NCBI GenBank assembly: GCA_001782075.1 | Contig: MFNO01000031.1 | Span: forward strand, 1 to 49,752 | Direction: 5' to 3' | From: Candidatus Levybacteria bacterium RIFCSPHIGHO2_01_FULL_38_26 | GTDB lineage: Bacteria; Patescibacteriota; Microgenomatia; Levybacterales; UBA12049 | DNA: 49,752 nucleotides | Shown here: positions 1 to 49,752 of the stretch, piece by piece | Layout of the letters: every line of letters begins with the position of its first letter | How positions within the stretch are numbered: position 1 is the stretch's first letter | The notes under the pieces: model-generated | Databases searched by the model: none | Told to the model about the DNA's origin: nothing | What the model saw: the letters and a program-made list of their open reading frames with translations, nothing else | Program-made: the position numbers and the translations under genes

Positions 1-1
1 A

Positions 2-250
2 ATTAAAAATAAACTTGATATCTCTCTTCAAAAGCATCATTCAAGAGGCATTGTAGTTCACGGTCACCAAGAGTGCGCGGGAAATCCGGTCGAGGATGAG
101 AGACACAAAGATGATATTCGGAGGTCTGTTGAGAAAGTAAAATCAATGATTAACTCTTCAATTCCAGTTATGGGAGTATTTTTAAAACGCTCCCAAAATG
201 ACGATAGAACTTGGGAGGCAGAAGAAATCATTACTAAAGTTTTTGTTTAA
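2..250 (+). CDS. C-terminal part of a carbonic-anhydrase-like protein (5' truncated)
   Basis: An open frame enters from the left edge and ends at the TAA at 248-250, giving 82 residues. It contains the stretch HGHQECAGNPVEDE followed by an amphipathic helix and a short C-terminal strand region. The HxxxCAGNPV-type motif resembles the zinc-ligand region of small proteins annotated as putative beta-type carbonic anhydrases (Pro_CA_2-like) in archaea and CPR. The N-terminal half with the remaining metal ligands lies outside the window, so catalytic competence cannot be judged. The family call is from motif memory only. Confidence 0.6.
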   Translation: MKNKLDISLQKHHSRGIVVHGHQECAGNPVEDERHKDDIRRSVEKVKSMINSSIPVMGVFLKRSQNDDRTWEAEEIITKVFV

Positions 251-323
251 TATGGTTTACCCACCGTTTATTTAATAGTAAATATAAGATATTTATTAAG
301 TCCTGAAGTAGTATTTAAGCATC

Positions 324-353
324 GACAAAATTTCCCACGTGGGATATTCTGTC
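324..353. repeat. 30-bp palindrome, left copy (core TCCCACGTGGGA)
   Basis: Two 15-base arms meet between 338 and 339. The left arm reads GACAAAATTTCCCAC, and 13 of 15 positions pair with the right arm. The 12-bp core TCCCACGTGGGA (333-344) is perfect. A second copy with the same core and the same GACAA ends lies at 1212-1241, beyond the wHTH/Cas2-like gene. This copy sits about 35 bp upstream of that gene's predicted -10 box, so it could be an operator or an element end. Confidence 0.8.
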
Positions 354-387
354 TATGTTAGCTTTACCTTAATTATCAAGGTGTCGC

Positions 388-393
388 TATAGT
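388..393 (+). promoter_or_regulatory. -10 box, leaderless-type promoter
   Basis: TATAGT ends 6 nt before the ATG at 400. Transcription would start at or next to the start codon. No convincing -35 hexamer is visible. Confidence 0.5.
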
Positions 394-399
394 ATTGAG

Positions 400-1104
400 A
401 TGAGTAATTTAAAACTCGGAATCGGAAATAGAAAGCGTAAGAGAAAAACTCGCATTGAAGATTTGCCCATTTCAGATATTAAAGATTCTCTAATTGAAGA
501 GATCTCAAGGAATCTTACGAGGCAAATTGATAGAGAAGCTTTTGACAAAAAGTATGCTACTGCAAAAATAATCTTGAAGCTTGTTGGTGCTGGAGTTTTT
601 CTAGCAGCTTCAATCGCTATGCCAAATCTTCCACGGGCTCTGAAGCCTTTTTTAGCGAATGAAGATGATTATGAAGCATGGAGGAGATTTAATATACCGT
701 ATCTTAAAAGGACCCTGAGGCGCTTGGAGAAGCAAAAGCTAGTCGATACTGGAGAAGAGGGTGGGGTAAAAGTGGTAAAAATAACAAACGCTGGAAAAAG
801 AAAAATTCTTAAATTTGCGATAGATGAGCTTAAAATTGAAAAACCTAAGATTTGGGATAGAACGTGGTGGATAGTTAGCTATGATATTCCGAAAAATCAA
901 GAAAACGCACGAAAAGTATTTCGGGAGTATCTAAAACTTTGGGAGTTTTATCCCTTTCATGAAAGTCTTTTTCTGCATGCCTATCCCTGTGAAAAACAAG
1001 TTGAGTTTTTGCGGGAGTATTTAGGTATTGGTGAATATGTCCGTATCATGCACGTCTCCAAGATTGAAAACGATAAGCTTTTTAGAGAGTTTTTTGACAT
1101 ATAA
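400..1104 (+). CDS. PaaX-like winged-helix protein with Cas2-like C-terminal domain
   Basis: A 234-residue protein. Residues 9-17 are strongly basic (NRKRKRKTR). Residues 56-73 form a hydrophobic segment that could be a buried or membrane helix. Residues about 95-140 look like a winged helix (two helices, then a beta wing around EGGVKVVKIT). Residues 155-234 have the ferredoxin-like Cas2/PaaX-M pattern, with WWIVSYDIP placing Asp162 at the end of strand 1 where Cas2 has its acidic residue. Proteins of this shape are common in CPR and are often auto-labelled Cas2 or PaaX. No cas1 or repeat array is nearby, so a regulatory or DNA-binding role is more likely than CRISPR adaptation. Palindromes with the same core lie on both sides. 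The start at 400 is supported by a -10 box 6 nt upstream. Confidence 0.75.
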   Translation: MSNLKLGIGNRKRKRKTRIEDLPISDIKDSLIEEISRNLTRQIDREAFDKKYATAKIILKLVGAGVFLAASIAMPNLPRALKPFLANEDDYEAWRRFNIPYLKRTLRRLEKQKLVDTGEEGGVKVVKITNAGKRKILKFAIDELKIEKPKIWDRTWWIVSYDIPKNQENARKVFREYLKLWEFYPFHESLFLHAYPCEKQVEFLREYLGIGEYVRIMHVSKIENDKLFREFFDI

Positions 1105-1211
1105 ACGAACCTAGAGAGTATTTTCTGGTAAACAACATTTATAAATGCTATAAAGCTTATGTCTGTTTTTTACTGGCTTATTCCGTGTGGTCTCAGATTA
1201 GAGTAGGCTTG

Positions 1212-1241
1212 GACAAATTTTCCCACGTGGGAGAATTTGTC
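1212..1241. repeat. 30-bp palindrome, right copy (core TCCCACGTGGGA)
   Basis: Two 15-base arms are centred between 1226 and 1227. The left arm is GACAAATTTTCCCAC, with 14 of 15 positions paired. It shares the perfect core and the GACAA/TTGTC ends with the copy at 324-353. It lies about 107 bp past the end of the wHTH/Cas2-like gene and about 140 bp before the promoter of the next gene. The rest of the 1105-1371 gap holds only AT-rich sequence and that promoter. Confidence 0.85.
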
Positions 1242-1350
1242 GACGGTTTTAGTTCTAATTAGTTGTGAGGTTTTGGTTCTAAATTGGATCAATTATTAAT
1301 TATTACTCAATCATTACAAGATAGAACGATTTTTAAATTCAGTCCTCCCG

Positions 1351-1359
1351 TGCTATAAT
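1351..1359 (+). promoter_or_regulatory. Extended -10 promoter of the multi-HTH gene
   Basis: TGCTATAAT, an extended -10 with TATAAT at 1354-1359, lies 12 nt before the ATG at 1372. The predicted leader is only about 5-6 nt, and no Shine-Dalgarno sequence is visible. Confidence 0.65.
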
Positions 1360-1371
1360 TAGCCTCGAATT

Positions 1372-2751
1372 ATGAGAGAGCAAGAGAAGCGACAATACAA
1401 TCAAATTGAAAGTAGTGGAAGAAGAGTTGAGCAAGAGTTTCCAAAAAATGGAGATGAGAGACTTAATGCTCTTCTAGGCTCTTTTAATATGCCTACGAAA
1501 GCAGTAGTTCAGCAACTATTGCCTTATAATGGCTATATTTCGCCTGACGCTTTAGTAAGAGATTTTCGAGAAGTATTCAAGGGAACAGAATTAGCAAGCT
1601 TTGATTCCAAGTCCATCATTAGTTACTGTTTTAATACATTATGCCCGATTGGTCTTGTAGCGCAAGAATATACTATAGAGTATTTTGGCAAGGATAAATT
1701 AGTAGGATTTGGACTTACAGAAGCAGGAGCAAAGTATGGAATACCAGCTGCATGTCTCGCGCTTTATTTTGAGAACGAGCGCAAACAGAGTCTTTATCCA
1801 ACTTTTGGAGCTATCCATAAAAAAAATTCTGAAGAGCAGCGTACGCCACATACAAGAGCAAAAATTCTTTGGCTTTTGAATGAATGCCCTAATTTAACAG
1901 AAAAAGAAGTAGCTAGGGAATTGGGGATTAACAACTCAACTGTTAAGAACAGCCTCGTTGCTTTAAAAAATGCAGGAGTAATTGACTATAAATCAATAAC
2001 ACCTAATACAGGTAAAACACAAGTTACTTATACAAAAGGAGAGTTGCCAGAGGCAGAAGTAAAAAAAGTTGGATCAAGAGTTTCATTAACACAGGACGTT
2101 GTGAGATTTTGTGAAGAATTAATAAATGATGGCAAAGATATTACACAAGATGCTGTATTTATAAAATTTCCTGAAGAGGTACGAGGAAAGTATAAAGCAC
2201 TCAGACGCGATATTAATATAACTCTTTCAGGTTTGGCGCATCAAGAATTTCTTCAAAGAGGACAGTTTATAGGTGGGAAGATACAATCTCATGCTCAAAT
2301 TACTGAGAAAGGTAAAGCTATTGTTAGTGGCTTTCTTACTCCTCTTATTGGTCTTTTGCAAGAAGATAATGCAACTCGGCATTGGTTAGAGAGAGAAATT
2401 GTGCCTGTAGTAACAAGAGACTTAAAAGCTTATGCACAGAATAGCGGTGAATTATATTATCCACATTCTCCATCTTTTTTAAGAAAGCAATTCCAAGAAA
2501 ATATTGGCAGATTAAGGGAGATTCTTTCTGTAAGTTCTAAACCATTAACTAATGTTGAGTTATCAGAAATAATAGGTATACATCAGAGTACAGTACGCGC
2601 CTATCTCAATAAAACACTAGCCTCAGAACTACAAATAGAGGAAAGAAAGGGCGTATGCTATTATAGCATGAAAACTAGAAGGCAAGATCTTCTCGACTCG
2701 TCTCTTTCGCCAAAGGCTTCAGGTGAATCGCTCGAAGAATATGAAATATGA
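1372..2751 (+). CDS. Multi-domain helix-turn-helix regulator-like protein
   Basis: A 459-residue soluble protein with repeated winged-helix-like units. Two are clear. Residues about 161-204 have an arginine-rich first helix, then LTEKEVARELGINNSTVKNS and an AGVI wing. Residues about 381-415 contain LSEIIGIHQSTVRAYLNKT. Residues 40-125 (ending in a GFGLTEAG-like wing) and about 240-315 look like two more degenerate units. I do not recognise a named family; the best call is a DNA-binding transcription regulator. Its stop overlaps the folC start as ATGA (2748-2751), so the two are probably co-transcribed and translationally coupled. That suggests, but does not prove, a regulatory link with the folate/thymidylate genes downstream. 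Confidence 0.6.
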   Translation: MREQEKRQYNQIESSGRRVEQEFPKNGDERLNALLGSFNMPTKAVVQQLLPYNGYISPDALVRDFREVFKGTELASFDSKSIISYCFNTLCPIGLVAQEYTIEYFGKDKLVGFGLTEAGAKYGIPAACLALYFENERKQSLYPTFGAIHKKNSEEQRTPHTRAKILWLLNECPNLTEKEVARELGINNSTVKNSLVALKNAGVIDYKSITPNTGKTQVTYTKGELPEAEVKKVGSRVSLTQDVVRFCEELINDGKDITQDAVFIKFPEEVRGKYKALRRDINITLSGLAHQEFLQRGQFIGGKIQSHAQITEKGKAIVSGFLTPLIGLLQEDNATRHWLEREIVPVVTRDLKAYAQNSGELYYPHSPSFLRKQFQENIGRLREILSVSSKPLTNVELSEIIGIHQSTVRAYLNKTLASELQIEERKGVCYYSMKTRRQDLLDSSLSPKASGESLEEYEI

Positions 2752-4250
2752 AAATTAGGAGCTACGAAGAGGCAATTCGATATTTAGAGGGTTTTATTGG
2801 CAAGGTTATATTTAAGGTAGATAAAGCAACTCTCAAGCATTATGATCCACTGGAGAGGATGAGAACACTTCTATCTCTTCTTGATAATCCTCAGAACAGG
2901 TTTCAATCGGTTCTTGTCGGCGGGACTTCAGGGAAGGGGTCAACTTCTTATCTTATTTCTCATATTCTAACAACTGCCGGCTATAAAACTGGCCTAACTC
3001 TTTCTCCACATCTTCAAAAAGTAAATGAAAGACTGCAGATAAACGGTGAACAAATTTCAGATACAAAATTTACTGATTTAGTTAATTTTATAACACAAAT
3101 AATTACGCAAATGAAAAAAATGTCTGTTGGTGCGCCGTCGTATTTTGAGATTTTGATAGCAATGGCATTTAAGTATTTCGCGGATCAAAAAGTTGACATC
3201 GCAGTTGTAGAAGTTGGGATGGGAGGAGAATTTGACGCGACAAATACTTTATATCCCCTAATTGCAGTTTTGACAAATGTTTCATTGGACCATACCAATG
3301 TCTTGGGAAGAACTGTAGAGAAAATAGCAAGGACGAAAGTTGGTATTGTGAAGGGTTCAGTCCATTCGCTTGGCGACTTGGTGGTTCCTCGGGGTCCTGC
3401 CGCTCGCTCGTCCCATCCGACGTCCTCGAAAAAAATGTCCTCGGGCTTGCGCCCTGCGATTTTTCTGCGGGCGCTCGATGGGACACCCTCCGCTCGCGTC
3501 ACCCCTCGGTTGGTTGTCGTTACCGGAGTAGAGCAGAAATCGGTAATAAAAATAATTCAGGAAAGGTGTAGAGAGCAAGGAGCTAAATTTTTTCTCTTGA
3601 ATAAGGACTTTGATTATAAAGTAAATAAGGAAAGCAGGATTTGGACGGAATTTGATTTTCAGTCTAAAGTAGTAAATTTAAAAAATCTTCATTTGTCATT
3701 ATTGGGACAATATCAAGTAGAGAACGCAAGTCTGGCTATTAAAGCAGCATTGGAGCTTAGAAAGTTTGGTTTTGAAGCTTCGGAAGAGAATGTCAGAAAA
3801 GCCCTAGAAAGTGCATTTTTCCCGGGGCGGTTTGAGTACATATTACATAATACCAAATACAAAATAGTCTTAGACGGGGCACATAATCCGATAAAAATGA
3901 AAAAGTTTTTAGAATCTCTTAAAAAACTTTTTCCCAAAAACAAAAAAATTTTTGTTATTGGTTTTAAATTTGATAAAGACGTAAAAAAAATGCTAGGGCA
4001 GATCTTAAAAGCGGCGGACAAATTAATTGTTACAGAATTTAGGGCAAAAACAGATATGAAACTTAACGCGGGGATGGACGTAAAAAGTATTAAGTATTAT
4101 GTATCTGGCGCTAATTACAGCGGGGGTGTTTACTGGGAAGAAAACTTAAAACGTGCCATGGGTGAGGCTTTTAAAATTGCAGAAAAAGATGATCTTATTG
4201 TAGTCACGGGTTCTTTGTATTTGGTGGGAGAAGTTAGAGATATGCTATAA
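2748..4250 (+). CDS. folC: Folylpolyglutamate/dihydrofolate synthase with an in-frame insertion
   Basis: An ATP-dependent Mur-ligase-fold enzyme that adds glutamate to folates and, in bifunctional forms, makes dihydrofolate. The P-loop GGTSGKGST is at residues 58-66, followed by the conserved SPHLQKVNERLQING region. A GMGGEFDATN motif and a C-terminal LDGAHNP motif are also present. At 500 residues it is about 60-70 longer than usual. The excess is mostly residues about 204-256, encoded by GC-rich palindromic DNA (about 3357-3512). It falls between the family segments KVGIVKG and VVTGVEQ, which normally lie close together. The start overlaps the preceding regulator gene. The frame stays open through the insert, so the enzyme may still be made. 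Confidence 0.92.
   Translation: MKIRSYEEAIRYLEGFIGKVIFKVDKATLKHYDPLERMRTLLSLLDNPQNRFQSVLVGGTSGKGSTSYLISHILTTAGYKTGLTLSPHLQKVNERLQINGEQISDTKFTDLVNFITQIITQMKKMSVGAPSYFEILIAMAFKYFADQKVDIAVVEVGMGGEFDATNTLYPLIAVLTNVSLDHTNVLGRTVEKIARTKVGIVKGSVHSLGDLVVPRGPAARSSHPTSSKKMSSGLRPAIFLRALDGTPSARVTPRLVVVTGVEQKSVIKIIQERCREQGAKFFLLNKDFDYKVNKESRIWTEFDFQSKVVNLKNLHLSLLGQYQVENASLAIKAALELRKFGFEASEENVRKALESAFFPGRFEYILHNTKYKIVLDGAHNPIKMKKFLESLKKLFPKNKKIFVIGFKFDKDVKKMLGQILKAADKLIVTEFRAKTDMKLNAGMDVKSIKYYVSGANYSGGVYWEENLKRAMGEAFKIAEKDDLIVVTGSLYLVGEVRDML
3357..3515. repeat. GC-rich palindromic element inserted in frame in folC
   Basis: About 155 bp of markedly GC-rich DNA lies in an AT-rich gene. GTCCCATC at 3410-3417 pairs with GATGGGAC at 3477-3484. 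A run of seven A (3429-3435) faces a run of five T (3460-3464) about the same centre (near 3447). GGGC/GCCC at the middle forms a small hairpin tip. Outer arms (CCTCGGGG near 3388, CCCCTCGG near 3502) are imperfectly complementary. The boundaries are estimated from where conserved FolC protein sequence stops and resumes. Confidence 0.65.
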
Positions 4251-4251
4251 T
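4243..4251 (+). promoter_or_regulatory. Extended -10 promoter of dcd
   Basis: TGCTATAAT overlaps the end of folC and ends 6 nt before the ATG at 4258. The dcd mRNA is therefore predicted to be leaderless, although read-through from folC is also possible. Confidence 0.6.
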
Positions 4252-4257
4252 CCTTTT

Positions 4258-4827
4258 ATGGTTTTGTCCGACAGAGATCTAAAAAAAGCACTAAAATCCC
4301 GCAGGATTATTATTAAACCCGCTCCTGATTTGAAGATCCAACTTGGTTCATGCTCCATAGATCTTAGACTTGGGAATAATTTCCGCGTTTTTGAACACAG
4401 CCGCTATCCTTACATAGACCCATTCAAAAAAGAAATAGGAAAAGAAGTTACTAGAAAAATTGACGTTACAGACGGCGATCCATTTATAATTCAGCCTGGA
4501 GATTTTGTATTGGCAACAACAGAAGAATACGTTGAGATACCGGATGATCTGACGGGAAGACTTGAGGGAAGATCAAGCATTGGAAGACTTGGTGTTGTGA
4601 TCCATTCAACTGCCGCAAATATTGAGTGCGGATTTAGAGGGCATATAGCTCTTGAGCTTGCCAACATGGGAAAAATGCCTGTTGCACTTTACCCTGGGAT
4701 GAGGATTTGCTCTTTGTCTTTTGAGGAACTATCGAGTCCTGCAGAAATACCGTATTACAAGAAAAAGGCAGCAAAATATGTCGGGCAAAAAGGACCGGAT
4801 GAGAGCAGGATCCACGAGGAGAAATAA
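4258..4827 (+). CDS. dcd: dCTP deaminase
   Basis: Converts dCTP to dUTP, or directly to dUMP in bifunctional forms, feeding thymidylate synthesis. The 189-residue trimeric dUTPase-fold protein has the family signature RSSIGRLGVVIHSTA at residues 105-119. GFRGHIALEL follows, with the expected catalytic Glu at 133, and then a PGMRICSL segment. The HSTAANIECGF stretch resembles the bifunctional (dUMP-forming) actinobacterial and archaeal enzymes more than the E. coli enzyme, but a second dUTPase-like gene at 6666 suggests the steps may be split. It lies 7 nt after folC and has its own leaderless-type promoter. Confidence 0.9.
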   Translation: MVLSDRDLKKALKSRRIIIKPAPDLKIQLGSCSIDLRLGNNFRVFEHSRYPYIDPFKKEIGKEVTRKIDVTDGDPFIIQPGDFVLATTEEYVEIPDDLTGRLEGRSSIGRLGVVIHSTAANIECGFRGHIALELANMGKMPVALYPGMRICSLSFEELSSPAEIPYYKKKAAKYVGQKGPDESRIHEEK

Positions 4828-4828
4828 T

Positions 4829-5804
4829 TTATGCGTATACGCCCCGGGCTTCAAGAGGGAGTAATTTGGCAATAGTTCTTCCGACATATTCTCCGATGTT
4901 CTGAGGATTTGGTTCTATGCCTTGTTTTGCAAGAATTTCTTTTATTTCCGAATACGTCATTGGCATGCCGACATTTACCGACAGAATGCTTTCCCTGGGT
5001 ATATTGAGGGGATTGTATAGCTGTTTAAGCACTCTTGCAGTTGGATAATTTTTGTTTGACGGATTGGAAATCCTGAATTCTCCATGTGTGCCAACAGGTA
5101 TTATAACCACCTTTCTTCCACGTTCTTCAATTCCTTTTATTAGCTTATGAATGCTTTCCCAGTCAAGTTCTTGCATGCCATTAATTTGTCCTTTTTTTGT
5201 TCCTTCTATTACTTTTCTTCCGCCTTCCATTGTGCCCTCCGGGAAAAAAATCAATCCATCTGCTTGTCTATCTTCCTGTTTGTTTATAATTCTAGCCAAC
5301 TCTCTGCTAAATTGAATATTTTTACTGCGACTAATTCCATATTGATTTTCATCTTTTTGCCTGACATATGTCTGAAGCCTTAAATTGTACTTTGAGGCTA
5401 TGCTTTTTGTGGTTTCGAAGTATTGCTGTACAACTATATTCTGATGCCCTGATTGCATAGAGGCTGCCACAGATAACATATAGCCTCTAAATTCTTCCAG
5501 GATACCTGTGTTGGTTTGCTAACGTTGTAAGATCTTTTGATAATTTTGCGGCTGATATACAGTCAGAATGACTCTGATGGGTTATGACTGCAACAGGGAG
5601 CACGTCGGAATCCTCGATCACCTCAACAAATTTATCTCTAAAACCATCTTCATAATTAGGCTGCAAGGGAATCAGAATTTTTTTCTCGACTCGTCGAACA
5701 AATAAGTCCACCCCCTTTGAAATAATTGGATTTGCCGGATTTATACCCGGGGATTGATGTTTTTTATGAACAGATATTTCCTGACCGGGTTTTAATCTTT
5801 CCAT
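4829..5804 (-). pseudogene. PlsC-like acyltransferase broken by a frameshift
   Basis: Two adjacent minus-strand frames make one acyltransferase of about 320 residues. The N-terminal part (5804 to 5487, 105 residues) ends with motif I, THQSHSD, which is the HX4D catalytic motif. The C-terminal part (from about 5500 down to 4829) has the FFPEGT motif of glycerol-phosphate acyltransferases. Each half lacks the other's motif. The frames are bounded by a TAG in one and the stop at 5487-5489 in the other, so a one-base shift must lie in about 5490-5515. Removing one base there gives a continuous reading ANNTGILEEFRGYMLSVAAS. No slippery heptamer is visible, so this is a real mutation or an assembly error. 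The likely role was transfer of an acyl chain to glycerol-phosphate or a related acceptor. The gene is opposite in strand to the nucleotide genes around it. Confidence 0.75.
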
Positions 5805-5859
5805 ACAATAATTTATGATTTTACCACAAAAGCGTGTTTTAAAATAAAATTCTTTGTGG

Positions 5860-5865
5860 TATTAT
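5860..5865 (+). promoter_or_regulatory. -10 box upstream of tmk
   Basis: TATTAT, preceded by TGG, ends 15 nt before the ATG at 5881. It favours that start over the in-frame TTG at 5854, which would lie upstream of the -10 box. Confidence 0.4.
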
Positions 5866-5880
5866 GGGAACAGTTTTTAC

Positions 5881-6570
5881 ATGAAGTATCATATAGAACT
5901 TGATCTTGATTTTAGAAGAAATCCACACAAGGGGCTGTATATTGCAATCGAGGGAATTGATGGCAGCGGAAAAACAACGCAGGCTGAAAGACTGGCCAAA
6001 TATTTTACGGTAAAAAGAAAAAAAGTTGTAGCGACCAGGGAGCCGCGAAAGAATGCGGGAACAGTAGGTAGATTAATTGGGGACATACTGGTATCTAAAG
6101 TAAAGGTACCATTTGCAGCATTTCAACACATCATGTCTGCTGAGCGGTCAATTCACCACGAGGAGTTGATTATTCCGTCTTTGAAGAAAGGCAAAATCGT
6201 GATAACAGATAGATGTTTTTGGTCGGCAGTTCCTTATGGAATACTGGACAGGATGAAGGATGCAAAAGATGAAAAGTACAGTTTTAATTTTGGAGAAGTG
6301 ATATTGGTTGGACAAAGCATTTTATCTATGTATCATCAATTTACAGTTCCGGATTATACTTTTTATCTGGATGTGTCTATTGATACTGCTGTTGAGAGAA
6401 TAGGAAAAAAAACAGAGAGAAAAGAGTTGTATGAAAAAAAAGATAAGCTGGAAAAAATATCCCTGGGATACAAATGGCTTTCTAAAAGATTTCCAAAAGA
6501 AATTACGGTGATTGATGGAGAAAAGAGCGAGGAGGAAGTCACGGAGGAAATAGTTAAAAAATTGACCTAA
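5881..6570 (+). CDS. tmk: Thymidylate kinase
   Basis: Phosphorylates dTMP to dTDP. The 229-residue P-loop kinase has IAIEGIDGSGKTTQ near residues 20-33. The TREPRKNAGT region is the TMK DR-like arm. ITDRCFWSAVPYG is the second conserved nucleotide-binding motif. I chose ATG 5881 because the upstream in-frame TTG at 5854 adds a non-conserved peptide that overlaps the predicted promoter. The N-terminus still has about 15 extra residues (HIELDLDFRRNPHKG) before the first strand. The gene follows the divergent broken acyltransferase and precedes the dUTPase-like gene. Confidence 0.88.
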   Translation: MKYHIELDLDFRRNPHKGLYIAIEGIDGSGKTTQAERLAKYFTVKRKKVVATREPRKNAGTVGRLIGDILVSKVKVPFAAFQHIMSAERSIHHEELIIPSLKKGKIVITDRCFWSAVPYGILDRMKDAKDEKYSFNFGEVILVGQSILSMYHQFTVPDYTFYLDVSIDTAVERIGKKTERKELYEKKDKLEKISLGYKWLSKRFPKEITVIDGEKSEEEVTEEIVKKLT

Positions 6571-6575
6571 TTAAC

Positions 6576-6638
6576 CTAATTGATCTAATTTCTAAACTTT
6601 TGGGGTTTTGGAAATTGGGATTTGATTAGATCAATTAG
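6576..6638. repeat. 14-bp perfect inverted repeat between tmk and the dUTPase gene
   Basis: CTAATTGATCTAAT at 6576-6589 pairs exactly with ATTAGATCAATTAG at 6625-6638 around a 35-nt loop containing CTTTTGGGGTTTTGG. It is followed by TAATTAGAAATT-type repeats up to the next gene. It could be a transcript hairpin (terminator or processing site) or a mobile palindrome. No terminal T run follows it directly. Confidence 0.7.
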
Positions 6639-6665
6639 AAATTAGTAATTAGAAATTTGAAAAAT

Positions 6666-7205
6666 ATGATACTAGGGCCTAAGATTCTTTTGCAACTTGT
6701 TAAAACCAAAAAATTGGTAGAGAATCTTTCTGAGAGAGAGCTGACAAATCCTGAGGGGGCTGGGTTTGATTTGCGGCTTGGCGAGGTATATAAAATAAAA
6801 GGAGAAGCTTTTTTGGGAGAGACTCACAGAAAAACTGCGGAAATAGAACTTGTTAAGTCCTACAAGAATGGAAAAAAAGACTCGATAGTTTTCAAACCAG
6901 GAGATTTTTATCTGGTAAAAACAATTGAGAGTTTTAATTTACCTCAAAATATTACAGCAAATTTCAAGCCAAGGTCTACTACTTTTAGGTCCGGACTTTT
7001 TTTAAGAACAGGAAATGTGGCGCCGGGGTACAGCGGGCCTGTTACTTTTGGAATGAAAAACGAAGGTCCTATTCCTGTAATTATTGAAATGGGAGCGAGA
7101 TTTGTCCACGCGCAGTTTGAAGAAGTGATGGGTGGTGGCAGCATGTATCGTGGGCAATGGCAGGGAGGACGAGTTACGACAAAAAAAAAGGAGAAACAAG
7201 TATGA
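6666..7205 (+). CDS. dUTPase / dCTP-deaminase-like protein
   Basis: A second member of the dUTPase/dCTP deaminase fold. It has [14 protein letters not shown] near the N-terminus and a [16 protein letters not shown] segment. [26 protein letters not shown] is the substrate-binding region, and the C-terminal tail [12 protein letters not shown] resembles the mobile arm that closes over the nucleotide. At 179 residues it probably hydrolyses dUTP to dUMP, taking the product of the upstream dcd gene on to ThyA. ATG 6666 is preferred over the TTG at 6657 because MILGPKILL aligns better with family N-termini. Its stop overlaps the thyA start (ATGA, 7202-7205), so the two are translationally coupled. 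Confidence 0.78.
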
Positions 7206-8263
7206 AAAAGCATCTCGAAGACACTGAGCGAAGTCGAAGTGCTGAATATCAATACCTAAATCTTCTCAAAGATATCCTGAAAAATGGTTCGGACAAGCCG
7301 TTGTTTTTTACTCCAGAGGTACTGGATCAGTACAAGAAAAAAGGAGAGAAGCCACCGTTTATAAGATCTGTTTTTGGCAGGGAGATGCGGTTTGATTTAT
7401 CAAAGGGTTTTCCTTTACTCACTACAAAGAAAGTATTCACAAGAGGAGTTATTATTGAACTTTTGTGGTTTCTGAGAGGGGATTCCAATATCAAATTTCT
7501 TGTTGATAACAATGTCCATATTTGGGACGAATGGGCGTATAAGCGCTTTTATAAATCGCAAAGTCAAAAGTTAAAGGTCAAAAGTCAAAAATACAAATCA
7601 AAAGTCAAAACTGGGGTTACTCTACTTACTCAAGATGAGTTTATTGAGAAGTTGAGAGAGTTGCCCGCAGGGGACCCTTTTGTAAAAAAGTGGGGGGATT
7701 TGATAACTGTTTACGGCAAGATGTGGAGGAAATGGCCGGCAAGCGATGGCCGGGAAATAGATCAGCTTGGGTGGGTGATTGATGGTTTGAAAACCAAACC
7801 GTATCGAAAATCTTATGTGGTATCAGCGTGGAATCCGGATTTTATTTACGCTATGGCATCAAAAGGAAATGCAAATGAGGTGCCGCCCTTTTGCCACACA
7901 ATGTATCAATTCGCGGTAACAAATGGGATGCTCAACTGTGCTTTGTATCAAAGAAGCGCGGATATGTTTTTGGGAGTTCCATTTAATATTGCAAGCTATT
8001 CACTTCTTCTTCTCATGGTATCCCAGGTTACGGGAATTCCGGCCGGTGAATTCGTGCACTTTTTTGGAGACGCGCATATCTACTCCAATCATTTTGATCA
8101 GGTGAAGGAGCAGTTGAAAAGAAAGCCGCGGCCATTTCCAGCAATGAAACTAAATCCCAAGGTAAAAAATATTGATGATTTTAAATTTGAAGATTTTACG
8201 CTTGAGGACTACAATCCGCATCCTGCCCTAAAAGCGGACATTGCTAATATTGGCGGTTTTTAA
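7202..8263 (+). CDS. thyA: Thymidylate synthase (ThyA) with repeat-derived insertions
   Basis: Makes dTMP from dUMP using methylene-THF. Catalytic Cys231 lies in [13 protein letters not shown]. The folate/dUMP signature [16 protein letters not shown] is at 251-266, and [13 protein letters not shown] follows. The 353-residue length is well above the usual 264. Part of the excess (residues about 120-137) is a lysine/serine repeat peptide from A-rich tandem DNA (7559-7610). Near the N-terminus, DTERSRSA is encoded by a small palindrome (7222-7241). AAGGAG at 7188-7193, 8 nt before ATG 7202, fixes the start. The in-frame ATG at 7157 lies inside the upstream gene and adds nothing conserved. Dihydrofolate reductase follows after 3 nt. 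Confidence 0.95.
7222..7241. repeat. 20-bp palindromic repeat inside thyA
   Basis: CACTGAGCGAAGTCGAAGTG, with CACT/AGTG ends, is of the widespread TGAGCGAAG-TCGAAG interspersed repeat type. It is read in frame as part of the poorly conserved ThyA N-terminus. Confidence 0.55.
7559..7610 (+). repeat. A-rich tandem repeat in thyA
   Basis: Units like CAAAAGT and TAAAAGT repeat about seven times and encode a run of K, S, Q and V. Similar tracts occur in rseP, recR, cysS, proS and the MYG1-like gene of this window. Confidence 0.8.
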
Positions 8264-8266
8264 TTT

Positions 8267-8764
8267 ATGATTAGTATTATCTGCGCAATGGATGAAAAGA
8301 GAGGGATTGGGAAAGACAACAAAATTCCCTGGCATATAAAAGATGATCTTTTAAAACTTAAAAGTTTAACAAAGAATCATGTGGTTATTTTGGGAAGAAA
8401 AACGTACGATTCAATGGTAGGTTATTACGACAAAACCGGAAGGCCGATGCCTGGAAAAATTTATCTGGTTGTAACACGGGATGCCAATTACAAACCAGCG
8501 CGAGATAATGCGGCTACTGTAACTTCAGTTGAAAGTGCAATTAAAAAAGCGGAAGAACAAGCAGAAGAGGTGTTTGTTACGGGAGGGGCGCAAATATTTC
8601 AACAAGTAATGCATTTGACCGACAAACTTTATCTAACAATAGTGGGGGGAGATTATGACTGCGATACTTTTTTTCCGGATTATTCTGACTTTAGAAAAGT
8701 AATCAGTGAAGAATCGAGAGAATCGGAGGGTCATAAATATAAATTTTTAGAACTTGAGAAGTAG
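8267..8764 (+). CDS. folA: Dihydrofolate reductase
   Basis: Regenerates tetrahydrofolate from the dihydrofolate that ThyA releases. The 165-residue protein has the standard order: IICAMDEKRGIGKDNKIPWHIKDDL (active-site Trp and acidic Asp), then VVILGRKTYDSM (NADPH site), then VFVTGGAQIFQQ (the GG cis-peptide motif). The length is typical of bacterial chromosomal enzymes. It lies 3 nt after thyA and runs directly into the kinase gene, so the three form one operon. Confidence 0.95.
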   Translation: MISIICAMDEKRGIGKDNKIPWHIKDDLLKLKSLTKNHVVILGRKTYDSMVGYYDKTGRPMPGKIYLVVTRDANYKPARDNAATVTSVESAIKKAEEQAEEVFVTGGAQIFQQVMHLTDKLYLTIVGGDYDCDTFFPDYSDFRKVISEESRESEGHKYKFLELEK

Positions 8765-8765
8765 T

Positions 8766-9398
8766 GTGAATAAACCTTTCATAACAGTAATAGGCAATAT
8801 AGCTTCTGGTAAATCGACAACTGCACGATTTATAGCAGAAAATCTTCCCGCTAAATTTGTGCCTGCAGATGAGCTATACAAAGAGAATCCATTTTTCGAA
8901 AAAACAGTAAAGGATAGAAAGAGGTGGTCATTAACAAGTGACATGTGGTTTTTGATTAAAAGGGCAGAGGTAGTAGATAAAATTAGCTTAGAAGTTAAAG
9001 AAAAGGCAATAGTTCAAGACAGCGGCATTCCTATGTCGTGGGTTTACGCAAACAGCAGAATAAAAAGCGGGTATATGAAAAGGGATGAGTTTAATTTATA
9101 CAATTCGCTGTTTACCAAACTCACAAATAATCTTCCAAAAGAAGACTTAATTATTTATCTGAATGTAAAAACTTCAGTACTTCTTGATCGGATAAAGAAG
9201 AGATCGAGGAGTTTTGAGATAGAAAATTACACGCCTGAATATATCGCGGGGCTGTCTGAGTCCCTTGAGGAATATGTTTTACGACTTAAAAAAGATAGAA
9301 AAGTTTTGACGTTGGGTGAAAGCAATTGGTGTGATATAATCAAAAATCAAAAAGACAGGGATCGTTTGATGCAAATGATTAAAAAAGAAATTGATTAA
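8766..9398 (+). CDS. Deoxynucleoside-kinase-like P-loop kinase
   Basis: A 210-residue protein with an N-terminal P-loop GNIASGKST (residues 10-18). The pattern of deoxyadenosine/deoxyguanosine/deoxycytidine kinases continues with DMWFLIKRAEVV, the variant catalytic segment VQDSGIPMSWVYANS, and YLNVKTSVLLDRIKKRSR (the LID-type arginines). It probably phosphorylates salvaged deoxynucleosides; substrate specificity cannot be read. GTG 8766 follows the previous stop by 1 nt and gives MNKPFITVIGN. The alternative TTG at 8754 would overlap the reductase gene by 11 nt. Confidence 0.75.
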   Translation: MNKPFITVIGNIASGKSTTARFIAENLPAKFVPADELYKENPFFEKTVKDRKRWSLTSDMWFLIKRAEVVDKISLEVKEKAIVQDSGIPMSWVYANSRIKSGYMKRDEFNLYNSLFTKLTNNLPKEDLIIYLNVKTSVLLDRIKKRSRSFEIENYTPEYIAGLSESLEEYVLRLKKDRKVLTLGESNWCDIIKNQKDRDRLMQMIKKEID

Positions 9399-9403
9399 TT
9401 ATT

Positions 9404-10642
9404 ATGCTGGAAAGATTTGTTGGCAATAGAATCGATAGGCTACGTCAAGGAAGGGAAGGTTTTACTGAGGTTGTATCTGATGCGCTGCAAAGCGCTACGA
9501 CTGACTTGAGGGAAAGCGGTCATATTACGGAAAATGGACTTAGAGTTGTAAGTAGAGGTATACAGGATTGGATGGCGGATGCTCAGCACGGTATAGACCA
9601 TAGCTTCAATGTATTTATGGGGTCTTTGCATCTGAGAGAAAAGCTAAGCGATCAATACCCAAAATATAGAGACGTTTCAGATCATGAGTTGTCGGCAAGA
9701 GCAGTTCTTCATGACATGGGGCCACATTTGCCTATATTGGATAAAAATGGCGAGGCAAGTTTTCCAAATGAGGCAAAAAGACGCAGGGTTTCAATACTGC
9801 ATCCGCAGGTTATTGGTATGGTTGTAAGTAGATTCGCGCCATCCTTGGGTATTCCTCCGGATCAATACGCGCCTCTGAGGGTGGACATTAAATATCAAGA
9901 TCAATCTTTCAGCCACCCTGATAAAAAAAGAATAGCTGCAATTGGAAAATTGCTAAGTCCTGCCGGAGAATTATTTAATGACGCGGATAGGCTGGCCGGA
10001 GCTGGAGAATTGGATGATCCTAATTCAATACGCATATCTATTCACAGAAATAGAGTGGGGTCGCTCGGAAAGTGGTATATTTTTAGGCCTGATCTTAGCC
10101 TAGGGGATCGTTGGGAGTGGCGGATGAGAACAGGAGGATTTTTTGATGGAGCATCAGCGCTGTTTAAAGAATTTTTGGGATACTCTCCTGATTACGCGTA
10201 CACGCCTTATGGCAAGGCGATGGCCGCAGAAAGAAGACTGAAGTTTGAAGAAAATTTTATTAGATATTATCAGAAAGAAAGAGAAAGGGGAATAAACGAC
10301 CTTTTGCCTTTGTGGGAAAATCCAGATCGCCACGTAGAAATGGGAATAAAAAATGACAGGGAACAAAATGGCATAGTTCCTATGAATAATGATTTAGTAG
10401 AGAGCTTGAGAAGAGAAGGTTTTCGCAGTGCCATGGAAGTTGTTATGACTATTCCTGTTCCTGTTGATAAAAAAGATAAGTTTCGGGGGAGAGAATACTA
10501 TGGCTGGTCAATTAGGAGTGAAGGTCAGTGGTATGACCCAAGTATTTTGCAATTTTCTTCAGGTGAGGAACTTAGAAATTCGTTTTCAGATGCTGTCGCT
10601 GGCTATAAAGAGATAATGTCCCAAAAACTCAATGTGGCTTAA
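9404..10642 (+). CDS. HD-domain phosphohydrolase-like protein
   Basis: A 412-residue soluble protein with an HD pattern in the N-terminal half: HGIDHS (His62/His66), then VLHDMG (His103-Asp104), then His133, then NDADRL (Asp193/195). Those are the metal ligands of HD hydrolases that act on nucleotides. The C-terminal half (about 200-412) has no family I recognise; it is rich in aromatic and charged residues. It is the last gene of the thyA-folA-kinase run, 5 nt downstream, so a role in nucleotide turnover (a dNTPase or 5'-nucleotidase) is a reasonable guess but unproven. Confidence 0.6.
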   Translation: MLERFVGNRIDRLRQGREGFTEVVSDALQSATTDLRESGHITENGLRVVSRGIQDWMADAQHGIDHSFNVFMGSLHLREKLSDQYPKYRDVSDHELSARAVLHDMGPHLPILDKNGEASFPNEAKRRRVSILHPQVIGMVVSRFAPSLGIPPDQYAPLRVDIKYQDQSFSHPDKKRIAAIGKLLSPAGELFNDADRLAGAGELDDPNSIRISIHRNRVGSLGKWYIFRPDLSLGDRWEWRMRTGGFFDGASALFKEFLGYSPDYAYTPYGKAMAAERRLKFEENFIRYYQKERERGINDLLPLWENPDRHVEMGIKNDREQNGIVPMNNDLVESLRREGFRSAMEVVMTIPVPVDKKDKFRGREYYGWSIRSEGQWYDPSILQFSSGEELRNSFSDAVAGYKEIMSQKLNVA

Positions 10643-10661
10643 GCTACTAAGATATATGGAT

Positions 10662-12674
10662 TTAGTGAAACCCGAATCTTCCCCTTGCTCCCCTCAAATT
10701 TTTTCCTCTGTAGATATTCTTTCTATAGTCTATATCTATAACCTCAAATGAACGCGTGTTTTCTTCTTTATGAATATCGGGCGCTTCGCGCATCAGTACT
10801 CTGACTCCGCCCCCGCCTGATCCAGTATTTACTCGAAGGGTGAACAAGGGAGTTTTCTCTCCTCCTGTATAGGTTAATTTTTTAAATTGACCAATACCTT
10901 TTTGATTGTATTCTTCAATTGCTTTTGCAACAAGATGTCTGTCATGGTTAGATAAATTTCCTGCAGTTTTATTTATACCTTGGTCATCATTTAATACAAT
11001 CTGATTTTTTACTCTTGATTGTTCTGGATGCAAAGGAAGAGACACTTTTCCTTGTAGGATTTCTTGGATAGGGAAAAGTGGTCGTGGTCGCTCTGGTCTT
11101 TTTTCTCGCAGTCTTGGGACATATGGTTCTTTGGAATGAGACTGTTTAGATGTATGCTGAGGCATTTGTGTTCTTGTCAGTCTTTGTTGCTGTTTTTGTT
11201 GATACTCTTCTTCTACCTGTTTTTGAATTTGAGAAAGTATGGAATAGGAAGCAATAAGAGCAGATTTTCTTAAGCTTGCCATTTCAGGGTCGTTAGTAGC
11301 CTCAATAAATGGCTTCCAATCAAACATGTTTTTTCTTGTATCAAAATTAAACTCTAGTGTTGTTGATTCACCCTGATCATTTTCATAATCGAAATAAATA
11401 TTAAATATACCGGAATGACCTTTAGGAAATTCAACTCTGATAGAATTTGGAGGTACCATTTTTCCCAATTTAACATCTTCCATATTAACATTAAAATCTC
11501 TTTGTGAGGTCTTTGGGAAATAGAGTTTGTTAATCCTTTCAATATCCTCAAGAGATGGAATTTTTTGATTTTCAATACTCTTCTCTAGATCAATAAATAA
11601 TGGTATGTCGTCATGCGTTAGAAGTTGTCCTTCTTCCTCAAGTATTGATTTTGCTAGGAGAGCGTAAAAAGATTTAGTGTCTCCGCTCTTTTCTTCGAGT
11701 TCTTTGGCTTTTCTATATGCAAATGGTATATTATCTATGTGATTTAGACCGAGAATTGAAAGAGAGTAAGCTATTTTATCACTTTCCTCATCCTGCGTAA
11801 GATCTTTTTCCACCAATTCTCTTAGTGCCTCGAAGTGTTCAGAAGATGGGTCAAGAAGGGTTCTTAAGGCTTTTTCTCTTTGGCGTACAAATCCATTTGT
11901 AATCAATTTTCCACCATTATGTAACTTATCGGCTGAGTGAGTAAATGCTTTACTTGCGCGTCCACGTTCTTCGCTAGCAGAGAAGAGATAATTGCATTCT
12001 TCGGCAAGTATTCCCATCGTAAGCATGCTATTTAGCGCTATAGAAATTCTCTTATTTGCCATATTAGGATAAGTTTCTACCGGAATATTTTCTGTATTTT
12101 CGTTAGTAATGTCTTCAAATCCTGGTTTTTCAAGCGTTGAATATGATGTCATAACGCTCCTATAGTAGTCGGAAGGATTTATTTTCAGATTGGTCGCAAT
12201 GTCATATATAGAAAGTCCGGCTATTTTTACATCCATATCGCCGGCAAGATAAAACCTATTCAACGTAAAAAAAGGTTCAGATTGCTCTAAAAATCCATTT
12301 TTCTGAGCAAGTTTTCGTTGGTTTAGTAGGGTGTTAATGATAATTAGATTTCTTGCTTGATATACAGCGTCCTTAAAAGCATGCGCATACATGCTGTCAT
12401 TTTCTTCTCCAGCAGCTTCATCTATTTGTTTGTAAGCGGGAATGTGTATATTTACAAATGTAAAAATATTTTCGTTTAGATCATTCCACATTTGCAAATC
12501 TTTTTTTTCTGTGAATTCTCCGGAGTTTCTGGAAGCAGTCATAGCTCTTTCCAAAGATTGAGTAAAGAGCGTCTCCTCTTTTTTTAGGCGAATATCCGGA
12601 GTATTTCCTTGATTTTGATCTGAATATGGTAAGCTAACAATTTCTGACTGGTTTACCTTTTGTTCATCTTCCAT
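10662..12674 (-). CDS. Large orphan cytoplasmic protein
   Basis: A 670-residue protein with no signal peptide or membrane segment and no family I recognise. The first 490 residues are mostly helical and acidic. About 490-570 is a low-complexity, Q/K/R/P-rich linker (EEEYQQKQQQRLTRTQMPQ and onward). The last 90 residues form a compact basic domain ending TLRVNTGSGGGGVRVLMRE and a strand-rich tail. The ATG at 12674 (MEDEQKVNQSEIVSL) is preferred to the TTG at 12710, which overlaps the promoter region shared with divergent glyA. The gene is convergent with the HD gene, 19 nt away. Confidence 0.55.
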   Translation of the reverse strand: MEDEQKVNQSEIVSLPYSDQNQGNTPDIRLKKEETLFTQSLERAMTASRNSGEFTEKKDLQMWNDLNENIFTFVNIHIPAYKQIDEAAGEENDSMYAHAFKDAVYQARNLIIINTLLNQRKLAQKNGFLEQSEPFFTLNRFYLAGDMDVKIAGLSIYDIATNLKINPSDYYRSVMTSYSTLEKPGFEDITNENTENIPVETYPNMANKRISIALNSMLTMGILAEECNYLFSASEERGRASKAFTHSADKLHNGGKLITNGFVRQREKALRTLLDPSSEHFEALRELVEKDLTQDEESDKIAYSLSILGLNHIDNIPFAYRKAKELEEKSGDTKSFYALLAKSILEEEGQLLTHDDIPLFIDLEKSIENQKIPSLEDIERINKLYFPKTSQRDFNVNMEDVKLGKMVPPNSIRVEFPKGHSGIFNIYFDYENDQGESTTLEFNFDTRKNMFDWKPFIEATNDPEMASLRKSALIASYSILSQIQKQVEEEYQQKQQQRLTRTQMPQHTSKQSHSKEPYVPRLREKRPERPRPLFPIQEILQGKVSLPLHPEQSRVKNQIVLNDDQGINKTAGNLSNHDRHLVAKAIEEYNQKGIGQFKKLTYTGGEKTPLFTLRVNTGSGGGGVRVLMREAPDIHKEENTRSFEVIDIDYRKNIYRGKNLRGARGRFGFH

Positions 12675-12715
12675 AGGCACAATTTTACCATATTTACTAT
12701 ATACAAACAATTTTG

Positions 12716-12721
12716 TATAGT
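12716..12721 (+). promoter_or_regulatory. -10 box of glyA, leaderless-type
   Basis: TATAGT (TGTATAGT context) ends 7 nt before the GTG at 12729. This spacing supports GTG as the true start and a leaderless transcript. Confidence 0.5.
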
Positions 12722-12728
12722 ATGGGAA

Positions 12729-14048
12729 GTGAATAATTTGAAGATTGTCGATTGGGAAATTTACAATTTGATTCGGGAAGAGGAGAAGAGGCAGGCGGAT
12801 GTTTTGGAAATGATTCCGTCGGAGAATTATACCTCACGCGCAGTGATGGAAGCGCTCGGATCGGTCCTCACCAACAAATATTCGGAAGGGTACCCCAAAA
12901 GAAGGTACTATCAGGGAAATAAAATAGCTGACGCGGTAGAGCAATTAGCAATAGATCGAGCAAAGAAGTTGTTCGGCGTTCCATACGTCAATGTGCAGGC
13001 GCTTTCCGGCTCTCCTGCCAACGCTGCGGTATATTTTGGTCTCCTTGACTATAAAGACAAGATTATGGGACTGTCTCTTGCTTTTGGCGGGCATTTGACA
13101 CATGGTGCTCCGCTGACTTTCTCAAGCAGATTTTTCACATCTGTCCAGTATCAATTGGGAAAAGACGGATATTTGGATTATGATGCAATAGAAAAGCTCG
13201 CTATTAAAGAAAAACCAAAGCTAATAATCTGCGGATTTACTGCTTATCCTCGAATTATAGATTTTAAAAGATTTGGTGAAATTGCCGACAAAGTAGGAGC
13301 GTATTTAATGGCAGATATTTCGCATATCACCGGTTTGATAATAGCAGGAGTGCATTCGAGTCCTGTGCCGTATGTCCATATCGTTACAACTACGACTCAC
13401 AAGACGCTTCGAGGTCCCAGAGGGGCGTTAATTATGGTTACAGAAAAAGGACTAAAAAAGAATCCAGATTTGCCCAAAAAAATTGATTCTGCAATCATTC
13501 CAGGTTTGCAGGGAGGACCGCATGACAACCAGACAGCAGCAATAGCGGTAGCGCTTAAAGAAGCAGGTAGTTCATCATTTAAAAAATACGGAGAACAGAT
13601 AGTAAAAAACAACAAAGCATTGGCTGAAGAGCTTGTTAAATACGATTTTAACTTGGTTAGCGGCGGTACAGACAATCATCTAATACTTATAGACCTTCGC
13701 AATAAAAAGATTAATGGAAAAGTAGCAGCTTTTGCCCTTGAGATTGCAGGTATTGTTTTGAATATGAATGGAGTCCCTTTTGATACGATGCCGCCTCTTT
13801 ATCCATCGGGAATACGCTTGGGCACGCCAGCTATTACAACACGAGGAATGAAGGAAAAGGAAATGGTAAAGATTGCCGAATGGATAAACAAAGTAATAGA
13901 TGAAGTTAAAGGTACCTCTTTGCCAGGCGACAGGCAGGAAAGAGTAGGCTTTATGAAGTCATTCAGAAAAAAAGCGGAGAAAAATAAAAAGCTATTAGAA
14001 ATTGCAAAAGAAATAAAATCTTTCTGCTCCAAATTCCCCGTGCCATAA
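12729..14048 (+). CDS. glyA: Serine hydroxymethyltransferase
   Basis: A PLP enzyme converting serine and THF to glycine and methylene-THF, the one-carbon donor for ThyA. It starts with the typical WEIYNLIREEEKRQADVLEMIPSENYTS segment. The PLP-lysine motif TTTTHKTLRGPRG places Lys225, and GLQGGPHDNQTAAIAVALKEA follows. The 439-residue length is close to the family norm. Translation upstream of GTG 12729 is unlike the family, so that start or TTG 12738 is right; GTG fits the -10 spacing. The gene shares a divergent promoter region with the orphan 10662-12674. Confidence 0.93.
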   Translation: MNNLKIVDWEIYNLIREEEKRQADVLEMIPSENYTSRAVMEALGSVLTNKYSEGYPKRRYYQGNKIADAVEQLAIDRAKKLFGVPYVNVQALSGSPANAAVYFGLLDYKDKIMGLSLAFGGHLTHGAPLTFSSRFFTSVQYQLGKDGYLDYDAIEKLAIKEKPKLIICGFTAYPRIIDFKRFGEIADKVGAYLMADISHITGLIIAGVHSSPVPYVHIVTTTTHKTLRGPRGALIMVTEKGLKKNPDLPKKIDSAIIPGLQGGPHDNQTAAIAVALKEAGSSSFKKYGEQIVKNNKALAEELVKYDFNLVSGGTDNHLILIDLRNKKINGKVAAFALEIAGIVLNMNGVPFDTMPPLYPSGIRLGTPAITTRGMKEKEMVKIAEWINKVIDEVKGTSLPGDRQERVGFMKSFRKKAEKNKKLLEIAKEIKSFCSKFPVP

Positions 14049-14057
14049 ATCCTTATG

Positions 14058-14093
14058 TTTGAACCTAGACAACACCGGGTGTTCGAACTCAAA
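14058..14093. repeat. Palindrome between convergent glyA and the desaturase-like gene
   Basis: AACACC-G-GGTGTT (14071-14083) is a perfect short palindrome, flanked more loosely by TTTGA (14058-14062) and TCAAA (14089-14093). It lies in the 56-nt gap between two convergent genes. It may act as a bidirectional terminator or be a dispersed palindrome. There is no T run. Confidence 0.55.
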
Positions 14094-14104
14094 ATAGAAA
14101 AGTA

Positions 14105-15031
14105 TTATTTCTTTTTTCCTACGGCTGAATCCGCAAGTTTACCGAAGAGATGATAGACGCGAGCATTATCAAGTTTCTTCAGTGGAGCAAGCGGACCTTT
14201 TATATACCATGGCGCGTTGTTGACCCCGTAAGCTATAGCAGATTCTCCCAGTCCTTCGTGTCCGATAAGCTCAATCAATCCGCTTGCTTGTTCTCGCATT
14301 AATTGACGAGTGGAAAAATTAAATTTTTTGGCCCAGCGAGGTGCCTCTTGTTGAAGATCTGGGGCCATTATTTGTCCAGGCATTATAAACTCAGCAACAG
14401 TATCAACGACTTCTTTAGCTGCATCTGGATTATGTTCGAGTGTAGTTTTTGCTCCCTCAAAATAAACATGTCGATGGAAATTTTCCTGCTTGGCTATGTC
14501 AATGAGGACTTGTCTCAAAACCGGATCCTTAGCCTCGTTTAGCATTGCCTGATAAAATCGCCAAGTGGTAGCTTCCTGCATCCAGCCATAAACATCGGCT
14601 TTTAACGAGCTGTAGTTTTCTCCGATCGTAAACTCTCTCGCTCGCACTTGTTCGATTTCCTCATCGATTAATTCCTGCGGCGTGCCAGAGCGTATTGCAC
14701 ACTCACGAAGAAGTACCCCATGCATACTTTCTTCATGAAGCCATCCATCTTCCACAAAACGCCGTTTCCAAGTGGCGCCGTTTTCATCCGCTGCTTTAAG
14801 TAAATTCTTTGCAGGGGCTTGTGGATTGGACTCTACTTCCGCGACGAATCTAAGACATTTAAGAAGATCCGGATTTGTCAATTCGGAATTCATTGCATCC
14901 CAGTCGTAATCTTCTAGGCTTAGGGGTTTTCTTTTTGGTAGATACTTGTCAAGTAGCCTGTTCATCTTGTCGTTGACTGGATTCATATTTGAGGCAACAG
15001 TTTCGGGAGAGTTTCTTAATCTTTCAGGCAT
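14105..15031 (-). CDS. Acyl-ACP desaturase-like di-iron protein
   Basis: A 308-residue helical protein with the ferritin-like di-iron ligand set of soluble acyl-ACP desaturases: Glu65/67, then EESMH (Glu101, His104), then Glu153, then QENFH (Glu183, His186). It would introduce a double bond into an acyl chain on a carrier protein. It sits next to acyltransferase, FabG-like, FabZ-like and FabH-like genes, which supports a lipid role. A -10-like TATAAT is only 3 nt upstream of the ATG. A different ferritin-fold oxidase is possible, since overall similarity to named desaturases cannot be measured here. Confidence 0.72.
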   Translation of the reverse strand: MPERLRNSPETVASNMNPVNDKMNRLLDKYLPKRKPLSLEDYDWDAMNSELTNPDLLKCLRFVAEVESNPQAPAKNLLKAADENGATWKRRFVEDGWLHEESMHGVLLRECAIRSGTPQELIDEEIEQVRAREFTIGENYSSLKADVYGWMQEATTWRFYQAMLNEAKDPVLRQVLIDIAKQENFHRHVYFEGAKTTLEHNPDAAKEVVDTVAEFIMPGQIMAPDLQQEAPRWAKKFNFSTRQLMREQASGLIELIGHEGLGESAIAYGVNNAPWYIKGPLAPLKKLDNARVYHLFGKLADSAVGKKK

Positions 15032-15168
15032 TTTATTATAATAATTTGTTTAGGGAGGCTGTGTCAAGACGAGTAAAAATTTTGATAGGGTAAATTCTTT
15101 GACAATGCTGTGCCTTGCAGGTATTAGTACGATACTAAATTGAAATGTATCAGATATAAATATTTTTT

Positions 15169-16035
15169 ATGAAAGAGCTTGCCAGACGGTTCATGAAGAC
15201 AGACTGGGTCCAGAATAAAATAAAAGAGCCAGTGATAAGAGAAATTCTTGAAGAGTGGACCATAGACTCTTTAAGAAGGACTCTAAAACCCGAGGGAAAA
15301 CAGCGCTTTGATGAATTTTTCAATGACATTCGGGCAGGCAAACGAGTAGCTTTATCGGATTATATAGAGATGTTTCTTGGGTATGATTTTAAATCCGAGA
15401 TCAAAGGAGTAGAAAATCTGGAGTATTTATATGACCAGCCGATACTTGTTGTTGCCAACCACACAAACATGGGTCCGATGAGGGGTGAATGGCAACATGC
15501 AACGATAAGTTATTATGTTAAGCAAGCAACAGGGAAAGAAATTAGATGGCTTCATGGCCATGATCCAACTACCACCCAGGATCTTTTGAGGGAGAAAATG
15601 CATAAATCAATAAACAGCATTCCTGTTCGTGACCCTGATCCGTTTCGATTAGCAAGGTATCTTATACCCGCTATAAAAAACGAAGACAGTATGGGTTTAT
15701 TTCCAGAAGGCGATGGGAGCAAATACTTAAGAAAAGGATTGCCTGAGGCTGGAAGGTTAATAGCGTTGTTTTCCAGAAAAGATATTAACATTATATCTTG
15801 TTCATCTATGTATCAAGATGAAACCTTCTTTCTAACTTTTGATTCTCTTGATAAAGAAAAAATAAAAATATTACAATGCAATGATACTGAAAGAGATAGG
15901 GTTGGGGAAGCAATTGTAGATTACGCAATGGCCAAAACTGCAAAGCATTTACCATCCAATCGCAGAGGATCCTATAAAAAAAACTTTGAAGAAATTATTT
16001 CTCAATTTGAAAGCCCAGAAATTCAGCTCGTTTGA
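15169..16035 (+). CDS. PlsC-like acyltransferase with an altered catalytic motif
   Basis: A 288-residue protein with the lysophospholipid acyltransferase layout. The strand ILVVANHTN carries the motif I His. A SINSIPVRD segment follows, and then LFPEGDGS as motif III. The HX4D Asp is not at the usual spacing: after NHTNMGP comes MRGE, so the general-base Asp is missing or replaced. The first 100 residues are a helical extension. It may transfer an acyl chain to a glycerol-phosphate-type acceptor, or be an inactive relative. It is the second such gene here, the other being the broken copy at 4829-5804. The 16036-16206 gap after it shows no feature I can name. Confidence 0.68.
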   Translation: MKELARRFMKTDWVQNKIKEPVIREILEEWTIDSLRRTLKPEGKQRFDEFFNDIRAGKRVALSDYIEMFLGYDFKSEIKGVENLEYLYDQPILVVANHTNMGPMRGEWQHATISYYVKQATGKEIRWLHGHDPTTTQDLLREKMHKSINSIPVRDPDPFRLARYLIPAIKNEDSMGLFPEGDGSKYLRKGLPEAGRLIALFSRKDINIISCSSMYQDETFFLTFDSLDKEKIKILQCNDTERDRVGEAIVDYAMAKTAKHLPSNRRGSYKKNFEEIISQFESPEIQLV

Positions 16036-16206
16036 CGCTGAGGTACTTCTACTCTCGAGAAAAAACCTCTTGATTCAATCATAAATACAAATAGATTTGT
16101 TTTGAAAACAGGTTAAATATATTTTAGCAACAAGAAGTTATTATATCAAAAAATCATTTTAATCTCGCGTTGTAATCTGGGCCTCTAAGGTTAGTTTGGG
16201 TTGTTT

Positions 16207-17115
16207 TTAAAGATCGTAGCTCATTTGCCAAAGCGTATGCCATATTGAATTTTCGTCTTTATCAACAACAGCTTTTGTTCTTTCGGAGCTAAGGTGCTCT
16301 AGAATAAACTTCTTTGCTTTTATAAAGCTTCCTTCACCAAACTCTTTTCTGTACATTGTAGTTGAAAATCTGGTTTTTCCTTCTTTTTTTAGTCTTATAA
16401 TGTCCTTGGATGATGGGACATGCTTTAACAGTCTGGTTAATTTTATCCATTCCGCAAGGAGCGCTTTTCTTTTTGTCAGTGGGTCATCAGTTGTTTCAAT
16501 ACCATGTAGTTTATTCCAGTTTTCTTGGGTTACCTTTGTTATTTTTGCAATTGTTTCCTGCGAATGAGTTCTTCCCTCCATAGGTGATAGTCTACCCTGA
16601 CTTATTTGTCGCATTCTGGCAATGAATTCGGGATCGTCTTTTCTCTCCTTTAACGCTTCGACGGTTTTATTTCTATATTCTTGGTTCTCCCACAGACTCT
16701 TGGCTGTCTTACTTCTTTTTACATTCTCCCTAGAAGAAATAGGTTTAGGTTTTTTAAGTCTTACGGCTTTTTCTTTAGGGTATAGCACTTGAATTCCATC
16801 GGGTAGTTGTTCCCAGATTATCTCTAGCCCTCTTAAAATTCTTTTTGCGTTAGTGCCTTTTCCACCTCCAGTAGATTTAGCAACATCTCTTAATGAGGCT
16901 TCGGTACTGCAATAAATAACAATAAGGTTTCTTGTCGGATTTATTATCCTTTTTCCTTTGTCGAGTAAATCTACTTTATCTAGTATCTCTTTATGATCAC
17001 GAGCATAGATAATTATTTCGTAAGTCTCTTGAGAAACACCGTGAGGGGGATTATATCCGTTTTCTTTTGAGGATTGAGTTCCGACCGGCAACTCGGTTTC
17101 TACCTGCCTTGACAT
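16207..17115 (-). CDS. Homing-endonuclease-type DNA-binding modules without a nuclease domain
   Basis: A 302-residue basic protein. Residues about 65-110 look like a helix-turn-helix (STEASLRDVAKSTGGGKGTN). Residues about 165-200 match the NUMOD3 style seen in homing endonucleases (SPMEGRTHSQETIAKITK). Residues about 220-270 resemble an HNH-associated repeat (LLKHVPSSKDIIRLKKEG, ending in a FGEGSF motif). No GIY-YIG, HNH or LAGLIDADG catalytic motif is visible. It could be a decayed homing element or a domesticated regulator. It lies alone on the minus strand inside the lipid gene block. Confidence 0.5.
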   Translation of the reverse strand: MSRQVETELPVGTQSSKENGYNPPHGVSQETYEIIIYARDHKEILDKVDLLDKGKRIINPTRNLIVIYCSTEASLRDVAKSTGGGKGTNAKRILRGLEIIWEQLPDGIQVLYPKEKAVRLKKPKPISSRENVKRSKTAKSLWENQEYRNKTVEALKERKDDPEFIARMRQISQGRLSPMEGRTHSQETIAKITKVTQENWNKLHGIETTDDPLTKRKALLAEWIKLTRLLKHVPSSKDIIRLKKEGKTRFSTTMYRKEFGEGSFIKAKKFILEHLSSERTKAVVDKDENSIWHTLWQMSYDL

Positions 17116-17125
17116 AATGGGTCAT

Positions 17126-17131
17126 ATTATA
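17126..17131 (-). promoter_or_regulatory. -10 box of the NUMOD-type gene
   Basis: On the minus strand TATAAT, with an upstream TGG, ends 10 nt before the ATG at 17115. The intergenic region to the divergent reductase gene is only 57 bp. Confidence 0.5.
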
Positions 17132-17172
17132 CCAATATTTGTCCTATTAGATAAATATACAATAGGAATTAG

Positions 17173-18099
17173 ATGTTGACTTTGAAGATGCAAAATGATA
17201 TTTTCAATCAAAATATGACAGGAGCTGAAAATAGACCTAACTTCCAAGAATTATCTACCGAGCCATCCCCTTTTTTTACCGCAGAAATAGATTTGGATAT
17301 TAATCCTGAAAATATAAAGGAAATTGTAGGTTTTAGCCTGGACAGAACAGATCATCTGCCAATTGAGAGAGAAAAACTTGAGGGAAGAGTGGCATTGGTT
17401 ACAGGTTCAAGCCGCGGAATCGGGGCTGCTACAGCCAGGCTATTCGGTGAGTACGGGATGAAGGTGGTTGTCAACTCAAGAGGGAGGAGTAAAGAGCAGG
17501 GAGAACAAGTTGCGGGTGATGTTATAAAAGCAGGAGGAGATGCGATTTGGGTTGGGGCTGATGTATCAGAACCACGGGATGCGGAGCGTCTTGTGAATGA
17601 AGCTTATGGCAGGTTTAACAGGCTTGATGTGGTGGTTCATAACGCAGGGGTGAGAGACGATGCGTTGATATACGACATGGAGCCAGAACAGTGGAGTAGT
17701 GTGATGAGATCAAATTCAGACAGCGCTTTATTTGTGTCAAAATTCGCAGTTAATAAAATGAATGGCCAACAACCGACAGGCGGGAATATGGTTTATGTTT
17801 CAAGCGCCGCAGTATTGGGGCTTCCCAGCCAGGGAAATTATGCCGCTTCAAAATCCGCAATGGAGATTATGGCGGTTGTTATGGGCCGGGAAAATAGAAG
17901 AAAAAATCTTAACGTAAGTATAATTCGGCCAGGATTTGTTGATACGGATCTTACAGCATCTTTGACACCAAGACAAAGAGAAAGACTTATAAATTTATCT
18001 CCTGCCAAAAGGTCATTTGCGCCTGAGGAGATAGCACGAGGTATAGCATATTTATCAACTATTAAGGGCAAAACTGTGCCTATAATGACAGTATTTTAA
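17173..18099 (+). CDS. FabG-like short-chain dehydrogenase/reductase
   Basis: A 308-residue classical SDR: TGSSRGIG (77-84) for NADP(H) binding, NAGV at 157-160, catalytic Ser near 210 and Tyr223/Lys227 (YAASK). The GXXXGXG and ADV motifs fit 3-oxoacyl-ACP reductases. A 68-residue N-terminal extension (MLTLKMQNDIFNQ...) is not part of the SDR fold and is unusual. The following gene is a FabZ-like hotdog protein 11 nt away, so reduction followed by dehydration of an acyl thioester is the natural reading. The start could also be ATG 17188. Confidence 0.8.
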   Translation: MLTLKMQNDIFNQNMTGAENRPNFQELSTEPSPFFTAEIDLDINPENIKEIVGFSLDRTDHLPIEREKLEGRVALVTGSSRGIGAATARLFGEYGMKVVVNSRGRSKEQGEQVAGDVIKAGGDAIWVGADVSEPRDAERLVNEAYGRFNRLDVVVHNAGVRDDALIYDMEPEQWSSVMRSNSDSALFVSKFAVNKMNGQQPTGGNMVYVSSAAVLGLPSQGNYAASKSAMEIMAVVMGRENRRKNLNVSIIRPGFVDTDLTASLTPRQRERLINLSPAKRSFAPEEIARGIAYLSTIKGKTVPIMTVF

Positions 18100-18110
18100 T
18101 AAATTGATTT

Positions 18111-18701
18111 ATGACTTCAAAACAGGAGCAGGATCGTTCCCATAGAGAAGGACAAGAATATCCTAATATAGAGATAGGAGATCCGAGGGAATATAGCTAT
18201 TTTTCCCGCGAGCAAGTTTCATCGGTTCTTTCCGGATTTGGATACGGAGAAAACATGATGAGAGTCCACGGGTTATATTTGAATACTGATAGATCAATAT
18301 CTGTTGGAATATGGAATGCCACGCAGGAAGAAGGACATTTTATAGAAAAACCCGTGCTTCGTGGGGTAGAACAGGCTGAGTCAATCGCCCAGACAATGCT
18401 TGCTTCGCTGGTTTTGGCGGAAAGAATGCCCCAAGGACAGTCTGTCAGGCTAACATCGATTGATGTAGATTATAGAAATGCGGCAATTCCGCCAATTGAG
18501 CTCAACACTATTGTTCTTCTTAATGAATCCGAAAATAGTCGAGCAGTTACGTGTTATGGTGAGGTGCGGTGTGGAGACAGCATGCTTTCGCAGGGATTTG
18601 TCAGAGGCGCTCTATTGGATAGAAGTATTTCTGAAAGGCTTTTGGAAAGAACTGCGAGACAACAATCGGGTAGGACGAATCTTTTTACTTTTAAAGGTTG
18701 A
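18111..18701 (+). CDS. FabZ/FabA-like hotdog dehydratase
   Basis: A 196-residue protein with the dehydratase signature GHFIEKPVLRGVEQAESIAQ. It matches the GHFPGxPVxPGVLQxEAxAQ pattern of 3-hydroxyacyl-ACP dehydratases, with His76 as catalytic base and Glu90 at the acidic position. A 50-residue N-terminal arm precedes the hotdog fold. It probably dehydrates 3-hydroxyacyl thioesters made by the FabG-like neighbour. Proline in the PG turn is replaced by Arg (LRGV), so the substrate pocket may differ. It is convergent with the FabH-like gene. Confidence 0.72.
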   Translation: MTSKQEQDRSHREGQEYPNIEIGDPREYSYFSREQVSSVLSGFGYGENMMRVHGLYLNTDRSISVGIWNATQEEGHFIEKPVLRGVEQAESIAQTMLASLVLAERMPQGQSVRLTSIDVDYRNAAIPPIELNTIVLLNESENSRAVTCYGEVRCGDSMLSQGFVRGALLDRSISERLLERTARQQSGRTNLFTFKG

Positions 18702-18714
18702 TTTTTAATACAAT

Positions 18715-18731
18715 TAACTTAAATATTAAGT
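18715..18731. terminator. AT-only hairpin between convergent hotdog and FabH-like genes
   Basis: AACTTAA and TTAAGTT are perfectly complementary around a 3-nt loop and are followed on the plus strand by GTTTTA. The stem contains only one G-C pair, so it is a weak candidate terminator. Confidence 0.35.
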
Positions 18732-18735
18732 TGTT

Positions 18736-19791
18736 TTATCCCAGCTCAACTATCGCAGATGAGGCGTACATTCCTGCGCCAAATCCTGACAGCAAAATTT
18801 TATCCCCGGTTTCTATTTGTCCTTCTTTTATAGCTCTGATCATAGCCTTTGGTATTGATGCTGATGAAAAATTTCCGTCTCGAATGTCTTTGTATATTTT
18901 GTATTCCGGCATTCTTGATGCGATTGCATCAATCATCCGGCCGCTTGCCTGGTGGGGAATTACCAGTTTTATGTCGGATGGTTCAAGTCCGGATTCTTCA
19001 ATAAGATTTTTATTTAAATCAGGAATTCTGGTTCTCATTTCTTCGTAAACTTTCGGACCGTTCTGTTGGAAAGTTGAGCATTCTGATGGTACAGGCTCTT
19101 CAATATATGGCTCAGTCATAAGGTTTCTATCAATAGGCATTTGTATGAGATGGTCGTATTCTTCTGGGATCTTCTCGTTTTTGTATGCCAATACTTTTAA
19201 ATCCTGTCCGAATCTAAATACAATAGCAACTGCACCGTCTGAAAATATAGTTTGTGCCATAGATGGATCTCTTTTGATTCCATCGTCGCGTAAATCTTCC
19301 AGGGTATGTGAATATAATTCTGTGGCAACAAAAAGCACTTTTTTGCCGTTGAATTCAGATTCGTTTTCTTTCATATAGGTTAATCCTCTTACAAATCCAG
19401 AGCATGCCGCATGAATATCCATTTTTTTATCAGGTTTAATTTGGAGACTAATGCTGATTTCAGCAGAAACATTTACTCCAAGCGGATAGCTTGTAGATGT
19501 AATGACAGCTTCTATTTCTTCCAGATTTTGCGTTGCGACAGATGCTTGTATTCCCAAGTCTAATGCTGACTGACTTGGGTTTGCTTGATATCTTCTTTCG
19601 ACCCCTATTCTTTTTTTGATTTCATCGGCTGTTATAAGTCTGCCGTTTGGAGTCTGAACCATCCATTTTTCTATCTCTTCGTTTGTGATGATACGAGTAG
19701 GCAAATAGATGCCGAAGGAGATAGAATTAAACCTAACTTGTTCCAACTCAAATCGTTGGCTACTATTCAATTGCGAGGGGCGTTCGAGCAT
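18736..19791 (-). CDS. 3-oxoacyl-ACP synthase III (FabH-like)
   Basis: A 351-residue thiolase-fold condensing enzyme with the full KAS III triad: Cys130 in DIHAACSGFVRGL, His280 in IPHQASGRMI, and Asn307 in GNFSSASIP. The C-terminal GFGAGMYASSAIVELG strand is typical. It would condense an acyl-CoA starter with a malonyl- or related carrier. No ACP, malonyl transferase, acetyl-CoA carboxylase or FabF lies in the window. A -10 box 6 nt upstream of the ATG fixes the start. Confidence 0.85.
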   Translation of the reverse strand: MLERPSQLNSSQRFELEQVRFNSISFGIYLPTRIITNEEIEKWMVQTPNGRLITADEIKKRIGVERRYQANPSQSALDLGIQASVATQNLEEIEAVITSTSYPLGVNVSAEISISLQIKPDKKMDIHAACSGFVRGLTYMKENESEFNGKKVLFVATELYSHTLEDLRDDGIKRDPSMAQTIFSDGAVAIVFRFGQDLKVLAYKNEKIPEEYDHLIQMPIDRNLMTEPYIEEPVPSECSTFQQNGPKVYEEMRTRIPDLNKNLIEESGLEPSDIKLVIPHQASGRMIDAIASRMPEYKIYKDIRDGNFSSASIPKAMIRAIKEGQIETGDKILLSGFGAGMYASSAIVELG

Positions 19792-19797
19792 CAGTAT

Positions 19798-19803
19798 ATT
19801 ATA
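19798..19803 (-). promoter_or_regulatory. -10 box of the FabH-like gene, leaderless-type
   Basis: On the minus strand TATAAT ends exactly 6 nt before the ATG at 19791. Confidence 0.55.
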
Positions 19804-19876
19804 CTAAACTCGAATTAAATATGATTATGAATTGCGAATAAAGAGAAATTATTGTAGAATAGCAGGATTGAAATAT

Positions 19877-20254
19877 ATGAGTAGTAAAACAGAAAGACAA
19901 AAAGCGAGAAGTGGCGAATCTCCTGCGAGACATTCAAGGAATCAATATGTGGAAAAGATTTTGAGGGAGAATGCGGAAAGAGGAACTGACAGAAAGGCTG
20001 CTAAAGCAAGGGCGAGAAGAGAACGTGAAGAACGGTTTGTGGAAGAATTCCCTGAGTATCAATTTGATAGGGCTGTCGGTAATACGTTTAACGGATTGCC
20101 GCTTGAAGAGGTTGCTGATCTTGCTCCAGCAAATATCACATATGTTGTTGATCATATTGATGAACATGAACGTATCCTTGCCAGATATAAGACAGAAAGA
20201 GGAAGCCAAGTCACAGTAACAATAGTTGATTTTACACGAAGAGATGGGTTATAA
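19877..20254 (+). CDS. Small basic orphan protein
   Basis: A 125-residue protein, very rich in Arg, Glu and Lys in the first 60 residues (a likely charged helix, RKAAKARARREREERF). A compact C-terminal part follows (ADLAPANITYVVDHIDEHERILARYKTERG and a final beta strand). I do not recognise it. ATG 19877 (MSSKTERQKA) is preferred to the upstream in-frame start at 19832 because the extra residues look non-coding and overlap the probable promoter of the divergent FabH-like gene. It lies just before the rpsB leader. Confidence 0.5.
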   Translation: MSSKTERQKARSGESPARHSRNQYVEKILRENAERGTDRKAAKARARREREERFVEEFPEYQFDRAVGNTFNGLPLEEVADLAPANITYVVDHIDEHERILARYKTERGSQVTVTIVDFTRRDGL

Positions 20255-20313
20255 TAGTTTTATTCTAACACTCTGGTTCTGTTGCCCTAAACAATTTTTA
20301 CCAGAGGAGGACA

Positions 20314-20383
20314 CCCGCCTGAACTTACCGTTCGGCTTTTGAGGAACTATTCGTTCACGCTTCACGGAGCGTTCTAAGGCGGG
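20314..20383. repeat. Structured inverted-repeat leader in front of rpsB
   Basis: CCCGCCT at 20314-20320 pairs with AGGCGGG at 20377-20383. It encloses two smaller hairpins, GAAC/GTTC (20321-20333) and CGCT/AGCG (20358-20371). The 142-nt gap before rpsB holds nothing else obvious. It may be a dispersed palindromic element or an S2 autoregulatory leader. The CCCGCCT ends resemble the palindromes at 30976 and 44157, which favours a mobile repeat. Confidence 0.6.
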
Positions 20384-20396
20384 CAAGAGGGTATAT

Positions 20397-21236
20397 ATGA
20401 GACAAGTAACACTAGAAGAATTACTTGAGGCTGGTTGTCATTTTGGACATCAAGTCACAAGATCCAATCCAAAAGCCCGCGATTTCATCTACGAAGTCCG
20501 TGACAATATCCACATCATAGACCTTGCAAAGACAAAAGAGGGACTAGAGGAAGCAGCAGCGTTTGTTAAAGATTTGGCTTCCAAAAACGGAAAATTGCTT
20601 GTTATTGGTACAAAGAGACAGGCAAAAGGAATTGTTGAGGAAGAAGTAAAAAAATCCCCTGACATTTTTTATGTTACCAATCACTGGGTAGGCGGTCTTT
20701 TGACCAATTTTTCAGAAGTTTCAAAAAATTTTGAAAAGCTAAAAACTTTTACAGAAAATCTCAAAAACGAAGAGCTAAAGTCTAAATATACAAAAAAAGA
20801 GATTGGGCAGTGGTTTAAGGAAAAGCAAAAATTAGAATCTATTTATGGCGGAGTTGCGGAGATTAAAGACAAGCCGGATGCAATTTTTGTTATTGACTCA
20901 CATCTTGAGAACCTCGCCATAAGAGAAGCAAAAAGAATGGGAGTCGCGACTGTCGCTATGGTTGACACAAATGCGGATCCCAATATTGTTGACTATCCGA
21001 TTCCTGCAAATGATGACGCGGTTGGATCAATTAAACTTATTGTTTCATATATCGTTGATGCGTGGGTTGAGGGACGCAAGCCTGAAGAAAGGGCAAAAGA
21101 GACAAAGGAGATAAAAGTGTCAAATGAGAAAAATAAGGAAAAATCAACCAAGAAGACTAGAGCGTCAGTTAAAAATAATGCATTAAAAGAAAAGAAGGAG
21201 GAAGAAAATGTCAAACGCAAGCCTCGAACAACTTAA
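20397..21236 (+). CDS. rpsB: Ribosomal protein S2
   Basis: A 279-residue small-subunit protein. The family landmarks are LLEAGCHFGHQVTRSNP, YEVRDNIHIIDLAKT, VTNHWVGGLLTNF, and DTNADPNIVDYPIPANDDAVGSI. The C-terminal about 45 residues are a lysine/glutamate-rich tail, whose coding end overlaps the tsf start by 29 nt. It is the first gene of the rpsB-tsf-frr translation cluster, downstream of a structured leader. Confidence 0.95.
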   Translation: MRQVTLEELLEAGCHFGHQVTRSNPKARDFIYEVRDNIHIIDLAKTKEGLEEAAAFVKDLASKNGKLLVIGTKRQAKGIVEEEVKKSPDIFYVTNHWVGGLLTNFSEVSKNFEKLKTFTENLKNEELKSKYTKKEIGQWFKEKQKLESIYGGVAEIKDKPDAIFVIDSHLENLAIREAKRMGVATVAMVDTNADPNIVDYPIPANDDAVGSIKLIVSYIVDAWVEGRKPEERAKETKEIKVSNEKNKEKSTKKTRASVKNNALKEKKEEENVKRKPRTT

Positions 21237-21663
21237 AAAACTTCGCAGCGTTACGCAAGCTTCAATCTCGGACTGTAGGAAGGCGCTGGAAGAATCCGTT
21301 GGCGATTATAGTAAAGCTCTGCTTTGGCTTAAAGAACATGGGATAGAGAAAGCTGGGAAAAAGGCAGACAGAGAAACCGCGCAGGGGCTGGTTGATTCAT
21401 ATATTCATCAAAACGGCAAAGTTGGCGTACTTGTTTCAATTTTGTGCGAGACGGATTTTGTCGCTCGGACATCGGAATTTAAATCATTGGTTCATGAAAT
21501 AGCCATGCAGGTAGCGGCAATGAATCCTAATGACATTGATACTTTATTAAAACAAGAATATATTAGAGATTCTTCAAAAACTATAGAGAGTTTGGTAAAA
21601 GAGGCTATTGCCAAACTCGGAGAAAATATTGTTGTAAAAGACTTCAAGAGGTTTGATATTTAG
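21208..21663 (+). CDS. tsf: Elongation factor Ts (short form)
   Basis: A nucleotide exchange factor for EF-Tu. At 151 residues it is the short form, with one core domain. An N-terminal UBA-like part (LKKLRSVTQASISDCRKALEES) is followed by the conserved TDFVAR motif in LCETDFVARTSEF. An AAGGAGG sequence just upstream of ATG 21208, inside rpsB, gives it a strong ribosome-binding site despite the 29-nt overlap. Confidence 0.93.
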   Translation: MSNASLEQLKKLRSVTQASISDCRKALEESVGDYSKALLWLKEHGIEKAGKKADRETAQGLVDSYIHQNGKVGVLVSILCETDFVARTSEFKSLVHEIAMQVAAMNPNDIDTLLKQEYIRDSSKTIESLVKEAIAKLGENIVVKDFKRFDI

Positions 21664-21687
21664 ATATAATTTAAAATTACTGGAAAG

Positions 21688-21897
21688 ATGAGTACCCAAG
21701 AAATTCAAAAAACAATGTTTAGTCTTAGTCCAGAAGCAAGAGAAGCTAGGAGAATTGATTTGGAGGGTAAACTAGCGTGTTGGAGGGGACACATACTCAT
21801 CGCGGAAAATAATAGAGATTTATGGCAAGTCAGGATGGGAGAATCTAGGTTAAGACAGGTAGAATATCAAATAGACGAAGTACAAGAAAGAATATAA
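21688..21897 (+). CDS. Small orphan helical protein
   Basis: A 69-residue protein, all-helical by composition, with heptad-like spacing (LEGKLACWRGHILIAENNRDLWQVRMGESR and onward) suggesting a short coiled coil. A TATAAT lies about 19 nt upstream of the ATG, so it may have its own promoter between tsf and frr. No family is recognised. Its position between two translation factors may be incidental. Confidence 0.4.
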   Translation: MSTQEIQKTMFSLSPEAREARRIDLEGKLACWRGHILIAENNRDLWQVRMGESRLRQVEYQIDEVQERI

Positions 21898-21947
21898 GTT
21901 TCCACGCATTGATAATTCACTCTAATTCTGCTAATCTTAATTTTACG

Positions 21948-22508
21948 ATGGACAATGTGCTTGGTGAAACCCAGCGGAAAATGAGATCGGTTCTTGAGAT
22001 TATAAGAGCTGATTTGGCAACAGTTAGGACTGGAAGAGCTACGCCGTCTTTGGTTGAAAATATTGTTATAAAGGCTTATGGCGGGGCTCAAAAGTTGAAA
22101 TTAATGGAAATGGCGACTATTGCTACTTCTGACTCCCAGACTTTGGTAATATCTCCTTATGACAAATCAGTACTTGATGAAATCGCGCGAGGAATAATGG
22201 AGGCAAATATCGGACTTACTCCTTCATCTGATGGCAATGTAATTCGCATAAATATTCCGCCTTTATCAGAAGAGAGGCGACAAGAGTTGATTCGTGTTAT
22301 GAAACAAAAACTTGAAAACGGCAGAATTCAGATTCGCCAAGTAAGGCATGAGGCTATGGATATTGTAAAAAAACAATTTACCGACAAAGAAATTTCTCAG
22401 GATGATCTGACGCGTTTGGAAAAAGAAATCCAAAAAGCAACAGATGACACAATGGCGGCAATTGAGGCGATGAGGGAGAGAAAGGAAGAGGAACTGCTAC
22501 AGATATGA
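21948..22508 (+). CDS. frr: Ribosome recycling factor
   Basis: A 186-residue protein, exactly the family length when started at ATG 21948. The frame also opens at TTG 21909, but those residues are not conserved. Landmarks: LATVRTGRATPSLVENI, SPYDKSVLDEIARGIMEANIGLTP, and RINIPPLSEERRQELI. The C-terminal helix is lysine/glutamate rich. It splits post-termination ribosomes together with EF-G. Confidence 0.94.
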   Translation: MDNVLGETQRKMRSVLEIIRADLATVRTGRATPSLVENIVIKAYGGAQKLKLMEMATIATSDSQTLVISPYDKSVLDEIARGIMEANIGLTPSSDGNVIRINIPPLSEERRQELIRVMKQKLENGRIQIRQVRHEAMDIVKKQFTDKEISQDDLTRLEKEIQKATDDTMAAIEAMRERKEEELLQI

Positions 22509-22577
22509 AATGGACGGTAGAGGATGGAAGGTTGAAGATAGAAAATAGAAGGTAGATAGTTGGATTCAGATTTTTTT

Positions 22578-23777
22578 ATGTTACTCACAATTTTAGTTTT
22601 TCTAATCATATTAAGCATTCTTGTTCTGATCCATGAGTTGGGGCATTTTTTTGTGGCGAAAAAATTGGGCATAAAAGTTGAGGAATTCGGTTTTGGCTTT
22701 CCTCCGAGGGCTTTGAGTTTCAAAAAAGGAGAAACGGTTTATTCAATCAATTGGCTGCCGATTGGCGGATTTGTCAAGTTATACGGTGAAGATGAAGCAG
22801 GAGGGGGACAAGTTAAAAGTTCAAAGTTAAAAGTTAAAAGTTACGATGAGAGGGCCTTTTTTTCAAGACCTCCTTGGCAGAAAGCTTTAGTTGTAGTTGC
22901 CGGCGTATTGATGAATACGATTTTGGCTATCGTAATTTTTTACACTTTTCTTTTTATATCGGGATTTAAAACCCAGATGCCAATTCATCCTCTTACGCCG
23001 GATCATAAGTTTTTTGGGGTTAACCAGAAAAATGTGAGCGATGTTGTAGTGGGCGAAGTTGTGGAAAATTCTCCGGCAGAAAAAGCAGGCATGACCCCAT
23101 TTGTAAAAATAATTTCTGTAGATAGGAAAGAAACTAAAAGCCTGGAAAATTTTATTGAAATCATTAATTCAAGGAAGGGAGAAGCAACTGAAATTGTTTG
23201 GCAGGATTTGAAGACCAACGAAACAAAAAGATCAACCCTTGTTCCAAGAGAAACTCCTCCTAAAGATGAAGGCGCTTTAGGAGTTTCACTGTTCTCAATG
23301 TCAACTGCGGTGCTTGAATACCAAACGCCCCTTCAGAAAACTTTTTCAGGGGTGACACATCCAACCAATCTTCTTGTTTATAACTTTAAGATTATAGGGG
23401 AGCTAGCCAGAGTTTCTATTGAGCGAAAAACAATAGAACCTGTGAGTCAAGGAGTGGCTGGTCCTGTAGGAATCGCATCAGTAACATCAACTATTTTGGG
23501 GATACAAGATATAAAAGAGAGAGTTTTACAACTTCTTAATTTAACCGGAATCTTGTCCGTTTCTTTGGCATTTTTCAATATTTTACCAATTCCGGCTCTT
23601 GATGGAGGCAGATTATTCTTTATTCTTATAGAAGTGGTTACTCGAAAAAAAGTAAATCCGAATGTTGAGGCAATGGCGCATAGGATTGGGCTTGCGATTT
23701 TAATGATACTGATAGTTTTTGTAACTTTTCAGGATTTTCAGAAATTATTTTCCGGATTTTTCTCGCCTATTCAGTAA
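22578..23777 (+). CDS. rseP: Site-2 protease (RseP family)
   Basis: A membrane zinc protease that cleaves anti-sigma factors or signal peptide remnants in the bilayer. It has an N-terminal membrane helix carrying HELGH (residues 19-23), a second hydrophobic segment, and a PDZ-like domain (about residues 150-230). The C-terminal membrane part contains NILPIPALDGGRLFF, whose Asp is the third zinc ligand. After GEDEAGG there is a repeat-encoded stretch (QVKSSKLKVKS, DNA 22810-22842) that is probably an insertion. ATG 22578 is chosen; TTG 22560 is a possible alternative. The 50-nt gap after frr is a purine-rich GAAGGTAGA-type repeat. Confidence 0.9.
   Translation: MLLTILVFLIILSILVLIHELGHFFVAKKLGIKVEEFGFGFPPRALSFKKGETVYSINWLPIGGFVKLYGEDEAGGGQVKSSKLKVKSYDERAFFSRPPWQKALVVVAGVLMNTILAIVIFYTFLFISGFKTQMPIHPLTPDHKFFGVNQKNVSDVVVGEVVENSPAEKAGMTPFVKIISVDRKETKSLENFIEIINSRKGEATEIVWQDLKTNETKRSTLVPRETPPKDEGALGVSLFSMSTAVLEYQTPLQKTFSGVTHPTNLLVYNFKIIGELARVSIERKTIEPVSQGVAGPVGIASVTSTILGIQDIKERVLQLLNLTGILSVSLAFFNILPIPALDGGRLFFILIEVVTRKKVNPNVEAMAHRIGLAILMILIVFVTFQDFQKLFSGFFSPIQ
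22810..22842 (+). repeat. A-rich tandem repeat in rseP
   Basis: Four or five units of (T)AAAAGT/CAAAGT, read in frame as a lysine/serine/valine run near residues 78-88. It is the same class as the thyA and recR tracts. Confidence 0.75.
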
Positions 23778-23794
23778 AGCATGTATTGACGGAT

Positions 23795-24427
23795 ATGGCT
23801 ATTTTTTATGACGTTACTCTTCCAATCAAAAATAACATGCTCCTCTGGCCGGGCGACCCTCAAGTTTCTATAGAGCAAATAAATTCGGTTGAGAAGGATG
23901 GAGTCGGGAAGTCAACGTTTTTCTTCAGCAGTCACATAGGAACTCATGTTGACGCCCCAAATCATTTTATAGAAAATGCAAGCGGAGTTGATAAGATAAC
24001 TCCGGAGAAATTATATGGCGAATGTGAAGTGATTGATTTTACAAGAATTGACCATCAGGAGATTTTGGCATCGGATTTTAAGGATATCGATATTAAAAAA
24101 GGCGATAGAATTATTTTCAAGACAGGAAATTACAAATATCTTCACCAGTCAAAGTTTCCGGATGCCTACATCTCATTGTCAGAAAATGGGGCAGATTATT
24201 TAGTAAAAAAAGAAATATATTTGGTAGGAATTGATTTTTTGGGAATTGAAAAACGTAAAAACCCGGGACATCCGGTTCATAAAACTCTTTTGAAAAACGG
24301 AATAGTGAATGTGGAGGGGTTGGATCTGTCAAAAGTTCCCGCTGGAAAATATATTATTACCTGCATGCCGCTTAGAGTAGTTGATGCCGATGGTTCGCCG
24401 GCAAGAGTTTTTTTGATTAAGGAGTAA
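23795..24427 (+). CDS. Cyclase-family metal-dependent hydrolase
   Basis: A 210-residue protein of the cyclase/kynurenine-formamidase fold. The metal-binding motif SHIGTHVDAPNHF (HxGTHxDxPxHF type) lies near residue 50. A GIDFLGIEK strand and the C-terminal PLRVVDADGSPARVFLI also match the family. Such enzymes hydrolyse amide or ester/lactone-type bonds. The in-frame TTG at 23786 is less likely than ATG 23795. It lies 5 nt before zwf, suggesting one operon; see the finding on the missing lactonase. Confidence 0.78.
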   Translation: MAIFYDVTLPIKNNMLLWPGDPQVSIEQINSVEKDGVGKSTFFFSSHIGTHVDAPNHFIENASGVDKITPEKLYGECEVIDFTRIDHQEILASDFKDIDIKKGDRIIFKTGNYKYLHQSKFPDAYISLSENGADYLVKKEIYLVGIDFLGIEKRKNPGHPVHKTLLKNGIVNVEGLDLSKVPAGKYIITCMPLRVVDADGSPARVFLIKE

Positions 24428-24432
24428 AAACT

Positions 24433-25890
24433 ATGAATGCACCTTTTGTAATTGTTATATTTGGCGCCACAGGTGATTTGGCACAAAGCAAATTAATATC
24501 TTCTCTTTTCTCTCTTTTTAGAAAAAATCAGCTGGGTAAGGAGTTTTATATTATTGGATTCGCCAGGCGCAAGTTTACCGACGATGAGTTTCGAACTCTC
24601 GCCTACGAGAATATTAAGCAACATGGATCCTCTCTAAATCATTGGGAAGAATTTGCTAAAAATATTTACTATCAACCGGGGTTATTTGACGAGGTTCAAG
24701 GTTATGAGGAGTTAATCAAAAGACTTAATGCTTTTGACAAAAAAATGGGAGCATGTATTACTAGACTTTTTTATTTAGCAACGCCGCCTAATAATTACTC
24801 GACAATTCTTGATTTTCTACGCAAAACAAAACTTTCCGAAGGATGCGGGCAAGGAAGCAGCAAATGGACGCGGCTTGTTATTGAAAAGCCATTTGGCAAA
24901 GATTTAGAGACCGCAAAAAGTCTTGATGAAAAATTGTCAAAAATATTTGAGGAAAAACAAATCTTTAGAGTCGATCATTATCTTGGTAAAGAAACTGTGC
25001 AGAACATGGTAGTATTCAGATTTGCCAATGGAATTTTTGAGCCTGTATGGAACAAAAATTATATCGATCATGTTCAAATCACTTTTGGAGAATCAAAAGG
25101 AATCGGAGGAAGAGGCGCGTTTTTTGACGGCGTAGGAATGCTTCGCGACGTTGGACAAAACCATCTAATGCAGCTTTTAACAGCCGTTGTTATGGAGCAG
25201 CCTAAAAGTTTTTCCAAAGAAGGAGTTCGGGATGCAAGAGCTGCTGCTATAAAAGCACTTCGCTATATTGATCCTGAGGAAGTTTCAAAATCTGTTGTAC
25301 GAGGACAGTATCAAGGATACAAAAAGGAAAAAAATGTAAATCCAAATTCCGAGACTGAGACTTTTGTTGCCATGAAAACATTTTTTGATAACGATAGATT
25401 TAGAGATGTGCCGTTTTATATAAGAGCGGGCAAAAAAATGCCAAAAGATACTGTTGAGATCTCAATTGTTTTTATCCAAACATGCCATTTGTTATTCAGA
25501 GAATTCGGCTGCCCTGAGGAGGGAAATATCTTGAAAATCCGCATTCAGCCGGATGAGGGAATCGGTATCCGCGTAATTGCTAAAGCACCTGGTTCCAGGC
25601 TTTCACTTAAAACAGTAGATATGGAGTTTACTTACAAAGAAGAGTTTAGAGAAGTAGTTAGCGATGCTTACGAGAAGATTTTGCTTGATATATTCGCGGG
25701 TGACCAGATGCTTTTCAACAGATCCGATGAATTGTCCTATTCATGGGAATTTATAACAAGGATTTTGCAGGGGTGGGATCTGCAAAGCAGATTACCGAAT
25801 TTCAAAATTCCTATTTATAGCGAAAATACTTCGGGTCCAAAAGAAGCTAATGAACTGTTTGAAAAAGACGGCAGAAAGTGGCTGGAATAA
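24433..25890 (+). CDS. zwf: Glucose-6-phosphate dehydrogenase
   Basis: Oxidises glucose-6-phosphate to 6-phosphogluconolactone with reduction of NADP. The 485-residue protein has the coenzyme fingerprint GATGDLA (11-17) and VIEKPFGKDL. The active-site RVDHYLGKETVQNM lies near residues 179-192, and DVGQNHLMQLL carries the catalytic His. Length and order match the family. It lies in one run with the cyclase-family gene upstream and gnd three genes downstream. Confidence 0.95.
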   Translation: MNAPFVIVIFGATGDLAQSKLISSLFSLFRKNQLGKEFYIIGFARRKFTDDEFRTLAYENIKQHGSSLNHWEEFAKNIYYQPGLFDEVQGYEELIKRLNAFDKKMGACITRLFYLATPPNNYSTILDFLRKTKLSEGCGQGSSKWTRLVIEKPFGKDLETAKSLDEKLSKIFEEKQIFRVDHYLGKETVQNMVVFRFANGIFEPVWNKNYIDHVQITFGESKGIGGRGAFFDGVGMLRDVGQNHLMQLLTAVVMEQPKSFSKEGVRDARAAAIKALRYIDPEEVSKSVVRGQYQGYKKEKNVNPNSETETFVAMKTFFDNDRFRDVPFYIRAGKKMPKDTVEISIVFIQTCHLLFREFGCPEEGNILKIRIQPDEGIGIRVIAKAPGSRLSLKTVDMEFTYKEEFREVVSDAYEKILLDIFAGDQMLFNRSDELSYSWEFITRILQGWDLQSRLPNFKIPIYSENTSGPKEANELFEKDGRKWLE

Positions 25891-25893
25891 ATT

Positions 25894-26316
25894 ATGAAAA
25901 TTATGATTTGCGGGAGTATGACTTTTGCCGAGGAAATGATGGACGTTAAAAGTAAACTTGAAAAACTGGGACATATAGTAGATGTGCCATCAGACATAGA
26001 ATCTCATTTGGAAGACCCGTCTCTTATTGATAATCTTGAAGAAAACTATAAGCATACAATCGAAAAAGATATTTTAAGACAGTGTTTCAATTTAATCGCA
26101 AGAAGCGATGCTATACTTGTTTTGAACTATCCAAAAAACAATATTAATGGCTATGTTGGAACATCTGCCCTCATGGAAATTGGACTTGCATATTATTTGC
26201 AAAAGAGAATATTTCTTTTAAACCCAGTACCAAACCCTAGAGACGCAAGATGGGCGCACGAATTGGCAATAATTCAACCAGTTATTCTTAATGAAGATTT
26301 AAGTAAAGTACAATGA
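25894..26316 (+). CDS. Nucleoside 2-deoxyribosyltransferase-like protein
   Basis: A 140-residue Rossmann-like protein. An MKIMICGSMTFAEEM start is followed by ARSDAILVLNYPKNNINGYVG and then TSALMEIGLAYYLQKRIFLLN. This arrangement (a GS motif after strand 1, an acidic residue in the middle, and a G-x-x-EIG-A helix) is that of the deoxyribosyltransferase/LOG-like superfamily, in which the helix Glu is usually the nucleophile. The substrate is unknown. It overlaps the next gene by ATGA and follows zwf by 3 nt. Confidence 0.55.
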   Translation: MKIMICGSMTFAEEMMDVKSKLEKLGHIVDVPSDIESHLEDPSLIDNLEENYKHTIEKDILRQCFNLIARSDAILVLNYPKNNINGYVGTSALMEIGLAYYLQKRIFLLNPVPNPRDARWAHELAIIQPVILNEDLSKVQ

Positions 26317-26633
26317 TTACATTTGAAGATTTTAAGAAGCTGGAGATAAGAGTGGGAAAGGTTTTGAGCGCTGAAAAAGTGGAGGGAGCGGATAGGCTTT
26401 TAAAACTGGAAGTTGATTTTAATAGCGAAAAGAGACAAATTGTGTCAGGGATCGCGGAGTTTTATTCAGTTGAAGAATTGGTGGGAAAAGAGTTTACTTT
26501 TGTTGTAAATTTAGAACCTCGGAAATTCAAAGGAGTCGAAAGCCAGGGAATGGTTTTGGCGGCAGATGATGATGGGAAACCGGTTTTGTTGAAGCCTTTG
26601 AAAGAAGTGAAAGTAGGGAGTATGGTAAGATAA
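26313..26633 (+). CDS. Stand-alone tRNA-binding OB-fold protein (MetRS C-terminal type)
   Basis: A 106-residue protein with FKKLEIRVGKVLSAEKVEGADRLL, the signature of the tRNA-binding domain found at the C-terminus of methionyl-tRNA synthetase and in Trbp111. QIVSGIAEFY and NLEPRKFKGVESQGMVLAA follow. It may supply this domain in trans to a MetRS that lacks it; the metG gene is not in the window. It is translationally coupled to the preceding gene. Confidence 0.8.
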   Translation: MITFEDFKKLEIRVGKVLSAEKVEGADRLLKLEVDFNSEKRQIVSGIAEFYSVEELVGKEFTFVVNLEPRKFKGVESQGMVLAADDDGKPVLLKPLKEVKVGSMVR

Positions 26634-26637
26634 AATT

Positions 26638-27525
26638 ATGAAATTGGGGTTTATTGGACTAGGGAAAATGGGTTCGAGGATGGTAACAAAACTTCTTGAT
26701 GAAGGGCATGAAATAATCGCTTGGAATCGTTCGGCGCATAAATTAAAAAATGTAGAAACAATCGAAGAATTGGTCAAGAGTATAGACAAGCCGAGGGTTG
26801 TTTGGGTGATGGTGACGGCTGGAGAGACTACGCAGAATATTTTGGATGAAGTTTTAAAGTATATAGAAAAAGACGATATTATTATCGACGGAGGAAATTC
26901 ATTTTTTAAGGACACGCAGAGGCGATACGAAGAACTCAAGGCTAAAAACATAAAATTTTTAGGCATTGGAGTTTCAGGTGGCATAATAGCAGCAGAAGAA
27001 GGATATCCTTTGATGGTTGGTGGGGATAAAAGCGCGTATGAGTTTGTCAGTCCCATTTTGGATAGTTTAGCAAAACCAAATGGTGGACATGAGTACTTTG
27101 GCGAGGGCGGAGCAGGGCATTTTGTAAAGATGGTTCACAACGGCATCGAATACGGTATGATGCAGTCAATCGGAGAAGGATTTGGCATTTTGGAAAAATC
27201 ACCGTACAAATTGGATTTGACAAAAGTTTCAAAGCTTTTTCAAAAGGGAACTATTGTTTCAGGATTTCTTATGGATCGGACAGCAGAGGTGTTTTCTCGG
27301 GATTCAAGTTTGTCCCAAGTTGTTGGAAGCATTGAGGCAACAGGGGAGGCCGAATGGACAGTTAATCAAGCGAGAGAAGAAAATGTGCCGGTTGAATTGA
27401 TTGAAAAGGCATTGGAGTTTAGAAAGAGGTCTCAAGAAGACGTATCTATTCAAGAATCATTTACCGCAAAACTAATTTCATCGCTTCGCAATGCCTTTGG
27501 CGGCCACGAGATTAGAAAGAGGTAG
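26638..27525 (+). CDS. gnd: 6-phosphogluconate dehydrogenase (short GndA/YqeC type)
   Basis: Oxidative decarboxylation of 6-phosphogluconate to ribulose-5-phosphate. The 295-residue protein has the N-terminal dinucleotide fold GFIGLGKMGSRM, then DGGNSFFKDT and GVSGGIIAAEEGYPLMVGG. The active-site helix KMVHNGIEYGMMQ holds the catalytic Lys and Asn. The short C-terminal domain (no 470-residue form) is typical of the NAD-preferring group. It completes the oxidative branch with zwf. Confidence 0.93.
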   Translation: MKLGFIGLGKMGSRMVTKLLDEGHEIIAWNRSAHKLKNVETIEELVKSIDKPRVVWVMVTAGETTQNILDEVLKYIEKDDIIIDGGNSFFKDTQRRYEELKAKNIKFLGIGVSGGIIAAEEGYPLMVGGDKSAYEFVSPILDSLAKPNGGHEYFGEGGAGHFVKMVHNGIEYGMMQSIGEGFGILEKSPYKLDLTKVSKLFQKGTIVSGFLMDRTAEVFSRDSSLSQVVGSIEATGEAEWTVNQAREENVPVELIEKALEFRKRSQEDVSIQESFTAKLISSLRNAFGGHEIRKR

Positions 27526-27619
27526 TTTATTTCTTTTGTTTTCTTTGTACGACATTTTCGGCAGAATTCGCAATAACAATCGTTTCTGCCTGTTTTAATT
27601 CTTCGAAAAGAACTGACAC

Positions 27620-27817
27620 TCAGACAGCATCTACCTCTTCTATTACGTTTTGGGGTTTTCTAGTCACGAAAGTAAGTTGACCATATTCGTCTCTAATAAA
27701 ACAGGTAATGATTCTATTTTTCTTTGCTTGACTAAATAATATTTGCTCTGCTTCCGGGGCTGAAAGATTGTCCTTAATGACAAATGGAAGTGAAACTGCT
27801 TGTTCGGGTCTGACCAT
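27620..27817 (-). CDS. Small orphan protein
   Basis: A 65-residue protein (MVRPEQAVSLPFVIKDNLSA...) with alternating strand/helix character and no family recognised. On the minus strand a TATAGT (27822-27827) lies only 4 nt before the ATG, as in other leaderless-type starts here, which supports it being expressed. It is flanked by gnd and csaA on the other strand. Confidence 0.4.
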   Translation of the reverse strand: MVRPEQAVSLPFVIKDNLSAPEAEQILFSQAKKNRIITCFIRDEYGQLTFVTRKPQNVIEEVDAV

Positions 27818-27897
27818 AAAAACTATAGGGATATTTTATCATTTTTTAAAAATTTGACAATGGGAAAATTTAGGAACTGGATTTGCCAGGGGGTGGA

Positions 27898-27906
27898 TGG
27901 TATACT
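27898..27906 (+). promoter_or_regulatory. Extended -10 promoter of csaA
   Basis: TGGTATACT ends 14 nt before the ATG at 27921. Confidence 0.5.
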
Positions 27907-27920
27907 AAGAAAAATTGAAT

Positions 27921-28256
27921 ATGGCGACGATTGATGATTTTCAAAAACTAGATATTCGTGTTGGAAAAATTGTAAAAGTCGAAGATTTTCCAGAAGCACG
28001 AAAGCCTTCATTTAAGCTAACGATTGATTTTGGAGAAGAAATTGGATTAAAACGATCCAGCGCGCAACTTGTCAAACACTATAAAAAAGAAGATTTGGAT
28101 GGAAAATTAGTTCTTGGTGTTGTAAATTTTCCACCTCGGCAGATCGGTTCCTTTTTGTCGGAGGTTCTTACTCTTGGAGTTCCGGATGAGAATCATGAAT
28201 GTGTTCTGGCAGTTCCGGATAAGAATGAAGCTGTGATAGGAGGAAAACTTTACTAG
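27921..28256 (+). CDS. csaA: CsaA-like tRNA-binding/chaperone protein
   Basis: A 111-residue OB-fold protein very close to the CsaA pattern: FQKLDIRVGKIVKVEDFPEARKPSFKLTIDFGEE, then RSSAQLVKHY and VNFPPRQIGSFLSEVLTLGV. CsaA dimers bind tRNA and assist protein secretion. ATG 27921 is preferred over TTG 27915. This is the second small tRNA-binding OB protein within 2 kb, and it runs into proS with 1 nt between. Confidence 0.88.
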   Translation: MATIDDFQKLDIRVGKIVKVEDFPEARKPSFKLTIDFGEEIGLKRSSAQLVKHYKKEDLDGKLVLGVVNFPPRQIGSFLSEVLTLGVPDENHECVLAVPDKNEAVIGGKLY

Positions 28257-28257
28257 A

Positions 28258-29532
28258 ATGAGATATTCTAAATTACTTGGAAAAACCCTTAAAGATTCCC
28301 CAAAGGATGAAGTTTCTATAAATGCGAAACTTTTACTTCGTGGAGGATTTATAGATAAACTGATGGCGGGATCCTATACGCTTTTACACTTAGGCAGAAA
28401 GGTTGAGCAAAAAATTGAGCAAATTGTAAGAGAGGAAATGAATGATACGGGAGCTGAGGAGATCTTAATGCCCCTTCTTCATCCCAAGGAAATTTGGAAC
28501 GAGACGGGGCGTTGGGACAAAGCAAAAGAGGTGATGTATCAATTTGAAAAAAACGAGAAAGAATACGCTCTTTCTTTCACGCATGAAGAAATCGTGATGA
28601 ATCTTCTGAGAAAGCATGTTTCATCCTACAAAGATCTTCCGGTAAAAGTTTATCATTTTTCGACAAAATTCAGGAGCGAGGCTCGTGCAAAATCCGGTAT
28701 CCTTCGCGGAAGAGAATTTCTGATGAAAGATCTGTATAGCGCGCATGAATCAGAAGAGGATTTTATGAGATATTACAAAGAGATAACAAAGGCTTACATA
28801 AAGACATTTAAAAGAATGAATTTGGACGTTATAGTTACAGAGGCAGATGGAGGAGTATTCACTAAAAGCAAAACACATGAATTTCAAGTTCTTGCGCAGT
28901 CAGGAGAAGATGAAATTATCTACTGCCCTGGCGGAGATTTTTCTGCAAATGCGGAGGTTAGCCCGGTAAAAGAGGGTAAACAATGCGATCTCGGGCATGG
29001 ACCGTTAAAACGGGCAAAGACAATCGAAGTTGGGAATATTTTTCCTCTGGGGACATATTACTCGGAGAAGATGGATGGAATGTTTACCGATCAAAAAGGC
29101 GGGAGAAAACCTTTTTGGTTCGCGAGTTATGGAATAGGCATAACTAGATTAATAGGTACGATTGTTGAGGTTCATAACGATGATAAAGGGATTGTTTGGC
29201 CGGAGAGCGTGGCACCGTTTGATGTTCATTTGATCCACCTCCGAGGAGTCACGCAAAATCAACCCTTCGACAACGCTCAGGGTAAAAAATCAAAAATCAA
29301 AAGCAGAGGGGACGAAGTATATGATAAATTACAAAAAGCAGGGGTTGAAGTTTTATTCGACGATAGAGATGACGTGTCGGCCGGGGAGAAATTTGCTGAC
29401 GCTGATTTGATCGGGATTCCTGTGAGATTGGTTGTTTCACAAAAAACAGGCGAGAAGATCGAGTGGAAGAAGAGATCAGAGTCAAAAACTGAACTTTTAA
29501 ACATAGATGAAGTTTTGAAGCGATTAAAATGA
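28258..29532 (+). CDS. proS: Prolyl-tRNA synthetase (short form)
   Basis: A class II synthetase charging tRNA-Pro. The 424-residue protein has LLRGGFIDKLMAGSYTLLHLG, then a motif 2 region (FSTKFRSEARAKSGILRGREFLMKD) and motif 3 (SYGIGITRLIGTIVE). A C-terminal anticodon-binding domain follows. It lacks the large INS editing domain. Between GVTQNQ and SRGDEVYDKL the sequence PFDNAQGKKSKIK is encoded by a palindrome plus an A-rich repeat (29262-29302), a likely insertion in the anticodon domain. It overlaps the next gene by ATGA. Confidence 0.94.
   Translation: MRYSKLLGKTLKDSPKDEVSINAKLLLRGGFIDKLMAGSYTLLHLGRKVEQKIEQIVREEMNDTGAEEILMPLLHPKEIWNETGRWDKAKEVMYQFEKNEKEYALSFTHEEIVMNLLRKHVSSYKDLPVKVYHFSTKFRSEARAKSGILRGREFLMKDLYSAHESEEDFMRYYKEITKAYIKTFKRMNLDVIVTEADGGVFTKSKTHEFQVLAQSGEDEIIYCPGGDFSANAEVSPVKEGKQCDLGHGPLKRAKTIEVGNIFPLGTYYSEKMDGMFTDQKGGRKPFWFASYGIGITRLIGTIVEVHNDDKGIVWPESVAPFDVHLIHLRGVTQNQPFDNAQGKKSKIKSRGDEVYDKLQKAGVEVLFDDRDDVSAGEKFADADLIGIPVRLVVSQKTGEKIEWKKRSESKTELLNIDEVLKRLK
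29262..29302. repeat. Palindrome plus A-rich repeat inside proS
   Basis: ACCCT (29262) and AGGGT (29279-29283) bound a CTTCGACAACGCTCAGG-type interspersed repeat. TCAAAAATCAAAAG units follow at once. The tract is read in frame as QPFDNAQGKKSKIKS. Confidence 0.65.
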
Positions 29533-30569
29533 GAATTATTGTTACGCATGCATCTCCGGATTTGGATGCGATTACATCAGCTTGGCTTATCAGAAAATTT
29601 CTGCCGGGATGGGATAGCACGGAGGTGAGGTTTGTGCCTGCGGGAGAGAGATTGAGTAGAAACGCGCTGAGGTCGCCTCGTCAATTCGACGACTCTTCCA
29701 GCCCAAACTTAAAACAACCCTCAAACCTTGCACAAGCAGATCTTTCTAATACCGACTCTAGTGCCGTGTTATTCAAGAGTTCGTCTCATGCCGAGGCTCC
29801 CCGCGCAATAGATGTAGTTGAAATAATTAATGGACATGAAGTAATTCATGTGGATACCGGACTGGGGCCTTTGGATCATCATCAGACAGCCTCGGATGAA
29901 GTTTGCGGAGCTAGTTTGACATGGGAGTATATCAAAGCGCAAAGCGCAAAGCGCAAAGCGCAAAATTTACAGACAGAAAAACAGAGGGATAGGGAACAGG
30001 CGATTTCAAGGATGGTTAAAGCTGTCGTTGATATTGATCATTTCAAAGAGGTTTTTTGGGAAGACACGACAGCTGACTATCATGAATTTTCTCTACTTTC
30101 TATTTTGGATGGCTTGAAACTTGCAAAGATGGATCAGGATGAATATTACGTTGATTTTGTAAGCGAGTGTTTGGATGCGATTCTTCACGAATTCGAAAAC
30201 AGAATTTGGGCGGAGAAAGAGATAGCAGAAAAAGGGATAAAATTTGATACTCGGTTTGGGAAAGGCATGGGTTTTGAAACAATTAATGATACGGTTTTAA
30301 AACTTGCACAGAAAATGGGATATGTTGCGGTAATTAGAAAAGATCCTAGAAAAGGATATGTTAGGATAAAGGCTATGCCCTCTCAAAATAAAAAAGACGA
30401 TATAGATTTGACCTTAGCATACGAAAAGCTGAAGAAAATGGACCCGAGTGCTACGTGGTTTTTACATATCGGAAAAAAAATGCTTTTGAACGGTTCGGTC
30501 AAGAATCCGAAGATGCGGCCGACGAGGTTGAGTTTGCTTGATATAATAAAAGTACTGGAAAAGATATGA
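29529..30569 (+). CDS. MYG1/UPF0160-like DHH phosphoesterase with two repeat insertions
   Basis: A 346-residue metal-dependent hydrolase. THASPDLDAITSAWLI opens the protein, and GPLDHHQTASDEVCGASLTWEYI supplies the DHH motif at 116-118. The region around MVKAVVDIDHFKEVFW supplies further acidic ligands. The family includes MYG1-type exonucleases; the natural substrate here is unknown. Two non-conserved stretches interrupt it: residues about 46-93 come from a terminal-inverted-repeat element shared with dnaX, and residues about 136-146 from (AAAGCGC)n. It is coupled by ATGA overlaps to both neighbours, proS and the HIT gene. Confidence 0.8.
   Translation: MRIIVTHASPDLDAITSAWLIRKFLPGWDSTEVRFVPAGERLSRNALRSPRQFDDSSSPNLKQPSNLAQADLSNTDSSAVLFKSSSHAEAPRAIDVVEIINGHEVIHVDTGLGPLDHHQTASDEVCGASLTWEYIKAQSAKRKAQNLQTEKQRDREQAISRMVKAVVDIDHFKEVFWEDTTADYHEFSLLSILDGLKLAKMDQDEYYVDFVSECLDAILHEFENRIWAEKEIAEKGIKFDTRFGKGMGFETINDTVLKLAQKMGYVAVIRKDPRKGYVRIKAMPSQNKKDDIDLTLAYEKLKKMDPSATWFLHIGKKMLLNGSVKNPKMRPTRLSLLDIIKVLEKI
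29664..29806. repeat. Terminal-inverted-repeat element inside the MYG1-like gene
   Basis: A 143-bp element bounded by GCGC. The left end is GCGCTGAGGTCGCCTCGTCA and the right end, read on the other strand, is GCGCGGGGAGCCTCGGCATG; both continue to GACGA-ACTCTT. It is the same family as 32698-32849 in dnaX: the two left ends match at roughly 33 of 42 positions and both right ends finish GAGGCTCCCCGCGC. The interiors differ. Both are translated in the same frame (ending AEAPRA). Confidence 0.8.
29934..29964 (+). repeat. (AAAGCGC)n repeat in the MYG1-like gene
   Basis: About four tandem heptamers, read in frame as AQSAKRKAQ. Seven bases repeated three times is 21 bp, so unit changes in threes keep the frame. 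Confidence 0.85.
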
Positions 30570-30895
30570 ATGATTGTATTTTCTGTAAAATCGCCAACAA
30601 AGAAATTGCAAAAGAATTCAGTTATGAAGATGACGATGTTATGGTTTTCCCCGACATTCATCCCGTAGCCCCAATTCATCTTTTGATAGTTCCAAAAAAA
30701 CATATTGCGGATTTTTTGGCACTTGAAGACGCAGGGCTTTGGGGAAAAATGAGAGAAATTATTCAAAAAATGATTCGCGAGCAACAAATTGAAGATAAGG
30801 GATATCGTTTGGTGGTCAATGGCGGCGGAGCGCAGATAATAGACCATTTGCATATTCACTTGATGGGAAAAATTGGAAGTAAGGTTAAGGTCTAA
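30566..30895 (+). CDS. HIT-family nucleotide hydrolase
   Basis: A 109-residue histidine-triad protein: CIFCKIANKEIAKEF at the N-terminus, VFPDIHPVAPIHLLIVPKKHI, and the catalytic DHLHIHLMG (His94, 96, 98). It hydrolyses AMP-linked phosphoramidates and similar compounds. It is of HinT size and is coupled by ATGA overlap to the MYG1-like gene. Confidence 0.92.
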   Translation: MNDCIFCKIANKEIAKEFSYEDDDVMVFPDIHPVAPIHLLIVPKKHIADFLALEDAGLWGKMREIIQKMIREQQIEDKGYRLVVNGGGAQIIDHLHIHLMGKIGSKVKV

Positions 30896-30925
30896 TGTCT
30901 TCTTTCTTCTTCCCCTCTTTTGTAC

Positions 30926-30931
30926 TATAAT
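30926..30931 (+). promoter_or_regulatory. -10 box upstream of the rpsU leader repeat
   Basis: TATAAT lies 15 nt before the dispersed repeat at 30946. If used, the repeat would form part of an approximately 130-nt rpsU leader. Confidence 0.4.
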
Positions 30932-30945
30932 AGTATTGTCATCAT

Positions 30946-31045
30946 TGTCATCCTGAGGCTGGAAGTCGAAGGATCCCCGCCTGCACTTGCCTTCGGCACG
31001 AGCTGATGGCGGGCAGGTAGATTCTTTGCTTCGCTCAGAATGACA
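30946..31045. repeat. 100-bp nested palindromic intergenic repeat
   Basis: Outer arms TGTCATCCTGAG and CTCAGAATGACA are inverted repeats, with AGTCGAAGGATC and GATTCTTTGCTTCG inside them. A second inverted pair, CCCGCCTGC (near 30976) and GCGGGCAGG (near 31009), is nested in the middle. This is a common interspersed repeat type, here inserted between the HIT gene and rpsU. Spurious frames inside it were not annotated. Confidence 0.8.
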
Positions 31046-31069
31046 TTTTGAGAGGGGGTGCAAGTTTTT

Positions 31070-31252
31070 ATGGTAGTTGTTAAGAAAATGCCTGGAGATA
31101 CAGATGATTCTCTAATTCGAAAATTCTCAAGAATGGTTTTAAACGAAGGGATTTTGCAGGAGGCAAAAAGACGCGCGTTTTATGTGAAGCCCTCTTTGGC
31201 TAGAAAGCTAAAGCGGGAAGAAAGCAGACGTCAAAAAAAAGTTTGGGCATAA
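31070..31252 (+). CDS. rpsU: Ribosomal protein S21
   Basis: A 60-residue basic protein MVVVKKMPGDTDDSLIRKF, with the S21 pattern of LNEGILQEAKRRAFYVKPSLARK and a lysine/arginine tail. GAGAGGGGG lies about 12 nt upstream of ATG 31070. The GTG at 31058 overlaps that purine tract and is unlikely. It runs into ybeY with 1 nt between. Confidence 0.9.
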   Translation: MVVVKKMPGDTDDSLIRKFSRMVLNEGILQEAKRRAFYVKPSLARKLKREESRRQKKVWA

Positions 31253-31253
31253 A

Positions 31254-31637
31254 ATGAATATAACAATCCCAATTTTCGTAGAGAGCAGATACAAAGTTAA
31301 CAAAAAGCGTATTAGAGGCATTGTTGATGGTATTTTGAAAAGACATGGAATCAACGGTCCACTGGAAGTTTCCATTGCCATAATTGGTGATCGGAAAATG
31401 CGACTGTTAAGCAAAAAATACAAAGGCGAGGACAAGACGCGAAATGTCTTGTCTTTTTCTCTGACAGAAGGGGACTCGAGCTATCTGCCAAAAGAAATTT
31501 TACGACTTGGAGATATTGTGATTTCCTATCCTCAGGTTATAAAAGAGTCGGCAGCAGAAGAGATGCTTGTTGATGATAAAATAGATCAACTTGTCGAACA
31601 CGGACTCGGTCATTTGCTAGGAATGAACCATAAATAA
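31254..31637 (+). CDS. ybeY: Endoribonuclease YbeY
   Basis: A zinc-dependent RNase for 16S rRNA 3' maturation and ribosome quality control. The 127-residue protein ends in EHGLGHLLGMNHK, the H-x3-H-x5-H zinc motif (His116, 120, 126) with Gly in place of the usual Leu before the second His and Asn in place of Asp before the last. YKGEDKTRNVLSFSL and LGDIVIS are also family features. It lies in an rpsU-ybeY-dnaX run. Confidence 0.9.
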   Translation: MNITIPIFVESRYKVNKKRIRGIVDGILKRHGINGPLEVSIAIIGDRKMRLLSKKYKGEDKTRNVLSFSLTEGDSSYLPKEILRLGDIVISYPQVIKESAAEEMLVDDKIDQLVEHGLGHLLGMNHK

Positions 31638-31644
31638 CAAAGGT

Positions 31645-33105
31645 ATGGTTTTCTACAGAAAGTATCGCCCTCAAAAAATTGAAGACCTCGACAGTGAAGA
31701 AGTAAGAGATTTACTTTCTTCTGTTTTGTCTTCCAAGGACATTGCACACGCATTTCTCTTTACAGGTCCAAAAGGCTTGGGGAAAACATCTGCGGCAAGA
31801 ATTGTGGCAAAGGCAGTTAACTGCGAAAAAAGAAAAGGTGTGGAGCCCTGCAACACTTGTGACCAATGCATCTCAATCACAAACGGCACTAATATTGATG
31901 TACTCGAGATTGATGGAGCGTCAAACAGAGGGATTGATGAAGTTAGGGATCTTAGAGAAAAGATAAGACTTGCGCCAGCTAGGGCTCGGAGGAAGGTTTA
32001 CATTATTGATGAGGTTCACATGTTGACCACAGAGGCATTTAATGCGCTTCTCAAGACCCTGGAGGAGCCGCCAGGTCATGTTATTTTTGTACTTTGCACT
32101 ACAGAGCCGCATAAAGTTCCGGCAACCATAGCATCTCGTTGTTTTCATATCACTTTTAAGAAAGCAACAGTAGAAGAATTGGTTCGTTCGTTTGAAAGAA
32201 TTGTAAAAAAAGAAAAATTGGAAATAAACAAGGAAGCTTTGGAATTTATCGCCAGTCTTTCGGACGGAAGCTTTAGAGATGGGTCAAAAATATTAGAAGA
32301 AATCACTTTGTTTTCAAAAGGAAAGAAAATTACTAGGGAATTTGTGGAAGAAAAATATAAAAGATCAAATATCAAAGATCAAGTATTAAAGATGATTGAA
32401 TTTTTGTCTGAGAAAAACGCGCCCGCAGGATTGAGGCTAGTAGCAGAAATAGCCGATCAAGGTATGGATTTTAAATACATTATTGAACAACTGATATCAG
32501 AATTGCATGAGATGCTTTTGGCACAAGTAGGAATTGGGGAAAGTGAACCCCGATCAAATCGGGGTCAAAAGTTAGAAATTGAAGAAATTAAGGAACTTGT
32601 AGAGTTGTTATCAAAGGCGCATGGGGAATTGAAATATGCTGTATTGTCTCAAATGCCGCTTGAATTGGTAATTGTGGAGTGGGGGTTGGCGAAGGGTGCG
32701 CTTGGGTCGTCTCGTCGACTCAACGACTCTCCAGAGCCCAGCGGAAACACACGATCAGTTGACGAAAAAGCTTCATTGCACGCTGCTCTGTCAAATGTCG
32801 GTTCAGAGAAAACAGTGAAGAGTACGTTTCGCGCAGAGGCTCCCCGCGCCGCTGTAGTGGATAATTTCTGGCAAGAGTTGATTAATAAAGTGAAGGCCTA
32901 TAACCATTCCATCGCTGGGGTATTGCGCGGATGCATCCTGAAAAGCTATGATAGTAAAAAGCTTGTGATTGAGGCAAAATACAAGTTTCATAAGGAAAAA
33001 TTGGAGGAAAAAAAGACAAGAGAAATTCTTAGGAAGGTCAGCGAGGAAATTGCGGGAAGTCCAATAGCTATTTCGGTAGTGTTAAAAATGGAAGGAGGTG
33101 TTTGA
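31645..33105 (+). CDS. dnaX: DNA polymerase III subunit gamma/tau with in-frame insertions
   Basis: The clamp-loader ATPase. The 486-residue protein has the Walker A GPKGLGKTS (41-49), a zinc module with Cys60, Cys69, Cys72 and Cys75, and a DEVHML Walker B. FNALLKTLEEPP and the SRC motif region (ASRCFH) follow. Domain III follows up to about residue 350. Two repeat-derived stretches are present: residues about 301-307 from a perfect ACCCCGAT palindrome, and residues 352-402 from a 152-bp element shared with the MYG1-like gene. The C-terminal approximately 80 residues are a compact tau-like end. No slippery A-run suggests a gamma frameshift. Confidence 0.94.
   Translation: MVFYRKYRPQKIEDLDSEEVRDLLSSVLSSKDIAHAFLFTGPKGLGKTSAARIVAKAVNCEKRKGVEPCNTCDQCISITNGTNIDVLEIDGASNRGIDEVRDLREKIRLAPARARRKVYIIDEVHMLTTEAFNALLKTLEEPPGHVIFVLCTTEPHKVPATIASRCFHITFKKATVEELVRSFERIVKKEKLEINKEALEFIASLSDGSFRDGSKILEEITLFSKGKKITREFVEEKYKRSNIKDQVLKMIEFLSEKNAPAGLRLVAEIADQGMDFKYIIEQLISELHEMLLAQVGIGESEPRSNRGQKLEIEEIKELVELLSKAHGELKYAVLSQMPLELVIVEWGLAKGALGSSRRLNDSPEPSGNTRSVDEKASLHAALSNVGSEKTVKSTFRAEAPRAAVVDNFWQELINKVKAYNHSIAGVLRGCILKSYDSKKLVIEAKYKFHKEKLEEKKTREILRKVSEEIAGSPIAISVVLKMEGGV
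32547..32565. repeat. 19-bp perfect palindrome in dnaX
   Basis: ACCCCGAT and ATCGGGGT are exactly complementary around CAA. A CAAAAGTTAGAAATT repeat-like tail follows. It is read in frame as EPRSNRGQK. Confidence 0.75.
32698..32849. repeat. Terminal-inverted-repeat element inside dnaX
   Basis: A 152-bp element bounded by GCGC at both ends. The left end is GCGCTTGGGTCGTCTCGTCG and the right end finishes AGAGGCTCCCCGCGC. It is the same family and frame as 29664-29806: the translations share AL.S.R at one side and AEAPRA at the other. It sits in the linker after domain III, where an added peptide is tolerable. Confidence 0.8.
33092..33100 (+). promoter_or_regulatory. Strong Shine-Dalgarno of ybaB
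   Basis: AAGGAGGTG lies at the end of dnaX, 9 nt before ATG 33110. It decides this start over the in-frame GTG at 33098, which overlaps the site itself. Confidence 0.75.
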
Positions 33106-33109
33106 AAAT

Positions 33110-33388
33110 ATGAGAAATCCGTTTCAACAATTAGGAGAATTGAAAAAAATGCGGGATCAGGCAATGATGATCCAGCGCCAACTGCAAGCAGAGGAGATTG
33201 AAGTTGACAAAAACGGCGTGCACATAGTAATAACTGGCGATCAGAAGCTAAAAACTCTGGAAACAAATGGCCGCTCGGACAACGACATAAAAGAAGCAGT
33301 AAATGAAGCTGTAAAAAAATCTCAAGAAGCAGCAGCAAAAAAGCTAAGCGGAATGACAGGAGGCATTAAAGGTTTGCTGGGGGGATAA
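33110..33388 (+). CDS. ybaB: YbaB/EbfC nucleoid-associated protein
   Basis: A 92-residue DNA-binding dimer usually found beside dnaX and recR, as here. It has an N-terminal helix (NPFQQLGELKKMRDQAMMIQ), a three-strand core (IEVDKNGVHIVITGDQKL) and a C-terminal helix ending in GGIKGLLGG. It starts 5 nt after the dnaX stop. The dnaX-ybaB-recR neighbourhood is split here by prs. Confidence 0.9.
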   Translation: MRNPFQQLGELKKMRDQAMMIQRQLQAEEIEVDKNGVHIVITGDQKLKTLETNGRSDNDIKEAVNEAVKKSQEAAAKKLSGMTGGIKGLLGG

Positions 33389-33393
33389 AGCAG

Positions 33394-33421
33394 ATGACCC
33401 ATTCGACAGGCTCAGGGTCAT
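33394..33421. repeat. 28-bp interspersed palindrome between ybaB and prs
   Basis: ATGACCC (33394-33400) and GGGTCAT (33415-33421) are exact inverted repeats around an ATTCGACAGGCTCA core. This is the same general repeat type as in proS. Confidence 0.7.
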
Positions 33422-33438
33422 ACCGAATGAATTGAAGT

Positions 33439-34332
33439 ATGAAGATTTTCAGCGGAACAGCAAGTAAAACTTTGGCTCAAAATGTTGCTAAAGAGCTAAA
33501 GTTGAAATTATCGGAGATCGAATTGCATATATTTCCAGATGGGGAAAAGAGGATTCGAGTCGTTGATGAAGTGGTTGACGAGGATTGCGTGGTTATCCAA
33601 AGTACTTCTACAGATACGGACAAAAACTACATGGAGCTTTTATTTATCACGGACGCCTTGAAAAGAAGCGGTGCAAAAAACGTTACCGCTGTTATTCCAT
33701 ATCTTGGTTACCAAAGACAGGATCATGTATTTAGAAGCGGAGAGGCGGTTTCTCTCGAGGTTGTAATAAGGATACTGGAAGCAGTTGGCGTAGACAGAGT
33801 CATTACTGTTGATCTGCACTCGATTAAAATTCCTGAACTTTTTCATATCCCAGCTGTTCATTTGTCAGCTCTTTCTCTCTTTGCGGAAAACATCAAAAAA
33901 ATGCCAAATGTAGTTTTGGTCTCTCCCGACATGGGCGGAATTAGGCGGATTGAAATTTTGTCAAAAATGCTTGGAGGTATGCCATACGCCGCAATTGAAA
34001 AGAATAGAGATCTTAAAAGCGGCATAATTGAAGCACAAACAATTCATGGCAAGGTTAAAGAATACGCGGTTATTGTGGATGATATGATTTCAACGGGATC
34101 AACTATTGCTGTTGCGGCTGATCTTCTTGCCAAAAAAGGGGCAACAGAAATTGTAGTATTTGCCACGCATCCTGTTTTTTCCAAGGACGCAAGTATGCTT
34201 TTACAGAAGTCAAAAGTTAAAAGGGTATATGTAACAGATACAATTGAGGTTCTTAAAGAGAAGCAGTTTGAAAAGCTTGAGGTTTTGTCGGTGACAGAGT
34301 TGATAGCCACAGAGTTAAAAAAGAATTCTTGA
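33439..34332 (+). CDS. prs: Ribose-phosphate pyrophosphokinase
   Basis: Makes PRPP from ribose-5-phosphate and ATP, for nucleotide synthesis. The 297-residue protein has FPDGEKRIRV, then PYLGYQRQDHVFRSGEAVS (catalytic flexible loop region), and VDLHS. The PRPP-binding loop VIVDDMISTGSTI is present. It is slightly shorter than the usual 310-320. It links the oxidative pentose phosphate genes to nucleotide synthesis. Confidence 0.95.
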   Translation: MKIFSGTASKTLAQNVAKELKLKLSEIELHIFPDGEKRIRVVDEVVDEDCVVIQSTSTDTDKNYMELLFITDALKRSGAKNVTAVIPYLGYQRQDHVFRSGEAVSLEVVIRILEAVGVDRVITVDLHSIKIPELFHIPAVHLSALSLFAENIKKMPNVVLVSPDMGGIRRIEILSKMLGGMPYAAIEKNRDLKSGIIEAQTIHGKVKEYAVIVDDMISTGSTIAVAADLLAKKGATEIVVFATHPVFSKDASMLLQKSKVKRVYVTDTIEVLKEKQFEKLEVLSVTELIATELKKNS

Positions 34333-34449
34333 AGATGGAAGTTGGATTTTCTTGATTTCGAATTCTTGAGGTCTTGAATTCAAGAAATCAAGGAATCAAA
34401 AAAATCAAGATCAAAAACGTCAAAAATATCTAATTTCAAAGATTTCAAT

Positions 34450-35064
34450 ATGAAAATACCAAAAGCAATTCAAAATCTTATAGAATCATTTGAAAGGTTG
34501 CCTGGTATTGGGCCGAAGAGCGCGAGCAGGCTTACGTATTATCTGTTGCATGTTCCACAGCATGAGTTGGACAAGTTCGCATCGGCTGTTTCGAATCTAA
34601 AGAACCAGACAATCATTTGTTCTGCCTGTTTTACTATCGCTGACAAAAACCCCTGCGATATCTGTGATGATCCAAGGAGAGACAAATCAATTATATGCGT
34701 TGTTGAGGAACCTTTGGATGTCTTGGCGCTTGAGAGAAGCGGAAAATACAATGGCTTGTATCATGTTTTGCATGGAAAGATTGATCCCTTAAATAATATT
34801 GGCCCTGATGAGATTTATATCAGACAGCTTCTTGAGAGAGTCAATAATTCATCAAACGGGACAGCGATAAAAGAAGTTATCTTAGCAACAAACCCTACAA
34901 TGGAGGGAGAGTCAACAGCGATGTACATCTCCAAACAGTTAAAAGTTAAAAATTCAAATTTAAAAGTTACGAGGATAGGACGGGGACTCCCGACCGGAGC
35001 TGATCTGGAATACGCTGACCACCTGACACTGGAGCGGGCGATGGAGGGGAGGAGTGAATATTGA
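34450..35064 (+). CDS. recR: Recombination protein RecR
   Basis: A 204-residue recombination mediator that loads RecA with RecO. It has an N-terminal HhH (RLPGIGPKSASRL), a zinc finger with Cys57, Cys60, Cys69 and Cys72, and a TOPRIM domain (ICVVEEPLDVLALERSG and ILATNPTMEGESTAMYI). In the C-terminal part, KVKNSNLKV is encoded by an A-rich repeat (34938-34970) and may be an insertion. The 117-nt gap upstream is an imperfect inverted repeat of CTTGATTTC/GAAATCAAG-type units. Its TGA shares a base with the next ATG. Confidence 0.93.
   Translation: MKIPKAIQNLIESFERLPGIGPKSASRLTYYLLHVPQHELDKFASAVSNLKNQTIICSACFTIADKNPCDICDDPRRDKSIICVVEEPLDVLALERSGKYNGLYHVLHGKIDPLNNIGPDEIYIRQLLERVNNSSNGTAIKEVILATNPTMEGESTAMYISKQLKVKNSNLKVTRIGRGLPTGADLEYADHLTLERAMEGRSEY
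34938..34970 (+). repeat. A-rich tandem repeat in recR
   Basis: AGTTAAAAGTTAAAAATTC-type units, read in frame as LKVKNSNLKV between the TOPRIM strand and the conserved IGRGLPTGADLEYAD end. Confidence 0.6.
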
Positions 35065-36119
35065 TGGAGGAAAGCGGAGAAATTGATAAGCAAGCGGAAA
35101 AAATAGAAGGGGAAGAGTTAGATCATGAAAGGAATTTTGCCTCTTCAGTCAATGATGCTGTGAACCGTGAAAGGAGACCTGGAGACCCAAATATAAAATT
35201 GTCTTTTTTATTCGGTTATCATGAATCCGAGAAAGATGCGGAGAAGTTCAAGCAAGAAGTGAGAAATTCAGACATAGTGATTCCGGAGGCAGAAGAGTGG
35301 GATGAGGATGTATTGCAAACTTATAGGGACGTAGCTGCGGGGGTAAAAACTGCGGATGATGTTGATGAAGAATGGGGTGGAGCTTTGAGCGGTTACAGCT
35401 ACGCCCAGCTTGAGGCACTCTTTGATACGCAAAAGAAGATAACTATTGTTGATATTCCGAGCGATTATCTAATCGCACAAGAGAGTGAAGTCGGACATAC
35501 TGATAATGCGTATATTGATCAAGTACTTAATTCTACAAGATCTAATATTGAAAATATTGCGGATAGACATAGAGTGAGAGAGCAATATATGATTTCTCAA
35601 ATCAGTCCCAAAATTCGAGAATTATTGGCAAATGATCAACAATTGAAAGTAAAAGAGGATGTAAATGTTTTGATGACATTGGGTGGATTTCATACCGGAG
35701 TATATCATGCTGTCAAAAAATCTGGGTACGAATCGGATAGAACTTTTGACAATAGCCCAATGATATATGATTTTAAAAGCGAGGGAGTAAGGAAATTCAT
35801 TTTTGATAGGGAAAACAAAGTTGGTGATTTATTGTTAGCTCGGATTTATTGTGAGGAGGTTTTTGATAAATTGTATGACAGGGAGATGCAATCGGAAATT
35901 AGAAGAAATAGTAAAATCGCAATGTTCAAAAGAAAAGTTTTTTCAATGTTTAATCTTGAAGAGATTAAGAATATTTTTAACCAGGGAAATTTAACTCCTC
36001 CCGAAAGGCTGGCTGATGCTATGATAAATAAAGGCGTTGTGATTCCACATTCTGAACAGGAAATTGATGAGTTAATGGCGAAGCCGTTTGTTCCGCCAAA
36101 TGAAGCTTCTGCAGAGTAA
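35064..36119 (+). CDS. Orphan protein, first of a tandem paralogous pair
   Basis: A 351-residue soluble protein whose ATG (35064) overlaps the recR stop by one base. It shares an ordered set of segments with the next gene. These are an IKLSFLFGYHE strand, SDIVIPEAEEWDED, then ITIVDIPSDYL. REQYMISQISPKIRELL, a VLMTLGGFHTGVYHAVKK strand/helix, and a C-terminal MFNLEEIKNIFNQ follow. The IVIPE strand, the R-x-x-YM helix and the LGGFHTG motif faintly recall TraB/TIKI or erythromycin-esterase-like folds, where Glu and His act in catalysis. That is a guess. Confidence 0.55.
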   Translation: MEESGEIDKQAEKIEGEELDHERNFASSVNDAVNRERRPGDPNIKLSFLFGYHESEKDAEKFKQEVRNSDIVIPEAEEWDEDVLQTYRDVAAGVKTADDVDEEWGGALSGYSYAQLEALFDTQKKITIVDIPSDYLIAQESEVGHTDNAYIDQVLNSTRSNIENIADRHRVREQYMISQISPKIRELLANDQQLKVKEDVNVLMTLGGFHTGVYHAVKKSGYESDRTFDNSPMIYDFKSEGVRKFIFDRENKVGDLLLARIYCEEVFDKLYDREMQSEIRRNSKIAMFKRKVFSMFNLEEIKNIFNQGNLTPPERLADAMINKGVVIPHSEQEIDELMAKPFVPPNEASAE

Positions 36120-36177
36120 AATGAAAGAGCTTGTATTGGGATTTACCCGTTTTTATCATAAGACTTCTTTTTTCCAC

Positions 36178-36183
36178 TAAAAT
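36178..36183 (+). promoter_or_regulatory. -10 box of the second paralogue, leaderless-type
   Basis: TAAAAT ends exactly 6 nt before the ATG at 36190. Confidence 0.4.
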
Positions 36184-36189
36184 AAGCGT

Positions 36190-37212
36190 ATGGATGGAGT
36201 AAGTGAAGTAAAAGAATTGGATCAGATTGCAACTGAAGATTTAGCTTTAGGTAGCGAGAATGCCGGGGTCAAATTGTTAAAAGCGGGTTTAAATGGTTTG
36301 TTTCAGGGGGAAAAGAAAATTGGGGACCACAGGGTTGAAATTAAATTTTTTAACAGCAAACACAGGTCTGCGTTTGATATCAAAGGCCTCAGAGATCAGC
36401 TTCAAGAAATAGACATTTATATCCCTGAAGTATTTGGTTGGGAGTCAGAATATCTAAGCGACTTGCGAAAGCTTTCCAGCGGAGGTACTGATGTTGAGCA
36501 AATGTTGGAGCATTGGGGAGCAAAAGACCAAACAAATTATGAAAGAGATAGAGAGTTTTTCGAAGTAATTAATAATTCAAGAAAAGCAATTACTATAATA
36601 GACGTACCCGGTGGCCATCCTTTAGTAGATAGAGCAGATGGAAGTATTCTTCCTAAAATTAAATTTGGATCTGATTTCAATGAATCTCTAAACTCCATGA
36701 GAGATTATTTGAAAAATCTTTCCGCTATTGAGAAGGAGAGAGGATCTTACATGCTTGAACATTTGAAACCTAAGATACAGGAGGTAATTGACTCAAATCC
36801 GGAGTTGGCGGAAAAAGAGAAATTGAGCATATTGATTGATATTGGAGTTGCAAATACTCATTTGTACCATGATTTGAAGAAAGATTTCGAAACATCAAGG
36901 GAAATTAGCACAATGCCAATGCAATTTCTTTATAGGGAAGAGGTAATGAGAAGATATATATTTGATAAGCTTGTAGATGATGAGCTTATTGCAAGGACTG
37001 TCACAGAATATTTGATTTCCAAGGCGAACAAAAAACGTTTTTCTACTAATTTTTCAACGAAGGATGTAAAGTTGACCAGAAGCTGGATATCAAAATTTAG
37101 TCTTGATGAGATGAAAAATATGTTTAATGAATCACAAAATATGGGTGAGTGGACTGACAGGTTTTATAACAAGATCAGAGAGAAAAGGAGGGTAACTGCT
37201 GCTGATAATTAA
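36190..37212 (+). CDS. Orphan protein, second of a tandem paralogous pair
   Basis: A 340-residue protein with the same segment order as its upstream neighbour: VEIKFFNSKH, DIYIPEVFGWESE, ITIIDVPGGHPL, RGSYMLEHLKPKIQEVI, LSILIDIGVANTHLYHDLKK, SKFSLDEMKNMFNESQ. Identity is low but the pattern is collinear, so this is an old duplication. In place of LGGFHTG it has IGVANTH, keeping the His. It has its own leaderless-type -10 box, so the pair may be regulated separately. No known family is recognised. Confidence 0.55.
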   Translation: MDGVSEVKELDQIATEDLALGSENAGVKLLKAGLNGLFQGEKKIGDHRVEIKFFNSKHRSAFDIKGLRDQLQEIDIYIPEVFGWESEYLSDLRKLSSGGTDVEQMLEHWGAKDQTNYERDREFFEVINNSRKAITIIDVPGGHPLVDRADGSILPKIKFGSDFNESLNSMRDYLKNLSAIEKERGSYMLEHLKPKIQEVIDSNPELAEKEKLSILIDIGVANTHLYHDLKKDFETSREISTMPMQFLYREEVMRRYIFDKLVDDELIARTVTEYLISKANKKRFSTNFSTKDVKLTRSWISKFSLDEMKNMFNESQNMGEWTDRFYNKIREKRRVTAADN

Positions 37213-37264
37213 GTCGACTTTTGCAAATGGAGGTTTTAATCATGTAGAATAGAGCTCTATTGTT

Positions 37265-37813
37265 ATGAATAAATTGGGGTATCTCAATGATCCGGGAAGC
37301 CTTGTTGTGGATGTTAAAAAAGAAACCGGAAAACAGATAGTAAATGAACCATTGGAATCAGTAGAGAAAGTAGAGGAGCAGGCGGGCACAAAGCCTCGAA
37401 AAAACCAAAATCAGACAACGCCCGCAGACGACGCAAATACGCCTTCTAAAAAAGCAACCCTTGAGGTAGTTAAGAAAATGTATGAGAAGTCAGATATTAA
37501 AAAAACCCCGCCCGACAAAATCATAGAAGCAGTAATTGAAGAAAATCCTAAAAAAACCCCGCAGGAGTTGCAGAAAATGGTAGCAACCCGGCAGCAGCTT
37601 TGGCTACAGCAGCATAAAGATACTTATTACGACCCTACATTCAATCCTCTAAAAAAACAAAAAGAAACTACAGAAGAAATAAAAGAAAAAGAAGAAGAGG
37701 AAAAAAAGAAAATGGAGACGTTGGATTTTCAAAAACAGGAGAAAAAGAAAAAAGAATTGTCTCCGACAGTAAAGCAGGGGACTGCAGAGAAGAATCCGGG
37801 GATAGCAGGATAA
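37265..37813 (+). CDS. Charged low-complexity orphan protein
   Basis: A 182-residue hydrophilic protein. After a disordered N-terminus rich in Glu, Lys, Thr and Pro there is a short helical core (about residues 65-110: ATLEVVKKMYEKSDIKK, a repeat of KTPPDKIIEAVIEENP/KKTPQELQKMV). A long Lys/Glu tail (EEIKEKEEEEKKKMETLDF...) follows. No membrane segment or motif suggests a function. A TAGAAT about 14 nt upstream of the ATG could be a promoter. Confidence 0.45.
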   Translation: MNKLGYLNDPGSLVVDVKKETGKQIVNEPLESVEKVEEQAGTKPRKNQNQTTPADDANTPSKKATLEVVKKMYEKSDIKKTPPDKIIEAVIEENPKKTPQELQKMVATRQQLWLQQHKDTYYDPTFNPLKKQKETTEEIKEKEEEEKKKMETLDFQKQEKKKKELSPTVKQGTAEKNPGIAG

Positions 37814-37822
37814 CGCTTTCCT

Positions 37823-37892
37823 TGTCATCCTGAACTTGGTTCAGGATCTAAATCCTGAGAAAACGAGATGCTGAAATGAATCCAGCATGACA
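37823..37892. repeat. 70-bp interspersed palindromic repeat upstream of cysS
   Basis: TGTCATCCTGAACTTGGTTC opens the element and a GATGCTGAAATGAATCCAGCATGACA-type end closes it. TGTCA/TGACA are terminal inverted bases, with CCTGAA/TTCAGG hairpins inside. It is of the same class as 30946-31045. Confidence 0.75.
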
Positions 37893-37900
37893 CTAAAAAT

Positions 37901-39325
37901 ATGCTAAAACTGTATAACACCTTTAGTCGTAAGATTGAGGATTTTAAACCGATCAATCCGCCCCATGTGGGAATCTATACCTGTGGTCCTACAGTTTACC
38001 GCGAAGTTCATATTGGAAATTTTAGAACCTACCTTATGGCTGATTTTCTAAGAAGAATGCTTGAATATAACGGATTTAAAGTAACTCATATAAAAAATAT
38101 TACAGACGTTGGACACATGCGCCAAGTTGGACAGGGACACCATGCTCAAAACATAGATCCAATTATCAAAGAAGCCATGGATCAAGGAAAAACACCTTTG
38201 GAAATAGCGCAGTATTACACAAGTTTATTTCTAGAAGATGAGAAAAAACTCAATATTCTAAAAGCCAACGTGTATCCTAAGGCAACAGAGCACATCAATG
38301 AAATGATTGAGATGATTAAGTTGCTTTTGAAAAAAGAGATAGCATATGAAAGTGACGGCAATATTTATTTTGATGTCAAAAAGTTCAAAGATTACGGGAT
38401 GCTTTCTGGAAATACTTTGGACAAGATGGATAACTTGCTTGAGGCTGTGCGCATATCGGTTGAGACTGACAAAAAAGACAGCGCGGATTTTGCTTTATGG
38501 AAAAAAGCAGAAAAAGATCGGCTTATGAAATGGGATAGTCCTTGGGGAAGCGGATTTCCCGGCTGGCATATAGAGTGTTCTGCCATGAGCATAAAATACC
38601 TAGGAAAGACGTTCGATATACACACAGGGGGGGAAGACTTGATTTTTCCTCATCACGAGGATGAGATTGCCCAAAGCGAGGGAGCGTCTGGTAAAAAATT
38701 TGTTAATTATTGGTTGCATGGAGGATATTTGCTGGTTGATGGAGAAAAAATGTCTCGCTCTAAAGGAAATGTTTATACTATATCTGAAATAGAAAAACGC
38801 GTCATGCCTGGCGGCAGGCAGGGATTTGATGCACTTGCATTTCGATATTTAACCATGATGACTCATTACAAATCAAAGATGAACTTTACATTTGAAGCTT
38901 TGGAGGGAGCTCAGACTGCTTTGAATCGGTTAAAGGAGACTATGGTGGCGTGGGAAAAACCAAGAATTGGCTGCGCAGAGTACGAACAGAGATTTTTGGA
39001 TGCAATAAACAATGATCTGAATATGCCGGAAGCTCTAAGTATTGTTTGGGAGTTAGTCAGGTCGGATTATCCCACTAGTGCTAAAGCCGAAAGTTTGTTT
39101 AAATTTGACAAAGTTTTGGGACTGGATCTAGCGAAAAATCAAAAATCAAAAATCAAAAATCAAAAATTAGAAATTCCAGAGAAGGTTACAAAACTAATAA
39201 AAGAACGGGATAAGTTTAGAAGACAGAAAAACTTTGACATGGCAGATAAACTTAGAAATAAAATAAAAGAAATAGGATATGATGTAGAAGACAAGGGAAA
39301 TAAGTCAGTGGTAAAGAAAGTTTAA
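37901..39325 (+). CDS. cysS: Cysteinyl-tRNA synthetase
   Basis: A class I synthetase. The 474-residue protein has Cys28 in GIYTCGPTVY (zinc ligand), the HIGN signature at 37-40, GWHIECSAMS and GGEDLIFPHHEDEIAQSE (other zinc ligands), and KMSRSKGN near residue 283. A repeat-encoded tract (KNQKSKIKNQKLEIP, DNA 39134-39168) lies in the linker before the C-terminal helical domain. It starts 8 nt after an interspersed repeat. Confidence 0.95.
   Translation: MLKLYNTFSRKIEDFKPINPPHVGIYTCGPTVYREVHIGNFRTYLMADFLRRMLEYNGFKVTHIKNITDVGHMRQVGQGHHAQNIDPIIKEAMDQGKTPLEIAQYYTSLFLEDEKKLNILKANVYPKATEHINEMIEMIKLLLKKEIAYESDGNIYFDVKKFKDYGMLSGNTLDKMDNLLEAVRISVETDKKDSADFALWKKAEKDRLMKWDSPWGSGFPGWHIECSAMSIKYLGKTFDIHTGGEDLIFPHHEDEIAQSEGASGKKFVNYWLHGGYLLVDGEKMSRSKGNVYTISEIEKRVMPGGRQGFDALAFRYLTMMTHYKSKMNFTFEALEGAQTALNRLKETMVAWEKPRIGCAEYEQRFLDAINNDLNMPEALSIVWELVRSDYPTSAKAESLFKFDKVLGLDLAKNQKSKIKNQKLEIPEKVTKLIKERDKFRRQKNFDMADKLRNKIKEIGYDVEDKGNKSVVKKV
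39134..39168 (+). repeat. (AAAAATC)n tandem repeat in cysS
   Basis: Five nearly exact heptamers in a row. Read in frame they give KNQKSKIKNQK in the linker before the C-terminal domain. Confidence 0.9.
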
Positions 39326-39355
39326 TATAGGGTATTGCCAGGTGGAAAAAAAGTT

Positions 39356-39363
39356 GGTATGGT
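39356..39363 (+). promoter_or_regulatory. Extended -10 promoter of the LytR_C gene, leaderless-type
   Basis: TATGGT with TGG before it ends 6 nt before the ATG at 39370. Confidence 0.4.
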
Positions 39364-39369
39364 AGACAT

Positions 39370-40332
39370 ATGGCAGTTAAAAAGAAGGCTCACGCGAAAC
39401 ATAAATCAGCATCAAAAACGCACAAGTTTCACAAAGCTGAAAAGAAGCATGTTTCAGTAGAAGAGGCTTCTGAGGAAAAAGAGACTCCAAAAGTAGTCGT
39501 CCCACAACCAGAGACTTTAGCTGCAGAAAGTAAGCCCGAATTAACTAAAGAGCCATTGGTGTCTGTAGCCAGTCCAGTTGTGATGTCAGCAGGCGTTGTG
39601 GGAGATGATTCTAAAAAAGAGCCAAAGGCTCAATCTGATACACAAAATCCAGACATTCTGCCGTCTAAGCCTGAAGATCAAAAATCCGAAGGTTCACTTT
39701 CAAACTCGCCTCCTAGTTCGTTGTCATCTCAACAGACGCCAGCAGTAACTAGTACTTCAGGTATGGAAGCTAGTCAGGATTCAACTTTTAGTAGCGGTGT
39801 AATAAGAGAAAAGTCAGGACAAGAATCAGAGCCGCAGAGCGTAAATATGGATGAGCCCAAAAAGAAAAAACTATGGATAATTATTGCCGTTGTGGTTCTT
39901 GTTTTGATTTTGGCAGGTGGAGCTTTATGGTATTTTAGAGAAAATGTACTAAAGCAGGTCTTTGCGCCAGATAAGTTGACGCCCACTCCTACACAAGCTG
40001 TGCCTACTCCAGCAACCGATTCTGCGCAAATTGAACTGGATCTTTCAGAGTATTCAATAAAAGTTTTGAACGGAAGCGGTATTGCAGGAGAAGCTGCTAG
40101 AGTACAAGGTATTCTTGAAGATGAAGAGTTTAGCGTAGAGGAGATTGGCAATGCAGATACAGCGGATTACGAAGGCACAGTTATTCAGGCAAAGGAAGAT
40201 GTTTCGGAAGAATTTTTGGACAAACTAAAAGAGTTACTTGAGGAGGAGTTCATTCTTGATGCAAGTGAGGAATTGGAAGAATCGGAAGATGTTGATGTAG
40301 TTATAATCGTGGGAAGTGATAAACAACTTTAG
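39370..40332 (+). CDS. Membrane-anchored LytR C-terminal-domain protein
   Basis: A 320-residue protein. Residues 1-20 are a lysine/histidine-rich cytosolic start. About 20-165 is a disordered Pro/Ser/Glu region. A single membrane helix runs about 167-188 ([20 protein letters not shown]). A Pro/Thr linker and then a LytR_C-type domain (about 228-315) follow, opening with [18 protein letters not shown]. The domain would face the outside. The family is common in CPR; the function is unknown, possibly cell envelope. Confidence 0.72.
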
Positions 40333-40336
40333 CTTC

Positions 40337-40732
40337 ATGGACGATGTAAAAAAATTACCCGATGAATATTGGAGAAAAAAATTAACCCCAGAGCAGTACA
40401 GAGTTCTTCGCGAGAAGGGAACAGAAGCTCCATTTACCGGAAAGTTTTACAAAAATTTCGAGACCGGCATGTATGAATGTGCTGCTTGTGGAAGCCCTCT
40501 TTTTTCCTCAGATACCAAATTCGACAGCGACTGCGGATGGCCGAGTTTTGACAAAAGTCTGGAAGGAAATGTTGAATTTAGAGATGATAATTCTTTGGGG
40601 ATGCAAAGGACAGAGGTTTTGTGCAAAAACTGCGGAGGACACTTAGGTCATTTGTTTAACGACGGTCCGACAGAGACAGGCCAACGCTTCTGCATCAACT
40701 CAGCAGCACTCAATTTTAAACCGAAGAAATAA
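40337..40732 (+). CDS. msrB: Peptide methionine-(R)-sulfoxide reductase
   Basis: Repairs oxidised methionine. The 131-residue protein has two CxxC zinc pairs (ECAACG near 48-51 and [11 protein letters not shown]), GWPSFDKSL, and the catalytic Cys in RFCINSAAL near the C-terminus. ATG 40337 gives the normal start. A GTG at 40316 in the same frame would overlap the upstream gene by 17 nt. Confidence 0.95.
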
Positions 40733-40807
40733 CAGTTTTTTTAAACTCCTTGATTTTTTGATCCCCGGGCGCGTCTTATCAATTCATCTGCCAAGATTAG
40801 TTTTATT

Positions 40808-40843
40808 GACAACTAAAAAATGCGATCGCATAAATTAGTTGTC
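40808..40843. repeat. 36-bp palindrome with GCGATCGC core
   Basis: Outer arms GACAACTAA (40808-40816) and TTAGTTGTC (40835-40843) are exact complements. The centre ATGCGATCGCAT (40820-40831) is a perfect 12-bp palindrome. Only three base pairs (A/A at 40817-40819 against 40832-40834) fail. It lies in the gap between msrB and the small gene at 40918. Its GACAA/TTGTC ends resemble those of the palindromes at 324 and 1212. The rest of the 40733-40917 gap is AT-rich and unremarkable. Confidence 0.85.
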
Positions 40844-40917
40844 CATTGCAGATTTGGGCTTTAAAATTTGTGATTTGCTTTTATGCTATGATAAAATAGT
40901 TTTTTAATTTCTGAAAA

Positions 40918-41247
40918 ATGAGAGAGCGGGAATCGAAAACACCAGAAATTTTCTTCTTTACTTTTGTGTGCTCCGAAGAGAGACTTGGAGAAGTAGATAA
41001 AGAAGTTGACAAGATTGGTGGTATTAGTATCGATAGAGAGTTTTTTGGGGCTGAGGGAAAATTTCATTTTAAAAATGGGAATATTACTAAAGAAATAGAA
41101 GGAAGTCTAGTAAGTGGACTAGCATTTGGAAATAGTCTTAGTCATTTCTGTATTTCTATGAGGGAGAAGGAAATTGCAGGACACTCTGCTGAGTTACCAA
41201 TATTTCATAACAAGGGTAAAATTATTAGACCTAAAGAGAGGGGTTAA
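40918..41247 (+). CDS. Small orphan protein
   Basis: A 109-residue protein (MRERESKTPEIFFFTFVCSE...) with alternating beta segments: IFFFTFVCSEE, GKFHFKNGNI, ISMREKEIAGHSAELPIF. It looks like a small all-beta or alpha-beta domain. No family is recognised. TATGAT/TAAAAT boxes lie upstream after the 36-bp palindrome. The stop overlaps the end of the convergent ABC exporter gene by 4 nt. Confidence 0.45.
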   Translation: MRERESKTPEIFFFTFVCSEERLGEVDKEVDKIGGISIDREFFGAEGKFHFKNGNITKEIEGSLVSGLAFGNSLSHFCISMREKEIAGHSAELPIFHNKGKIIRPKERG

Positions 41248-43013
41248 TATATCTCAAACTTCTCAAGTAATTTCTTATTTCCGGCGATTTGGTATTGGAG
41301 AAGATCTTGATACAGTCCCGGGTTTTTTGCCAGATCATAAGGTGTGCCGCTGTCAACGACTGTTCCATTATCAATAACTATTATTTTGTCTACGTTTTGT
41401 ATAGTTGAAAATCTATGGGCTATAATAATTACCAACTTATCTTTCATTAAGTTCGCTAAGGCGTCCTGAACTTCTTTTTCGGATTTTGCATCCAGCGACG
41501 ATGTTGCTTCATCAAGGATCAAAATAGGTGAGTTTTTGAGAATCGCCCTTGATATCTGGATTCTTTGTTTTTGTCCGCCTGAGAGCTTCACTCCTCGCTC
41601 GCCAACTTGCGACTCAATTCCGTTTGGCAATTTCTTCACAAATTCATAGGCGTTAGCTAGTTTAAGAGCCTTTATTATATCTTTTTCAGTTGCGCTGATG
41701 CTTCCATACGTTATGTTTTCCCGTACGGTTGAAGAGAATAGTTCATTTTCTTGAAAAACAAGGGCGATATTATTTCTGATGAAAGAGTGAGAAAGTTCTT
41801 TGTATTTTTTGTCTTTAAGCAATATGTCGCCAGATGACGGTTCATAAAACTTAAGAATCAAGTTAACAATTGTTGTTTTGCCAGCTCCGCTATGGCCGAC
41901 AAGCGCTACCTTCTCGTTCGTGTTTATTCGAAACGTTACATCATTCAGCACTGAATTGGATTTTTCATAAGAAAAGCTGATTTTCCTAAATGAGATAGTA
42001 GGATTTTTGATTTTTGCTGCGATAAAGTTTGTGGTATAGTTTTCTTTTGATGGAAGGCCCAATATTTCAAAGTATTCTTTCGATCCTGTTTCCGCCATTT
42101 GAAGCTCTGTCAAGATAAATGACATCGCAAATAGGGGAAGCCTGGCTTGATTGACAAGCTGGAGGATAAGCACCATTTCTCCAATCGAGAGACTGCCGTT
42201 GAAAGTATTGTAAAATACAATAATATTTATGGCAAAAAGAATTATATTAAGCGATAAGCCCCTGAAGAAGTTAAATATATGGAAAGTTCTGCTTTGGACA
42301 GCATAGATCTTGTTACTTTTATCGAGGTTTTTAGATAGAGTACCAAACTCGACTTTCTCCATGATAAAGCCTTTGACGAGTTTTATATTGGAGATGACTT
42401 CTTGAATCCTTCCTCTTGTTGAGTCTTCTATCTGATTTTTCTTTACTTCCTCCTTGCCCCATTTGACAGTCGAATAGTAGCTAAGTAAAAGGTAAATAGG
42501 GAAGAGGATGAATGTAAAAAAAGCAATGGGCAGATTGTAGTAAGCAAGAACAGCGATTGTAAATGCGCTCTGCAGAAATGTAGGCAAAATAAAATTGGTT
42601 GCTGTATTTAGGAATTGTTGGGTGGATGAAATACCCCGCGAGAGCTGATTTACAATTTTTCCCGAGACTTCTGAATCAAAATAGCTTTGGGGAAGTTTGA
42701 GTACTTTGTCGTAAAACCTTTCTGTAAGGAATTTTCTGATTCTGCCTCCGAAATGGTCTCCAACCCTGTCGCTAACTGTTGTTATGGCAAGACTTAAAAA
42801 GTTCATCACAAAGGCGAGGATAATTAGAAAAATTAGTCTTTCAATATCTCCGCCCTCGCTTTGAATTTGAGCCACAATCTCATCGACAATAAATTTAGAA
42901 AGCACCGGTGCTACCAGCGCAAGAGTAGAGGAAAGAAGGATTAGAATCGCCAAAATCCAGACGAGATGATGGAGGGGTTTTGAGATTTTGATGATATTTA
43001 AAATATTCCGCAT
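41244..43013 (-). CDS. ABC exporter, fused permease-ATPase (MsbA/lipid-drug type)
   Basis: A 589-residue half-transporter. Six membrane segments occupy about residues 15-300. The nucleotide-binding domain has Walker A GHSGAGKTT (about 370), signature LSGGQKQR (about 476) and Walker B ILILDEATSSLD (about 495), then the H-loop IIAHRFST. It would act as a homodimer exporting lipid, peptide or drug; the substrate is unknown. On the minus strand a TATAAT lies 10 nt before the ATG. Confidence 0.9.
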   Translation of the reverse strand: MRNILNIIKISKPLHHLVWILAILILLSSTLALVAPVLSKFIVDEIVAQIQSEGGDIERLIFLIILAFVMNFLSLAITTVSDRVGDHFGGRIRKFLTERFYDKVLKLPQSYFDSEVSGKIVNQLSRGISSTQQFLNTATNFILPTFLQSAFTIAVLAYYNLPIAFFTFILFPIYLLLSYYSTVKWGKEEVKKNQIEDSTRGRIQEVISNIKLVKGFIMEKVEFGTLSKNLDKSNKIYAVQSRTFHIFNFFRGLSLNIILFAINIIVFYNTFNGSLSIGEMVLILQLVNQARLPLFAMSFILTELQMAETGSKEYFEILGLPSKENYTTNFIAAKIKNPTISFRKISFSYEKSNSVLNDVTFRINTNEKVALVGHSGAGKTTIVNLILKFYEPSSGDILLKDKKYKELSHSFIRNNIALVFQENELFSSTVRENITYGSISATEKDIIKALKLANAYEFVKKLPNGIESQVGERGVKLSGGQKQRIQISRAILKNSPILILDEATSSLDAKSEKEVQDALANLMKDKLVIIIAHRFSTIQNVDKIIVIDNGTVVDSGTPYDLAKNPGLYQDLLQYQIAGNKKLLEKFEIY

Positions 43014-43132
43014 AGCAATCTATATTATAATGCATTTTGCTTTAAAGAGCTCGAAGTAAATCTTATAAGAAAATCATTTGTTGCAAATTTCTTGAATTAC
43101 TGATAGCGTAGTAATTAGAATTTATTATTCTG

Positions 43133-43144
43133 GAAGGAGGTGAT
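43133..43144 (+). promoter_or_regulatory. Near-perfect Shine-Dalgarno of the DUF378 gene
   Basis: GAAGGAGGTGAT matches the full anti-SD complement, about 7 nt before ATG 43151. The 16S rRNA tail of this organism should therefore keep the normal CCUCC. Confidence 0.8.
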
Positions 43145-43150
43145 TTATAA

Positions 43151-43363
43151 ATGAAAATGCTTCACATGACTGCGTTTATTCTTGTAATTGTTGGGGCGGT
43201 CAATTGGGGCTTGCTAGGTCTTTTAAATTTTAACCTTGTTAATGTAATTTTATCTTCAGTCCCAGGGGTTGAGCAGATAGTTTATATCCTAGTTGGAGTT
43301 TCTGGAGTTTATCTTGCAGCGACCCATATGAATGACTGCAAGGTTTGTTCTGCCAAAGCATAA
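43151..43363 (+). CDS. DUF378 small membrane protein
   Basis: A 70-residue protein with two membrane helices: LHMTAFILVIVGAVNWGLLGL, which contains the family NWGLLG motif, and IVYILVGVSGVYLAA. It ends in a short tail with two cysteines (DCKVCSAKA). It matches the DUF378 pattern. The function is unknown. It has the strongest ribosome-binding site in the window, suggesting high translation. Neighbours on both sides are on the minus strand. Confidence 0.85.
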   Translation: MKMLHMTAFILVIVGAVNWGLLGLLNFNLVNVILSSVPGVEQIVYILVGVSGVYLAATHMNDCKVCSAKA

Positions 43364-43426
43364 GCTTATCGCATCAACAATCCATATAGCATAAAGTATA
43401 TGAAGGAATTGATCCTGCGATAAATA

Positions 43427-43960
43427 TTATTGGGGTTTTTCGATGGATTCTAGCTGTGATTTTATTTGTGTTTCGTTTTCCGACCCGTAGCTTATTACTG
43501 CCACATCCCCGTCTTTAATCGGAGTGAGTAACAAGTCTTCTTTTTTTATTCCGTTGAGATAAAATTTGAGAGTCGAATTTGGCGTTGCGCAAAAAGTTTC
43601 ATTTGTGCCCGTTGTCAGACAATTTTTATCTAGTTTGAAAGGCAGCGTTAGGAAAAAATTCATCCATGTTTTTCCCTCTTTTTTGACATGCACGACGGAT
43701 GGATCAGAAGCCTCGATGTAAACATCTTCAGAGAGGTTGTGGTACATAGGCGCAGTAAAAACTCGTTTTGTCCCATTGGTAAAAATCGCGAATCTTGCTT
43801 TGTAATCTACATTTTTTGGTGCTATTAAAGCAGGAGAGGGAGTTGATATAGCAGAAGTTTTTTTAGGAGAATCCGTTTGATTTAGAAAAAGAAGTTTTAT
43901 GGGAATTAATACCAAAACTGTTATAAATCCAATTATTATTAAGATGTAAGTTTTTCTCAT
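43427..43960 (-). CDS. Membrane-anchored extracytoplasmic orphan protein
   Basis: A 177-residue protein with an N-terminal signal anchor (about 5-26, ILIIIGFITVLVLIPIKLLF), a Ser/Thr/Pro linker, and a beta-rich outer domain with DYKARFAIFTNGTKRVF and GDVAVISYGSE. The pattern is like other CPR surface proteins with a small beta domain, but I do not recognise a family. It lies directly downstream of the sugar-dehydrogenase-like gene on the same strand (14 nt), so probably one transcript. Confidence 0.5.
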   Translation of the reverse strand: MRKTYILIIIGFITVLVLIPIKLLFLNQTDSPKKTSAISTPSPALIAPKNVDYKARFAIFTNGTKRVFTAPMYHNLSEDVYIEASDPSVVHVKKEGKTWMNFFLTLPFKLDKNCLTTGTNETFCATPNSTLKFYLNGIKKEDLLLTPIKDGDVAVISYGSENETQIKSQLESIEKPQ

Positions 43961-43974
43961 GCTTTGGGCAAATT

Positions 43975-45177
43975 TTATAATTTGCTTGGATTTACTCTGA
44001 TTATTTTATCATCATCAATTATAGGATTGCCGCGGCCGTCGCGATTGCTTGTTGTAATATATAAAAGATTATCAGGACCCAAGATTACTTCTCGAAGTCT
44101 GCCGAAATCTGTTTTGAAATGCTCGTTTAGTGAGATTTTTTCGTCATTTGTTATAACCGCCTGCCCGCCATCGCTGCGCTCAGGCGCTGGCAGGCGGGAT
44201 TCATATAGAGCTTGACCTCTTAGTCCTGCGAAAAATAGAGAATTGTTTACAAAAGCCGCTCCTGCGGGAGCCCAGGTATCGTTTCCGGAATGAAGTTTTG
44301 GAGTTTCCATTCCGGTTCTTGTTTCATCTCCTTGGATAATCTGCCAGCCGTAATTTCTGCCTCTTTCTATCAAATTAAGCTCGTCCAACCCAGATAGCAC
44401 TCCGGATCTGCCGTGTTCTGTTGACCAAAGATTCCCGTTTTCATCCCAGGCAAGTCCTTGCGGGTTTCGGTGTCCATATGAATATACGGCGTTACCAAAT
44501 GGATTTCCAGACGCAGGATCGCCAGAATCTGCAACTCTTAGGATTTTTCCAGCCAAGCTTTTTGTGTTTTGGGCAAGAGATGGATTTTGTGCGTCTCCAG
44601 TTGTTATGTACAGGAAATTATCAGGGCCGAATTTTATTCTGCCTCCATTGTGGTTTGGCGCTCCAGGAATCTCATCCACAATAATTTCCTCATCTTGTAG
44701 CTGTCCGTTTTCATAGGTCATTCTGACCACTCGATTTAGCGTTTGCCCCCCGCTTTCTGCGTAGGTATAGTATAAGTAAACATAATTATTGGAAGAAAAA
44801 TTTGGATGAAGTGTTATTCCAAGAAGCCCTCCTTCGCCAATTTCTCTCACATTTTCAAGCGTAGCAATAGGTTGCTCTTGAAGTGTTCCGTCGTTTTTGA
44901 CGAATCTCACTCTGCCTGGTCGTTCTGTCACAAGTATTGACTGATCTGGTAAAAAGACCAGAGCCCATGGCGTGTCTAAATTCTCCGCGACTACCGCAAA
45001 CATTGGAGCATCTTCAGGCGGTTCGGTATTAGTTGCTCCAGGCGTAGATGTTGGAGCGCTTGTCATGTTTGACTCGCTGTTAAGTGAAGATGTTGAAAAA
45101 AACAGAGTGGTAATAGCAAGGGCTATAACGAATATAACCAGCAAGATGGCAAGGGGAAGCAATAATTTTTTTACCAT
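43975..45177 (-). CDS. PQQ-type aldose sugar dehydrogenase-like protein
   Basis: A 400-residue surface protein: signal anchor about 4-28, a Thr/Pro linker, then a six-bladed propeller of the glucose/sorbosone dehydrogenase family. Family segments include LDTPWALVFLPDQSILVTER, GLLGITLHPNF, HNGGRIKFGPDNFLYITTGD and SYGHRNPQGLAW, plus EHGRSGVLSGLDELN and YGWQ. It would oxidise sugars with PQQ if the cofactor is available; no PQQ biosynthesis genes are in the window. A palindromic repeat is read in frame as ESRLPAPERSDGGQA in the last blade. Confidence 0.8.
   Translation of the reverse strand: MVKKLLLPLAILLVIFVIALAITTLFFSTSSLNSESNMTSAPTSTPGATNTEPPEDAPMFAVVAENLDTPWALVFLPDQSILVTERPGRVRFVKNDGTLQEQPIATLENVREIGEGGLLGITLHPNFSSNNYVYLYYTYAESGGQTLNRVVRMTYENGQLQDEEIIVDEIPGAPNHNGGRIKFGPDNFLYITTGDAQNPSLAQNTKSLAGKILRVADSGDPASGNPFGNAVYSYGHRNPQGLAWDENGNLWSTEHGRSGVLSGLDELNLIERGRNYGWQIIQGDETRTGMETPKLHSGNDTWAPAGAAFVNNSLFFAGLRGQALYESRLPAPERSDGGQAVITNDEKISLNEHFKTDFGRLREVILGPDNLLYITTSNRDGRGNPIIDDDKIIRVNPSKL
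44157..44197. repeat. 41-bp palindrome inside the sugar dehydrogenase gene
   Basis: CCGCCTGCC (44157-44165) and GGCAGGCGG (44189-44197) are perfect inverted repeats around a GC-rich 23-nt loop. It is GC-rich against an AT-rich gene. It resembles the inner palindrome of 30946-31045. Confidence 0.85.
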
Positions 45178-45185
45178 ACATAACC

Positions 45186-45191
45186 ATTATA
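45186..45191 (-). promoter_or_regulatory. -10 box of the sugar dehydrogenase gene
   Basis: On the minus strand TATAAT ends 8 nt before the ATG at 45177. It is divergent from the next promoter, within a 67-bp intergenic region. Confidence 0.5.
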
Positions 45192-45207
45192 TACGATATG
45201 TCAAACA

Positions 45208-45236
45208 TTGACATGCTTGAAAAATATTTATACCAT
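45208..45236 (+). promoter_or_regulatory. Promoter of the thioredoxin-like gene
   Basis: TTGACA (45208-45213), a 17-nt spacer and TACCAT (45231-45236), 8 nt before the ATG at 45245. This is one of the few clear -35 boxes in the window. Confidence 0.55.
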
Positions 45237-45244
45237 AAGGCTAG

Positions 45245-45688
45245 ATGAAAAAACTAAAGAGCAAAAAAAACAGTTTTATTTTATTTGTTATTGTAGCAGC
45301 AACTATTCTTGCGATACCAGTTCTAAATAGTCTGCAAAATTCCACTTCGGAAACGTCGGCTCAAACACGACAATTAGCTCCGCATTATATAGAATACTCA
45401 GAAGAAAATCTTGCCAATGCGCTTCAAAACGAACGCGTGGTATTGTATTTTTGGGCGCCATGGTGCAGTACTTGCAGTGTACTTGACGATGAGCTTATGG
45501 AAAGAAGCAGTGAGTTGCCCGATGATGTCACGATTATCAAAGTAAATTTTGATACCCAAAAAGACTTAAAGCAAAAATATTTTGTAACCACCCAGCATGC
45601 CCTGGTGCAAATTGATAGAAACGGTAATGAAATTGACAAATGGGTTGGAGGAGACGTTGATTTTTTGAAAAAGATGCTTAGCTATTGA
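45245..45688 (+). CDS. Membrane-anchored thioredoxin-like protein
   Basis: A 147-residue protein with an N-terminal signal anchor (about 10-28) and an external thioredoxin domain. The active site WAPWCSTCSV has the redox pair Cys74 and Cys77, and DDVTIIKVNFDTQKDLKQKYFV is the usual next strand-helix. The conserved cis-Pro seems absent (TTQHALVQID). It probably reduces or forms disulfides in surface proteins. It precedes the zinc protease gene, which has cysteines in its mature part. Confidence 0.82.
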   Translation: MKKLKSKKNSFILFVIVAATILAIPVLNSLQNSTSETSAQTRQLAPHYIEYSEENLANALQNERVVLYFWAPWCSTCSVLDDELMERSSELPDDVTIIKVNFDTQKDLKQKYFVTTQHALVQIDRNGNEIDKWVGGDVDFLKKMLSY

Positions 45689-45713
45689 CAAGGATTTGTT
45701 GGATTGTTAACAT
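45685..45713 (+). promoter_or_regulatory. Promoter of the zinc protease gene
   Basis: TTGACA (45685-45690), a 17-nt spacer, then TAACAT (45708-45713), 12 nt before the ATG at 45726. It overlaps the end of the thioredoxin-like gene. Confidence 0.5.
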
Positions 45714-45725
45714 AAATGTATTCTA

Positions 45726-46619
45726 ATGAAGAGCTATTTTCTTGTTGCTGCTTTTACTCTTCTCATCTTTGTATTGGTCGAAAATGTTCTGGCCGCCCCC
45801 ACGCAACCGGAAGCGCCTGTTACACCAAACGCGCCAAGTTCACCGAATACTCCTAATAAAACATTTTTTTTGCCAAAAGATGCAGTAAAGATTTCAGAGG
45901 ACTTGTTCCGACTTAGGTCTGCAAAAGATCCGGGAACCAATGAGAGCGTTGAGGGATACGCAATTATCCATAAGAAAGCACACCTTAGAGATGCGTTCGG
46001 AGCTGCTCCTGCCAGGGTGAGTCGTCCGGCAAAACTCTCAGGAAGCACTTGTTATGGCTACCTAGCAAGCGGAGCGAAGTGGAAGCAGGTTGAGCCATGG
46101 GTTGTAAATCCAGCGAACGGGAGCGGCGTTTCCGATAATGATGTTTTTGATGTCTTCTCCTCAAGCATTTCAAAATGGGAAGACGCAACAGATGGAAATA
46201 TTGGAAACGGGGCTGGTGTAAATGTAATTGGAAATGGTACGTCAACTTCCTCTGTGCTTGAAGCAGATACTGTTTCACCAGACAACTTAAATGAGGCGTA
46301 TTTTGGGGCAATTGAGGATTCGGATACGATTGCGGTGACAATCGTTTGGGGTATTTTTTCAGGACCAACGCGTAATAGAGCGTTGGTTGAATGGGATCAA
46401 ATATACAATACTGTATATGAGTGGTCATCAACTGGCGAGGCAAACAAAATGGATTTGGACAATATAGTAACACACGAGATAGGGCACAGCTTTGGGATGA
46501 ATGATCTATATAAAAGTTTTTGTTCAAGTCAGACAATGTATGGATATGCTGACTTTGGCGAGACAATGAAAAGAACTCTTGAGGCGGGCGACATAAACGG
46601 CATCAATAAACTCTATTAA
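45726..46619 (+). CDS. Secreted matrixin-like zinc metalloprotease
   Basis: A 297-residue secreted protein: signal peptide about 1-23 (ending LAAP), a Pro/Asn-rich linker, then a protease domain. HEIGHSFGMND (His250, Glu251, His254) carries the zinc site with Asp in the third-ligand position of the metzincin pattern. SSQTMYGYAD could be the Met-turn. Two cysteines (STCYG, KSFCSS) may form a disulfide. The target is unknown. It could shed or mature surface proteins. Confidence 0.78.
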   Translation: MKSYFLVAAFTLLIFVLVENVLAAPTQPEAPVTPNAPSSPNTPNKTFFLPKDAVKISEDLFRLRSAKDPGTNESVEGYAIIHKKAHLRDAFGAAPARVSRPAKLSGSTCYGYLASGAKWKQVEPWVVNPANGSGVSDNDVFDVFSSSISKWEDATDGNIGNGAGVNVIGNGTSTSSVLEADTVSPDNLNEAYFGAIEDSDTIAVTIVWGIFSGPTRNRALVEWDQIYNTVYEWSSTGEANKMDLDNIVTHEIGHSFGMNDLYKSFCSSQTMYGYADFGETMKRTLEAGDINGINKLY

Positions 46620-46692
46620 ATTTGTATTGCTTTTTGGAATTTTTCTGCTAATATAAAACTGTAATTTGCTGTAGGATTTATTTAGTTAATTT

Positions 46693-47286
46693 ATGATTGA
46701 ATCCCTCCGTAGAAGATTAGGAAGAGATGGTAAGACGGAAAAAAGCCCTGCTCCTTCAAGTAACCTCGAACAGATAGAAGATATTGCAGGTAATTCAGGA
46801 AACATATGGCATGATAACAAGGGAGATAAAAGAGATCGGTTCGGAGCTAAAGGGAAGGAGATTTTGCCTCTTGTAGCATCAGAGCTTCAAAAACCGGGGT
46901 ATTTTGAAAACTTAAGCATAGATACTCATTACAAAGTGTTGCGTTTGTTGGGATCACAAGTTGAAAAAGAAAAAGAAGTTAAGGATTTTAGGGAGGCTTC
47001 GGATTCTTCGCATGGGATTATTTTTGGATATATAAGCGGTTTTGTAGAACACATTAGGACTTCTCAGATGAAGGAAAACAGCCAAAGAAGCGATCCAAAT
47101 ATTACAATTGCTCGTCATATGAGAGCTAATTCCGGTATTCCGTGGGACTGTCTCCGCGAAGCTCTAGAGGAGATTGGAATTATTGAGAGACCTGTTTGGA
47201 GAGGAGATGGAGAGGGAGACCAATTTGCTACATATAAAAAACTGTTTGCCCAGTTAGAGCAAGAGAGGAATGGAAACAAGCAATAA
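46693..47286 (+). CDS. Orphan protein upstream of purD
   Basis: A 197-residue soluble, helical protein (MIESLRRRLGRDGKTEK...) with a disordered first 40 residues. The core includes KGKEILPLVASELQKPGYFE, SHGIIFGYISGFVEHIRTS and WDCLREALEEIGIIERPVW. No family is recognised. Its stop lies 17 nt inside the purD frame if that gene starts at 47270, so the two are likely co-transcribed. Confidence 0.5.
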   Translation: MIESLRRRLGRDGKTEKSPAPSSNLEQIEDIAGNSGNIWHDNKGDKRDRFGAKGKEILPLVASELQKPGYFENLSIDTHYKVLRLLGSQVEKEKEVKDFREASDSSHGIIFGYISGFVEHIRTSQMKENSQRSDPNITIARHMRANSGIPWDCLREALEEIGIIERPVWRGDGEGDQFATYKKLFAQLEQERNGNKQ

Positions 47287-48691
47287 TTTTAGAGCTAGAT
47301 GGATGAGAGAGCTAGATAAAAATACTGTAGTGGTAATTGGCGGCACCGGAAGAGAGCATGCGCTTGTTGATAGTTATGCAAAATCACCCAATGTTGAGAG
47401 AGTGATTTGTATTCCCGGTAATCCATTGATGGAAAAGAATTCACAAAAAGAAGTTACTATTTTCCAAAGTTATGATGGAAAAAGACTTAGAACGACGGAC
47501 AAGAAAGAAATTATAGAAATATGCAAAGCAAATGGTGTGACTTTTGCGGACGTTGCTCAGGATGATGCAGTTGCGGCAGGCGTTGCTGATGCAACCAGAA
47601 GCATTGGTATTCCAACAATTGGATTTGGCGAGAGAGCAGCGATTCTTGAGGCGGATAAAGCATACAGCAGGGATTTTTGCAGAGAATATGGTATTCCCAT
47701 TCCGGATTATGAAGTATTTACATCCAAGGCTGCAGGCATAAGGTATCTTAGAAATGCTCCTGATATAAAAAGAGCTATTAAAGCTGCCTATTTGGCTGGA
47801 GGAAAAGGAGTCATTTCTGGAGAAAATAACAAAGACACAGCAAGAAAAATCGGAAGGCTAAGAGGTAGTTTTCCGCAGGCTGCAAAAAAATATCTGTTGG
47901 AGGAGTGGATGTTGAATGATGATGGGACTCCCGGTGAGGAATTTTCTGCTTTCTTTATTTTTGATGGAAATAATTGGGAATCCTTGGGAGATGCTCAAGA
48001 TTATAAATTGGAGGGAGTTGGGGACACAGGAGAAAATACCGGAAGCATGGGAGGAAATTCGCCAACGCTTATCTATACAGATGAGGTAAGGGGACAGGCC
48101 GAGGAAATTGCAGAGAAGACTTTCTCGGGACTCAAGGAAAAAAGACTGGCTTCCCCCGGGATTTTATATGTAAGCGGGATGGTGTTGGTTCAACGCGGAA
48201 GGAAGTTGGTGAAATTAACTGAGCATAATATGCGTTTTGGTGATCCTGAGGGACAATTAATAGCTTCTGGAATGGAGAATTTTTGGGAAACAATGTGGGC
48301 GGCCGGAAATGGAGATCTTGACAATATACATGTAAAAAGAGATGGTAAAAAAAGAGTTGATATAGCGGGTATGGCAAATGGTTACCCTAGGGATTATAGT
48401 GCGGTTGTCGGAATGGAAGTATTTGGGGTAGATGATGCAATGGCAGTAGATGGAGTGAGAGTATTTGGGGCAGGAATTGGGAAAGACGCAAGCGGTAAGT
48501 ATAGAGTTAGCGGAACAAATGGTAGGATATTTCACATTGTTGGTGAAGGAGAAGTTGATGAGAGCTTTAAAGACGTGAGGGCAAAGCCGTTAACGGGCAT
48601 GTCAAAAGTTGACATTGAGGGAAATAATCTTCGATACAGACCTGATATAGCATGGCAGGATATAGAGAGGGAAAGAAGATTGCAATATTGA
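47270..48691 (+). CDS. purD: Phosphoribosylamine--glycine ligase-like ATP-grasp protein
   Basis: Second step of purine synthesis (phosphoribosylamine + glycine to GAR). The 473-residue protein has VVVIGGTGREHALVDSYAKS, a central AYLAGGKGVI (ATP-grasp), and GEEFSAFFIFDG. The C-terminal TEHNMRFGDPEGQ is the metal-binding NxRFGDPE motif. It is 40-50 residues longer than typical. The motif LKADGLAAGKG is here IKAAYLAGGKG, a change in the nucleotide-binding loop. No other purine gene is nearby. ATG 47303 is an alternative start that avoids the overlap. Confidence 0.8.
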   Translation: METSNNFRARWMRELDKNTVVVIGGTGREHALVDSYAKSPNVERVICIPGNPLMEKNSQKEVTIFQSYDGKRLRTTDKKEIIEICKANGVTFADVAQDDAVAAGVADATRSIGIPTIGFGERAAILEADKAYSRDFCREYGIPIPDYEVFTSKAAGIRYLRNAPDIKRAIKAAYLAGGKGVISGENNKDTARKIGRLRGSFPQAAKKYLLEEWMLNDDGTPGEEFSAFFIFDGNNWESLGDAQDYKLEGVGDTGENTGSMGGNSPTLIYTDEVRGQAEEIAEKTFSGLKEKRLASPGILYVSGMVLVQRGRKLVKLTEHNMRFGDPEGQLIASGMENFWETMWAAGNGDLDNIHVKRDGKKRVDIAGMANGYPRDYSAVVGMEVFGVDDAMAVDGVRVFGAGIGKDASGKYRVSGTNGRIFHIVGEGEVDESFKDVRAKPLTGMSKVDIEGNNLRYRPDIAWQDIERERRLQY

Positions 48692-48716
48692 GGTAGTGTG
48701 GTAAAATAATAGTCCT

Positions 48717-49553
48717 ATGATAAATACTGTAAAAACAATAGCGCTTCTTGGAGTCCTAAGCGTTCTCTTGATTACGGTAGGAGGATTGCTTGGTGGACAA
48801 GAGGGGATTTATATGGCATTTTTCTTCTCGCTTCTTATGAATGGGGCAGCATATTTTTTCTCCGACAAGCTCGCCTTAAAAATGAGCGGAGCAAAGCCTA
48901 TTAAAAAGAGAGATTATCCGCAGCTTTTTGAAATAGTTGAAGATTTATCCCGCAAAATGAAGATCCCCATGCCAAAAATGTATATCACACCTGCCGCCCA
49001 GGCCAACGCATTTGCAACAGGACGCGATCCTTCGCATGCGTCAGTAGCTGTGACAAAGGGAATAATGAATATTTTGTCAAAAGAGGAATTAAAAGGCGTA
49101 CTTGCCCACGAGCTATCCCATGTCAAAAATAGAGATATTCTGGTGGCTTCGGTTGCTGCAGTTATCGCAAGCGCTATATCATTTCTTGCCAATATGAGTT
49201 TGTTTGGCGCATTTTCAAGAGGTGACAATAGAGGAGGGGCTGGCGCATTTGGTTTGCTTATCGCAATTCTTGTTCCAATAGCAGCATCTATTATTCAACT
49301 TGCTATTTCAAGGCAGCGTGAGTACGGAGCAGACGAGACAGGCGCCCGACTTATCGGAAATGGCGAGCCGCTTGCAAGAGCTTTGATCGCAATTCATGAT
49401 TCAACCAGAAGAGCGCCTCTTGCCACAAATCCTGCGTACTCATCTCTTTATATTAGCAATCCTTTGGGCGGTTTGGGCGGCGGTCTCACCAAATTATTCT
49501 CAACGCATCCTCCGGTTGAGGAAAGAGTAAAAAGACTCAGGAATATAAAATAA
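48717..49553 (+). CDS. htpX: Membrane zinc protease HtpX
   Basis: Quality-control protease of membrane proteins. The 278-residue protein has two N-terminal membrane helices and a PQLFEIVEDLSRKMKIPMPK segment. The zinc site HELSH is at 131-135, followed by two more hydrophobic segments. RQREYGADETGA supplies the third ligand Glu. THPPVEERVKRL closes the protein as in the family. A TAAAAT 9 nt before the ATG may be the -10 box. Confidence 0.94.
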   Translation: MINTVKTIALLGVLSVLLITVGGLLGGQEGIYMAFFFSLLMNGAAYFFSDKLALKMSGAKPIKKRDYPQLFEIVEDLSRKMKIPMPKMYITPAAQANAFATGRDPSHASVAVTKGIMNILSKEELKGVLAHELSHVKNRDILVASVAAVIASAISFLANMSLFGAFSRGDNRGGAGAFGLLIAILVPIAASIIQLAISRQREYGADETGARLIGNGEPLARALIAIHDSTRRAPLATNPAYSSLYISNPLGGLGGGLTKLFSTHPPVEERVKRLRNIK

Positions 49554-49563
49554 CTTCTACATA

Positions 49564-49752
49564 ATGAGTAAAGCAGCATTAATATTATTTGTGGGTTTTT
49601 TAGCGCTTGGTGGAGTTTTTATTTATAAAGCATTTGATAAAGAAGAAATTGATAGGCTAGATACGAGAGTTTCTCCACAAAGCGTAAACGAAGGTGGACC
49701 TGAAGTTTTACAGCCTCATCCTTTGTCAATCGAAGCCTTGCGAAATGGTGAT
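49564..49752 (+). CDS. N-terminus of a membrane-anchored protein (3' truncated)
   Basis: The frame opens at ATG 49564 and runs to the right edge without a stop (63 codons). Residues about 4-22 are a signal anchor (AALILFVGFLALGGVFIYKA). A short linker then leads to PHPLSIEALRNGD, which resembles the start of alpha/beta-hydrolase-type surface esterases seen in Microgenomates. The catalytic part is beyond the window, so this remains a guess. Confidence 0.55.
   Translation, partial: MSKAALILFVGFLALGGVFIYKAFDKEEIDRLDTRVSPQSVNEGGPEVLQPHPLSIEALRNGD

Follow-up and report, generated by a model that had tools for sequence, protein, structure and literature searches.

Paired private palindromes bracket genes for minimal PaaX-like proteins in Patescibacteria and suggest a self-controlling cassette

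The window analyzed here is a stretch of 49,752 nucleotides that makes up contig C31 of the Candidatus Levybacteria bacterium RIFCSPHIGHO2_01_FULL_38_26 genome (1.13 Mb, 98.5% complete). Near its start, a gene for a PaaX-like protein is bracketed by two 30-bp palindromes (Table 1). An earlier note, made from the letters of the window alone, had reported that these palindromes share a perfect core, and indeed both copies contain TCCCACGTGGGA and match each other at 82% across 38 nt. It had also assigned GACAA...TTGTC ends to both, but the end of the first palindrome is CTGTC. The distance of about 75 bp that it gave for the upstream copy is 76 bp when counted from the first base of the palindrome and 46 bp from its end to the ATG, and its downstream distance of 107 bp is exactly the gap between stop codon and palindrome. 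When one mismatch is allowed, the core occurs twice in the window, as compared to 0.05 occurrences expected from shuffles, and 0 of 100 shuffles reached two; across the 1,134,707-base genome these are its only occurrences and there is no third site at this threshold. The upstream copy lies on a predicted sigma-70-type promoter with 9 of 12 matches in its two hexamers. This alone is at chance level, as 5 promoter-like sites were counted and 4.6 were expected, and the predicted promoter is convincing only when the relatives discussed below are counted in. Neither palindrome contains a terminator-like site, and no Rfam family exceeded its gathering score within positions 1-3000 of the window. A 459-aa protein carrying multiple helix-turn-helix motifs (HTH_5 at 8e-12) is encoded at positions 1372-2751, and a single relative of it, 34% identical, was found among the 61 genomes searched.

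Table 1. Positions of the features in the window (contig C31)
Feature	Position	Strand	Basis or remark
Predicted sigma-70-type promoter on the upstream palindrome	322..350	+	-35/-10 hexamers, relatives
-35 TCGACA (predicted)	322-327	+	followed by a 17-bp spacer containing the palindrome core
Upstream palindrome (predicted promoter-operator), GACAAAATTTCCCACGTGGGATATTCTGTC	324..353	.	13/15 positions pair
-10 TATTCT (predicted)	345-350	+	
Gene for PaaX-like protein, 234 aa, ATG start	400..1104	+	ORF, PaaX_M domain, fold match
Winged helix-turn-helix domain, residues ~88-143	661..828	+	predicted structure
Cas2-like (PaaX_M) domain, residues ~151-234	850..1101	+	Pfam match, alignment, predicted structure
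Downstream palindrome, in direct repeat with the upstream copy, GACAAATTTTCCCACGTGGGAGAATTTGTC	1212..1241	.	14/15 positions pair
Orphan palindrome (36 bp) of a different type, GACAACTAAAAAATGCGATCGCATAAATTAGTTGTC	40808..40843	.	matches the pair of locus L062 in genome G054

The description of the protein in the earlier note as a winged helix joined to a Cas2/PaaX_M fold was borne out. PF20803 (PaaX_M) matches residues 151-223 at 1.9e-14, scoring 53.9 bits against a cut-off of 24, a winged helix is predicted N-terminal to this domain, and PF09827 (Cas2) remains under its cut-off (20.2 bits; cut-off 23.8). Within the Cas2-like domain the residues W156, D162, S189 and C197 are invariant. A sequence search of solved structures with the protein returned no match, and fold comparison alone gave one; the best was PaaX of E. 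coli W (PDB 8A39, probability 1.0), and next came other DNA-binding proteins as well as Cas2 chains. The Cas2-like domain runs to the last residue, 234, and the protein is without the C-terminal, phenylacetyl-CoA-sensing domain of PaaX. On its predicted structure, it is a minimal PaaX-like protein composed of a winged helix and a Cas2-like domain. A CRISPR link was rejected because the source genome has no cas1. Pfam and NCBIfam scans of the protein revealed no HUH tyrosine transposase family, and no transposase family or known recombinase or nuclease motif matched it. The window gene is the only family member located in the source genome. Its close homologues come from genomes of the Microgenomates group (Levybacteria, Gottesmanbacteria and Daviesbacteria), and comparison of relatives points to purifying selection on the gene, with dN/dS 0.04-0.12 for pairs unsaturated at silent sites.

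Homologues were gathered from the class and then from the phylum, and the DNA of their loci was retrieved for inspection of palindromes. A similar palindrome pair brackets the homologue at 68 of the 78 class loci and at nearly all of about 30 further loci elsewhere in the phylum, such that the co-occurrence of palindrome and gene family, which the earlier note had proposed to check, was indeed found. When both palindromes and their similarity were scored jointly, the median was 33.5 for the family as compared to 24.0 for 303 control genes, which were other genes of the same loci (Mann-Whitney P = 1.6e-34), and 58 of 77 family loci scored above the 99th percentile of the controls; the low score of the window in this comparison arose solely because the second palindrome falls slightly beyond the search distance. 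As another control, the longer, three-domain PaaX-like proteins of the same bacteria mostly lack a pair, with locus L031 as a possible exception. Judging from these loci, bracketing is the rule for the family and no coincidence of the window. For 81 of 97 downstream palindromes (95 distinct, as two loci were entered twice) the most similar upstream copy was the partner at the same locus, although the comparison with control genes is the unbiased figure because pairs were selected partly on similarity. In genome G522, for example, seven paralogues are accompanied by seven different palindrome pairs. Palindrome sequence is evidently private to each locus and unlike even between paralogues of one genome. 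A parS-like site, suggested by the CACGTG core, was rejected, since the core varies by locus to include CGATCG, CATATG, CTCGAG, CCATGG and others. Close relatives of the window gene have GACAA...TTGTC ends around centers such as CCGATCGG, CCCATGGG or CGCCATAGCG. Family genes are carried by about a quarter of 380 sampled Patescibacteria species, at up to eight each, in cassettes of about 0.6-0.9 kb. Two loci show additional arrangements. At L138 (genome G067, ~1700-4050) a 92-aa gene (MVEIISRTVSEKCRGCKTSF...) occurs twice beside the unit, and each copy sits 3′ of the same CTCGAG palindrome, as if co-controlled. At L103 (G116) a region of about 2 kb holds at least four palindromes of the same type as well as dispersed direct repeats, resembling a small array around the unit.

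The form of these sites points to duplex DNA. Over 194 palindromes, symmetry was high at the center (0.73-0.95 for pairs 0-3) and at the outer pairs 11-14 (0.87-0.92), and weak at the intermediate pairs (0.49-0.62), a profile that fits a dimer-type site in which each half is contacted twice, at points separated by roughly one helical turn. The two copies of a pair agreed better in direct orientation in 60 cases and in inverted orientation in 17, with 20 tied (direct versus inverted, P = 9e-7); at three loci they were identical at 30 of 30 positions in direct orientation and at 20-22 in inverted orientation. Since direct agreement is better even for imperfect palindromes, the members of a pair seem to be copies of one another rather than symmetric sites of independent origin. 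In the clade of the window, the upstream palindrome coincides with a predicted promoter consisting of TTGACA, a 17-bp spacer that holds the core, and TATxxT. Indeed, 17 of 18 loci with GACA ends, taken from the top of the list, had a promoter score of at least 10, as compared to 1.9% of random places, and at other loci the edge of the palindrome runs into an extended -10, TGTGATATTCT, as judged by eye. The downstream palindrome is located a median of about 17 bp past the stop codon, regardless of the strand of the neighboring gene. With the contribution of the Cas2-like domain removed by regression, operator similarity correlated with winged-helix similarity (Mantel partial r 0.23; 0 of 500 permutations), and about equally with similarity of the Cas2-like domain (partial r 0.24), which leaves the two domains undistinguished as the reader of the site.

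Neighboring genes around the units are not conserved, no partner gene is conserved, and palindrome pairs are retained while the neighbors change. A search for empty sites, also proposed in the earlier note, revealed three in sister genomes (G253, G622 and G187), all of which lack both palindromes, and no target-site duplication was seen at the sites inspected. In G253 about 30 bp of intergenic DNA are found where G358 and G378, of the same genus, hold a unit. Similarly, a gap of 82 bp in G622 corresponds to 784 bp in G470, where the insertion reaches to about 10 bp from each palindrome and leaves the promoter-like stretch of the next gene undamaged, and G187 lacks both the unit and an adjacent ORF that are present in G288 of the same genus. 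Around the window cassette, the left neighbor is truncated by the contig start and the right neighbor has a counterpart in a single relative (34% identical). The gene tree mixes host families, with 29 changes as compared to a least possible 13, to which paralogy contributes too. Closest homologue pairs are 77-87% identical and mostly come from different species, and no near-identical copies that would point to recent transposition were seen within one genome. From these comparisons, it appears that palindrome-gene-palindrome is gained and lost as a single block.

Several further readings of these loci were considered and rejected. A 30-bp target-site duplication, or insertion of a circular palindrome-gene molecule at a palindrome already in place, is at odds with empty sites that are without a palindrome. 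Integration at gene ends, as indicated by duplicated 3′ ends of host genes, was counted for 6 of 76 units and 8 of 245 controls (Fisher P = 0.085). The G470 unit (D273) and a solo palindrome with the same core in G622 (B292907) could not be treated as one site because their neighbors are too diverged. Finally, phage and plasmid records gave no match and viral contigs gave one distant match, which argued against a phage or plasmid origin. Individual loci with duplicated ends are nonetheless on record. The 3′ end of a penicillin-binding protein gene is repeated beyond the unit at L036 (~2898-2947 and 3798-3847), and at L137 and L073 the 3′ end of the neighboring conserved gene (at L073 probably tgt) is repeated on the far side of the unit. 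A related case is L086 of G288 (2620-3220), where a 152-aa reverse-strand ORF lies between two copies of a probable ychF 3′ end; this stretch adjoins the unit and is missing as a whole from the sister genome G187. Such duplicated neighbor ends could be a mark of recombination at gene ends.

Palindromes also occur apart from the genes. Approximately 27 extra palindromes matching units were identified in three related genomes (1.12 Mb read), and a reversed-sequence control gave 0. These solo sites share the palindrome alone with the units, and their flanks are unrelated. Among 21 with a clear context, 6 were located between convergent genes, which account for 12% of gaps, and 2 between divergent genes; most were near gene 3′ ends. 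They numbered 0-3 per type in the three genomes, and 5 for one type in G054. Solo sites therefore do not look like a promoter regulon, as far as their placement indicates. At three places two solo types share an intergenic region at a distance of 50-70 bp (G622 C9:292907/292953 and 270481/270547; G470 C6:37187/37235). The source genome (G000) itself carries, in addition to the orphan 36-bp palindrome in Table 1, a second copy at C32:6686-6721. This type forms the pair around the distant homologue L062 in G054, and no cognate gene for it was found in the source genome. Among 100 genomes searched, its GCGATCGC motif was present only in the source genome, G016 and G054 (7 copies). The earlier note had stated that palindromes widely scattered without the gene, or homologues that regularly lack them, would undo the link; the homologues regularly have them, the window type is not scattered, and a few solos do exist in some other genomes.

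The private bracketing pair, the promoter overlap, and the gain and loss as a block make each unit look like a self-controlling portable cassette. We consider it probable that the unit is a self-repressing and context-independent cassette that is inherited and exchanged as palindrome-gene-palindrome. The genomes contribute to this reading the matched pairs, promoter overlap, dimer-type symmetry, direct repeats, purifying selection, and block presence or absence, and we infer from it DNA binding, repression, dimerization, and a role for the downstream site. Specifically, the Cas2-like domain would build a dimer, whose winged helices would read both halves of the palindrome as double-stranded DNA. 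A dimer on the upstream palindrome, over the gene's own promoter, would then block RNA polymerase. PaaX is known to shut off its own promoter by keeping RNA polymerase away (PMC9493321), and this analogy, together with the predicted promoter spanned by the palindrome and the match of sites within loci, lends good support to the autoregulated operator pair that the earlier note had suggested. The same dimer would bind the downstream site of the same type at the 3′ end of the gene, and this second binding site would close the cassette, most likely as a roadblock or insulator, or else with two dimers bridging the gene; looping with helical phasing was rejected because the spacing of the pairs shows no such phasing (Rayleigh P ~0.3). 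Binding downstream would make expression of the cassette independent of its landing place, and divergence of each paralogue to its own palindrome would allow several cassettes to coexist without cross-talk. Against autorepression, its simple form does not explain solo sites near gene 3′ ends.

A rather unlikely alternative is a selfish mobile element with palindromes that are acted on by the protein it encodes, as a REP-RAYT (REPtron) analogue based on a winged helix and a Cas2-like protein. The palindromes would be its ends, solos would be scars or ends that had dispersed, and a catalytic role would fall to the invariant aspartate, none of which we regard as likely. Palindrome, gene and palindrome are nearly always found together, repeats are direct even when imperfect, solos do not share flanks with units, and orphan solos occur in a genome without a cognate gene; the sporadic distribution, the family mixing on the tree, the invariance of D162, and the insertion that ends about 10 bp from the palindromes at one empty site also speak for mobility. 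However, known recombinase and nuclease motifs are absent, and the same aspartate is also present in the PaaX_M fold of regulators. Moreover, near-identical intragenomic copies and target-site duplications were not seen, solos number 0 to about 5 per type rather than hundreds, and purifying selection is strong. Thus, from the self-contained mobile unit put forward in the earlier note, gain and loss as a block is retained, given three empty sites and pairs kept amid changing neighbors, and a mobile unit recognized by its own Cas2-like protein is considered unlikely. In full, this alternative would amount to a new single-gene selfish element, analogous to REPtrons and of independent origin, in which a PaaX/Cas2-like protein and no known transposase maintains and spreads the cassette in Patescibacteria, a proposal we view with some skepticism. 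It is similarly doubtful that the protein spreads low-copy solo palindromes too.

It is quite improbable that the protein is an ordinary local transcription factor, with two sites that control itself and its neighbor and with solos as its regulon. The predicted promoter overlap would be expected for such a factor, extra sites exist near units L088, L090, L104, L138 and L139, and some types have solo sites, but the neighbors are unconserved, a third site for the window protein is missing from its genome, solos are seldom in divergent promoter regions, and the downstream site stays close behind the stop codon whatever the strand of the neighbor. RNA hairpins or intrinsic terminators at transcript ends, or chance, are very improbable, for although the palindromes are able to fold and solos lie near 3′ ends, a hairpin should have a free center and a continuous stem, and here the would-be loop is highly symmetric (0.87 as compared to 0.46 expected), the middle of the would-be stem is weak, the terminator and Rfam searches of the window were negative, and control genes lack the pair pattern.

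No description of a cassette of this kind was found in the open-access literature searched for PaaX- or Cas2-like, palindrome-bracketed families in Patescibacteria. Provisionally, then, the novelty lies in the private palindromes that come in pairs and in a cassette distributed across the phylum, and the protein itself is a minimal PaaX relative. The uncultured Patescibacteria have tiny genomes and yet keep this family under strong purifying selection. The roughly 100 natural protein-palindrome pairs, all different and several per genome, constitute a ready-made system for studying divergence of DNA-binding specificity, and they are equally suited to the study of insulation between paralogues. 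Should the protein mobilize the cassette as well, this would be a mobile element that relies on an enzyme of a new kind, and it might parallel the recruitment of Cas2-like proteins into DNA integration.

Known systems resemble the cassette in part. It differs from DNA transposons by its direct repeats, by the lack of a transposase match, and by inspected empty sites without duplication. With Cas2 and VapD the protein shares a ferredoxin-like domain and an invariant aspartate past the first strand, but it falls below the Cas2 cut-off, is fused to a winged helix, and is encoded without cas1 in the genome or a conserved partner gene. TnpA-REP has been proposed to move REP palindromes. In REP-RAYT systems every gene comes with flanking palindromes of its own, which are also dispersed extragenically, and as in the cassettes two cognate palindromes bracket the gene and co-evolve with it, with several types per genome (PMC2817692). 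However, RAYTs belong to the HUH tyrosine transposases and have as substrates single-stranded hairpins that carry a GTAG head, their flanking REPs are inverted, and REPs often exceed 100 copies per genome, whereas here a PaaX-like protein is associated with direct repeats of symmetric palindromes, inferred to act as duplexes, of which the front copy is a predicted promoter and 0 to about 5 per type (none for the window type) are dispersed. The cassettes thus resemble REP-RAYT loci without belonging to them, given the differences in protein class, type of site, orientation and copy number. From PaaX, the E. coli phenylacetate repressor (PF20803), the window protein differs in being shorter, without the C-terminal domain, and in having no paa genes seen adjoining its gene, and PMC9493321 does not mention a further site at the 3′ end of the PaaX gene. 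Nevertheless, the two have in common a winged helix and a Cas2-like central domain, with a fold probability of 1.0, and PaaX autorepresses its promoter and has a long inverted-repeat site (PMC9493321), features that find a counterpart in the predicted autorepression and the palindromes of the cassette.

Follow-up and report, generated by a model that had tools for sequence, protein, structure and literature searches.

An in-frame palindromic insert in folC of a Levybacteria genome, very probably a copy of a dispersed element of Patescibacteria

The folC gene and its insert

The window, that is, the whole 49,752-nucleotide stretch analyzed, corresponds to contig C31 of the draft genome of Candidatus Levybacteria bacterium RIFCSPHIGHO2_01_FULL_38_26 (1.13 Mb, 38 contigs, estimated completeness 98.5%). 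A folC gene was identified in the window (Table 1) and was the sole FolC-level match genome-wide, the other match being a 27% identical ligase encoded on contig C21. A gene for a PaaX-like regulator with a Cas2-like domain (400-1104) was found just upstream of that for a winged-helix protein (1372-2751). Two intergenic repeat copies (316-353 and 1204-1241), 82% alike, were centred on the palindrome TTCCCACGTGGGA, and an AT-rich inverted repeat, CTAATTGATCTAATTTC...GATTAGATCAATTAG (6576-6645), was located downstream of an ORF ending at 6570.

A first-pass annotation of the window had described folC as split in frame by about 50 codons of unusually GC-rich DNA. The split was borne out by TIGR01499, which matched the gene product as two separate stretches, and by FolC of T. 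maritima (1o5z), which covered residues 1-204 and 253-500 while itself remaining ungapped. The size of the insert was also upheld, but not its limits, which had been set at 3357-3515: comparison with orthologues and the covariance model described below gave a slightly different insert, with the palindromic element occupying most of it (Table 1). The GC content of the element (66%) exceeded that of the window (39.0%), as had been claimed. The insert begins 6 residues past Lys197, which aligns with Lys185 of the L. casei enzyme when counted on the PDB alignment, and which we take to be the carbamylated active-site lysine. The peptide encoded by the element, RGPAARSSHPTSS...ALDGTPSARVTP, is rich in Ser, Pro, Ala, and Arg. 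An AlphaFold prediction of this FolC from a single sequence was uninformative on the loop (pLDDT 33). Derivation of the left extension from another palindrome family was considered and rejected, since 474, 253, and 703 of 2000 shuffles were equally good.

Table 1. Features of the folC gene and of the insert that it carries.
Feature	Position	Strand	Basis and remarks
folC	2748..4250	+	500 codons, no internal stop; TIGR01499 E 1.4e-104, 350.7 bits (cut-off 162.65)
Whole insert relative to uninterrupted FolC	3354..3509	+	about 48-50 added codons; orthologue and PDB alignments
Left extension	3354..3387	+	codons GSVHSLGDLVV; outside model R1, origin unassigned
Palindromic element, family R1, type A	3388..3508	+	covariance model R1, 91.1 bits, E 4.9e-20 in the window
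Outer stem, left arm GGGGT	3391..3395	+	fold; 5 pairs, 100% of A1 cells paired
Inner stem, left arm GTCCCATC	3410..3417	+	fold; helix 3, 7/17 pairs with changes on both sides
Inner stem, right arm GATGGGAC	3477..3484	+	fold; partner of GTCCCATC in helix 3
Outer stem, right arm ACCCC	3501..3505	+	fold; partner of GGGGT, 5 pairs

Fold and covariation of the element

The self-complementarity noted earlier was confirmed, as the two inner arms pair with each other. The outer arms pair as well, together with a further CC with GG, and constitute terminal inverted repeats that are imperfect farther out. Folding of 3350-3520, the range proposed in the first-pass annotation, did not bear out a structure: the + strand was no better than shuffles (z +0.61), and the - strand gave z -1.54. 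With the corrected boundaries, both strands folded somewhat better than shuffles (z -1.85 for the + strand and -3.84 for the - strand), and the 121-nt core at 3388-3508 folded at z -2.54. An inverted-repeat search of the window, at the program settings used, did not report the folC palindrome.

The decisive evidence for the reality of the fold is covariation among copies. Sequences matching the element were modeled as family R1, using 15 copies that included the folC copy of the window. The copies measure 76-148 nt and form nested palindromes. Two alignments were used, one of 15 type A copies (A1) and one of 5 type B copies (A2). On A1, RNAalifold predicted 28 pairs, 12 of which showed changes on both sides. 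Pairing was seen in 96.6% of A1 cells, compared with 86.4% in shuffled alignments and 37.5-48.6% for slid structures, a comparison biased against the slid versions by the derivation of the structure from A1 itself. Changes on both sides occurred in 44 cells, against a shuffled mean of 14.7, and none of 500 shuffles was as high; this control is free of that bias, but it ignores the relatedness of the copies. In the five type B sequences, compensatory changes were found in 6 of 31 pairs. Conserved mispaired TC/TC steps sit between the paired steps of the fold.

Taken as RNA, individual copies fold on both strands, with mean z values of -2.88 and -2.43. A strand polarity of the fold was considered and rejected: G-T cells outnumbered A-C cells (102 vs. 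31), but two positions accounted for 66 of the G-T cells, and for 54 of 66 copies it was the - strand that gave the lower folding energy. For these reasons, no acting strand is claimed.

Insertion sites in FolC and other proteins of relatives

Rather than being shared by all orthologues, the element was present in none of the 13 FolC orthologue loci scanned (L057 was among these loci and was omitted from the protein alignment). The length of the site varied among relatives. FolC of genome G023 was empty there, that of G011 (L045) carried a different palindromic insert (z -3.41), and that of G022 (L047) another palindromic one, AT-rich and about 75 nt long (z -2.57). A second in-frame insert, CHPEFISGSRYIG...KQVQHDKE, was seen in the C-terminal half of the G011 protein and resembles a REP dimer.

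Within the window, in-frame inserts in a DHH-family gene (29655-29807) and in dnaX (32695-32850) share their left part and the end GAGGCTCCCCGCGC. They folded no better than shuffles (z -1.03 and +0.38, respectively). Model R1 matched only the folC copy in the window, so that the dnaX insert belongs to something else, in agreement with the earlier proposal of two families. Relatives carry R1 itself at the DHH site (L026, L100) and at the dnaX site (L022, L027, L029, L031, L103, L104).

The varying length at the FolC site would suit an ordinary lineage-specific loop that is no mobile element, or a segment removed by protein splicing. These readings are the least probable of those weighed here, since dozens of unrelated genes, and intergenic regions too, contain the same element, FolC orthologues lack it, and the covariation is at the nucleotide level. 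At about 32-50 residues, the segment also falls short of the size of an intein.

Distribution of family R1

When the insert was used as a BLAST query, two more full copies and weaker pieces were found in its own genome; at E ≤ 1e-3, 14 of the 73 family genomes had matches. Of these 73 genomes, 34 gave a match to model R1 at E ≤ 1e-3, as did 35 of the 82 genomes of the order. At E ≤ 1e-5, with no more than 11 candidates scored per genome, the model matched at least 46 of 373 genomes of the class and at least 15 of 379 in the phylum. Where a match scored less than about 40 bits, it may be to a distant relative. Carriage by phages or plasmids was considered and rejected, as phages, plasmids, and viral contigs gave no match.

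An exact 22-base pattern of the element was found in 10 stretches of named records, labeled as Levybacteria/Levyibacteriota (6), Curtissbacteria (1), Patescibacteria group (1), "bacterium" (1), and Nitriliruptorales (1). One of these 10 stretches, from an actinobacterial MAG outside Patescibacteria (L115, JAURQY010000028.1), may be a chance occurrence in GC-rich DNA. A search of genome contigs with FolC as the query gave no match.

In addition, exact matches of 17-18 nt to the element were present in its own genome on contigs C4, C21, and C13. The match on C4 presumably translates to a conserved RpoB stretch and is probably due to chance. Those on C13 (L013, G000:C13:137946-137962) and C21 (L012, G000:C21:41077-41093) are 17-nt pieces of the left end of the element, lying in what we take to be a glycosyltransferase gene and a Mur-ligase-like gene, respectively. 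They may be remnants of elements; L013 coincides with a site at which L086, L094, and L111 carry full elements.

Copies within genes and their reading phase

Two sets of copies were analyzed. The first comprised 66 R1 copies from 62 loci, covering part of the 100 places found, and the second 48 copies (E ≤ 1e-6) from 40 loci outside the family, 39 of them in the same class and 1 in another. A copy was counted as in-gene when its ORF was 200 codons or longer and extended for 40 codons or more to each side of the element. By this definition, 72 of the 114 copies were within long ORFs (37 of 66 in the first set and 35 of 48 in the second) and 42 were outside. The latter class rests on ORF geometry, which was inspected by eye for all 29 such copies in the first set: long ORFs end before and open after the element, and no plainly broken long gene was seen.

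The host genes named from first-set copies encode leucyl-tRNA synthetase (LeuRS, leuS), DnaX, TopA, PolA exonuclease, FolC, YchF, RadA, IF-2 (infB), transketolase (tkt), CarB, RecJ, WecG, FolD, a P-type ATPase, TatD, and glycosyltransferases. Several hosts recurred, namely dnaX in 6 genomes, a topA group in 5, and infB and a glycosyltransferase gene in 3 each; these are counts of genomes, and each gene may represent one old insertion or several. R1 has many copies, which share a conserved nested fold and are located in unrelated genes as well as between genes.

Within genes, R1 leaves the frame open, and one phase is read. Among sense copies, 49 of 50 were in phase 1, with no stop in that phase; an in-gene copy is open by definition, and the independent evidence is the phase. 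In the nearly independent second set, all 20 sense copies were in phase 1. Grouping of host genes by similarity yielded 42 groups, and phase 1 was read in 27 of the 28 groups with sense copies; the bias over host groups had a log10 P of -8.4, conditional on the phases left open by stops. All three phases were open in 26 of the 50 sense copies, which means that stops do not force the phase. The 22 antisense in-gene copies were distributed as 15, 6, and 1 over phases 1, 0, and 2, and 15 of them had one open phase only. The sole sense copy off phase 1 (L113) lies at the trpC-trpF junction, where R1 yields one continuous frame.

Mean hydropathy was 0.11, -0.35, and -0.30 for phases 0, 1, and 2, respectively. 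Compared with phase 1, phase 0 is more hydrophobic, but phase 2 is not clearly so, and hydropathy alone is therefore no explanation of the phase rule. Nor is any selection for stop-free DNA beyond composition claimed: the deficit of + strand stops among the 66 first-set copies was mild (32 seen vs. 42.0 expected in genes, and 19 vs. 26.8 outside).

The earlier suggestion that the insert might be spliced at the RNA or protein level was not supported; at the RNA level, it conflicts with this sharing of one phase among sense copies and host groups. If the palindrome were a tiny intron or otherwise cut from the mRNA, leaving a protein without the insert, its conserved structure and its folding on either strand would fit. 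However, removal from RNA would free the phase, yet one stop-free phase dominates even though many copies are open in all three; moreover, the antisense in-gene copies are transcribed as the opposite strand. Rfam gave no match in the window at gathering scores, and none at 3330-3540 up to E 1. We consider RNA removal very improbable. Translational bypassing, in which ribosomes would hop across the hairpin, has its known setting in hairpins within conserved genes. Palindromic elements in the mitochondria of Magnusiomyces capitatus are reported to be bypassed in this way (PMC6649704). For R1, bypassing is still less probable, because it would likewise free the phase and also allow internal stops, but both are constrained in R1.

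Mobility, ends, and possible carrier

Copies 95-98% identical to each other occupy different genes, with flank identities of about 0.5-0.65, the level of unrelated pairs (L038 is omitted from the flank counts). For example, the leuS copy of G031 and the dnaX copy of G022, which belong to two genera, were 97.9% identical with flanks at background, and R1 copies in two genes of G216 were 97.8% identical. Three copies at L160 lie in paralogous genes and were excluded as evidence of mobility. In L031 (dnaX) and L039 (infB), R1 appeared by eye to be nested within the remains or ends of another element.

In a search for target-site duplications, direct repeats between the flanks were hardly longer than in shuffled sequences, with longest matches averaging 3.65 against 3.46, and 19 of 300 shuffles were as high; the element ends used are provisional, since complementarity runs 3-5 positions past the GGGG/CCCC arms.

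A carrier of the REP-associated tyrosine (Y1) transposase kind, moving R1 as a REP-type element, would be compatible with a mobile palindromic element and would name its carrier. Y1 enzymes read imperfect hairpins with conserved mismatches, and Y1_Tnp domains were found in 41 of 73 genomes of the family. Their presence was not associated with strong R1 copies (13 of 20 strong-copy genomes vs. 28 of 53 others, Fisher p 0.43; a second Fisher test gave p 0.24), and seven strong-copy genomes, two of them at least 90% complete, had none. In addition, R1 elements are no single hairpins of 20-40 bp. A Y1 transposase was rejected as the carrier on the presence-absence data, and we regard this origin as unlikely.

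Origin and retention of the insert

The insert in folC is very probably one copy of a palindromic element that is dispersed among Patescibacteria, non-autonomous, and probably mobile, that resembles the Rickettsia palindromic elements (RPE), and that is retained in the protein as a tolerated loop. Of the two alternatives first put forward, toleration or splicing, it is toleration that agrees with the recurrence of copies across genomes and with a single open frame in the genome's only FolC-level gene. Judged from the phase, the insert is apparently retained in mature FolC.

The element would have been copied to many places by some carrier. Selection would have removed insertions that broke genes or lay out of frame; where a copy landed in a permissive loop and in the tolerated phase, it would have persisted and been translated. 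In folC, both mRNA and protein would keep the insert, which may form an exposed loop that follows the GIVK segment next to the catalytic lysine. The conserved TC/TC steps might point to a protein that recognizes the folded strand.

A bolder reading is conceivable, although on balance we doubt it. R1 might be an active, phylum-wide palindrome family of the CPR that has been selected twice, for a fold that serves its spread and for one "house" phase that makes it harmless in proteins. Such a family would be adapted to the essential genes of gene-dense minimal genomes, tagging enzymes of replication, translation, and folate metabolism with a common peptide and sharing permissive loops with other palindrome families.

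Comparison with known elements

R1 adds a new family to an established kind of element, the protein-coding palindromic elements. Most descriptions of coding palindromes concern Rickettsia and Wolbachia, and no report of such an element in CPR was found in the literature searched. With its copies, empty sites, and phase rule in reduced genomes of uncultured CPR, R1 offers a far larger sample on which to test how selfish DNA lives in essential genes. In practical terms, such inserts distort alignments, phylogenies, and structure predictions of proteins encoded by CPR core genes.

Like CGTC- and GTAG-tagged REPs, R1 consists of palindromic repeats that also occur inside genes. These REPs are described as single hairpins of 20-40 bp with a fixed tag, found within genes as well, and REP dimers encode 20-30 residues; the CGTC kind is given there as having no known transposase (PMC3733652). 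R1 differs from the CGTC kind in its larger, nested palindromes and at the right-arm position of a possible CGTC tag, where CGTC and CGCC are about equally frequent. Open-frame MITEs of bacteria, including ERIC/RU-1, YPAL/RU-2, and the 107-bp Correia/NEMIS, are likewise small, non-autonomous, structured, and capable of in-frame fusion. They are described as carrying target-site duplications (PMC2229807), whereas direct repeats flanking R1 are barely above shuffles. The coding palindromes of nematomorph mitochondria are inverted repeats within functional coding sequence (PMC6649704), and R1 resembles them in being retained there. They are described as perfect repeats scattered in mitochondrial genes and, unlike R1, are not presented as a dispersed family with a common sequence.

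The closest likeness in kind is to RPE, which are described as palindromic repeats of 100-150 bp in Rickettsia, with many copies and several families per genome, located in frame inside conserved genes and also in intergenic regions (Ogata, 2000, 2002; PMC10969869, PMC2229807, PMC3733652). The host enzyme encoded by gmk has been reported active with an RPE insert (PMC2229807). R1 shares with RPE, as described, the palindromic structure, the multiple copies, the presence of several families in one genome, and the location both in frame within conserved genes and between genes. The R1 copies studied sit in Patescibacteria, not Rickettsia; R1 belongs to another phylum and is GC-rich in a genome of 39% GC. 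By those same descriptions, RPE are spread over one genus, whereas R1 extends over a class and beyond, and for R1 the phase preference has been quantified.
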